Positions 1 through 37,053 of a DNA stretch of 37,053 nt are shown piece after piece. Within the stretch, counting starts at the first letter, position 1; every line of letters begins with the position of its first letter. Under the pieces are notes generated by a model. It ran no database searches and had not been told where the DNA came from. It was given only the letters and a program-made list of their open reading frames with translations. Source of the stretch: Flavobacteriales bacterium (GTDB lineage Bacteria > Bacteroidota > Bacteroidia > Flavobacteriales_D > Sanyastnellaceae). The DNA lies in the NCBI GenBank assembly GCA_029245065.1, contig JAQWQB010000128.1, positions 1-37,053 of the forward strand, given 5' to 3'. Both the position numbers and the translations under genes were made by a program.

Positions 1-1041
1 CGTATTCAGTTGAATTGGGAAGTGTCGCTTACCCTATCAAATGCGGGAGGGTGTGAAGCAGTTCAAACGTTCAATATCTCCGTATTGGAGACTCCACAGG
101 CAGACTTCGCAGCTCCTCTGGGTGAACTTTGTTTGAGCGAAACGTGGGAGCCAATGAACTTGTCAACCTTAACAACAGATCAAACAACGTGGTCTTGGCA
201 AGTGAATGACAATGAAGTATCAACAGTTGAGTCACCTCAAATCAACTTCGAATCAACCGGAGAATTGACTGTTACGCTCTTGGCTTCAAATGAAGGGTGC
301 GGTAGTGAAACAGAACTAATGGTTGACGTCTATGTCCCAGTGACTATTGAAGAAGTCATTGTAGGGGTAGATTGTTTTGGTGACGAAACGGGTAGTTATG
401 AAGTGGAAGGCATTGGAATGGGAGAGTCAACAACGTACAGTTCCGATGGAATTACGTTTAGTGGCAACAACAGTTGGGAGAACCTACCCGGAGGCAACTT
501 TACCTACTTCATTCAAGATGGAGAAGGTTGTATTGGCGAACATGTTGCAGTCATTCCTGAATCGGATGAACTGGTAACAGACTATACATCGGTAGGAGAT
601 GACGGAACAGGTATCGGTTCTATTGATGTCGATGTTACTGGAGGAGAAGCACCTTATGAGTTCAGCATTGACGGAATAGCGTTCCAAACGACTTCTGAAT
701 TCACTGACCTTCTCGCAGGAGATTATTCCATCACGATTATTGATGCACTTGGCTGCGAAACAACGCTGGCCGCGGTAGTTGATTTGGTAGACGGCCTTTC
801 GGAACTTGAAATTCAAGGTGTTCGCGTGTATCCGAACCCGGCATCTCAAACACTTAACATCGTGTTGGAATCATTGGATGTATCCAATGTGAAAGTGCTA
901 GACATGAAGGGAAGGGTGATTGCATCTTATCTTTTGAAAAGCGGAACGAATCAACTCGATGTGAGTAGTATCGCTTCTGGTGTTTACCTTCTGCAACTTG
1001 GAGAAGGCAACAATGTCATGCGCCTTCAAATTCTACGATAG
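1..1041 (+). CDS. Secreted T9SS-cargo protein with SprB-like repeat, C-terminal part only
   Basis: The reading frame is open from the first base, so the 5' end lies outside the window and 347 codons are visible. It reads as a chain of extracellular beta-sandwich modules: PKD/Ig-like segments, then an SprB-type repeat at about codons 203-255 with the typical G-SIDVDVTGGEAPYEFSID pattern ending near DALGCETT. The last ~75 residues form a type A T9SS sorting domain (VYPNPASQTLNI, KVLDMKGRVI, then SGVYLLQL). Such proteins cross the outer membrane by the type IX system and become surface-attached or released, often as adhesins. It converges on the GH13 gene with only 14 bp between stops. The exact ligand or role cannot be read from this fragment. 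Confidence 0.85.
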   Translation, partial: RIQLNWEVSLTLSNAGGCEAVQTFNISVLETPQADFAAPLGELCLSETWEPMNLSTLTTDQTTWSWQVNDNEVSTVESPQINFESTGELTVTLLASNEGCGSETELMVDVYVPVTIEEVIVGVDCFGDETGSYEVEGIGMGESTTYSSDGITFSGNNSWENLPGGNFTYFIQDGEGCIGEHVAVIPESDELVTDYTSVGDDGTGIGSIDVDVTGGEAPYEFSIDGIAFQTTSEFTDLLAGDYSITIIDALGCETTLAAVVDLVDGLSELEIQGVRVYPNPASQTLNIVLESLDVSNVKVLDMKGRVIASYLLKSGTNQLDVSSIASGVYLLQLGEGNNVMRLQILR

Positions 1042-1055
1042 CAGGACTTTGTCGA

Positions 1056-3434
1056 CTAATTTCCTGTAATGATCACCGCATTAGGCGACAATGAGAGCAT
1101 GTCTCCTTGTAACTCTGCATTGTGTAAGAATAGAACCTCGTTGCCGCTACTACCGGTGATTTGTTCAACAGGAACAACCTTTGGCTCACCCTTGTAAATT
1201 GTTGTATAAGTCACCTCACCTAGGTAGATTCGACTAAACGAGAACAGGTGGGATTCTGCTTCTTTGATGACCAAGTCGCCATAAATGAGGCTCATACGGT
1301 CTTGACGGAGTTGTGCCAACTGAGCAACATTGTTTCTCAGCTGCAGCTGTTCGTTGTTCAATTCGTCAAATAACATCATTCGACGGTTGTCTGGATCATT
1401 TCCCCCAGGCATTCCAATCTCGTCTCCGTAGTAAATACAGGGGATTCCGGGCGATGTCAGAATAAATGCCTGAAGCATACACATTTTGTCGAATCCGTCG
1501 TTTCCTGTATTCTCTATGGTACGGGTCCATCCGACCAACTTACCATCTTCACTAAACTTGACACTCCCGTCTGCGTATGAAGTGAATCGCACACGATCTT
1601 GGTTGCCAGTGATGTTTCCCATGAGGTGGTGAGATCCGTAAAAGTGGAGGCTTTCTTCTAGAACACGCTCTAAGTTTTCAAATGAAGTGAAGTCTTTGGC
1701 GAAAGCATCAACACATGCATCGTACAAGTTGAAGTCGAATTGCGCGTCCAACATACCAGAAGACACGTAACTACTTATCAGTTCAGGATTGCCATAGGTT
1801 TCACCAATTTGGAAAGAAGTGCGCTCAGCAGTCATCGCTTGATCAGGATTGAGGTACCTGTCTTTTGCTTTCAATGTAAGCTGGCGCCAAAAGTTTTGAG
1901 GGATGTGTTTCGTGGCGTCATGTCTGAAACCGTCAATATCATAGTTATCTAGCCAGAACAATGCGCTATCTGTCATGGCTTCAGCAACAACGGGGTCTTC
2001 CAAATTGAGGGTAGGAAGGAAGGTGTCAAACCACGTCGTCAAACGCTGTTCATCCCATAGTTCGGTGTTCATCCTGCCATCGGGTAAGTACAAGGGCGTT
2101 GCCCACGAGTTGTTTTGTTGGTAAACCGGATGATTTTCGTGGACGTGGTTCGCTACATAGTCGACAATGATATTCATGTCATCATCATGAATTGAAGAGA
2201 TGAGTTCTTTAAAGCTGGCTTCAGTTCCAAAGTTCGGGTCGATTTCAGAAGAGCTAATAGGCCAATAACCGTGGTACCCGCTGAACGTGCTTGTCACGCC
2301 TTTGTCCCAGAGTCCCCAAGCGCCTTCTGCATTTTTGGCAATGGGAGAAACCCAAATGGTGTTTACGCCTAGTTCATCAAAATACCCGTTGTTCAATTGA
2401 TCTTGTACTCCTTTTAGGTCACCACCAAAATGGTTTGCAATGGGGAGAATGCTGGGGTCATCTACAGGAAAGTTGATGGTTGAATCACCATCGTAGAATC
2501 GGTCTACCATTAAAAAGTACATGATCCATTTGTGCGGGTCGGTACGCGGCAGGCTCGAAGTGGATGTCACCGGGACACCGTTTTTCAACGGAATAACAAT
2601 GTCATTGCCGCGAATATTGTCATTCTCTATCCAGGCGCGAAGTGTGCTACTCGCATGCTCCTTCGCAATTTCAGGTGGCGTAAGAACCCAAACGGTATCT
2701 GCCCCAGGGTGCACAGCCATTTCTCCTTGGTACAAGTCTTCCCACCAGATATGAATGGTTCCGGGTGTGTTAATAGCAATAGGGATGGAACCTTCAAGAG
2801 GAGTAGAGGTAAACAGTCTAGGAGCGCGTTGATTCGGATCTCCGACCACAAATAGCGAATTGAATCCGCCTTGTCCATTGCTCATGGATTCGTCGTTGTT
2901 TTGATCCAGCATCCATTCACCATCTACCACAACTTGGTATTGATAGATACCTGGGTCCAAGTCGAAGTAGGTCTTCCACAAACCATCTTCAAAAACAAGA
3001 GGTGTCGCACTCGGGTTCCAGCCATTCATGTTTCCAGCGAGTTCAACTTTTTTAGGAGTTCCTTCGGCTGTATACTGAAATTTATAACGCAACTTCTCTG
3101 TCTTGAACACCGGTATATCATGCCGTTGCCCTTCAACGAATACTTTTAAAGGAGCAATGGCTTGTTGCGGTTGTTTGGTGAGTACAACGTGCCAAGAAAT
3201 GGTGTCAATTTCCAATGTGTCTCCCAGGAAGATGACGTGATCTATGTTCTTGTACTGTTGCACGTAATCGCTCAATACAACATACGTTGGTCCGGCGTTC
3301 ATGCGAATAGGAGAGGCCAAGCCGTGGATAAAGTCATGATGCGTTTGTTGAGCCTCAACTACTTCTTTTTCAGTGGTTTGATCTGCACATGAAGTGATCA
3401 GAAGTAGACTCAATACAACGAGAGGAAATTTCAT
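1056..3434 (-). CDS. GH13 alpha-amylase-family lipoprotein with N-terminal glycogen-binding-like domain
   Basis: This 792-residue protein has a lipoprotein signal peptide (lipobox LITSC, Cys16), so it should sit in the outer membrane or periplasm. An E-set/CBM48-like domain spans about residues 115-198 (VELAGNMNGWNP, GIYQYQVVVDG). The GH13 barrel follows, with VDYVANH (about 434-440), GFRHDATKH (nucleophile Asp506), IGETYG (acid/base Glu545) and GNQD (Asp613). The His usually found before the last Asp is Gln here. It probably hydrolyses alpha-1,4-glucans or maltodextrins. It is the last gene of the minus-strand sus-type locus, but a strong hairpin terminator lies in the 44 bp between it and the preceding gene, so its expression may be uncoupled or lowered. 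Exact specificity (amylase, neopullulanase, cyclomaltodextrinase) is not decidable by eye. Confidence 0.92.
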   Translation of the reverse strand: MKFPLVVLSLLLITSCADQTTEKEVVEAQQTHHDFIHGLASPIRMNAGPTYVVLSDYVQQYKNIDHVIFLGDTLEIDTISWHVVLTKQPQQAIAPLKVFVEGQRHDIPVFKTEKLRYKFQYTAEGTPKKVELAGNMNGWNPSATPLVFEDGLWKTYFDLDPGIYQYQVVVDGEWMLDQNNDESMSNGQGGFNSLFVVGDPNQRAPRLFTSTPLEGSIPIAINTPGTIHIWWEDLYQGEMAVHPGADTVWVLTPPEIAKEHASSTLRAWIENDNIRGNDIVIPLKNGVPVTSTSSLPRTDPHKWIMYFLMVDRFYDGDSTINFPVDDPSILPIANHFGGDLKGVQDQLNNGYFDELGVNTIWVSPIAKNAEGAWGLWDKGVTSTFSGYHGYWPISSSEIDPNFGTEASFKELISSIHDDDMNIIVDYVANHVHENHPVYQQNNSWATPLYLPDGRMNTELWDEQRLTTWFDTFLPTLNLEDPVVAEAMTDSALFWLDNYDIDGFRHDATKHIPQNFWRQLTLKAKDRYLNPDQAMTAERTSFQIGETYGNPELISSYVSSGMLDAQFDFNLYDACVDAFAKDFTSFENLERVLEESLHFYGSHHLMGNITGNQDRVRFTSYADGSVKFSEDGKLVGWTRTIENTGNDGFDKMCMLQAFILTSPGIPCIYYGDEIGMPGGNDPDNRRMMLFDELNNEQLQLRNNVAQLAQLRQDRMSLIYGDLVIKEAESHLFSFSRIYLGEVTYTTIYKGEPKVVPVEQITGSSGNEVLFLHNAELQGDMLSLSPNAVIITGN

Positions 3435-3446
3435 GGGATAAGCTAT

Positions 3447-3475
3447 TTAAAAAGAAAGCCGCTAGAGCGGCTTTC
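3447..3475 (-). terminator. Rho-independent terminator inside the sus-type locus
   Basis: A perfect 9-bp stem GAAAGCCGC / GCGGCTTTC with a 4-nt loop (3454-3475). Read on the minus strand it is followed at once by TTTTT. It lies 3 bp past the stop of the SusE/F-like gene and about 20 bp before the start codon of the GH13 lipoprotein gene. Confidence 0.85.
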
Positions 3476-3478
3476 AAA

Positions 3479-4327
3479 TTATTCACAGTTCAAAATACTT
3501 AAAATTTCTTGAGGAGGCGCACCTTGGTAGGTGAAACCAGGTCTCATAATTCGGAATATGATTTCTGTAATTTCTTCTCCATCTGGTATTTCAGTAAACA
3601 GATCGCCTGGGATAAAGATAATTCTGAATTTACCAGGTTCTCCTTCCAATGGTTGAAGCTGAAGCTCTGGAGTGGAAGTAACGGTCGCGTCATCTACGTA
3701 TTCGTAGAATGAGAACGGACCTGTTTTCGCTACTAAATGAACGTAACATTCTGAGTCCATCATGTTTTGAAGCCCTTCGATGGTTTCTTGACCATTGTCG
3801 TAGGTGATGTGAACGAAATCAGAAGACTCGCGCACTTCAGGATATAGACATAAACGCGCATCGCACAATTTCGGCACTAGTTCAACCATCAAATCTTCTG
3901 TCTTTGCTTCTCCTTCATAATCGTCGGGGTATTCATTTCCATTGCCTAATTTGGCAAGGCAAGAAATGCCATTGGCGAAAAGAGTAGAGCCATCTACACC
4001 GTAAAATTCAGTTGGAATGAAGGTGATAGAGTAGAGAAGGTCATTTAGCTTGGTCAACTTGAGTTCTTCGTTTGACTCAGCCCATTCACCATTTCCAGCA
4101 ACGGGTTCAGCAGGCATCCAAGACCACAGATATACATCATCGTCTGGGTGATCTATCAGCATAGATTTCAGCGCGTTGTTCTGTGTTCCTTCAGCACTCT
4201 GAGAAATATCAATGTAGAGCGTCATTTCTTCATTCGCATCAGTGGGCGAAGGAAGTACATATGCAACCTGTCCAAACGAGATGGCCGCAAAGCAAATAAG
4301 GGTGCTTAAAGCAATAAGTTTTTTCAT
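3479..4327 (-). CDS. SusE/SusF-like secreted glycan-binding protein (putative)
   Basis: This 282-residue protein has a Sec signal peptide (MKKLIALSTLICFAAISFGQ) but no lipobox Cys and no T9SS sorting domain. Two tandem beta-rich modules are visible, about residues 20-150 and 155-280. Each runs from an 'x-PSPTDANEEMTLYID'-like opening to a phrase such as LLYSITFIPTEFYG or KFRIIFIPGDLF. The first module resembles the N-terminal ~145 residues of the T9SS-secreted amylase upstream in the same locus (YTDPTFPTQDDVVTLFYD). Position after SusC, SusD and a small lipoprotein matches where SusE/SusF-type starch-binding proteins are found. I infer starch or maltodextrin binding, but family membership was not verified. 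The gene starts 4 bp after the upstream stop, so it is co-transcribed. Confidence 0.7.
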   Translation of the reverse strand: MKKLIALSTLICFAAISFGQVAYVLPSPTDANEEMTLYIDISQSAEGTQNNALKSMLIDHPDDDVYLWSWMPAEPVAGNGEWAESNEELKLTKLNDLLYSITFIPTEFYGVDGSTLFANGISCLAKLGNGNEYPDDYEGEAKTEDLMVELVPKLCDARLCLYPEVRESSDFVHITYDNGQETIEGLQNMMDSECYVHLVAKTGPFSFYEYVDDATVTSTPELQLQPLEGEPGKFRIIFIPGDLFTEIPDGEEITEIIFRIMRPGFTYQGAPPQEILSILNCE

Positions 4328-4331
4328 GGTC

Positions 4332-4847
4332 TTAAAGGTTTACACGGGTAAATTCGAATTTGTAAACAACCGTTTCAGTAGCGTCAGCTGTGCCTAATCC
4401 ACAACCGCGAGGAAGTTCAATGGACAGGGTGTTGTCAAAAGTTCGAACCATTCTTCCAAGATCAAATTGAAGTGTATCTGTTTCATCAAACAGGATAACA
4501 TTTGAAGGGTACAGGTCATCGTCAAATGCCCAAGTACCTCCGGTGCCGAAATAGTTTTTACCTAGTTCCAACGCCACATCGTATGATCTATCGTTGCTAT
4601 CGAAAGTGAGTTGCAAAGGAGTTATTCCGTCTTGAATATAGAACGAACTCAAGTCACGTTCTTCTTTCACCGGATTATTAAGATCCTTTTGGATGAAGTT
4701 GGTTAACTCCCAGGTACCGTTCATGCCGGCAACTTTGTCATAAGGTTCTCCTATTTCCCCTTCTATCTTTTCCTTACAAGCAGGAAGTAGAAGCGCAAAT
4801 GCCAATAAGGCTATTATGCTCTTTTGAGTGAATTGTAGTGTTTTCAT
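4332..4847 (-). CDS. Small lipoprotein of the sus-type locus (DUF5004/lipocalin-like)
   Basis: About 171 residues with a lipoprotein signal (LLPAC, Cys24). The body after the Cys contains MNGTWELTNFIQKDLN, LQLTFDSNDRSYDV, GTGGTWAFDDD and a final YKFEFTRVNL strand. That is the layout of lipocalin-like 'how much does it reduce' domains such as DUF5004, common beside SusD genes in Flavobacteriia. The family assignment is from memory of the pattern. The start chosen (ATG at 4847) overlaps the susD stop by one base as TAATG, a translational-coupling arrangement. A second ATG three codons upstream (4856) is the alternative. The role is unknown; co-occurrence suggests an accessory part of the outer-membrane glycan uptake complex. 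Confidence 0.72.
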   Translation of the reverse strand: MKTLQFTQKSIIALLAFALLLPACKEKIEGEIGEPYDKVAGMNGTWELTNFIQKDLNNPVKEERDLSSFYIQDGITPLQLTFDSNDRSYDVALELGKNYFGTGGTWAFDDDLYPSNVILFDETDTLQFDLGRMVRTFDNTLSIELPRGCGLGTADATETVVYKFEFTRVNL

Positions 4848-6232
4848 TAGTTGCATCCTCCTTCTTCGTTAAGTATGAATCCTGCGGCTGAAGTTTCACC
4901 GTTGGGAAATTGAATAGCCATACCTGGGCAATCCCATGGGGCATTTCTGACGGTAATGTCTTCTCCCATCGCACCTCTTCTTTTTAGTTGATCAATGAGT
5001 TTTCCTTCGCAAAGCGTTTCTTTGAGGTACTCTAATCTGGCCGCCTCAATAACTTCTTCTGCGCTTGAACCCGGATCAAGGTCATTAAAACCTTCTCCAA
5101 ATGCTCTATCACGAATCAAATTGATATTCTCAATGGCTGTTGTCAAGTCGGTCGCTGTTTCAGCCAAGGATTCAGATTGAATCAACATCATTTCTGTCAA
5201 GTGAATGATAGGGATGTTGTAGAACTCCTTGTTGTTAAAGCGCGTCACCTTCACAATACCACCATCTTGAAGAAACCAGTCGTTTCTGCCATCTGACGGA
5301 TTTAGTCCAAGCGTGTTGGCAATCTCCTGATCAAATGTGAGGGTAGGTGAAGGATTGTTGTCTGAACGGTAATTATCTCTGAATCCTTCATTACGAACGT
5401 CCAGTGGGTTACTCACAATTCCAAACACAGTCTCCGTGTTGACAACGCCTTCTTCGTACCTGTCTAAATCAGTGTCAAGGATAAAGAGTCCTGAATTGAC
5501 TACCTCTCCAGCATAAATGGCAGCGTTGGGGTAATCCATCATTTGAAAGTATACCTGAGCTAAAACACCAGCAGCACTGTATCGGGTGGCGTAGACATCA
5601 TTGGTCATCGGTAGGTTGTCATAGGCGAAGATCAAATCTTCAAGGATGAACTCATAAACTTCATTCACCGTATTACGTGGAAGTGGCTCTTGGCTTGCTG
5701 CTTCGCGAACAGGAATACCGAGGTGGCTATTTCCGGCAGTGTAACCATAAGGTTGCGCCCACAGCTTCACCACTTGGAAATGACATAGTGCGCGAATAAA
5801 ACGCACCTCTGCTTCCATTCTAGTTCGGTCAGTTTCACTCAGCCCTTCGATTAAGTCGAAATTCTCAATGAGTACATTTCCTCTGTAGATAGCGCGGTAA
5901 AAGTCGGTGTAAATAGAGTTCGTGAAACTGGTAAAGAAGTTTGTTTCACGATTGTATACAGATACATAATCATTGTTGTTCTCCGGAATAGCGAGGTTAC
6001 TAGAGAGGAGCTCTGCACAATTTTGTACACGTCCGTCATATAAGTTACCTAGCACATCGTAATTGGAGTTCAATAAACGTTGTGCATCGTCGGGCGTTTG
6101 CAAAGCATCTGTTGCAATGATCACGTCGCCTGGTTCTAGTTCAAGCATTTTGTCGCACCCTGTCAAAACGAGCGCCAAGGCTGCAATGGAAGCAAGACCT
6201 AGTTTGATGAAATTGGTTTTCATAGCTTTCAT
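4847..6232 (-). CDS. susD: SusD/RagB-family outer-membrane glycan-binding lipoprotein
   Basis: A 461-residue lipoprotein (LVLTGC, Cys26) with the SusD pattern: an N-terminal region with TPDDAQRLLNSNYDVLGNL, a central TPR-like helical core (YRAIYRGNVLIENFDLI, RMEAEVRFIRALCHFQVVKLW), and a C-terminal RagB-type region ending with LEYLKETLCEGKLIDQLKRRG. SusD proteins cap a SusC barrel on the cell surface and bind the oligosaccharide before TonB-driven import. It starts 8 bp after the susC stop and overlaps the next gene by one to ten bases, so these genes form one transcript. Surrounding GH13 and GH65 genes indicate an alpha-glucan substrate. Confidence 0.95.
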   Translation of the reverse strand: MKAMKTNFIKLGLASIAALALVLTGCDKMLELEPGDVIIATDALQTPDDAQRLLNSNYDVLGNLYDGRVQNCAELLSSNLAIPENNNDYVSVYNRETNFFTSFTNSIYTDFYRAIYRGNVLIENFDLIEGLSETDRTRMEAEVRFIRALCHFQVVKLWAQPYGYTAGNSHLGIPVREAASQEPLPRNTVNEVYEFILEDLIFAYDNLPMTNDVYATRYSAAGVLAQVYFQMMDYPNAAIYAGEVVNSGLFILDTDLDRYEEGVVNTETVFGIVSNPLDVRNEGFRDNYRSDNNPSPTLTFDQEIANTLGLNPSDGRNDWFLQDGGIVKVTRFNNKEFYNIPIIHLTEMMLIQSESLAETATDLTTAIENINLIRDRAFGEGFNDLDPGSSAEEVIEAARLEYLKETLCEGKLIDQLKRRGAMGEDITVRNAPWDCPGMAIQFPNGETSAAGFILNEEGGCN

Positions 6233-6240
6233 TTTTAGGG

Positions 6241-9200
6241 TTAGAATGACATGGATAAGGTCAAGTTATATGATCTTTCCTGAGGAGGAGTGAGGTAAGT
6301 CACGTTCGGGCTCAGGTTTCTGTCTTGTGCGTTTTCAAAATCACGAACCACTTCTGGATCAAGTCCTGGGAAGTTGGTAATGGTGAATAGGTTCGTCACA
6401 TTGAACGCAATTCGGAATGAATCAAACTTTCTTTCCTTGATGCGCACATTTGGAATGTTATACCCAATGGTGATGTTACGCATTCTTACATAGCTGGCAT
6501 CGTAAACGAATAGGCTTGTATTCCACCATGGGAATCCAGAAGGCAATCCGTAGTTCGTTTCATCCAATGTTAGAATAGGGAAGGTAGAATCGTCTCCTGG
6601 CTGCGTCCAGCGATCAAGAATTTCAGTTCTCATGTTCCAGTCAGTAACGACACCCAATTGGCGCTTAGAAGAAGAGTCGAAGATTTTCGCCCCAAAACTG
6701 TACGTCATCAAGAAGCTAAAGTCGAAATTCTTGTAAGCGAAACTGTTGGTGATTCCTCCAACGAAATCTGGAAGACCGTCTCCAACATACTGTCGGTTGG
6801 CATTGTCATATTCGAATGTTTCATTCCCATTAAGGTCGAAGTAAACAGGAAGGCCCGTTTCTGAATCAACATGAGAAAACTCTACCAAGAAGAAAGAACC
6901 AACTGGTTTTCCTACAATGACACGAGAGTCATTCGTTCCACCTGAAACGGCATCAGGAGTATAGTTGCCGATGTCAACAAGCTCATTGTAGTTACGCGCA
7001 ATGTTGAAATCTGTTGTCCACTTAAGTTTTCCAACAAGGTTTCTAGACTTCACGCTAAACTCAACCCCTCTGTTCAAGATTTCAGCTACGTTATCCCAGT
7101 AATTGGTAAATCCGGTACTAGGAGGAACGTTCACGTTCAACAATACATCCTTGCTGACTTTGTGATAAACCGATAGTTCAAACGATACACGGTCTTTCCA
7201 TAATCCCATTTCTACAGCTGCGTCCCATGTACGTGACGTTTCCCAACGCAAATCTGGGTTGGCCAATTGAAGCGGGAATGTAATGGGCTGTCCGTTGTAA
7301 AGAATTCCATTGTCTTCCTGAGAGAACGTACCAAAACGTGCGTAATCAGGAATAGCTGCGTTACCAGTAACACCGTAGCTGGTTCTCAATTTCAAGAATG
7401 AAATGCGTTCTACGTCTGCCATGAATGGTTCTTCAGAAACAATCCATCCCGCAGAAATAGAAGGGAAGAACCCGTAACGGTTATTTCGTCCGAAACGAGA
7501 TGAACCATCCACACGTGCCGTTCCTTGGAAGATGTACCTGTCCTTGAAGGTGTAATTAACACGTCCAAAATAAGATAGAAAAGACCATTGAGAAGGATTG
7601 TTCTGTGTTCGAACGGCGTTGTCAATATTCTCTTGTAATGAATCCACTTCGAAGATAGGACCTTGCACATCTTGGAAGAATAGATCGTATCCATAACTGT
7701 CTGATTGCTGTGCTTCAGAACCAATTAGGAAGTTGAACTTGTGATCGTCATTTAAGTCATACAGGTAGTTCGCAGTGGCGCTGTAGTTCCAGTTTAAGAC
7801 ATAATTTGCATATCTGTTGGTAGACCCTAGTTCAGAAGATTGTGATAAGGCTCCAGGGTTGAAGATGTCTTCTCTCAAGTGCATGTAATCAAAGCCTCCA
7901 CTCAATTTAACCGTTAGGTTTTCGATGGGAGTTAAGATCGCTGTAAGGTTGTTGATAGAACGATCTTCCGTAGACCTCCATTTCTTTAACTCTTGACTAG
8001 CTACTGGATTCGCACCATTGAACAAAAAGTATTCACCTTCTTCATTCAAAACGTTTCCATCAGCGTCCAATTCATCTTCGTCATAAGCAACTGGATAATA
8101 CGGAAGGGCTGTAGACATGGCCGCTCCTAGTCCACCTGACCAAGCAACGTCAACCTTGTTGTTGATACCTCTGCTCAATGACCCTGAGAACATCAGTTTC
8201 AACCATTTATTTGCCGTGTAGTCTGCATTGAATCGACCACTGATACGCTCGTAGCTATTTCCAACAAGGAAAGAAGAATTATCATCGTAGGAAATCCCCC
8301 CGTAGATACCGTAATTCTTTCCACCTTTTCGCACACCGAAGTTGTAGTTCTGCTTGAACCCATTGTCTTCAGTTAAATCAACCCAATCAGTGTTGATACC
8401 CATCGCTCTTCGGTAAGCTGCTTCGCGCGTTTCGGCATCGTCCGTTGCGTTGCTAAAGTTCGGAAGCCATACATAACCTGTTCCACCGTCGTTTTCCCAC
8501 GCTTCTTGTCGCAACGTGAGGTATTCTTCGGTGTTCAACATATTCGGCAACGAAGCCGGTGTAGATATACCAATTCGCGAAGAGAACTCGTATTTAGTCC
8601 CTTGTTGCGTTCCTCGTTTAGTAGTGATGAGGATGACACCATTGGCACCGCGCGAACCGTAAATACCGGTAGCAGCAGCGTCTTTCAAAATCTCAACTGA
8701 CTCAATATCGTTAGGGTTGATGGAAGCCAGCGGGTTGTTGTTCAATGCACCGCTGTTGTTTCTAAGGAAATAATCTTGGGTAATCGGAATACCGTCAACA
8801 ACGTAAAGGGGATCGCCACCTGCCGATACAGACGCAATACCACGGACACGAATCAATGACCCTGAACCTGCAACACCTGATCCTTGAGATACTTGAACCC
8901 CTGCTGCCTGTCCTTGAAGCGAAGCTTCGAACGACGGTGTGGGCATTGATGTGATCTCTTTGCTATCAATTTTAGCGATGGAACCGGTTACTTCTCGTCT
9001 TCGTTGAACACCGTAACCAACTACGATTACATCGTCCAAGAAAACAGCGTCTTCAGCCATTTGGATGTTAATCTCTACCGTTTCATCAGCAGCTAACGTT
9101 ACCTCTTTGGTCTGTGTTTCGAAACCAACGAATTTGTATTCGATGGAGTAGGTTCCTACTTCGAGTTTGATTTCATAACTTCCGTCTACTCCAGAAAACA

Positions 9201-9351
9201 CTCCTTTCTGAGTACCCGTCACGAAAACGGTCGCACCCGGGAGTTCTCCTCCTTCGGGATCTGTTATTTTTCCTTTAACGGTCTGACCCTGTACTGTTAG
9301 TGCACACAGTATAAAACTCGAAAAGGCAAGTAAAGCTTTTATCGGTCTCAT
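6241..9351 (-). CDS. susC: SusC/RagA-family TonB-dependent outer-membrane transporter
   Basis: This 1036-residue protein has a signal peptide (to about residue 22, VQGQ) and a carboxypeptidase-regulatory-like domain (about 23-100, GKITDPEGGELPGATVFVTG). Next come the TonB-box/plug segment (DDVIVVGYGVQRRREVTGSI) and plug motifs (PLYVVDGIPI, VEILKDAAATGIYGSRGANG). A long beta barrel follows and ends in aromatic SLTMSF-like residues (LTLSMSF). It imports oligosaccharides into the periplasm using the proton motive force through TonB. Length and order are typical of SusC. It is followed by susD (8 bp) and preceded by a GH13 amylase gene (67 bp). The substrate, maltodextrin, is inferred from context. 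Confidence 0.96.
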   Translation of the reverse strand: MRPIKALLAFSSFILCALTVQGQTVKGKITDPEGGELPGATVFVTGTQKGVFSGVDGSYEIKLEVGTYSIEYKFVGFETQTKEVTLAADETVEINIQMAEDAVFLDDVIVVGYGVQRRREVTGSIAKIDSKEITSMPTPSFEASLQGQAAGVQVSQGSGVAGSGSLIRVRGIASVSAGGDPLYVVDGIPITQDYFLRNNSGALNNNPLASINPNDIESVEILKDAAATGIYGSRGANGVILITTKRGTQQGTKYEFSSRIGISTPASLPNMLNTEEYLTLRQEAWENDGGTGYVWLPNFSNATDDAETREAAYRRAMGINTDWVDLTEDNGFKQNYNFGVRKGGKNYGIYGGISYDDNSSFLVGNSYERISGRFNADYTANKWLKLMFSGSLSRGINNKVDVAWSGGLGAAMSTALPYYPVAYDEDELDADGNVLNEEGEYFLFNGANPVASQELKKWRSTEDRSINNLTAILTPIENLTVKLSGGFDYMHLREDIFNPGALSQSSELGSTNRYANYVLNWNYSATANYLYDLNDDHKFNFLIGSEAQQSDSYGYDLFFQDVQGPIFEVDSLQENIDNAVRTQNNPSQWSFLSYFGRVNYTFKDRYIFQGTARVDGSSRFGRNNRYGFFPSISAGWIVSEEPFMADVERISFLKLRTSYGVTGNAAIPDYARFGTFSQEDNGILYNGQPITFPLQLANPDLRWETSRTWDAAVEMGLWKDRVSFELSVYHKVSKDVLLNVNVPPSTGFTNYWDNVAEILNRGVEFSVKSRNLVGKLKWTTDFNIARNYNELVDIGNYTPDAVSGGTNDSRVIVGKPVGSFFLVEFSHVDSETGLPVYFDLNGNETFEYDNANRQYVGDGLPDFVGGITNSFAYKNFDFSFLMTYSFGAKIFDSSSKRQLGVVTDWNMRTEILDRWTQPGDDSTFPILTLDETNYGLPSGFPWWNTSLFVYDASYVRMRNITIGYNIPNVRIKERKFDSFRIAFNVTNLFTITNFPGLDPEVVRDFENAQDRNLSPNVTYLTPPQERSYNLTLSMSF

Positions 9352-9418
9352 TCGTTTTGGTTATTAAGGCTACTTATAAAAATAAGCGTTGTTGTGGTTC
9401 AGTTTACTAAAGCGAAGA

Positions 9419-12238
9419 CTACTTCTTCACTACCGGTATCGTATGCGTTCCAAAATCACCACTTAAGGTCACAAAGTAATACCCTTGACTTAATGATGAT
9501 GTAGGAGTAAGGTCTATAACGGTCTTCGCCGTCGGAATCCTTCCATTGAAAAGCAATTCTAATTCTCGTCCTGATTGATCAATGAGACGTACCTCAGCCA
9601 ATTCACCTGCTAAATCAGCAATGGTAAGTTGAATGGTCGATTCAAATGGATTCGGATAGACAGAAAGCTGTATGTCGTTTGTCAGTTCAGCAACAGCATT
9701 TCCAGTGTCAGGTGTTTCCAACGCTACATTCGTGTAGATATGATACTCACCAGCTGTTAGGAATTGAGACGCATTTAAGTCAGTCACTTCAAATGATTCT
9801 CCTGTGAAATAGTCGTACCATGTTCCCATGTTTTGGAATCCTGGAACAACGTCATATCCGGTAACGTCAAAGTTGCCAAGTACAACCACATTCATTTCTG
9901 GATGATTGAGGTGTAACCGTTTTACAGTTCCGCCAGCATCTAAGTTGAAATCAGTTGTGCTAAATGCGTTTTCACTGATTTTCAGTTTATTCACTGCAGC
10001 CATCACCTGATACACTTTGTAACGATCAGCATCTTCTCGGTAATCCCATCTAACTGGTTTCGCGCTTACTCGACAGTCATCGTTAATTGTTCCGTCAGGG
10101 CAGTAGTAAATACTGTAATCGTAGCCCAGCTCTGCAAATTGCCAAATCATCTTTGGTCCGGGAATAGACGTATGAAAAACGTAAGACATTTCAATTCGCT
10201 CCAATGCTGTGGTCATTTCTGTAATGTCATAGTCGCCATTGGAATTTCCGAACTCGAAATTCTTGTACATCAAGCGCTCTTCATCATGACTTTCTAGGTA
10301 AGTGATGAGGTGTGGATCATTCCATCCTCTGTTTTGGTAGCTCGCCCATTGAAAGTCGCTGGCATAGCCCATAGAAGCTTCTTGGAATTCATGACATACA
10401 TTTCCCCATAGCATGAAGCCGTTGTTTGCCAAAGCAGTTTCCTCAGCGTTATCTGTCCAGTGTTCAAGAATCATGTATACCGAAGGATCATCGTTCCAAA
10501 TGTGATATGCATACTCATTGAGGATGTCAATACGAGACTGGTCATAGTTTCCAGCCCAACTTCCTAACGTGTTGGTTTGGGTCATTCCTTGGGTGAAGTC
10601 CCAACGCCAACCATCTAAATGATACTCTTCGAGCCAGAAATCCATAAAACGTTTCACGAATTCCTTGGTTTTGAACGCTTCATGATCCCAATCGAAGAAG
10701 AAGGTCAAATCATGAGGTGCCGTTTGATTGAACCATGGATTGTTTGTTGCAGGAGCGCCAAAATCACCAAAATCTTCATCCCAATACATTCTGAGGAATG
10801 GGTTCGGAAGATCGGCATGGTTGAAGGCGATGTCTAAAATAACGGCAATGCCTCTATTGTGCGCTTCGTTCACGAAATTCTGAATGGACTCTTTCGTACC
10901 GTAATACTTATCAGGGGCGAAGTACATACTGTTGTTGTATCCCCAGCTATCGTTTCCATTGAACTCTACAAAAGGCATTAATTCAATGGCATTCACACCC
11001 AAACTCTCGATGTAATCCAAGGTGTCTGTAATGAAATCAAACGTTCGCTCTTCACTGAAATCGCGCACCAGAAGTTCGTAGATCACGAGCTTGTCATTGG
11101 TCGGGCGTTCGAAATCATTGTCGGTCCAATCAAATGGAGTTTGTGCCGTTTGAAGTATTGAAACAGGCTCGTTAGAAGTCAAGCCATCAGGGAATTCCAT
11201 CAGGTTTGGGTAGTTCTCTTCAGGAATCCATGGGTCATGCCATTTGTCTAAGTACTTCTCAGCATAGGCGTCACCTACGCGAATGTTTCCTGGCAAAATG
11301 TTGTAGTGAAATCGGTATTCTTGACCAGGAGTCAATCCTGTAATTTCCACCCAATACGTGTTTCCATCAACTGAACGACTCATTTGATAGTCCAAGCCAA
11401 GCTGCCAATCATTGAAGTCGCCAATGACGAAAATATTCTCTTTTTCCGGTGCGAAGACACGGAGAATAACGGTCGTATCGTCAATGTAATTGATGCCGTC
11501 CAACGTTCCCTCGGGAGCGTCTTGAATTTGAAGTTCAGGAATTACAATTACCGTTCGCTCTGAAATAGATTCAACACCTCCGTTGTCAGCAATCAACTCA
11601 ACGGTATACTCTCCAGCAGGGTAGCCAGAAAAGGTCCATTCTAGCTCTGTTACGTCAGAAGCAGAAATAACTTCTACATCATTCACTGCGTAGGACATCG
11701 TTGCCAATTCAGAGGCTTGACCAACGAAGTCAATGTTTTCATCGTCATTAATAGCAACAGAGTTAGTGGTTGGTGAAGCAATGGAGGCAGTAAAACTTCC
11801 GTCTGTAATAGGGAAGTAGATGTCTCCACCGTCCGATTCTCTTCCTACCAACGAACCGTTGGCATTTCTGAAAACCATCGCTAAGTCTAGAATATCTTCG
11901 CCCATGTCCAAGTTGTAAAACTCAGCCAGCGTCAATCCACCAAAGTCAAACGAATAGATGTTTCCACCCTCGGCAGTCATAATCACTTCCGCGTCATTCG
12001 TGCCCCAGTTCCCGACAACATGTTGCCAATCACTTTGGTCCACTGAATTGGTAGTAATAACTCCGGTATGAATGTAAAGAGGGATGACACCTGCAACATC
12101 GCCATTTCCTTCGGACGCATCGTAAAACAACGTAACAACGTCATCTTGCGTTGGGAAAGTGGGGTCGGTGTAAATTATTTGAGCAACTGAACGAGCACTG
12201 AACAGTGCTAAGAGGCACATCAGGTAAAGGTTTTTCAT
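9419..12238 (-). CDS. T9SS-secreted GH13 alpha-amylase
   Basis: A 939-residue protein with a signal peptide (cleavage near SVAQ, residue 20). It carries an N-terminal beta module (about 21-150) like that of the SusE/F-like protein, a second Ig-like module (about 155-245) and a CBM48/E-set module (about 250-335; VFAPEKENIFVIGDFNDW). The GH13 barrel has ILDIAFNHAD (467-476), DGWRWDFTQG (nucleophile Asp547), ILEHW (acid/base Glu592) and ESHDEERL (Asp652). The last ~75 residues are a type A T9SS sorting domain (VYPNPFESTIQLTI, SQGYYFVTL). It should act outside the cell, making oligosaccharides for the SusCD importer encoded next. A -7 promoter element and a palindrome lie just upstream. Confidence 0.94.
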   Translation of the reverse strand: MKNLYLMCLLALFSARSVAQIIYTDPTFPTQDDVVTLFYDASEGNGDVAGVIPLYIHTGVITTNSVDQSDWQHVVGNWGTNDAEVIMTAEGGNIYSFDFGGLTLAEFYNLDMGEDILDLAMVFRNANGSLVGRESDGGDIYFPITDGSFTASIASPTTNSVAINDDENIDFVGQASELATMSYAVNDVEVISASDVTELEWTFSGYPAGEYTVELIADNGGVESISERTVIVIPELQIQDAPEGTLDGINYIDDTTVILRVFAPEKENIFVIGDFNDWQLGLDYQMSRSVDGNTYWVEITGLTPGQEYRFHYNILPGNIRVGDAYAEKYLDKWHDPWIPEENYPNLMEFPDGLTSNEPVSILQTAQTPFDWTDNDFERPTNDKLVIYELLVRDFSEERTFDFITDTLDYIESLGVNAIELMPFVEFNGNDSWGYNNSMYFAPDKYYGTKESIQNFVNEAHNRGIAVILDIAFNHADLPNPFLRMYWDEDFGDFGAPATNNPWFNQTAPHDLTFFFDWDHEAFKTKEFVKRFMDFWLEEYHLDGWRWDFTQGMTQTNTLGSWAGNYDQSRIDILNEYAYHIWNDDPSVYMILEHWTDNAEETALANNGFMLWGNVCHEFQEASMGYASDFQWASYQNRGWNDPHLITYLESHDEERLMYKNFEFGNSNGDYDITEMTTALERIEMSYVFHTSIPGPKMIWQFAELGYDYSIYYCPDGTINDDCRVSAKPVRWDYREDADRYKVYQVMAAVNKLKISENAFSTTDFNLDAGGTVKRLHLNHPEMNVVVLGNFDVTGYDVVPGFQNMGTWYDYFTGESFEVTDLNASQFLTAGEYHIYTNVALETPDTGNAVAELTNDIQLSVYPNPFESTIQLTIADLAGELAEVRLIDQSGRELELLFNGRIPTAKTVIDLTPTSSLSQGYYFVTLSGDFGTHTIPVVKK

Positions 12239-12262
12239 GCTTGTGGTTAACTAGTGAAGAAC

Positions 12263-12270
12263 CAAATATA
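12263..12270 (-). promoter_or_regulatory. Candidate Bacteroidota -7 element for the amylase-susCD genes
   Basis: TATATTTG on the minus strand matches the TAnnTTTG consensus exactly and lies 24 bp upstream of the amylase ATG. The nearest TTG on the -33 side is only 10 bp away, shorter than usual, so the upstream element is unclear. Confidence 0.5.
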
Positions 12271-12275
12271 TAGAA

Positions 12276-12292
12276 AGTGTCAAGAGAACACT
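12276..12292. promoter_or_regulatory. Candidate operator, AGTGT-N7-ACACT
   Basis: AGTGTCAAGAGAACACT is a 17-bp inverted repeat with perfect 5-bp arms. It sits 5 bp upstream of the candidate -7 element of the amylase gene. The same arms with the same 7-bp spacer occur at 15484-15500 in front of pfkA. A shared regulator of both operons is inferred. Confidence 0.55.
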
Positions 12293-12294
12293 AA

Positions 12295-14544
12295 CTAATT
12301 TTTAAGTATTCTCATTATCCTGCCTTCACTTTGGAGGAAATAAACTCCTGATGATAAAGCGGAAAGGTCTAGTACTCCACCCTTCGCGACAATCGGTAGC
12401 TGTTTTCCACTTATGTCGAAAACTTTCCAGTCTGGACCCAGATTGAAGTAAACGATACCGGTTGTTGGGTTGGGGTATGGAAGTGCCTCAGTTGCAGTAA
12501 GTGCCGAAACTGACACCACTCCGTTGGGCGCATTTGGAGTCGGAGAGTCAAAGGAAACCCAACTGCTATTTCCATCCGTTTCTCGTCCATAACTAATGTC
12601 GTCTGATAGTGCTGGGAATGAGATGTAATCTACAACTCGAATATCGTTTTCTTGGAGTTTGAAAAGGATGAGTTCTTCTCCAGTTGACGCCAATTGAAAG
12701 TTGACATGGTTGATGCCTTCATCGCCTTCGTCATCAGCCCACAATAGCTGAAAACCTGATTGAGGAATGGCATTTCCAGACAATCGATACTTGAACGGAA
12801 AGTCAAGGTTGTCTGATACCCAATAGTTAGAGGGCAGGACAGGTGCTCCATTTCCATTCCACAATTCAAACCAATCATCGTAGTCCTCATCTTCGTCAGC
12901 AATGGTAAGTTGGTTGGAAGTCATCACCTCATTAATTACCAATTCGTCATTAGTGGGGCTAACCCATACACGCGAAGGGCATGGCGATTGAGCTACGAGG
13001 TTTCCCGAAGTAACAATCACTGAATAATCGATGTAGGTCGCATTTGTTGGTGCTTCGACTTGGATAGACCAAATACCATCGTTCGCAGTCAAATCTCCAT
13101 TTACACCCAAATCATTCAGTGTCAACGAGACGTCATCTGTTACGTCTGTGCTCATGACTAACTCAACTTCGTCTGCCGGCAACGATGGGGTTACGAAAAC
13201 GGTTAGATCGCCTTCCACAAAAGGAACGTTGTCTTCAATATCGAAAAGTAGATAAGGCTCGGTGCTCTCCAATTGGATGTAGTTCCATGCAAATCGATCT
13301 GTGAAATAATCGTCGATTCCAGAAGATACATGTCCACCAGCGGCTTCGTCCAACGATGTTAAAAAGGCTTCATCTACGAAACCGTAATCGTACGTTCTAA
13401 ACTCATCTTCTAGCGCCGCTTCAGTAATCAACGCTTGAATCTCTTCCAGTCTGCTATGAATGTCTTCTAATTCGGTGAACTCAGTCATGTATTGATAGAC
13501 GAAATACGTGAACCGACCTCGTAACACGTCGTTGGCCAAAAGCCTTTCATACAGAGGTCTGTTGTCTGAATTATAGTCGTAAATATTTCTTGTGGCCCAG
13601 TTAATTCCAAACCAATCTATGCCGGCGGTATTGTCTATGTCGTATTCAATGAACTCGAACTTCCCGTCGCTTGGACGTTGGAAGAGGTAGAAATTGTTGT
13701 TGTTAAGTGTGTATCCATCCCAATGGCCGATAATCAGCTCAAAGGCGAGTGTCTTTAGGTATTTATTGATGTCGAAAACCTCGTCCAGACGACAATGCAA
13801 TTCGGAAGAAGAAGTATTATTCAAGACATCAATAAAATGAGCAAGCCCGCGGTAGTCATCTGCATCTTTATTGGTCTTCAATTCATAGGTGCGAACTCCG
13901 TTCCAAGGAGCAGTCTTGTACTCTTCAGGGTTGGAAGAGATATAGTTTAAGTCGGCAGGGTAGTGGCATTTGAATAAATTACCTGCTGCTGTTCCGTAGT
14001 GCCTTTCTAGGAAGTTTTCGTCGTAGTGCTCAACATTAATGTACAGACCTGCGTACGTTTCATTGATGTACACACGGGAATAAGAAACGAAAGGAGCTAC
14101 CAAACCGGCTTCTTGAGCCATTTCCCATCCGATTTTTGAACGCATGATGGAAGGGTCATTGTGCTCACCGTTGAGGTTAAGTTTTTGAACCCCATTCCAA
14201 GTGGCACCGGGACTAAACGTATTGAATGAGACCTTGAACGATTTTTTTGCCGCCAGTCTAGACGTGTTTCCTCTCAACCGGAACCCCACATTTTCAACCG
14301 TGTCTGTGAGCTGGTTACTTTGAAAAATAAAGGTAGCTGGGTATTCGTGGTTCGAAAAGAGACTATCCTCTAGGTAAATCGTCGTGATGTCTTCAAGGGC
14401 AATTTCAATCTTGATGGTCGTCACTTCATCGGCCGGATAAACAGGTAAACTTCCTTCAGAAGCCCACTGTCCGAGCAAATCATTACCACTACTACAAAGT
14501 AGAAGTGTGGCGCAAAGGAAACACAGTGAAGCTCGGTTAATCAA
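12295..14544 (-). CDS. CotH-like kinase-fold secreted protein with lamin-tail and T9SS sorting domains
   Basis: A 749-residue protein with a signal peptide (CFLCATLLLCSSG region). A CotH domain covers about residues 40-420. It shows GFRLRGNTSR, the Lys-rich AAKKSFKVSF, KLNLNGEHNDPSIMRSKI, AGLYINVEHYDENF, the catalytic-loop-like HWDGYTLNNNNFYLF (Asp276) and EYDIDNTAG (Asp302/Asp304, DFG-like). An Ig-like stretch follows, then a lamin-tail domain (about 535-650; ELVINEVMTSN to VDYISFP), then a T9SS sorting tail (PYPNPTTGIVYFNL, SGVYFLQ). CotH proteins of spores phosphorylate proteins; activity here is unproven. The start is TTG at 14544: a TGA in the same frame at 14554-14556 excludes anything longer, and the next Met is past the conserved domain start. 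It lies 14 bp after the Nudix regulator gene. Confidence 0.88.
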   Translation of the reverse strand: MINRASLCFLCATLLLCSSGNDLLGQWASEGSLPVYPADEVTTIKIEIALEDITTIYLEDSLFSNHEYPATFIFQSNQLTDTVENVGFRLRGNTSRLAAKKSFKVSFNTFSPGATWNGVQKLNLNGEHNDPSIMRSKIGWEMAQEAGLVAPFVSYSRVYINETYAGLYINVEHYDENFLERHYGTAAGNLFKCHYPADLNYISSNPEEYKTAPWNGVRTYELKTNKDADDYRGLAHFIDVLNNTSSSELHCRLDEVFDINKYLKTLAFELIIGHWDGYTLNNNNFYLFQRPSDGKFEFIEYDIDNTAGIDWFGINWATRNIYDYNSDNRPLYERLLANDVLRGRFTYFVYQYMTEFTELEDIHSRLEEIQALITEAALEDEFRTYDYGFVDEAFLTSLDEAAGGHVSSGIDDYFTDRFAWNYIQLESTEPYLLFDIEDNVPFVEGDLTVFVTPSLPADEVELVMSTDVTDDVSLTLNDLGVNGDLTANDGIWSIQVEAPTNATYIDYSVIVTSGNLVAQSPCPSRVWVSPTNDELVINEVMTSNQLTIADEDEDYDDWFELWNGNGAPVLPSNYWVSDNLDFPFKYRLSGNAIPQSGFQLLWADDEGDEGINHVNFQLASTGEELILFKLQENDIRVVDYISFPALSDDISYGRETDGNSSWVSFDSPTPNAPNGVVSVSALTATEALPYPNPTTGIVYFNLGPDWKVFDISGKQLPIVAKGGVLDLSALSSGVYFLQSEGRIMRILKN

Positions 14545-14558
14545 AAGAGGGTATCAGT

Positions 14559-15266
14559 TTAATCCTCAGGGTTTTCTTTGTCGAACCGGAAAAGTTGAGC
14601 GGGCTTATGAAACACTCCCTGTTGCTTTTCATCCAACGGAATCACCTGATCCATTTTCTTAATGTTCTTTCTGAAGTTACGCTTGTCTAGCTTTTTGTCC
14701 AAGATAATCTCGTACAACAATTGGAGCTGACTAAGTGTAAATTTCTCTGGCAAGAGTTCAAAACCAATGTGCTTTGAATCCAGCTCTTCGCGTAAAACGG
14801 TTAATGCTTTTTCAGCAATATCATTGTGGTCAAAGGCCAAATCAGGAATCTCATTCACGTCTACCCAAATTGCTTTACCTGCAAAAGAGGACGGTTGAGG
14901 TTGATAGTCTTCCATCTTCACCAACGAATAATAGGCCACAGTAATCACTCTTCGCTCAGGATTTGCTCTGAAGCTTCTTAACCAGTCTTGGTCTTTCAGT
15001 CCTTTAACACGTTGAGGATCTCCAAAGGTGTGAAACTGCTTCAAGTAGATACCGTCAAGCGAAGTAAGCTCCTTCAGCACACGTTCAGCAGATGCGTCTA
15101 AGCTTTCGTCTAGGTAAACCAAATCTCCCGGTAAGGCGGTCTGCACTTGGTCCTTCGAAAGCGAGCCAGACTCATCAAGGCCCTGTTCGATTAACAATAC
15201 TTTTAGTCCTTCGCCATCAAATCCGAAAAGGACACAGTCAACTGATACGTCTAATTGATTTTGCAC
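14559..15266 (-). CDS. Nudix-domain transcriptional regulator (NrtR/AraR-like), likely controls the alpha-glucan locus
   Basis: A 235-residue protein. An N-terminal Nudix fold (about 5-140) has VDCVLFGFDGEGLKVLLIEQ, LPGDLVYLDESLDASAERVL and FGDPQRV...RVITVAYYSLV. A C-terminal winged-helix region (about 165-235) has KFTLSQLQLLYEIIL, LDKRNFRKNIKKM and GVFHKPAQLFRF. This is the NrtR-type architecture known for DNA-binding regulators, including AraR of Bacteroides. The Nudix box REUxEE reads R62-V-L-K-E66-L, so two of three catalytic Glu are missing and hydrolysis is unlikely. The start is GTG at 15266; a TAA three codons upstream bounds the frame. It heads the minus-strand locus and is divergent from the pfkA operon, the usual place for a local regulator. 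The effector is unknown; a maltodextrin or sugar-phosphate ligand is inference. Confidence 0.85.
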   Translation of the reverse strand: MQNQLDVSVDCVLFGFDGEGLKVLLIEQGLDESGSLSKDQVQTALPGDLVYLDESLDASAERVLKELTSLDGIYLKQFHTFGDPQRVKGLKDQDWLRSFRANPERRVITVAYYSLVKMEDYQPQPSSFAGKAIWVDVNEIPDLAFDHNDIAEKALTVLREELDSKHIGFELLPEKFTLSQLQLLYEIILDKKLDKRNFRKNIKKMDQVIPLDEKQQGVFHKPAQLFRFDKENPED

Positions 15267-15287
15267 TTCGTCTTACTTTGCTACAGG

Positions 15288-15295
15288 CAAATCTA
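15288..15295 (-). promoter_or_regulatory. Candidate -7 element for the Nudix regulator operon
   Basis: On the minus strand this reads TAGATTTG, an exact TAnnTTTG match, 21 bp upstream of the GTG start. No convincing -33 TTG was found at normal spacing. Confidence 0.4.
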
Positions 15296-15314
15296 ATAAA
15301 ACCGCCTGTCTATT

Positions 15315-15349
15315 CTTTCTTCTCAGGCAGAAAGTGACTAGAACGTCAC
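15315..15349. promoter_or_regulatory. Overlapping palindromes in the divergent control region
   Basis: CTTTCT-N8-AGAAAG (15315-15334) directly abuts GTGAC-TAGAAC-GTCAC (15334-15349), sharing one base. Both have perfect arms. A longer pair, GCCTG (15304-15308) and CAGGC (15324-15328), spans the left one. They lie 20-60 bp upstream of the candidate Nudix-gene promoter and 60-100 bp upstream of the candidate pfkA promoter, a position suited to a shared operator. Function is inferred from position only. Confidence 0.4.
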
Positions 15350-15411
15350 GAATACACCATCAAATGGTTAGAACTGTAGCTATGAACGGCAAATTGGAAC
15401 GTTCAAATAGA

Positions 15412-15419
15412 TACTTTTG
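15412..15419 (+). promoter_or_regulatory. Candidate -7 element for the pfkA operon
   Basis: TACTTTTG is an exact TAnnTTTG match, with a TTG at 15394-15396 (15-bp spacing, slightly short). It would give a 5' leader of about 90 nt before the pfkA ATG. That leader contains the AGTGT-N7-ACACT palindrome. Confidence 0.5.
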
Positions 15420-15483
15420 AGTAGGCGTTCCAGTACTTCGGATTTATAATTCTTGTTGTACATTGTGCCTGTTTTTAGAATAA

Positions 15484-15500
15484 AGTGTAAATTGCACACT
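15484..15500. promoter_or_regulatory. Candidate operator, AGTGT-N7-ACACT, in the pfkA leader
   Basis: AGTGTAAATTGCACACT ends 13 bp before the pfkA ATG. It has the same perfect 5-bp arms and 7-bp spacer as the palindrome upstream of the amylase gene (12276-12292). Its position downstream of the candidate promoter would suit repression of the glycolytic/maltose phosphorylase operon. Confidence 0.55.
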
Positions 15501-15513
15501 AAGTAGTTAACCA

Positions 15514-16497
15514 ATGAAAGATCAAATCAAGAAAATTGCTGTGCTCACATCTGGGGGAGACTCTCCGGGGATGAACGCAGCCATTCGTGCGGTAGTGAGA
15601 GCTGCGGTTTTTCACGAAATTGAGGTGGAAGGCGTTTTTCAAGGGTATGATGGGCTTATCAAAGGAGACTTCAAACGACTGAATGTACGTTCGGTGGCGA
15701 AGATTCTAGGCAGAGGAGGAACCATCCTTAAATCTGCTAGATCTGCTGAATTCATGACGAAGGAAGGAAGACAAAAGGCCTTTGATAATCTCAAGAACCG
15801 CAACGTTGATGCGTTAATCACCATCGGTGGTAACGGTACCTTCACTGGAGCTCATATTTTTCATGAAGAATTTGGATTGCCCGTGATGGGAATTCCTGGA
15901 ACCATCGACAATGATTTGTTTGGTTCTGATAACACCATTGGATTCGACACCGCTACAAATACGGTAGTGGAAGCCATCGATAAGATCCGTGATACTGCCA
16001 ACAGCCATAACCGTCTCTTTTTTGTAGAAGTAATGGGCCGTGATGCAGGATTCATTGCCTTGCGCTCTGGTATTGCTACCGGAGCCATTGCCGTGCTCAT
16101 GCCCGAAGAGGAAATGAGCATCGATGAGCTGATTGAAGTACTTGAGAAAGGTGCCGAAAGCAATAAAACAAGTAGTATCGTAATTGTTGCTGAAGGGGAT
16201 GCCAATGGAGGCGCGTACGAAGTGGCAAGAAAAGTGAATCAACGTTATTCACAATACGAAACGAGGGTTACGGTCCTCGGACATATTCAACGAGGCGGTG
16301 TGCCTAGTTGTTGGGACAGGGTGCTTGCCAGTAGAATGGGAGTTGCCGCTGTCGAAGGACTTATCAACGGACACAAAGATGTCATGATAGGCATCATCAA
16401 CGACAAAGAGGAATATGTAAAGCTAAATGACGCGATTTCGCAAAAAGCTGAGCCAAATGCTGAGGAAATGCGCATCGCCAAAATTCTATCGATTTAA
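15514..16497 (+). CDS. pfkA: 6-phosphofructokinase
   Basis: A 327-residue bacterial PfkA-type enzyme, which phosphorylates fructose-6-phosphate to fructose-1,6-bisphosphate in the cytoplasm. Motifs in order: AVLTSGGDSPGMNAAIR (ATP loop, about 9-25), RGGTILKSAR, IGGNGTF (105-109), PGTIDND (catalytic Asp132, Asp134 pair), VEVMGRDAGFIAL, and GHIQRGGVPSCWDR (allosteric/substrate region). Gly108 favours ATP over pyrophosphate. The Mg-binding Asp of the usual GGDG is Asn107 here, which is odd. First gene of the plus-strand operon, 12 bp before gap; divergent from the Nudix regulator. Confidence 0.95.
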   Translation: MKDQIKKIAVLTSGGDSPGMNAAIRAVVRAAVFHEIEVEGVFQGYDGLIKGDFKRLNVRSVAKILGRGGTILKSARSAEFMTKEGRQKAFDNLKNRNVDALITIGGNGTFTGAHIFHEEFGLPVMGIPGTIDNDLFGSDNTIGFDTATNTVVEAIDKIRDTANSHNRLFFVEVMGRDAGFIALRSGIATGAIAVLMPEEEMSIDELIEVLEKGAESNKTSSIVIVAEGDANGGAYEVARKVNQRYSQYETRVTVLGHIQRGGVPSCWDRVLASRMGVAAVEGLINGHKDVMIGIINDKEEYVKLNDAISQKAEPNAEEMRIAKILSI

Positions 16498-16509
16498 ACC
16501 CAAGAAATT

Positions 16510-17505
16510 ATGACAGCACAACGTGTTGCAATTAACGGCTTCGGCCGAATAGGAAGATTGAGTCTTCGCCAACTAATCAAGAAGCAAGGAGTAGATATCG
16601 TTGCGGTGAATGACCTAACAGACGTGAACACCCTAGCACACTTATTCAAGTGGGACAGTATTCACGGGAAGTACCCTGGAACAGTTGAAGTTCAAGACGG
16701 ACAGTTAGTAATTGACGGTGATGTTATTGAAGTTTTCGCTGAGAGAAATCCTTCTGACTTGCCATGGGCGAAGTTGAATATTGATGTAGTGATTGAATCT
16801 ACAGGTGTATTCAGAGACAGAGCTGGAGCTGGCAAGCACATCGAAGCTGGAGCGAAAAACGTTGTAATCAGTGCGCCTGCTAAAGGTGACATTACAACTG
16901 TAGTGCTCGGCGTGAACGAAGAGGTGCTTTCAAAAGGAGATAACATCATTTCGAACGCATCTTGTACAACCAACTGCTTGGCACCTATGGTGAAGGTATT
17001 GGATGATGTATTCGGAGTTGAAAAAGGATTTATTACAACAATCCACGCTTACACTTCTGACCAAAGTATTCAAGATGCACCTCACAGCGATTTGAGAAGA
17101 GCACGTGCTGCGGCCATGAGCATGATTCCTACTACAACAGGAGCTGCCAGTGCAGTAGGCCTTGTTTTGCCTAAGATGAAAGGGAAGTTAGACGGTAGCG
17201 CCGTTCGTGTACCAACACCAGACGGATCGCTTACAGACCTAACGGCTATTCTTTCGAAAGAAGTGACTGCTGAGCAAGTGAATGCCGCAATGAAGTCGGC
17301 CTCAGAAGGAGCGTTGAAAGGAATTCTAGAATATACAGATGAACCACTTGTATCAGTAGATATTGTGGGGAACACACATTCTTGCATCTTTGACAGTTCG
17401 TTAACTTCGGCTAACGGAACGTTGGTGAAGTTGTTAGGTTGGTATGATAATGAAGTAGGTTACTCTTCAAGAGTAGCAGATTTAGTAGTGAAACTGGGGA
17501 AGTAA
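16510..17505 (+). CDS. gap: Glyceraldehyde-3-phosphate dehydrogenase, type I
   Basis: A 331-residue GAPDH that oxidises glyceraldehyde-3-phosphate to 1,3-bisphosphoglycerate with NAD. It has an N-terminal Rossmann fold (INGFGRIGR, residues 8-16) with VNDLTD, where Asp35 favours NAD over NADP. The active site is SNASCTTNCLAP (Cys152), with His179 in TTIHAYTSDQ. Further motifs are RRARAAAMSMIPTTTGAA and the C-terminal WYDNEVGYSSR. Full length for the family. Second in the operon, 19 bp before the sugar kinase gene. Its clustering with pfkA and maltose phosphorylase suggests a copy induced for alpha-glucan catabolism, though it could be the only gap of the cell. Confidence 0.97.
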   Translation: MTAQRVAINGFGRIGRLSLRQLIKKQGVDIVAVNDLTDVNTLAHLFKWDSIHGKYPGTVEVQDGQLVIDGDVIEVFAERNPSDLPWAKLNIDVVIESTGVFRDRAGAGKHIEAGAKNVVISAPAKGDITTVVLGVNEEVLSKGDNIISNASCTTNCLAPMVKVLDDVFGVEKGFITTIHAYTSDQSIQDAPHSDLRRARAAAMSMIPTTTGAASAVGLVLPKMKGKLDGSAVRVPTPDGSLTDLTAILSKEVTAEQVNAAMKSASEGALKGILEYTDEPLVSVDIVGNTHSCIFDSSLTSANGTLVKLLGWYDNEVGYSSRVADLVVKLGK

Positions 17506-17524
17506 TCCTCGCTGAATTGAGAAA

Positions 17525-18394
17525 ATGATACTCATAGCAGATAGTGGTTCCACGAAATGTGATTGGATTTACATTGACGAAAAAGGAACAGAATTAGGGC
17601 TTTTCAAAACCATGGGACTCAATCCATATTTTCATGATGAAAAGGTGGTAAGTGAAACATTAAGGTCAAATCCTGACCTAATGAAAATCGTAAACGAAGT
17701 AGAATACATTTACTTCTACGGCGCGGGCGCCTCTACACCACATCTGTGTTCAATCATTGAACGTGGAATCAAAGAGGTGTTCAATGCTTCCAAAGTTACG
17801 GTTGATCACGATCTTGTTGGTGCGGCCTATGCCGTATATCAAGGTGCACCTTCCATCACATGTATACTTGGAACCGGTTCGAATTCATGCTTCTTTGACG
17901 GAAAAGAAGTAACTGAAAACGTTCCAGCCCTGGCGTACATCCTTGGCGATGAAGCCTCAGGAAGTTGGTTTGGAAAGCAACTGCTCAGAGAATACTTCTA
18001 CAAACAACTTCCTGCAGACTTGCACGAAGCGTTTGAGAAAGAGTTTCAAATGGATAAAGATATGTTGGTTGAGCGTGTGTACAACGCACCTCATGCCAAC
18101 GTATACTTGGCTAGTTTCATGAAGTTCGTTGGGAAGTTCAACGATCACCCACACGTTGTCAATTGGGTGAAAGATGGTATCAGAACGTTCATCAGAATCC
18201 ACGTTCATTGCTACGAAAACTACAAAGAAGTTGAAACACACTTCATTGGCTCAATAGGCCATTATTTCAAGCCTTGCTTGGAAGCAGTTTGTGCCGAAGA
18301 AGGTGTAAATTTGGGCGTGATAGATCGAAAACCAATCTATGGTTTGGCGAAATATCACGTAAATTACGTCATCCCTCAATTACAGAAACTATGA
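17525..18394 (+). CDS. BadF/BadG-type sugar kinase (N-acetylglucosamine kinase-like; possibly glucose kinase)
   Basis: A 289-residue ASKHA-fold kinase. Phosphate-1 motif IADSGSTKCDW lies at the N-terminus, phosphate-2 motif ILGTGSNSCFFDG near residue 118-130, and the adenosine-side LGDEASGSWFGKQLL near 140-155. The family includes N-acetylglucosamine and glucosamine kinases. In this operon, maltose phosphorylase releases free glucose and no ROK or hexokinase gene is present, so glucose phosphorylation is a reasonable inference, but the substrate cannot be read from sequence. The stop overlaps the next start as ATGA (4 bp), showing tight coupling with the methylglyoxal-synthase-like gene. Confidence 0.85.
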   Translation: MILIADSGSTKCDWIYIDEKGTELGLFKTMGLNPYFHDEKVVSETLRSNPDLMKIVNEVEYIYFYGAGASTPHLCSIIERGIKEVFNASKVTVDHDLVGAAYAVYQGAPSITCILGTGSNSCFFDGKEVTENVPALAYILGDEASGSWFGKQLLREYFYKQLPADLHEAFEKEFQMDKDMLVERVYNAPHANVYLASFMKFVGKFNDHPHVVNWVKDGIRTFIRIHVHCYENYKEVETHFIGSIGHYFKPCLEAVCAEEGVNLGVIDRKPIYGLAKYHVNYVIPQLQKL

Positions 18395-18810
18395 TCCCAA
18401 AGTCAATTGCTGTCATTGCACACAACAAAATGAAACCGGTGCTCACCTCTTTCCTGAAAGAACGAGAAGAGTGGGTGTGGGGTAAAAAGCTATTGGCAAC
18501 CGGATTAACAGCTGATTTCGTTGAACAAGGCGGCGTAAAAGTAAATGTCGAACATTTGAACCCTGGAAAAGAAGGAGGCTACAGCCAACTTCGTTCTGCG
18601 GTTGAAATGGACCAAGTCGAAATGGTTCTCTTTTTCCGAGACCCTGAAATAGAGCAAGACTACGAAGACGAAATTGTAGCTTTTGTAAAAGCGTGTAATA
18701 GGAAGAACATTCCACTTGCAACCAATCCAGCAAGTGCTGAACTTTTGATTCTCGGTTTAATCAAAAAAGAAGCAGCAGAAAAAGTTAGAAATAGAACGAT
18801 AGTAGAATAA
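18391..18810 (+). CDS. Methylglyoxal-synthase-like protein lacking catalytic residues
   Basis: 139 residues from the ATG at 18391, which overlaps the kinase stop as ATGA; an open frame continues upstream but only antisense-like residues are added. The MGS fold is recognisable: IAVIAHNKMKP, LLATGLTADFV, VLFFRDPE and NIPLATNPASAELLI. Compared with E. coli MgsA as I recall it, Asp20 is Asn12, the catalytic Asp71 is Tyr64 and His98 is Tyr91; only the Asp91 equivalent (Asp84) remains. It therefore probably does not make methylglyoxal from dihydroxyacetone phosphate. It may be a regulatory or binding MGS-like domain, or have another activity. Its place between a sugar kinase and beta-phosphoglucomutase points to a role in sugar-phosphate metabolism. 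Confidence 0.8.
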   Translation: MIPKSIAVIAHNKMKPVLTSFLKEREEWVWGKKLLATGLTADFVEQGGVKVNVEHLNPGKEGGYSQLRSAVEMDQVEMVLFFRDPEIEQDYEDEIVAFVKACNRKNIPLATNPASAELLILGLIKKEAAEKVRNRTIVE

Positions 18811-18818
18811 ACGGAGCC

Positions 18819-19484
18819 ATGATAAAAGCGTGCATTTTCGATATGGATGGAGTCATTGTTGACTCTGCGAAATACCATTTCTTAGCATGGCAACGTCTCG
18901 CCGCAGACCTCAGCATTACCTTCACAGAGGAAGACAATGAAAAGCTCAAAGGACTAAGTCGTGTTGATAGCCTCGAACGCATTCTCGAAAAAGGAGATTT
19001 GCAGCTAGATAACGATACCAAGTTGGCATTGATGGACCAGAAAAACCAGTGGTACCTGGAATCAATCAAAGAAATGAAGCCCGAAGAAGTGCTCCCTGGT
19101 GTGCGTGAATTTCTTGTATCACTTCAAGAGAACGGCATTGGAATAGCATTGGGGTCGTCTTCAAAAAATGCCCAACTCATCTTAGAGAAGTGCAATCTCA
19201 CAACATTTTTCAAAAGTGTCATTGACGGAAACAAGGTTACCTTTTCAAAACCAGATCCGGAGGTGTTCTTAAAAGGAGCCTCGGAATTGAATGTTTCGCC
19301 AAAAGACACAGTCGTCTTTGAAGACGCCATAGCAGGAGTAGCAGCAGCGAACAGCGGCGGTTTCTTCTCCGTAGGAATAGGCGATGCCGCTTCATTAACA
19401 GAAGCGAGGATAGTGATACCTGGATTTGAAAATTTCACATTAAGTGCCCTTCAATCAATCGTTGAAGACCAGCAGAATAACTAA
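18819..19484 (+). CDS. pgmB: Beta-phosphoglucomutase
   Basis: A 221-residue HAD-superfamily enzyme converting beta-glucose-1-phosphate to glucose-6-phosphate. The nucleophile motif is FDMDGVIVDS (Asp8 forms the phospho-aspartate, Asp10 is acid/base). The cap region has HFLAWQRLA and LKGLSRVDSLERIL, the substrate-binding segment typical of beta-PGM. HAD motif II is ALGSSSKNA, motif III the KPDPEVFLKGA lysine, and motif IV VVFEDAIAGV. It lies 8 bp after the MGS-like gene and 3 bp before the GH65 phosphorylase gene. The GH65-pgmB pairing is the classic maltose phosphorylase pathway, which strongly supports the assignment. Confidence 0.95.
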   Translation: MIKACIFDMDGVIVDSAKYHFLAWQRLAADLSITFTEEDNEKLKGLSRVDSLERILEKGDLQLDNDTKLALMDQKNQWYLESIKEMKPEEVLPGVREFLVSLQENGIGIALGSSSKNAQLILEKCNLTTFFKSVIDGNKVTFSKPDPEVFLKGASELNVSPKDTVVFEDAIAGVAAANSGGFFSVGIGDAASLTEARIVIPGFENFTLSALQSIVEDQQNN

Positions 19485-19487
19485 GTC

Positions 19488-21764
19488 ATGATAAAGTATC
19501 TTGAAGAAGATGAGTGGAACGTAATTGAAAAAGACTTCCACCCTAATCATCAACGCAGTTCAGAGTCGATTTTCAGTATTGGAAATGGCCGGTTCGGTCA
19601 ACGAGCGAATTTTGAAGAAACGTATTCAGGCGATTCACTTCAAGGAAGTTACATAGCTGGTGTCTATTATCCAGATAAAACCAAAGTTGGTTGGTGGAAA
19701 AACGGTTACCCAGAATACTTCGCTAAAGTGCTCAATAGCGTTAATTGGATTGGCGTTAATGTGTGGGTAAATGGCGAAGAAGTAGACCTCGCAAAAGCGG
19801 AAGTCATCTACTTCGAGCGCAAGCTCAACATGAAGCACGGTTTGCTCCAAAGAAATTGCACGGTGAAATTGGAGAACGGTATGCAAGTGACCTTGGTAAC
19901 AGAGCGCTTTTGTAGCATGGCCAATGATGATCTAGCAGCACTCAAATACACCGTTTCTACAGATCAAGACGCTGAAGTTCGTATCGAATCCTATTTGGAT
20001 GCCGACGTTTCAAACGAAGACACCAATTGGGATGAAAAATTTTGGGTCGAAGGCGAAACGAATAGCTTCGACAGTGGATTGAGCCTTTCATGTGCTACCA
20101 AAAAGACAGATTACCATGTTGGAGTAGCCATGGTTAGCGAACTTTCTGTTGCGCATCAATTATTAGATGTAAGCGAAGAAGAGTTCGCCCAAATGAAAGT
20201 CACAGAGCGTTTCCAAACGCAAGTGAAAGCAAATCAACAGGTAGAACTGACGAAATTCATCTGCTTGGTCAATTCAATGAATGTGCCCAAAGCGGATGTG
20301 CTGAATGAAGCTGAAAAAGGAGCAGGACAAGCCCATACCCTGGGCTATGACTCCCTTAAAAGTGCACACGAATCCGCTTGGGAGTCTATTTGGGAAACGA
20401 GTGATATCGTCATTGAAGGCGACGTTGCTGCCCAACAAGGAATTCGCTTCAACATCTTCCATCTGAATCAGACGTATTCCGGTAAAGACGATCGTCTTAA
20501 CATCGGTCCGAAAGGATTCACAGGTGAAAAGTACGGTGGTTCTACCTACTGGGATACCGAAGCATATTGCATTCCGTTCTACCTTGGAACACATGACAGC
20601 GCCATTGCAAGACAGTTGTTGGTATACCGATTCAAGCAATTAGACAAGGCCATAGAGAACGCTGAAAAACTGGGCTTCAAAAACGGTGCTGCCTTGTACC
20701 CAATGGTGACCATGACTGGTGAGGAGTGCCACAACGAGTGGGAGATCACCTTCGAAGAAATCCATCGAAATGGAGCCATTACTTTCGCCATCTATAATTA
20801 CGTAAGATTCACCAATGACAAATCCTATCTCGCTGAATACGGATTGGATGTGCTCATGGGCATTAGTAGATTCTGGGCACAACGTGTGAATTGGTCTGAA
20901 GCGAAGGGAGCTTATGTGATGCTGGGAGTTACTGGTCCCAATGAATATGAGAACAATGTAAACAACAACTGGTACACAAACTACATAGCGCGTTGGTGCT
21001 TGAAGTATACACTCAAAGTGATCATCGAACTGAAAGAGAATGATCCTGATGCCTACGCTGAAAAAGTAGCTAAGTACCAGTTTAATGAAAAGGAAGAAAC
21101 CCTTCTGTGGGCTGATATTCTTGAGAAAATGTACTTGCCGCAAATGGAAGGCTCTGAGGTGTTCTTACAGCAAGATGGATTCCTAGACAAAGAGCAATTG
21201 AATGTAGCTGACCTGGCGAAGGAAGACAGACCAATCAATCAGAAGTGGTCGTGGGACCGAATTCTTCGAAGCATTTTCATCAAGCAAGCAGACGTCCTGC
21301 AGGGAATGTATTTCTTCGCTCATCATTTCACCGACGAGCAAGTAGAGGCTAACTTCGACTTCTATGAACCTAAAACAGTTCATGAATCAAGTCTCTCACC
21401 TTGCATTCATGTTATTCTGGCTTCGCGCATCAATCGTCAGGAAAAGGCGTATGAACTCTATTTGAGAACATCACGTTTGGACCTAGATGATTACAACCAC
21501 GAGGCGTATCAAGGCCTGCACATTACCGCTATGGCAGGCACATGGATGGCCGTTGTTGAAGGGTTCGGAGGAATGAAAGTAGAAGGGCATCAATTAGCGT
21601 TGAGCCCAAGCTTGCCGAAGCAATGGGATGCATTCAACTTCAGAGTCAACTTCCGGGGAAGCGCTGTTAGAGTCAATGTCACCAAAGATGGCACGAACTT
21701 ATCTCTGGAGACCGGTCAAGCATTGACTGTGTTACTCCATGGAAAGCAAGTGGAAGTGTATTAG
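19488..21764 (+). CDS. GH65 maltose phosphorylase
   Basis: A 758-residue GH65 enzyme of full family length. An N-terminal beta-sandwich (about 1-270) contains NGRFGQRANFEE. The (alpha/alpha)6 barrel has GGSTYWDTEAYCIPFYLGT (substrate and phosphate side), ECHNEWEITFEEIHRNGA (general acid Glu, about residue 417), GVTGPNEYENNVNNNWYTN, and INQKWSWDRI. The C-terminal region has LHITAMAGTWMAVVEGFGG. The HNEWE motif and neighbouring pgmB favour maltose phosphorylase (maltose + Pi to glucose + beta-glucose-1-phosphate) over trehalose or kojibiose phosphorylase, but specificity needs an assay. No signal peptide, so cytoplasmic. Last gene of the operon; its stop overlaps the stop of the convergent gene by 3 bp. 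Confidence 0.92.
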   Translation: MIKYLEEDEWNVIEKDFHPNHQRSSESIFSIGNGRFGQRANFEETYSGDSLQGSYIAGVYYPDKTKVGWWKNGYPEYFAKVLNSVNWIGVNVWVNGEEVDLAKAEVIYFERKLNMKHGLLQRNCTVKLENGMQVTLVTERFCSMANDDLAALKYTVSTDQDAEVRIESYLDADVSNEDTNWDEKFWVEGETNSFDSGLSLSCATKKTDYHVGVAMVSELSVAHQLLDVSEEEFAQMKVTERFQTQVKANQQVELTKFICLVNSMNVPKADVLNEAEKGAGQAHTLGYDSLKSAHESAWESIWETSDIVIEGDVAAQQGIRFNIFHLNQTYSGKDDRLNIGPKGFTGEKYGGSTYWDTEAYCIPFYLGTHDSAIARQLLVYRFKQLDKAIENAEKLGFKNGAALYPMVTMTGEECHNEWEITFEEIHRNGAITFAIYNYVRFTNDKSYLAEYGLDVLMGISRFWAQRVNWSEAKGAYVMLGVTGPNEYENNVNNNWYTNYIARWCLKYTLKVIIELKENDPDAYAEKVAKYQFNEKEETLLWADILEKMYLPQMEGSEVFLQQDGFLDKEQLNVADLAKEDRPINQKWSWDRILRSIFIKQADVLQGMYFFAHHFTDEQVEANFDFYEPKTVHESSLSPCIHVILASRINRQEKAYELYLRTSRLDLDDYNHEAYQGLHITAMAGTWMAVVEGFGGMKVEGHQLALSPSLPKQWDAFNFRVNFRGSAVRVNVTKDGTNLSLETGQALTVLLHGKQVEVY

Positions 21765-22795
21765 TTGCAAAGAGTTGCAAAGACACTCAAGAATATGAGA
21801 AGGTCATTTATACCAACAATGCCGTCACCGTCGTAATCTGATCTTTCACAGTCGGAAGGTAAAATCGAGAATATACATTCTCCATCGTCATTGGTAGCTT
21901 CTGGGTTGTAGTTGCCCGCATCAGGATAGGTACAACCGTACACTTCCAATTCATCGCAAACGCCGTCGTTGTCAAAATCGTTGAGGCAATTCCCTTCACA
22001 ATCTTCGGCTTCTTCTGGGTAAATACAAACACCTTCTACATTTGCTTCAGGATCGTAATTACACGCCGCTTCGTCTAAACAACCATCAACTGGAGCGCCA
22101 GCAATAACAGTGATCCCTACTTCTGTTAATACCGCCCCACCTTGGTTTTCAATGCGCAATGAAATGTCGTAAACACCGGGAAGTTCTGCATCAAATAGTT
22201 CAGCTGTAGCACCTGCAAGTCCTTGCCAGTATGCAAAGCCCAAGTTCTCAGAACCTTGACGAAAGCTCAATTGATCTTGGTTCAATGTTTCCAAGACGAA
22301 TGAAAGTGGAAGTTCATAAGCAGCTGCCTGTGTGGCGTCATCCAGCGGGTCGAAATCAATGACAACAAAAGCCTCAATTTCTTCGAAAGAGTACATAGCC
22401 AAATCAAAACTGTAGATGAAATCCCAGGTCGACAATGGGGGATTCAGCGTTGGGTCTTCGAAGCTTGTTCTGCTAAAACCGGTGATAACATTGTATTCAG
22501 TATCGTTTTCAGGAATGACATCAGAAATGAATCGGTTGTTCACTTTCAAACCCAACTGCATAGGACCGTAATTCACAATGGCCATGTGTTCATTGCTGAT
22601 TCCCGTTCCAAGTTGAATGGCAGCATCCAACGTGGCATCGTAGAGGTAGGTCGAAGTGAACGTTTCACAACTTCCATCGTCGTTTACGGCAGCAGGATCA
22701 AAATTTACAGCATTGGAATCAGTGCACCCGTCTTGGGCAATTCCTGAAAGAGAGAGCAGGGCAAAGAATAGTGTACTAAGCGTTAAGTTCTTCAT
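21761..22795 (-). CDS. Secreted cysteine-module protein with dockerin-like C-terminus, unknown function
   Basis: A 344-residue secreted protein (signal MKNLTLSTLFFALLSLSGIAQ). It opens with a GCTDSNAVNFDPAAVNDDGSC module and repeats the type twice near the end (GCLDEAACNYDPEANVEGVC and GCTYPDAGNYNPEATNDDGEC), a signature frequent in Cryomorphaceae-type surface proteins. A central beta domain (about 45-240) is not recognised. An acidic NDFDNDGVCDELEVYGC stretch and the final DYDGDGIVGINDLLIFLSVF resemble calcium-binding dockerin/thrombospondin-3 loops. It has no classical T9SS tail. It converges on the maltose phosphorylase gene, and a 10-bp tandem duplication covers both stop codons. The gene is not obviously part of the glucan system. 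Confidence 0.75.
   Translation of the reverse strand: MKNLTLSTLFFALLSLSGIAQDGCTDSNAVNFDPAAVNDDGSCETFTSTYLYDATLDAAIQLGTGISNEHMAIVNYGPMQLGLKVNNRFISDVIPENDTEYNVITGFSRTSFEDPTLNPPLSTWDFIYSFDLAMYSFEEIEAFVVIDFDPLDDATQAAAYELPLSFVLETLNQDQLSFRQGSENLGFAYWQGLAGATAELFDAELPGVYDISLRIENQGGAVLTEVGITVIAGAPVDGCLDEAACNYDPEANVEGVCIYPEEAEDCEGNCLNDFDNDGVCDELEVYGCTYPDAGNYNPEATNDDGECIFSILPSDCERSDYDGDGIVGINDLLIFLSVFATLCN
21764..21783. repeat. Tandem 10-bp duplication at overlapping stop codons
   Basis: GTTGCAAAGA occurs twice with no gap (21764-21773 and 21774-21783). It begins at the last base of the maltose phosphorylase stop codon and encodes the last residues (FATLCN) of the convergent gene. Confidence 0.8.
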
Positions 22796-22849
22796 GGCAA
22801 GTTGAATAAGTCATCAATGGTATTAAGTAAATGTAGTTAATTCACTCAG

Positions 22850-22897
22850 AATCAACAATACGTTGATTGAGACGTAGTGAAAGTGAACTCGTCACTT
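22850..22897 (-). terminator. Two tandem hairpins downstream of exonuclease III gene
   Basis: AAGTGA-N5-TCACTT (22881-22897) and AATCAAC-N5-GTTGATT (22850-22868) are perfect inverted repeats. On the minus strand they follow the exonuclease III stop by 8 bp and 37 bp. Neither is followed by a clear T run, so termination is only possible. They could also act as sites upstream of the next minus-strand gene (start 22795). Confidence 0.4.
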
Positions 22898-22905
22898 GGA
22901 TTCAG

Positions 22906-23676
22906 TCACAGGGATACTTCTAGTCCGACCGGACAGTGGTCAGATCCTTCAACTTCATTCAAGATGGTTGCATTCGAAAGGTTGGAAAGGAGTTGTTTAC
23001 TCAAAATGAAATAGTCCAAACGCCATCCAACGTTTTTTGCGCGCGCTTGACCTCGAAAGCTCCACCATGAATACTTTACTTCATCTGGGTTCAGATGACG
23101 AAACGTATCCACATAACCAGCTTCTAAGATGGCACTTAGCCCATCAATCTCTGTTTGAGTGTAGCCAGGAGATTTATTGTAATTGGGTTTCGGACGTGCA
23201 ATATCAATTTCTTGGTGCGCCACATTCAAGTCGCCACAAACAATGACCGGCTTCTTGGCCTCCAATTGAAGCATATGTTCCTTAAACGCTTCGTCCCATT
23301 CCTTTCGATAGGGAAGGCGCTTCAATTCGTTCTGTGAATTTGGAGTGTACACCGTCACAACATAATAGCTTTCGAACTCAGCAGTGAGCACGCGTCCTTC
23401 TGTATCGTGGTCTTCAATTCCCAGCCCATAGGAAACTTCAATAGGTGCTGATTTGGTGAGCAATGCCACACCAGAATAACCTTTTTTAATGGCAGAGTTC
23501 GAATACACGTGGTATCCTTCAAGCCCATGCAACGCTTCGCTGACTTGATCGTCTTGCGCTTTGGTCTCTTGCAAGCAAATGACATCTGGACTATTCAACT
23601 CGCTTCCGATTTTAGCGATAAACTCTTTCTTAACGGCAGCGCGAATGCCGTTCACGTTCCAAGAAACTAGGTACAT
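22906..23676 (-). CDS. xth: Exodeoxyribonuclease III (AP endonuclease family)
   Basis: 256 residues from ATG at 23676. An in-frame TTG seven codons upstream is rejected because an exact -7 promoter element (23695-23702) overlaps it. EEP-fold motifs in order: LVSWNVNGIRA (N-terminal Asn), VICLQETKAQ (metal-binding Glu), GYSGVALLTK, VVTVYTPNS, VICGDLNVAHQEIDIARP (catalytic Asp-Asn), YSWWSFRGQAR, WRLDYFILS and the C-terminal SDHCPVGLEV (Asp-His). It repairs abasic sites and degrades DNA 3'-5' in the cytoplasm. A single-gene transcription unit by spacing. Confidence 0.95.
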   Translation of the reverse strand: MYLVSWNVNGIRAAVKKEFIAKIGSELNSPDVICLQETKAQDDQVSEALHGLEGYHVYSNSAIKKGYSGVALLTKSAPIEVSYGLGIEDHDTEGRVLTAEFESYYVVTVYTPNSQNELKRLPYRKEWDEAFKEHMLQLEAKKPVIVCGDLNVAHQEIDIARPKPNYNKSPGYTQTEIDGLSAILEAGYVDTFRHLNPDEVKYSWWSFRGQARAKNVGWRLDYFILSKQLLSNLSNATILNEVEGSDHCPVGLEVSL

Positions 23677-23694
23677 AGATACTATTTTAGAAAA

Positions 23695-23702
23695 CAAAGG
23701 TA
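23695..23702 (-). promoter_or_regulatory. Candidate -7 element for exonuclease III gene
   Basis: TACCTTTG on the minus strand, an exact TAnnTTTG match, 18 bp upstream of the ATG at 23676. No -33 TTG at normal spacing was found. Confidence 0.45.
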
Positions 23703-23724
23703 CGTCTACCGAAAAGGAGAAGCC

Positions 23725-24774
23725 TTACTCGTCAAGGAAAATTTTCAGCGTGTCGAGTTCTGGCGAAATGCACAGGTGTTCACTCACCATCATAAGTTTC
23801 ATCATGTAGTTGTCTGTGTTTTGGAATTCACCAGATGCCTCCATATTAACAAGGTGCTCATACGTAGGAGCGGGAACCACATTCATAATCGTGAACGCCT
23901 CTTGATCGAGGTCATAACTGATGATGGTTTTTTCGTCGTTCTTCAACTTGTTTTCGATGACGTAAAAACCAGGGAATTTCACAAACTCCGCATTCCAGTA
24001 GCCAATGTAGCCCATTGAAAAGAGCGGATACAACGCCAAATGACTCTTTTTGTTCATGGAGTCCAGCATTTCTTTGACTTCATCCAACTTCGACCGCAAG
24101 AAGTAACTTTTGGTTTCCGAAGGGGTGAAGTTTGCATACTTTGACCAACGCATGTTCGAATTGTAATACTCGAACTCACCTAATTTTAGTTTGTAGTTAA
24201 ACTGAGAAGGGCGGTCTAAGACATACCCAGGGTAATACCACTTCATTTCTTGCTTCTGCCCAAACTCAATTTCTTTGAGCATGGTGTAAACACCTAAAGA
24301 ATAAGTGGAATATGATTCGTCGTAAAGTCCCAGAAGACTCGCTAGTGCTGTTTCGCCTTTATCAAAAAAGCTGACAGCAATCAATTTGTCTCCGTCGTAC
24401 ACACATACCTCGCGTGTATCGAAAACACTAGAAACGAATCCACTGTTTAGGTAGTCACTTAAAGTAGGGTGAATAAACCCTTTGAATTTTTTCTTCTGGT
24501 TTTGATAGAGCCGTTCCTTGTGTTCATCGGGAGAGGCCATTCCGTAAGTAACCTTGAAGTTCTCTTCTACTTTACGAATGATTTTTCGTTGGCTCTTTCG
24601 AAGGCTAAACTTCTCAATAGCTAGCCTGATATTGACAACCGAATAGATTTGCTCCTCGATACAAAGAAGATCCATCTTGTACAACATGACGGATCCTCTG
24701 AACCAGCCAGAAGCCAAATAAGTATCATACCTCGAAGGAGAGAGTCGCTGAGGGAAATAAGTTTGTACAAGCAT
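23725..24774 (-). CDS. Arginyl-tRNA--protein transferase-like (Ate1/Bpt) GNAT-fold protein
   Basis: A 349-residue protein whose first ~240 residues follow the order of bacterial aminoacyl-tRNA-protein transferases: SRYDTYLASGWFRGS, then VNIRLAIEKFSLRKSQRKIIRK (compare the R-[ST]-x-R/Q-RR helix), DYLNSGFVSSVF, LIAVSFFDKGETALASL, YSLGVYTMLKEIEFGQ, MKWYYPGYVLD, FNYKLKLGEFEYYN. Those enzymes add Arg or Leu to protein N-termini for N-degron degradation. The paired Cys normally just before the VNIR segment are absent except one (LLCIEEQ). A ~110-residue C-terminal extension is unrecognised. It may therefore use another donor or be a divergent Bacteroidota branch. Assignment is by motif pattern and moderately sure. 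Confidence 0.7.
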   Translation of the reverse strand: MLVQTYFPQRLSPSRYDTYLASGWFRGSVMLYKMDLLCIEEQIYSVVNIRLAIEKFSLRKSQRKIIRKVEENFKVTYGMASPDEHKERLYQNQKKKFKGFIHPTLSDYLNSGFVSSVFDTREVCVYDGDKLIAVSFFDKGETALASLLGLYDESYSTYSLGVYTMLKEIEFGQKQEMKWYYPGYVLDRPSQFNYKLKLGEFEYYNSNMRWSKYANFTPSETKSYFLRSKLDEVKEMLDSMNKKSHLALYPLFSMGYIGYWNAEFVKFPGFYVIENKLKNDEKTIISYDLDQEAFTIMNVVPAPTYEHLVNMEASGEFQNTDNYMMKLMMVSEHLCISPELDTLKIFLDE

Positions 24775-24845
24775 TGGGCCAAGGGTGCAAATCGTATTAT
24801 TGACGGTTCGCTGTTGGTAAAGTTACGCTTTTTATATTGAACATT

Positions 24846-26249
24846 TCATAACCAACGAAGTGCCATTTGTGCTATCTTCCTCGTTTTGAGGCTGTAAGGA
24901 GGCATAACTAAACGTGTTGGATTCCATTTAATCCGTTTTTTAATGACACTTCTCAAATTGGTAAACGCATCAAACCCTGCTTTTCCATGCGCTTTGCCGA
25001 TGCCACTTTGATTAATTCCACCAAACGGTAGTTTTGAATGGACAAATTGAACCACACATTCATTGATCCCTGTTGTTCCGGCTCTCGTTTTGCGAATCAA
25101 TTCCTTCGTCCATTGCTTTCGTTCACTGAATACGTAAAACGCAAGAGGACGATGGTTTTCATAAACCAAATCCAATAAGTCGTCTTCATTTTCCCAAGCC
25201 ATTACAGGAAGAATTGGCCCGAAAATCTCTTCTTGCATCACGCTCATGTCCATGGTAACATTGGTCAATATAGTAGGAGCAAAGCGCAGCGTATCACGGT
25301 CATAAACACCGCCCGTTTCAATCAATGCCCCTTTCGACTTCGCATCTTCCAAAAGCGAAACAAGGCGATCAAAATGTGTTTCATTGATAATATTCGACAA
25401 TGAATTGGATGTCAGCGGTTTGTTGTAGAACCGCGCAATGGTCAAGTTCGCAGCAGATATGAACGAAGCTAGAGAACTCTTTTCAACAAGTGCATAATCT
25501 GGAGCAATACATACTTGTCCGGAATTGAGAAACTTCCCCCAAACAATACGCTCAACGGACTGCTTCATTTTGCAGCTAGAATCTACAATGGCGGGACTCT
25601 TTCCTCCCAATTCCAAGGTCACAGAGGTCAGATGTTTCGCTGCAGCGGCCATGACTTTTTTTCCGGTCTCAATTCCACCTGTGAAGAAAATATGATGAAA
25701 GGGCAAGGAAGTAAGTTTAACAGAAATGTCAGATGCCCCTAATACCGCTTTGACGTGGTAAGGGGGAAACACCTCTTCAATAATCTCTTGAATGAGCTTC
25801 CCCGTTTCTGGGGTATATTCAGATGGCTTTACAATGCAACAATTCCCTGCTGCAATGGAAGAAACCAATGGGCCCATGCACAAGTTGAAAGGGAAGTTGA
25901 ATGGCGCTATGACAAGCGTTAATCCTTTTGATTCTGGTTTTATATACCCCGAGATCCCGGTCAACGGAAGTGGTGAACTCACTTTTCTGATGCTTGACCA
26001 TTGTTCTAAGTGCTTTAGCGCATTTTTAATTTCATCTTTTACCGGATGAATATCGTCAGTAATGCTTTGAACATAAGGCTTGCCCAAGTCCACTTTCAAG
26101 GCTTCGGCCAGTTGCTCCCTTCGTTTTAGAATCGAATTCAACAATTTCTTCAAATCGGCCTTTCGCTCTGAAACACTTCTTGTACCAATCTCTATGTAAT
26201 GTCCGCGTTGCAATTCAAACAGCGCTTGAATATCTCCTTGTGTATCCAC
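24846..26249 (-). CDS. Aldehyde dehydrogenase, class 3-like
   Basis: A 467-residue NAD(P)-dependent aldehyde dehydrogenase of the short, class 3-like type. Motifs: VIAPFNFPFNLCMGPL (about 123-138), AAGNCCIVKPSEYTP (cofactor), FFTGGIETGKKVM, TLELGGKSP (general base Glu213), LNSGQVCIAPDY (catalytic Cys247) and EIFGPILPVMAW. A hydrophobic/basic C-terminus (SLKTRKIAQMALRWL) resembles the membrane-associating tail of fatty aldehyde dehydrogenases. The start is GTG at 26249; no better start was seen. It is divergent from the metallophosphoesterase gene, with two perfect palindromes in the 80-bp gap. The substrate is probably a medium or long-chain aldehyde, which is inference. Confidence 0.93.
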   Translation of the reverse strand: MDTQGDIQALFELQRGHYIEIGTRSVSERKADLKKLLNSILKRREQLAEALKVDLGKPYVQSITDDIHPVKDEIKNALKHLEQWSSIRKVSSPLPLTGISGYIKPESKGLTLVIAPFNFPFNLCMGPLVSSIAAGNCCIVKPSEYTPETGKLIQEIIEEVFPPYHVKAVLGASDISVKLTSLPFHHIFFTGGIETGKKVMAAAAKHLTSVTLELGGKSPAIVDSSCKMKQSVERIVWGKFLNSGQVCIAPDYALVEKSSLASFISAANLTIARFYNKPLTSNSLSNIINETHFDRLVSLLEDAKSKGALIETGGVYDRDTLRFAPTILTNVTMDMSVMQEEIFGPILPVMAWENEDDLLDLVYENHRPLAFYVFSERKQWTKELIRKTRAGTTGINECVVQFVHSKLPFGGINQSGIGKAHGKAGFDAFTNLRSVIKKRIKWNPTRLVMPPYSLKTRKIAQMALRWL

Positions 26250-26263
26250 CTTCGTCGTATATG

Positions 26264-26292
26264 TTTCCAGCTGGAAAGTACATATTAATATG
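26264..26292. promoter_or_regulatory. Two adjacent perfect palindromes in a divergent gap
   Basis: TTTCCAGCTGGAAA (26264-26277) and CATATTAATATG (26281-26292) are both perfect dyads 3 bp apart. They lie between the divergent aldehyde dehydrogenase and metallophosphoesterase genes. They are candidate operators for either gene. Confidence 0.4.
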
Positions 26293-26329
26293 AAACCAAG
26301 TCCTTACCTTAGGTGACCAAATAGCTCCA

Positions 26330-27313
26330 ATGCTCTCCAAAAATCTCGCTTTTACATCATTGAATCGAATTGCCCGAAAGGCGCAACGTCTTGATAGAGA
26401 GATTTCATCGATGAAAATGGTGCTTTTTTCGGACCACCATCGGGGTAAAAGAGATGCTTCTGACGATTTCGTTCAATGCGAACAAACCTACCTTGCGGCC
26501 TTGAATTATTACGACGAGCAACAGTTCGAACTCGGACTACTCGGCGATGTAGATGAACTATGGGAAAACAAGGTAGCCGATGTGGGCGATGACTACACAG
26601 AGGTCATGCAAGCCGAAAGGAAATTCTACTTGACTGATCGCATGTACAGAATTTGGGGCAACCACGATGATTATTGGCGTGAAGAGATTATTTTCGATCG
26701 GTACATGGGACACTCTTTCAAAGGGTTGCCGGTAAAGGAAGGTTACATTATCAACGTATTGGAAAACGGACAACGCATCGGGGAGTTAGTGCTTGTTCAT
26801 GGCCATCAAGGAAGTTTAGGTAGTGATCGCTTTTCAACCATCAGTAGGTTCTTCGTACGCGTGTTCTGGCGAAATTGGCAAAACCTTATTGGTCACAAAC
26901 TAACTTCGCCCACCAAAAACTTGGAAATCAGGTCGAAGACAGACCGGGTAATGTATGAATGGGCGGCCAAACGATCTGGGACGGTGCTTGTTTGTGGACA
27001 TACACACCAGCCAATTTTCACATCGCAATCTCATCTTGACCAACTTGAAGAGCTAAAGAACAGAGGGGAGTTGGAAGAAGCGGCGTCGGATCTACTCAAG
27101 CAAAAGCAAGTGGAGCAAACACATGTTGAGGTTAAGGGGCGAAGAAAGCCTTGTTATTTCAATACGGGATGTTGTTCCTTTTCCGATGGCGACATCACGG
27201 GCATTGAGCTTGAAGATGGAAAAATTCGATTGGTCCGTTGGGATATCAATAACTTGAGTAGGACGGTACTCATTGAGTCCGAATTAGCCATTGTTCTTCA
27301 AAAATGCGAATAG
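26330..27313 (+). CDS. Calcineurin-like metallophosphoesterase
   Basis: A 327-residue cytoplasmic-looking protein with the full set of metal-binding motifs of the calcineurin-like phosphoesterases: LFSDHHRG (Asp-x-His), LLGDVDELW (Gly-Asp), WGNHDDYW (Gly-Asn-His-Asp), LVHGHQGS (His) and VCGHTHQPIF (Gly-His-x-His). The GDxDELW form and the DHHRG motif recall LpxH/YbbF-like enzymes, but I would not name a substrate. No signal peptide or membrane segment. It converges with 1 bp of spacing on the Nramp-like gene. Confidence 0.88.
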   Translation: MLSKNLAFTSLNRIARKAQRLDREISSMKMVLFSDHHRGKRDASDDFVQCEQTYLAALNYYDEQQFELGLLGDVDELWENKVADVGDDYTEVMQAERKFYLTDRMYRIWGNHDDYWREEIIFDRYMGHSFKGLPVKEGYIINVLENGQRIGELVLVHGHQGSLGSDRFSTISRFFVRVFWRNWQNLIGHKLTSPTKNLEIRSKTDRVMYEWAAKRSGTVLVCGHTHQPIFTSQSHLDQLEELKNRGELEEAASDLLKQKQVEQTHVEVKGRRKPCYFNTGCCSFSDGDITGIELEDGKIRLVRWDINNLSRTVLIESELAIVLQKCE

Positions 27314-27327
27314 CCTAAATAAGGCTG
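27311..27327. terminator. Short hairpin at the convergent junction
   Basis: AGCCT-N5-AGGCT (27312-27326) overlaps the stops of the metallophosphoesterase and Nramp-like genes. The stem is only 5 bp and there is no T run, so a bidirectional terminator is only possible. Confidence 0.25.
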
Positions 27328-28574
27328 TAGAGGAAAATGGCGGTGAACAGGGTCAAGAAAATGATTCCAGCAAAAGCCAGCAAGCGAAGCCATCTTTTTG
27401 GTTGATCTTCCTTCTTCATCCGACTACCTGTTACCAAGTAAAGGTTCGCTGCTGCTATAACAGGAGCAATAACGAAGGACAAAATCATGGCGAGGTCAAT
27501 TAAGAATTTGAGATTCGAACCAAAGAACAGCACAACCCCCAATGATATGATGGCGGTAACTCCAATGCAAACGTTGTAGACATTCCCGGTGTTTTTCAAC
27601 CCTTTGAAAGCAGTGCTTACCAGTCGTTCAGTTGAACGACCATATCCATCAAATACGGCTATGCACGTTCCAAACATAATGCTGAAAGCAGAAGCTGCTA
27701 TAAGTAGGTAGCTCCATTCTCCAATTACCGAAGTGTACAATCCGATGATTCCATGTGCGAAGCCTGCTTTTCCTACAGGTAATCCATTGGTAGTTCCGTA
27801 CAACATGAACGCTCCGAGGATCAAAAAACAAATAGCAAGCCCAATGGAGATCAGGTAGCCCAAGTTGAAATCAAAGAGGCTTTGTTTCAGCGAAATTACC
27901 TCCTTGGCTTTTTTCTGTCGTTCAATAGTCCACAGGCTATTCCAAGTAGACAAATCAACAGCCGTCGGCATCCAGCCCATAAGTGCAATAACGAATGATA
28001 GTGCACCCATTTCGCCCACTAATTCCGGTGACTCGAATGATAGGTTTTCACCAACAGGCCCCTTGAAAAGAACAAGTACAAAGGCAACCAATGTAGTGGC
28101 TAATAGCACACCGCCTATAATTTTAATGAGGTTCTCGAGGGCACTGTATTGTCCTTTGATGAGAATCAAGGTGCATATGGTGAAGAGTACAATTGTCGTG
28201 AGTGTTCCTCCGTATTCAGGCATGATTTCGCTCACCCCAAACAAGGCGTTTAAAAACCCACTCGTTACAGCACCAACTGCGGCGGCCACAAAAAACATGG
28301 TGAGCAGCGTGAGTAGCCAATACAAGTAAAACATCCATTTCCCAATTTCACGATAACCTTCGATGAGGCTTTTACCGGTAGAGGTGGCATAGCGTGTTCC
28401 GAATTCAAAGAAGGGGTACTTGAAGATGTTGGCAAGTACAATGGCCCATAAAAGTCCAAAACCATAATCTGCTCCAGCACGCGTTGATTCAACAAGATGC
28501 GAAACACCGATGGCGGTGCTTGCAAAAAGAATACCGGGCCCAATGGCCGCTTTATACTTAGATAATCGACTCAA
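27315..28574 (-). CDS. Nramp-family-related membrane transporter with non-canonical substrate motifs
   Basis: A 419-residue integral membrane protein with about 11 hydrophobic helices and the LeuT-fold Nramp layout. It opens AIGPGILFASTAIGVSHL. The canonical TM1 DPGN metal motif is replaced by GVSH, and the TM6 MPH motif reads WMPTAVD. It belongs to a branch of the family seen in Bacteroidota whose substrate may not be Mn/Fe. The frame opens at TTG (28574) right after a run of nine Ts on the coding strand. A nearby ATG (28593) is out of frame by one base and would give a slightly longer N-terminus (MSEVFFFL...) if the run were eight. Regulation is not visible. Confidence 0.85.
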   Translation of the reverse strand: MSRLSKYKAAIGPGILFASTAIGVSHLVESTRAGADYGFGLLWAIVLANIFKYPFFEFGTRYATSTGKSLIEGYREIGKWMFYLYWLLTLLTMFFVAAAVGAVTSGFLNALFGVSEIMPEYGGTLTTIVLFTICTLILIKGQYSALENLIKIIGGVLLATTLVAFVLVLFKGPVGENLSFESPELVGEMGALSFVIALMGWMPTAVDLSTWNSLWTIERQKKAKEVISLKQSLFDFNLGYLISIGLAICFLILGAFMLYGTTNGLPVGKAGFAHGIIGLYTSVIGEWSYLLIAASAFSIMFGTCIAVFDGYGRSTERLVSTAFKGLKNTGNVYNVCIGVTAIISLGVVLFFGSNLKFLIDLAMILSFVIAPVIAAANLYLVTGSRMKKEDQPKRWLRLLAFAGIIFLTLFTAIFLYSLI

Positions 28575-28581
28575 AAAAAAA
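28573..28581. repeat. Homopolymer run (A9 plus strand / T9 coding strand) at Nramp-like gene start
   Basis: Nine As on the plus strand lie between an ATG at 28593-28591 (minus) and the open frame of the Nramp-like gene. With nine the ATG leads to a stop within 12 codons; with eight it would join the transporter frame. Confidence 0.85.
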
Positions 28582-28659
28582 GACTTCTGACATTAAAATG
28601 TAGCCAAAAGGTATGGTTTCAAAAGAGATGTCATTAACTTCTAGCTAAATTATTGCCTT

Positions 28660-29136
28660 ATGCCTACGATGAAACAATGGTTAGATGCTTACGGTAAAAG
28701 TCATCAAAACCCAACGAACAAAGCTTTTCACTGGATCTGTGTTCCAGTTATTTTCGTCTCTCTTATCGGGTTACTTTCTTTGGTGCCCTTGCCCTTCGGG
28801 AATGGTGAAGATGGATTTGGTCCATACATACACTTAGGAACTTTCCTCATCCTTTTTGGACTTCTTTTCTATGTGCGATTAAGTGCTATCATGACCATTG
28901 GAATGACCGTCATTTCTGCCATTTCATTGTACCTCGTGAAATGGGTGAATCTACATTTTTGGGATGCTGCATGGATGGTCTTTTTAGCGGCGTTTGTTTT
29001 AGCCTGGATTGGACAGTTTATTGGACATAAAATTGAAGGAGAGAAACCTTCTTTTTTCGATGACCTGAAGTTTCTATTGATAGGTCCAGCTTGGCTTTTG
29101 AGCTTCATTCTCGCTAAAATGGGGATCAAATATTAA
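28660..29136 (+). CDS. Mpo1-like (DUF962/YGL010w) membrane protein
   Basis: A 158-residue protein with four hydrophobic segments (about 23-42, 56-72, 74-92, 102-122, plus a weaker one at 135-153). The N-terminal MKQWLDAYGKSHQNPTNKAFHWICVP carries the conserved His-x3-Pro-x2-Asn-x3-His pattern. WIGQFIGHKIEGEKPSFFDDLKFLLIGPAWLL near the C-terminus is the second conserved block. Yeast Mpo1 is a dioxygenase in alpha-oxidation of 2-hydroxy fatty acids using iron held by such His residues. The same chemistry here is inference. Divergent from the Nramp-like gene. Confidence 0.85.
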   Translation: MPTMKQWLDAYGKSHQNPTNKAFHWICVPVIFVSLIGLLSLVPLPFGNGEDGFGPYIHLGTFLILFGLLFYVRLSAIMTIGMTVISAISLYLVKWVNLHFWDAAWMVFLAAFVLAWIGQFIGHKIEGEKPSFFDDLKFLLIGPAWLLSFILAKMGIKY

Positions 29137-29189
29137 CCGTCTTCTTTAGGATTGGTACAGTACTTGCTTAACAACAGTAAAATGAAGTT

Positions 29190-30536
29190 ATGGCCAAGCA
29201 ATTACTCTCCGTACTTATTTTACTCGTTGCCTTGACGTCATGCAATTCTTCAAAAGAAGTGCTTAGGCAGGCAGAACAGTATTCAGATGCAGGAATGCAT
29301 CAAGAAGGGTTCAATCGTTACGTGAGCGCATACAGACAAGATCCTAAAAGCATTGAGGCACATATTGGTGCAAAATCGATGGGTAATCTGCTGGTCAATA
29401 AATACTTCGCTGAAGTTCAACTACACGTATCAACCGGGAATTACGAAAGTGCGCTGCATGCATTAGATGTTGCCGAACAGTTCTACCATGAATATCAGTG
29501 GTTGCACATCGATCGTCCGTTAAATGGGATGGTATCTCGAACAGCAATTCGTCAGAAAATAGGAGAAAACTATTACCAATTAGCGCTCCAAGCTAGTTTG
29601 GATGATAATTGGGACGCCGTTGATATGTATCTATCTAACGTGGCGCGTTATGCGCCCAACCATCCAGAAGCCAATTACCTCGAATTAATGTCGAGCATCG
29701 TTCCTGAATACAAAAGAGGAGTGAAGGCCATGGAGCTCGGGTTGTACCAAGAGGCGATACCCTATTTTGAAAAAGTGATCGGAATTGATGCCGATTTCTC
29801 TGATGCACTCGCCTTGTATTATGAATGCATTGAGTTGTCTAATATGACAGTAGCTTATATTCATACAACTGAGAAGCATATTGGAGAGAAGTACAATGAG
29901 TGCCTCGTATCTTATGTGCACGAAGAAATTCTGAGCAAAAACAATCCGTTTGTCACGCTCGTTTCGAGAGATAAACTCAACCATTTAACAGATGAACAAA
30001 TCTTGACAATGGGTGGAACGTTTAATGAAGAATCTGTAGTAGAAGCGGGAAATTTTCTTGGCGCAGAGTTTTTAATTCTTGGTGAAATTCAAGGGTTAGA
30101 AGCGGTAGAAGATGGAAACGGTATTAGTCCGTTGGTACGTCCTATTGGATTCAATGGATTAACACGTATTAAGCGTGAAGAAAGTCGAAGCAGAACGCTC
30201 AAGATCATTTACAAGTATCAATTAGTGAATGCCGAAACCGGAGAAATAGTAATAGCTCAGTCGTTGCCTTTTGAAAACACAGCGAATGTTGCCTTTGACG
30301 ATAGCGACCTCACGCTTGAATCATTCCCTTCAATCTGGGAGCAGGCCGTGTTTGATGAAATCCTCGACATTGCAACAGGGAAGAGGAGCACGTCGAAAAA
30401 GAAGAAAAAAGAGTTGAAGAACTTAGATAAAATGACAGAAGAAGAACAACTCCAATTGTTCTTTGAGTTTGTGGCGAATGAGATTGCCACTAATCTGGAT
30501 GACTTTGCGAAGAGTCGGAGAATCGAAGTGCTATAG
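29190..30536 (+). CDS. TPR lipoprotein with CsgG-like C-terminal domain
   Basis: A 448-residue lipoprotein (ALTSC, Cys18). The N-terminal half contains TPR-like helices (EVLRQAEQYSDAGMHQEGF, GNYESALHALDVAEQFY, RGVKAMELGLYQEAIPYFEK). From about residue 230 a CsgG-type alpha/beta fold follows: VSYVHEEIL, VSRDKLNHLTDEQ, VVEAGNFLGAEFLILGEI, KIIYKYQLVNAETGEIV. A Lys-rich stretch lies near 395-405 and a final helix at the C-terminus. CsgG-like proteins form or sense outer-membrane assemblies. The substrate or partner here is unknown and the gene is not clearly in an operon. Its 3' end overlaps the convergent coaE gene by 47 bp. Confidence 0.7.
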   Translation: MAKQLLSVLILLVALTSCNSSKEVLRQAEQYSDAGMHQEGFNRYVSAYRQDPKSIEAHIGAKSMGNLLVNKYFAEVQLHVSTGNYESALHALDVAEQFYHEYQWLHIDRPLNGMVSRTAIRQKIGENYYQLALQASLDDNWDAVDMYLSNVARYAPNHPEANYLELMSSIVPEYKRGVKAMELGLYQEAIPYFEKVIGIDADFSDALALYYECIELSNMTVAYIHTTEKHIGEKYNECLVSYVHEEILSKNNPFVTLVSRDKLNHLTDEQILTMGGTFNEESVVEAGNFLGAEFLILGEIQGLEAVEDGNGISPLVRPIGFNGLTRIKREESRSRTLKIIYKYQLVNAETGEIVIAQSLPFENTANVAFDDSDLTLESFPSIWEQAVFDEILDIATGKRSTSKKKKKELKNLDKMTEEEQLQLFFEFVANEIATNLDDFAKSRRIEVL

Positions 30537-31113
30537 TCTCTAGCACACGTACAACTTGATTATATAAAAGCTGGTTGCCGTCGTTTACAAGATGGTAATC
30601 AGCTTTTTCTGTTCGTTCTTCATCTGTAAGTTGATGGGAAAGGCGTTTCCTTACTTCTTCGGCGCTGACCTCGTCACGAAGCATGACCCGCCGAATGCGT
30701 TCGTCTACGTCGCAATTCACCGTAACCGTGCAATCACAATCCTTGTAGCTGTTGCTCTCAAATAGAATAGCAGCTTCCTTAATTACAATTGGATGAGAAG
30801 CATGCGCGTCTTTCCAAGCGGCGAAGTGAGTAGCTACTGCCGGATGAACCAAGCTATTTAAAAGGGAAAGTTTTTCTTCGTTGCTAAAGACCTGATTACT
30901 TAGGTGGGCTCTATTTAAGGTCCCATTTAAATAGCTGTCCTCTCCGAAATGTCTTATGACTTCTGCTTTTAGGTTGGAATCAGTCATATAGAGCGCCTTG
31001 GCTTCTTCGTCTGCTATATACACAGGTATGCCCAAAGCAACGGCTATGTTTGCAGCGGTCGTTTTTCCACTACCAATTCCTCCAGTAAGACCAACTACGA
31101 TGCTCTTCGCCAT
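30490..31113 (-). CDS. coaE: Dephospho-CoA kinase
   Basis: A 207-residue enzyme for the last step of coenzyme A synthesis, ATP-dependent phosphorylation of dephospho-CoA. The P-loop GLTGGIGSGKTTAA is at residues 8-21. VYIADEEAKALY (substrate Asp), LVHPAVATHFAAW, IKEAAILFES and the lid segment RIRRVMLRDEVSAEEVRKRL follow. Length is typical. The last ~15 codons (FSDSSQSHPD) lie antisense to the 3' end of the TPR/CsgG-like gene. Divergent from rpe, with no clear promoter element seen. Confidence 0.95.
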   Translation of the reverse strand: MAKSIVVGLTGGIGSGKTTAANIAVALGIPVYIADEEAKALYMTDSNLKAEVIRHFGEDSYLNGTLNRAHLSNQVFSNEEKLSLLNSLVHPAVATHFAAWKDAHASHPIVIKEAAILFESNSYKDCDCTVTVNCDVDERIRRVMLRDEVSAEEVRKRLSHQLTDEERTEKADYHLVNDGNQLLYNQVVRVLETIALRFSDSSQSHPD

Positions 31114-31205
31114 GCGTGCAAGATGCTAAGAAATGCCACTTAAATGTTGGTAAATGAGTTTCTTTTTTTCACAAATCCGTCGGTTCTTTGCACCAAACTC
31201 AGAAC

Positions 31206-31856
31206 ATGCCACATATCATAGCACCATCACTTTTAGCCGCAGATTTCGCCAACATGCAACGCGATGTTGAATTAGTTAATGAAAGTGAGGCTGATTGGTT
31301 TCACATTGACATCATGGATGGTGTTTTTGTTCCCAATATCTCTTATGGTATGCCAGTACTGAAAGCCATTGCTAAACATGCCACAAAGCCATTGGATGTG
31401 CACCTGATGATTGTAGATCCAGATCGCTACATCAAAACATTTGCAGATTTGGGCTCAGAAATTCTTACCGTACACTACGAGGCATGCACTCATCTGCACC
31501 GAACAGTACAAGCAATTAAGGAGAATGGCATGAAGGCAGGTGTAGCACTAAATCCTCATACTCCAGTTGAAGTTCTAAGAGATATTCTTGCTGATCTAGA
31601 CTTGGTGCTCATTATGAGTGTTAATCCGGGGTTTGGTGGACAGAAGTTCATAAATAGAACCTACCAAAAGCTTAATAGACTTTCAACCATGAGAAGGGAA
31701 ATGAATGCAAAATGTCTAATTGAAGTTGATGGTGGTGTAGGACTGAATAATTCCCAACAACTCACAGCACATGGCGCAGACGCCCTTGTGGCTGGTAGCG
31801 CTATCTTTCGTGCAACCAGCCCGCTCGATGTTATTTCTGAATTAAAGGTGTCTTAG
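31206..31856 (+). CDS. rpe: Ribulose-phosphate 3-epimerase
   Basis: 216 residues from ATG at 31206; an in-frame TTG six codons earlier is less likely. It interconverts ribulose-5-phosphate and xylulose-5-phosphate in the pentose phosphate pathway. TIM-barrel motifs: IIAPSLLAADFANM, HIDIMDGVFVPNIS (metal His and catalytic Asp), LDVHLMI, TVHYEA, LIMSVNPGFGGQKF (phosphate loop) and LIEVDGGVGLNN (second catalytic Asp), then LVAGSAIF. A single gene by spacing; a 547-bp gap follows. Confidence 0.96.
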   Translation: MPHIIAPSLLAADFANMQRDVELVNESEADWFHIDIMDGVFVPNISYGMPVLKAIAKHATKPLDVHLMIVDPDRYIKTFADLGSEILTVHYEACTHLHRTVQAIKENGMKAGVALNPHTPVEVLRDILADLDLVLIMSVNPGFGGQKFINRTYQKLNRLSTMRREMNAKCLIEVDGGVGLNNSQQLTAHGADALVAGSAIFRATSPLDVISELKVS

Positions 31857-32403
31857 GTCTTCGGGGCCCGCAATTTGTGATGGATGGTTTTTTAATTAGA
31901 AAAGTTGGGATGCAAATAAGAGCATATCGCTGTTTCTGAAAGATCTATAATTTCTAGCAACCTTAATGTAGATGAAATGTGGTGAACAATAAAATGAATT
32001 GACTTTTACGTCCGCCTCTATAAAAGCATATTTGAGAGCAAATTTTCACGCTAAAACAACCGTTAGTGCATGAAAGTTATCACGTTTCTAATCGATTGGT
32101 GAAGAACTGATGCGCTATTCCCTTTTTGGGAGATTGGATATCGTTACGAACACATTTTATTTCGATAATGATAGAACTGCTGCTTTTATTGTGGAGAAGA
32201 AGTTTTGAAACGAGTCTTTTAAGATGGCTAAGAAATTAGGTATATGGTGTGTAAATAAAGCTCGGAAATATTAGATAGACGGTGTTTAAGTGTCGATGAG
32301 CTATCTATATTCCTCCATGAACGGGTTATTGGTAGCGATAATTTCATATCTTTGTAATTGCTTTTAGATCTGACCTAATAATTTTTGCCAAACAAATACG
32401 CTT
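31857..32403. other. AT-rich intergenic region upstream of the giant surface-protein gene
   Basis: 547 bp without a credible ORF. It holds a short T run near 31886 without a good stem, a 7-bp inverted repeat TAGATAG/CTATCTA (32272-32278 and 32301-32307, 22-bp spacer), and a candidate promoter at 32347-32354. I see no RNA gene or mobile-element remnant. Confidence 0.6.
32347..32354 (+). promoter_or_regulatory. Candidate -7 element for the giant surface-protein gene
   Basis: TATCTTTG is an exact TAnnTTTG match 49 bp before the ATG at 32404. A TTG at 32329-32331 is 15 bp upstream, the same spacing as at the pfkA promoter. Confidence 0.5.
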
Positions 32404-35400
32404 ATGAATTTTACTAATTTAGTAAAAACAACCCTCTCAGGATTTTTCTGTGCTCTGGGAACAATGTTACTTTTTCTAAGCTTTTCTCCCGATAATTCAA
32501 CCTCGCCGATACAACTAGCTGACATTGGCGCAATCTGTGATTTAAGTATTGAAGTTTCCACGGAACCAAGTACGGTATGTGTGCCGCCGCTTCCACCTGC
32601 GGAAGACAATTGTGATTGTAACGGTAAGATGCAGAACCTGACATTGGAGTACAATGGGCCGGCAGGCGCAACGGTAACCGTATATGATGATTCCGGGACG
32701 TTAATTGCGACGTTTGCCAATGTGCAGCCAGGTGATATTTTATTTGTATCTGCAGAGAACCTGAATGATCAGGAGTTTGAAGCCTGGACGTCATTCTACA
32801 CCAATGGAGGAGATGTGACCTGGTTACATACCTCATGCTCCCAAGACATATTAGGAGATACGGAAGGCGATTTCACGGTATTAGGTTATACGGACGGTCA
32901 AGGCGATCAATGTGGGATTTTGGGTAATGAGAATTACCAAGGATGCAATGGATCCGCAGATTTAACGGTATCCAATGGAGAATCTCCATACACTTACCTA
33001 TGGTCTGACGGCTCAATATCTGGAGATCGAAATGATTTGTGTGCAGGAGAATACGAAGTAACCGTAACAGATGCCAATGGGTGTTCATCTACTGCAGACG
33101 TTGTTGTAGAGAGTGATACACCGGAAATTCTAATTTCAGTTGAGACGGAGGCGAATACGGTGTGCGACGATTCCCCAAATCCAAATGATTGTGATTGTCA
33201 AGGATATATATACGAGTTCGAAGTTGAATACAATGGAGCCTCTGGTATCCTGGGAGGAGCTTATGATTACCACGACAATACTTATTTGCACGATACACTA
33301 GTCACAGGCCAAGTATACACTTTCAACGTTTCGAATTCTAATCACCCAGGTGAGGATCATGAACACAATGATCCCATGATGTGGACGTATGAAGGAGGAT
33401 CATGGATTCATCATGGAACCATTGATGCTTCTTGTCCTACTTCTATTATCGGTACCAGCTATGGACCTTTCACAGTTTTGGGTTACACGGATGTTCATGG
33501 AAATGTATGTTCGACTGCTACGAATTGCAACGGTAGTGCAGACTTGACGGTATCCAATGGAGAGGCTCCTTACACTTACCTATGGTCAGATGGTTCAACT
33601 TCTGGAGACCGCGATGACCTGTGTGCAGGAGAATACCAAGTGACGGTAACTGATGCCAATGGTTGTTCTACAGAGATAGATGTTGAAATAACTTCAGATA
33701 CTCAAGATGTTACCGCTGTAGCAGATGTCACAGCAGATGCCATTTGTCCTGAATTTGATGTATGCGATGTGCTATGTTTTGAAAGTTCAAATGGTGATGA
33801 CGATGTATCGGCACAAATGAGCATTGACATCGAAGAAGGGCCAAACACAATCACTCTACGAACTATCTATGCGAAGACTTTCTGCGACAACACTTACGGC
33901 GATAATACCATTGGATGGCCTGGAAACCACTCGTTTGGTAACCTTCGTGGTTCAGATAAGCTAGAATTAGCTCTATACAACGAGAATGGAGACTTGTCTC
34001 TTCAGTTCGAGTTGGATTATATCGACGATGAAGGTCAAGGCCCTTCAGGCTACGGAACTGGTGGAGTTTCAGAAGGTGACGGAGATATGATTGTAGGTAA
34101 TGAAGCCTACATTTTGGATGTGAAGACTTCATTGAGCGAGAACTTCAATACGTACGGTTATGTGCTAACAGAAAACTCACCAGCTACTGACGCTGACTAC
34201 ACTTCGAACCCTGATTATCCGAACTGGATTTACGAGGTATGGTATGAAGTTACCATTGATTTGGATGCATTCGGAAACTCAGGATTCGGATATCCAGAGA
34301 TTACCGATTTCCATGCGTCACCAAGTAAGACAGGAAACAACTCTGAGCCAGTTGAATTCTCAGAATGCTGTGGAAACGGAGGTGTTGAATGCACGGGCTC
34401 TATTGACCTAACGGTTACAGAAGGTGTTGCACCGTTCACATTTGCGTGGTCAAACGGAGAAACGACAGAAGATATTTACAACCTTTGCGGAGGTTCTTAT
34501 TCAGTAGTAGTTACGGATGCGAACGGTTGTTCAGCTGAGTACACTTATGAGGTGACTTGCAACTCCACTTGTGAAATCGAATGTGTGAATGACTTGACGC
34601 TTGATTGTGAAGCAAGCACTGATCCGAATCATACAGGTTACCCAACGTTGGTTTGTGGTGGATACGGAGATTGCGACAGAGAAGCTGGCGAGTTTGATTT
34701 TGCATTCCATGGATGGGGAGGTACCCCTGTTGGATGGGGGTTCGGTCCTGGCTGGCAAATCGGAACAGGATGCGATCCTGAATGTGGAAATATTCCGAAC
34801 GTCTTCATTGACTTTACGAATTTCCACACTGATTACGATACGAAGCTCAAATCACCGATTTACGATGCTTGCTGTACAGACAATGTTTACCTGAGTTTCT
34901 GCATGCAGCAAGACCTTTACGGAGGGGAAGACGTTCCTGGATTCTTAGATGTGCAATACCGTCTGAATGCAGGGACTTGGGAAACAGTTTACACTTACAA
35001 TAACGTTTTTGGTTCAACCGTAAACTATAACGATACTTTCGAGATTCCAGGAGCTGCTGGTAACGCCTTTGAAGTGCGTTTTAGAGCTCGAGGCGAAGGG
35101 TCAAGTGAATTCACCTTGGGTGGATGGGGAATCGACGATGTTCGTGTTTTCGGTCATTCTTCAGGATGTGACTCTCCGGAAGAAGTGGATATAGACTGGT
35201 CATACAGTGATTCTTCCAATGGTTCATGCCCCGAAGTAATCACACGTACATTCACAGGTGAATACAATGGTGAGACGTTCTCATGCATACAGACATTGAC
35301 GATTGTAGATGAAGAAGCGCCAATCTTTACAAGTGTTCCTGATGATGAGGAATACCCCTGCTCGGAATCAATTGATCCGTCAAGCGCATCTGCAATTGAC

Positions 35401-37053
35401 AATTGTGATGATTACGTAACGATTACGCAGAGCGATCAAATTATAGGGTTTGGTTGTACTTATTATATTGAACGCACTTTCGTTGCGACTGATTATTGTG
35501 GAAACACAGCGAGCTACATTCAAACCATCACGATCAATGATACAGAAGCACCGGAGATCGATTGTCCTGCTGACGTAACAGTAGAGTGTACGGAATCACT
35601 AGATCCATCTAACACAGGAGAGCCTGTAGTAACGGACAACTGTTCTGAATTTGATGTGACTTACTCCGACGGAGAAGTGTCGGATGATTGTCCAGCGACG
35701 TTTGAACGTACATGGACAGCGACAGACGCATGTGGTAACTCATCAAGCTGTATTCAGATCATCACGATCAATGATTCAGAAGCACCGGAGATTGATTGTC
35801 CTGCTGACGTAACAGTAGAGTGCACGGAATCACTAGATCCATCTAACACAGGGGAGGCCACAGCAACAGATGATTGTTCCACTCCAATGATTTCATATGT
35901 TGACGGACCAATGATGGGAGAATGTCCAGCCACGTTCGAACGTACATGGACAGCGACAGACGCATGTGGTAATTCGATTAGCTGTGTACAGGTGATTACT
36001 GTTGATGATACAGAAGCACCAGAGATCGAATGTCCTGCAGATTACATCGTGAACTGTGACAACGGATCATCTGATCCTGAGTTCGCAGGAGAGCCAACAG
36101 TAGAAGATAACTGCTCTGAATTCGAAGTAACATATGTAGACGGACCAGCAACGGATGATTGTCCAGCAGTCTTCGTTCGTACATGGACAGCAACAGACGC
36201 ATGTGGAAACGCATCAAGCTGTACTCAGAACATCACGATCAACGATTTCGCTGCACCGGTAATCACTTGCCCAGCAGACGTAACAGTTGAGTGTACTGAA
36301 TCACTTGATCCATCTAACACGGGTGAAGCAACAGCAATGGACGATTGTTCAACTCCTAACGTAACATACGTAGACGGACCAATGACAGGTGACTGTCCTT
36401 ACACTGTTGAACGTACATGGACTGCAGTTGACCCTTGTGGAAACGAAACATCTTGTGTTCAGACAATCACAATTGAAGACACAGTAGCTCCAGTACTTTC
36501 AGGAGAAGATTCAATGGTAACTATTGAATGTGATGCTTCAACTCAGATTGTTCCTCCAACAGCAACAGACAACTGTGATGATCAGGTTTCAATTTCAATG
36601 AACACTGAAACAATCCCAGGAGACTGTGCAAATGAGTGGACTGAAGTTTACACTTGGACAGCAATGGACGAATGTGGAAACACGGACGTTCGTACGTTCA
36701 CTGTGAACTACGAGGATACAACAGCTCCAGTATTGATCGGAGTACCTGCAGATGATACCATCGATTGTGAAGCACCAGTGCCAAGTGCAATCGTAGTAGC
36801 AACTGATAACTGTGATAACGATGTACCAGTAGCATTGACTGCTGAGACTAACTATTTCGATTGTGGTTACGAAATCGTTCGCACATGGACTGCAACTGAT
36901 GATTGTGGAAACACAACGTCTATGTCTCAGACATTAACTGTTGAAGACATCGTAGCACCAGTTATTACTTGTCCTGCAGACTACGTAGTAAGTTGTGACA
37001 ACGGATCATCTGATCCTGAGTTCTCTGGAGAGCCAACAGTAGAAGATAACTGT
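32404..37053 (+). CDS. Giant modular surface protein with SprB and HYR-type repeats, 5' part (open at window edge)
   Basis: The frame from ATG 32404 is open for 1550 codons to the window end without a stop, so the gene continues beyond it. A signal peptide is present (hydrophobic ALGTMLLFLSF, about residues 17-27). Modules in order: a Cys-containing beta module (about 70-180; QNLTLEYNGPAGATV, HTSC), SprB repeat 1 (181-230), a second copy of both (263-375 and 375-425), a domain with GWPGNHSFGNLRGSDKLELA (about 490-655), SprB repeat 3 (663-711), a jelly-roll-like domain ending GGWGIDDVRVFG (about 730-917), then eight HYR/Ig-like repeats of 77-79 residues from codon 972. This layout matches T9SS-exported adhesins such as SprB of gliding flavobacteria; a sorting tail would be expected downstream. 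The ligand is unknown. Confidence 0.9.
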   Translation, partial: MNFTNLVKTTLSGFFCALGTMLLFLSFSPDNSTSPIQLADIGAICDLSIEVSTEPSTVCVPPLPPAEDNCDCNGKMQNLTLEYNGPAGATVTVYDDSGTLIATFANVQPGDILFVSAENLNDQEFEAWTSFYTNGGDVTWLHTSCSQDILGDTEGDFTVLGYTDGQGDQCGILGNENYQGCNGSADLTVSNGESPYTYLWSDGSISGDRNDLCAGEYEVTVTDANGCSSTADVVVESDTPEILISVETEANTVCDDSPNPNDCDCQGYIYEFEVEYNGASGILGGAYDYHDNTYLHDTLVTGQVYTFNVSNSNHPGEDHEHNDPMMWTYEGGSWIHHGTIDASCPTSIIGTSYGPFTVLGYTDVHGNVCSTATNCNGSADLTVSNGEAPYTYLWSDGSTSGDRDDLCAGEYQVTVTDANGCSTEIDVEITSDTQDVTAVADVTADAICPEFDVCDVLCFESSNGDDDVSAQMSIDIEEGPNTITLRTIYAKTFCDNTYGDNTIGWPGNHSFGNLRGSDKLELALYNENGDLSLQFELDYIDDEGQGPSGYGTGGVSEGDGDMIVGNEAYILDVKTSLSENFNTYGYVLTENSPATDADYTSNPDYPNWIYEVWYEVTIDLDAFGNSGFGYPEITDFHASPSKTGNNSEPVEFSECCGNGGVECTGSIDLTVTEGVAPFTFAWSNGETTEDIYNLCGGSYSVVVTDANGCSAEYTYEVTCNSTCEIECVNDLTLDCEASTDPNHTGYPTLVCGGYGDCDREAGEFDFAFHGWGGTPVGWGFGPGWQIGTGCDPECGNIPNVFIDFTNFHTDYDTKLKSPIYDACCTDNVYLSFCMQQDLYGGEDVPGFLDVQYRLNAGTWETVYTYNNVFGSTVNYNDTFEIPGAAGNAFEVRFRARGEGSSEFTLGGWGIDDVRVFGHSSGCDSPEEVDIDWSYSDSSNGSCPEVITRTFTGEYNGETFSCIQTLTIVDEEAPIFTSVPDDEEYPCSESIDPSSASAIDNCDDYVTITQSDQIIGFGCTYYIERTFVATDYCGNTASYIQTITINDTEAPEIDCPADVTVECTESLDPSNTGEPVVTDNCSEFDVTYSDGEVSDDCPATFERTWTATDACGNSSSCIQIITINDSEAPEIDCPADVTVECTESLDPSNTGEATATDDCSTPMISYVDGPMMGECPATFERTWTATDACGNSISCVQVITVDDTEAPEIECPADYIVNCDNGSSDPEFAGEPTVEDNCSEFEVTYVDGPATDDCPAVFVRTWTATDACGNASSCTQNITINDFAAPVITCPADVTVECTESLDPSNTGEATAMDDCSTPNVTYVDGPMTGDCPYTVERTWTAVDPCGNETSCVQTITIEDTVAPVLSGEDSMVTIECDASTQIVPPTATDNCDDQVSISMNTETIPGDCANEWTEVYTWTAMDECGNTDVRTFTVNYEDTTAPVLIGVPADDTIDCEAPVPSAIVVATDNCDNDVPVALTAETNYFDCGYEIVRTWTATDDCGNTTSMSQTLTVEDIVAPVITCPADYVVSCDNGSSDPEFSGEPTVEDNC
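32611..33690 (+). repeat. Composite tandem duplication (beta module + SprB repeat), about 580-bp unit
   Basis: Unit 1 starts at TGTGATTGT (32611) and unit 2 at TGTGATTGT (33190), 579 bp apart. Their SprB parts start at 32944 and 33526, 582 bp apart, and share long runs such as GACGGTATCCAATGGAGA-type and ACTTACCTATGG segments. The SprB halves are far closer at DNA level than the beta modules. Confidence 0.75.
34390..34545 (+). repeat. SprB-type repeat 3
   Basis: Encodes CTGSIDLTVTEGVAPFTFAW, then SNGETTEDIYNL, YSVVVTDANGC, the standard SprB pattern. It is more diverged than copies 1 (32944) and 2 (33526), which resemble each other closely. Confidence 0.75.
35317..37053 (+). repeat. Array of eight HYR/Ig-like repeats, 231-237 bp each
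   Basis: Repeat starts (Ala-Pro codons) are at 35317, 35548, 35782, 36016, 36253, 36487, 36724 and 36955; the last is cut by the window edge. Each encodes an AP-x-I-x-CPAD opening, a central DNC or DDC, a RTWTATDxCGN core and a TITI-x-D ending. Repeats 2, 3 and 5 share an ECTESLDPSNTGE type, while 4 and 8 share a CDNGSSDPEF type. The array is in frame and coding throughout. Confidence 0.88.

Follow-up and report, generated by a model that had tools for sequence, protein, structure and literature searches.

The window, by which we mean the whole 37,053-nucleotide stretch of Flavobacteriales DNA that was analysed, encodes a small protein with the methylglyoxal synthase (MGS) fold in which the catalytic aspartate is replaced by a tyrosine. 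We call its gene mgsL. Judged from the residues lost, MGS chemistry is likely to be gone, and we propose, with a probability of about 0.45, that this former MGS paralogue acts as a non-catalytic, ligand-binding regulator of upper glycolysis. The gene lies in an operon with a divergent regulator in front of it:

14559-15266, minus strand: divergent NrtR/AraR-type Nudix regulator, over the cut-offs of PF21906, PF19368 and PF00293.
15514-16497, plus strand: pfkA, ATP-dependent 6-phosphofructokinase (TIGR02482, 413.4 bits, cut-off 371.35).
16510-17505, plus strand: gapA, glyceraldehyde-3-phosphate dehydrogenase, syntenic, named from its sequence without a family-library scan.
17525-18394, plus strand: BadF/NagK-type sugar kinase, below the cut-offs of PF01869 and NF046058.
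18391-18810, plus strand: mgsL, 139-aa MGS-fold protein without the catalytic Asp (Tyr64).
18819-19484, plus strand: pgmB, beta-phosphoglucomutase (TIGR01990, 234.4 bits, cut-off 189.4).
19488-21764, plus strand: GH65 family protein (PF03632, E 5.8e-135; NF010380, 1123 bits, cut-off 838).

By its family matches the GH65 protein is likely a maltose phosphorylase, and the PDB relatives of the kinase include N-acetylglucosamine kinases and a putative MurNAc kinase. The operon as a whole would bring maltose and glucose into glycolysis. The Nudix regulator, present in 11 of the 17 stretches compared, may control the pfkA-mgsL operon. A large protein with a CotH kinase domain is encoded at 12295-14544; a secretion tail and a lamin tail domain also match it, below their cut-offs, and such a protein was found near the operon in 8 of the 17 stretches.

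The assignment of mgsL to the MGS fold was supported by sequence and by structure prediction. Its protein scored 28.7 bits against PF02142, the Pfam MGS family (E 1.5e-6, cut-off 24.1), and its best PDB sequence match was an MGS (E 5.7e-18). Two equivalog models disagreed on the function: the score against the NCBIfam model NF003559 'methylglyoxal synthase' was 90.3 bits (cut-off 84), but that against TIGR00160 (MGSA) was 78.6 bits, far under a cut-off of 146.9 that the canonical MgsA of the same genome passed with 148.1. An AlphaFold model built on an input alignment of 49 sequences reached a pLDDT of 91.8 and a pTM of 0.86. Foldseek and structural comparison matched this model to MGS structures with Z of 16.9-21.8, among them 1wo8_B (Z 21.8, rmsd 1.3, 123 residues aligned), 6f2c_A (Z 19.9, rmsd 1.8, 124 aligned) and 1egh_A, the E. 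coli MGS with phosphoglycolate (Z 18.6, rmsd 2.1, 127 aligned). Residues 1-130 of the model corresponded to 9-137 of the 1egh chain, a range that would fit a numbering difference of 8 initially and of 7 past a one-residue insertion. The next fold in the list, from which the absence of any other fold proves nothing, was the allosteric domain of carbamoyl-phosphate synthetase (CPSase; 1jdb_B, Z 12.9, rmsd 5.3, 124 aligned). These results bear out the sequence-only reading in its first claim, that of an MGS-like protein whose fold motifs survive.

An orthologue search with the mgsL protein covered 60 relatives, of which 33 had any MGS match, and intact mgsL was present in 15 genomes (our own and 14 others). 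Searches with a clade profile were then made in 395 genomes of the class, 399 of the order and 395 of the phylum. A clear score gap separated full-length clade members (at least 164 bits) from all other matches (at most 103 bits). Full-length members occurred in 17 genomes of the order search, our own included, and in 7 of the class search; the phylum search placed them in G000 (our own genome) and G004 only. This gave 20 distinct members, all from Bacteroidota, with a partial member of 44 aa in G026 left uncounted. In a tree with 51 other MGS rows the 20 formed one side of a branch with support 100/100 and a stem of 1.44 changes per column, in an alignment of few columns, with 16 of 68 inner branches open and an outgroup that was not clean. 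Clade members with named records come from Flavobacteriales MAGs (L032-L037), of which one carries the label Chryseobacterium gleum. No description of the clade was found in the literature searched, a scope that left subscription journals mostly outside.

Residue numbering follows E. coli MgsA from MG1655. Alignment with this protein agreed with the three substitutions that had been read by eye from the letters:

18424-18426, plus strand: mgsL codon 12, where Asn replaces E. coli Asp20; 13 of 20 orthologues have Asp.
18580-18582, plus strand: mgsL codon 64, where Tyr replaces the catalytic base Asp71 of E. coli; all 20 orthologues have Tyr or Phe.
18661-18663, plus strand: mgsL codon 91, where Tyr replaces E. 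coli His98; the 20 orthologues have Tyr in 17 cases, His in 2 and Phe in 1.

To place these changes, the 20 clade rows were compared with 129 other MGS rows, from which identical sequences, anything shorter than 100 aa and loci with more than 110 bits to mgsL (clade duplicates) had been left out; this control leans towards mgsL-like rows, as up to 74 of the 129 were drawn from matches sorted by their likeness to the clade. At position 71 the clade had Tyr (14) or Phe (6), and the control had Asp in 116 rows, Glu in 8, Ala in 2, Val in 2 and Ser in 1. Position 98 was less distinctive, with His 104, Tyr 19, Gln 2, Ser 2, Met 1 and Phe 1 in the control, and position 20 least so (clade Asp 13, Asn 7; control Asp 127, Asn 2). 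The aromatic residue at codon 64 was thus universal, but the full Asn/Tyr/Tyr set was no signature of the clade (Asn12 in 7 of 20, Tyr91 in 17 of 20), and of the three changes only the loss of Asp71 marks it. In the excerpt of PMC7843640 consulted, Asp71 acts as the base and removes the pro-S proton at C3 of dihydroxyacetone phosphate (DHAP), His19 stabilises O3, and His98 helps but is not critical for the chemistry itself. Because Tyr and Phe exchange at mgsL residue 64, Tyr64 has probably not become an acid-base catalyst of a new kind or a substitute base, and no conserved new acid was found around it in E. coli columns 65-72 of the clade alignment.

Other parts of the pocket, whose geometry was judged by sequence alignment, were kept. 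His19, Lys23, Thr45, Gly66, Gly69, Gly70 and Asp91 were invariant in all 20 members, so a pocket survives, and position 101 was always acidic (Asp 11, Glu 9; control Asp in 125 of 129). The earlier statement that the active site is replaced is too strong, given that His19, Lys23, Thr45, Asp91 and the acid at 101 all persist. The phosphate site, listed in the same excerpt of PMC7843640 as Lys23, Ser65 and Thr45-Gly49, is incomplete throughout the clade: Lys23, Thr45 and Gly46 were present in every member and Thr48 in 18, the other 2 having Ser, but Gly49 in only 2, and Thr47 and Ser65 in none. Position 47 carried Leu 12, Arg 5, Met 2 and Gln 1 against Thr in 124 of 129 control rows, and position 65 carried Pro 16, Glu 2, Ala 1 and Arg 1 against Ser in 110. 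With Thr47 and Ser65 lost in every member, phosphate binding may therefore be altered or lost. Position 67 (mgsL residue 60), Pro in 113 control rows, had become Arg in 10 members, Lys in 7, Asn in 2 and Val in 1. Outside the clade, five Clostridia MGS proteins (L046, L048, L084, L093, L095) carried Ala, Ser or Val in place of Asp71, possibly a second, independent loss of the base, and eight further rows had Glu there.

Our own genome also encodes a canonical MgsA, at G000:C18:7956-8303 on the minus strand. Its residues at positions 20, 71, 98 and 101 are Asp, Asp, His and Asp. It scores above the cut-offs of both NF003559 and TIGR00160 and is 37% identical to the mgsL protein over 116 residues, from a different contig. 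By names taken from sequence, it sits just after an alpha-amylase-like gene and before a prmC-like methyltransferase gene (L002 613-3254). Canonical matches accompanied mgsL in 9 of the 15 genomes (G000, G004, G011, G014, G015, G024, G031, G033, G043) and were not found in the other 6 (G006, G007, G016, G018, G027, G059); completeness is 94-99% for G007, G018 and G027. Phosphoglucose isomerase (PGI), triosephosphate isomerase (TIM) and class II aldolase were all present in our own genome, and as far as tested mgsL was not supported as a missing glycolytic enzyme.

The neighbourhood of mgsL was largely conserved. Coupling to the kinase through ATGA, and adjacency to pgmB, had been noted from the sequence; indeed the mgsL ATG overlaps the kinase stop at 18391-18394, and pgmB begins directly after mgsL, at 18819. 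The kinase lay directly upstream in 17 of the 20 members, with a 4-base overlap in G000, G004, G024, G014, G015, G033, G031 and G011, and pgmB lay directly downstream in 16 of 20. The most constant neighbour was pfkA, clustered with mgsL in 16 of 17 sufficiently long loci (the stretches of G006, G567 and G649 end too soon to tell). In G178 the order was pfkA-kinase-mgsL-pgmB, and in G043 and G059 mgsL came directly after gapA, with no kinase beside it. G402, the most divergent clade member, had mgsL behind an AcrB-type RND efflux operon, 33 bases after the AcrB-type gene (L037 6317-10390), with no match to glycolytic operon genes within 10 kb upstream. Among 30 kinase loci in all, 11 were those of mgsL genomes and 19 were inspected in relatives; in 16 of these 19 the kinase was followed directly by pgmB, without mgsL. 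Taken with G043 and G059, these loci make the kinase unlikely as an obligate partner, and they suggest that mgsL is an optional cassette in an operon of wider distribution.

The phosphofructokinase of this operon has GGNGT at codon 107, where an aligned solved phosphofructokinase (PDB) has GGDGS, whose Asp we equate with Asp103 of E. coli PfkA, which binds magnesium. Asn occupied this site in 27 of 30 loci, and Asp in G014 and G018 (with mgsL) and G051 (without it); in further mgsL genomes Asp was found in G043, G059 and G178 and Asn in G362. Since Asn occurs with and without mgsL, a coupling between the two was rejected. To judge from the motif, PfkA proteins with GGNGT may be altered kinases.

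mgsL is under purifying selection. By the Nei-Gojobori method its dN/dS was 0.020 in the pair G004/G024 and 0.077 in G031/G011, and in G567/G649 dN was 0.022 at a dS of 0.824; G015/G033 and G007/G027 were saturated. The four other operon genes gave 0.018-0.040 in the first two pairs, so that in G031/G011 mgsL evolved faster than its four neighbours. A decaying pseudogene copy without function, for which the loss of the catalytic residue might speak, is hardly credible given the two computable ratios, the open reading frames in 20 genomes and the conserved gene order.

In the mechanism we favour, an old MGS paralogue would have ceased to make methylglyoxal and kept an MGS-like oligomer. Its remodelled pocket would bind a phosphorylated metabolite (inorganic phosphate, a triose phosphate or a hexose phosphate), and its binding state would be signalled to an upper-glycolytic enzyme, the operon's own phosphofructokinase being the likeliest. 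PfkA is proposed as the target on two grounds only: no neighbour is more constant, and the route through GH65 and pgmB joins glycolysis just before phosphofructokinase. The sequence-only reading had suggested an allosteric partner of the operon's enzymes, which is one of the plausible possibilities. mgsL would then work as the MGS-fold allosteric domain of CPSase does, but as a separate protein. Consistent with such a regulator are the base lost in all 20 members, the pocket residues kept, the fully supported clade, the low dN/dS, pfkA in 16 of 17 loci, the separate MgsA, the presence of PGI, TIM and class II aldolase, and the CPSase domain as the next fold. Against it stand the loss of Thr47 and Ser65, the higher dN/dS in G031/G011, the location in G402 and the operons that lack mgsL. 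In a narrower proposal, which we consider unlikely, a stand-alone sensor derived from a dead MGS would govern phosphofructokinase or the entry of glucose in a Bacteroidota lineage, with the former DHAP/phosphate pocket as its read-out, and would be a regulatory subunit of a type new to glycolysis.

A changed but still catalytic enzyme also fits the data. The pocket could have been rebuilt for a different sugar phosphate of the operon pathway, as would suit an operon made of sugar-phosphate enzymes and the long stem branch of the clade. The changes run through the clade (aromatics at 64 and 91, Lys or Arg at 60, Thr47 and Ser65 lost) in place of the scattered pattern of decay, and His19, Asp91 and the acid at 101 could serve catalysis. 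We nevertheless hold a new enzyme to be somewhat unlikely, and a regulator of upper glycolysis the more likely of the two: no step among those tested is obviously missing, 16 of the 19 relatives' kinase loci do without mgsL, and no new acid is conserved near residue 64.

It is improbable that mgsL is still an MGS, perhaps a slow one in which another acid, such as Asp/Glu101, does the proton transfer. The score above the NF003559 cut-off, the invariant His19 and Lys23, the universal acid at 101 and the non-critical role of His98 in the chemistry (as the excerpted PMC7843640 has it) would allow this, as would the three nearly complete genomes with mgsL and no other MGS match. The aromatic residue at 71 in every member, the loss of two phosphate contacts, the TIGR00160 score and the second, canonical MGS kept in 9 of 15 genomes argue against it. 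Modulation of the canonical MgsA through mixed oligomers, which the common fold and those same 9 genomes would permit, is less probable again, given the 6 genomes without a canonical match, three of them 94-99% complete, and the 37% identity over 116 residues of our own two copies, encoded on different contigs.

If the regulator reading is true, annotation hides a regulator of glycolysis, as the NCBI model NF003559 would name mgsL methylglyoxal synthase. Metabolic models would then wrongly add a second methylglyoxal bypass to mgsL genomes, and in G007, G018 and G027, which have no other MGS match, the wrongly modelled bypass would be their only one. It would also mean that an MGS has turned into a non-catalytic protein outside carbamoyl-phosphate synthetase.

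Three known systems come close. MgsA itself (EC 4.2.3.3; TIGR00160, NF003559; PDB 1b93, 1egh, 6f2c) has in common with mgsL the fold and the length and, with the clade, His19, Lys23, Thr45, Gly66, Gly69-70, Asp91 and an acid at 101; the mgsL clade differs in Tyr or Phe for Asp71, in the loss of Thr47 and Ser65, in Lys or Arg for Pro67 in 17 of 20 members, and in forming a separate clade. In B. subtilis, MgsA is controlled by Crh, which ties MGS to the control of carbon flux (in the part of PMC5270733 consulted). There an active MGS is the controlled target, whereas mgsL encodes an MGS-fold protein without the base, and the likeness lies in the carbon-flux control of the former. The third is the MGS-like allosteric domain of CPSase (PF02142; PDB 1ce8, 2yvq, 5dou), which resembles the mgsL model in fold (Z 11.3-12.9) and has a regulatory role in CPSase; human CPS1, in the excerpt of PMC4655335 consulted, has an effector-binding C-terminal domain with an MGS-like fold. 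Two of 22 proteins (the 20 clade members, our own MgsA and E. coli MgsA) weakly matched the CPSase large-subunit model NF003671, with a best E of 1.1e-4. The CPSase domain is 11-18% identical to mgsL and forms the C-terminal part of a large subunit, whereas mgsL is a stand-alone open reading frame of 139 aa whose neighbours are pfkA, gapA, the kinase, pgmB and GH65.
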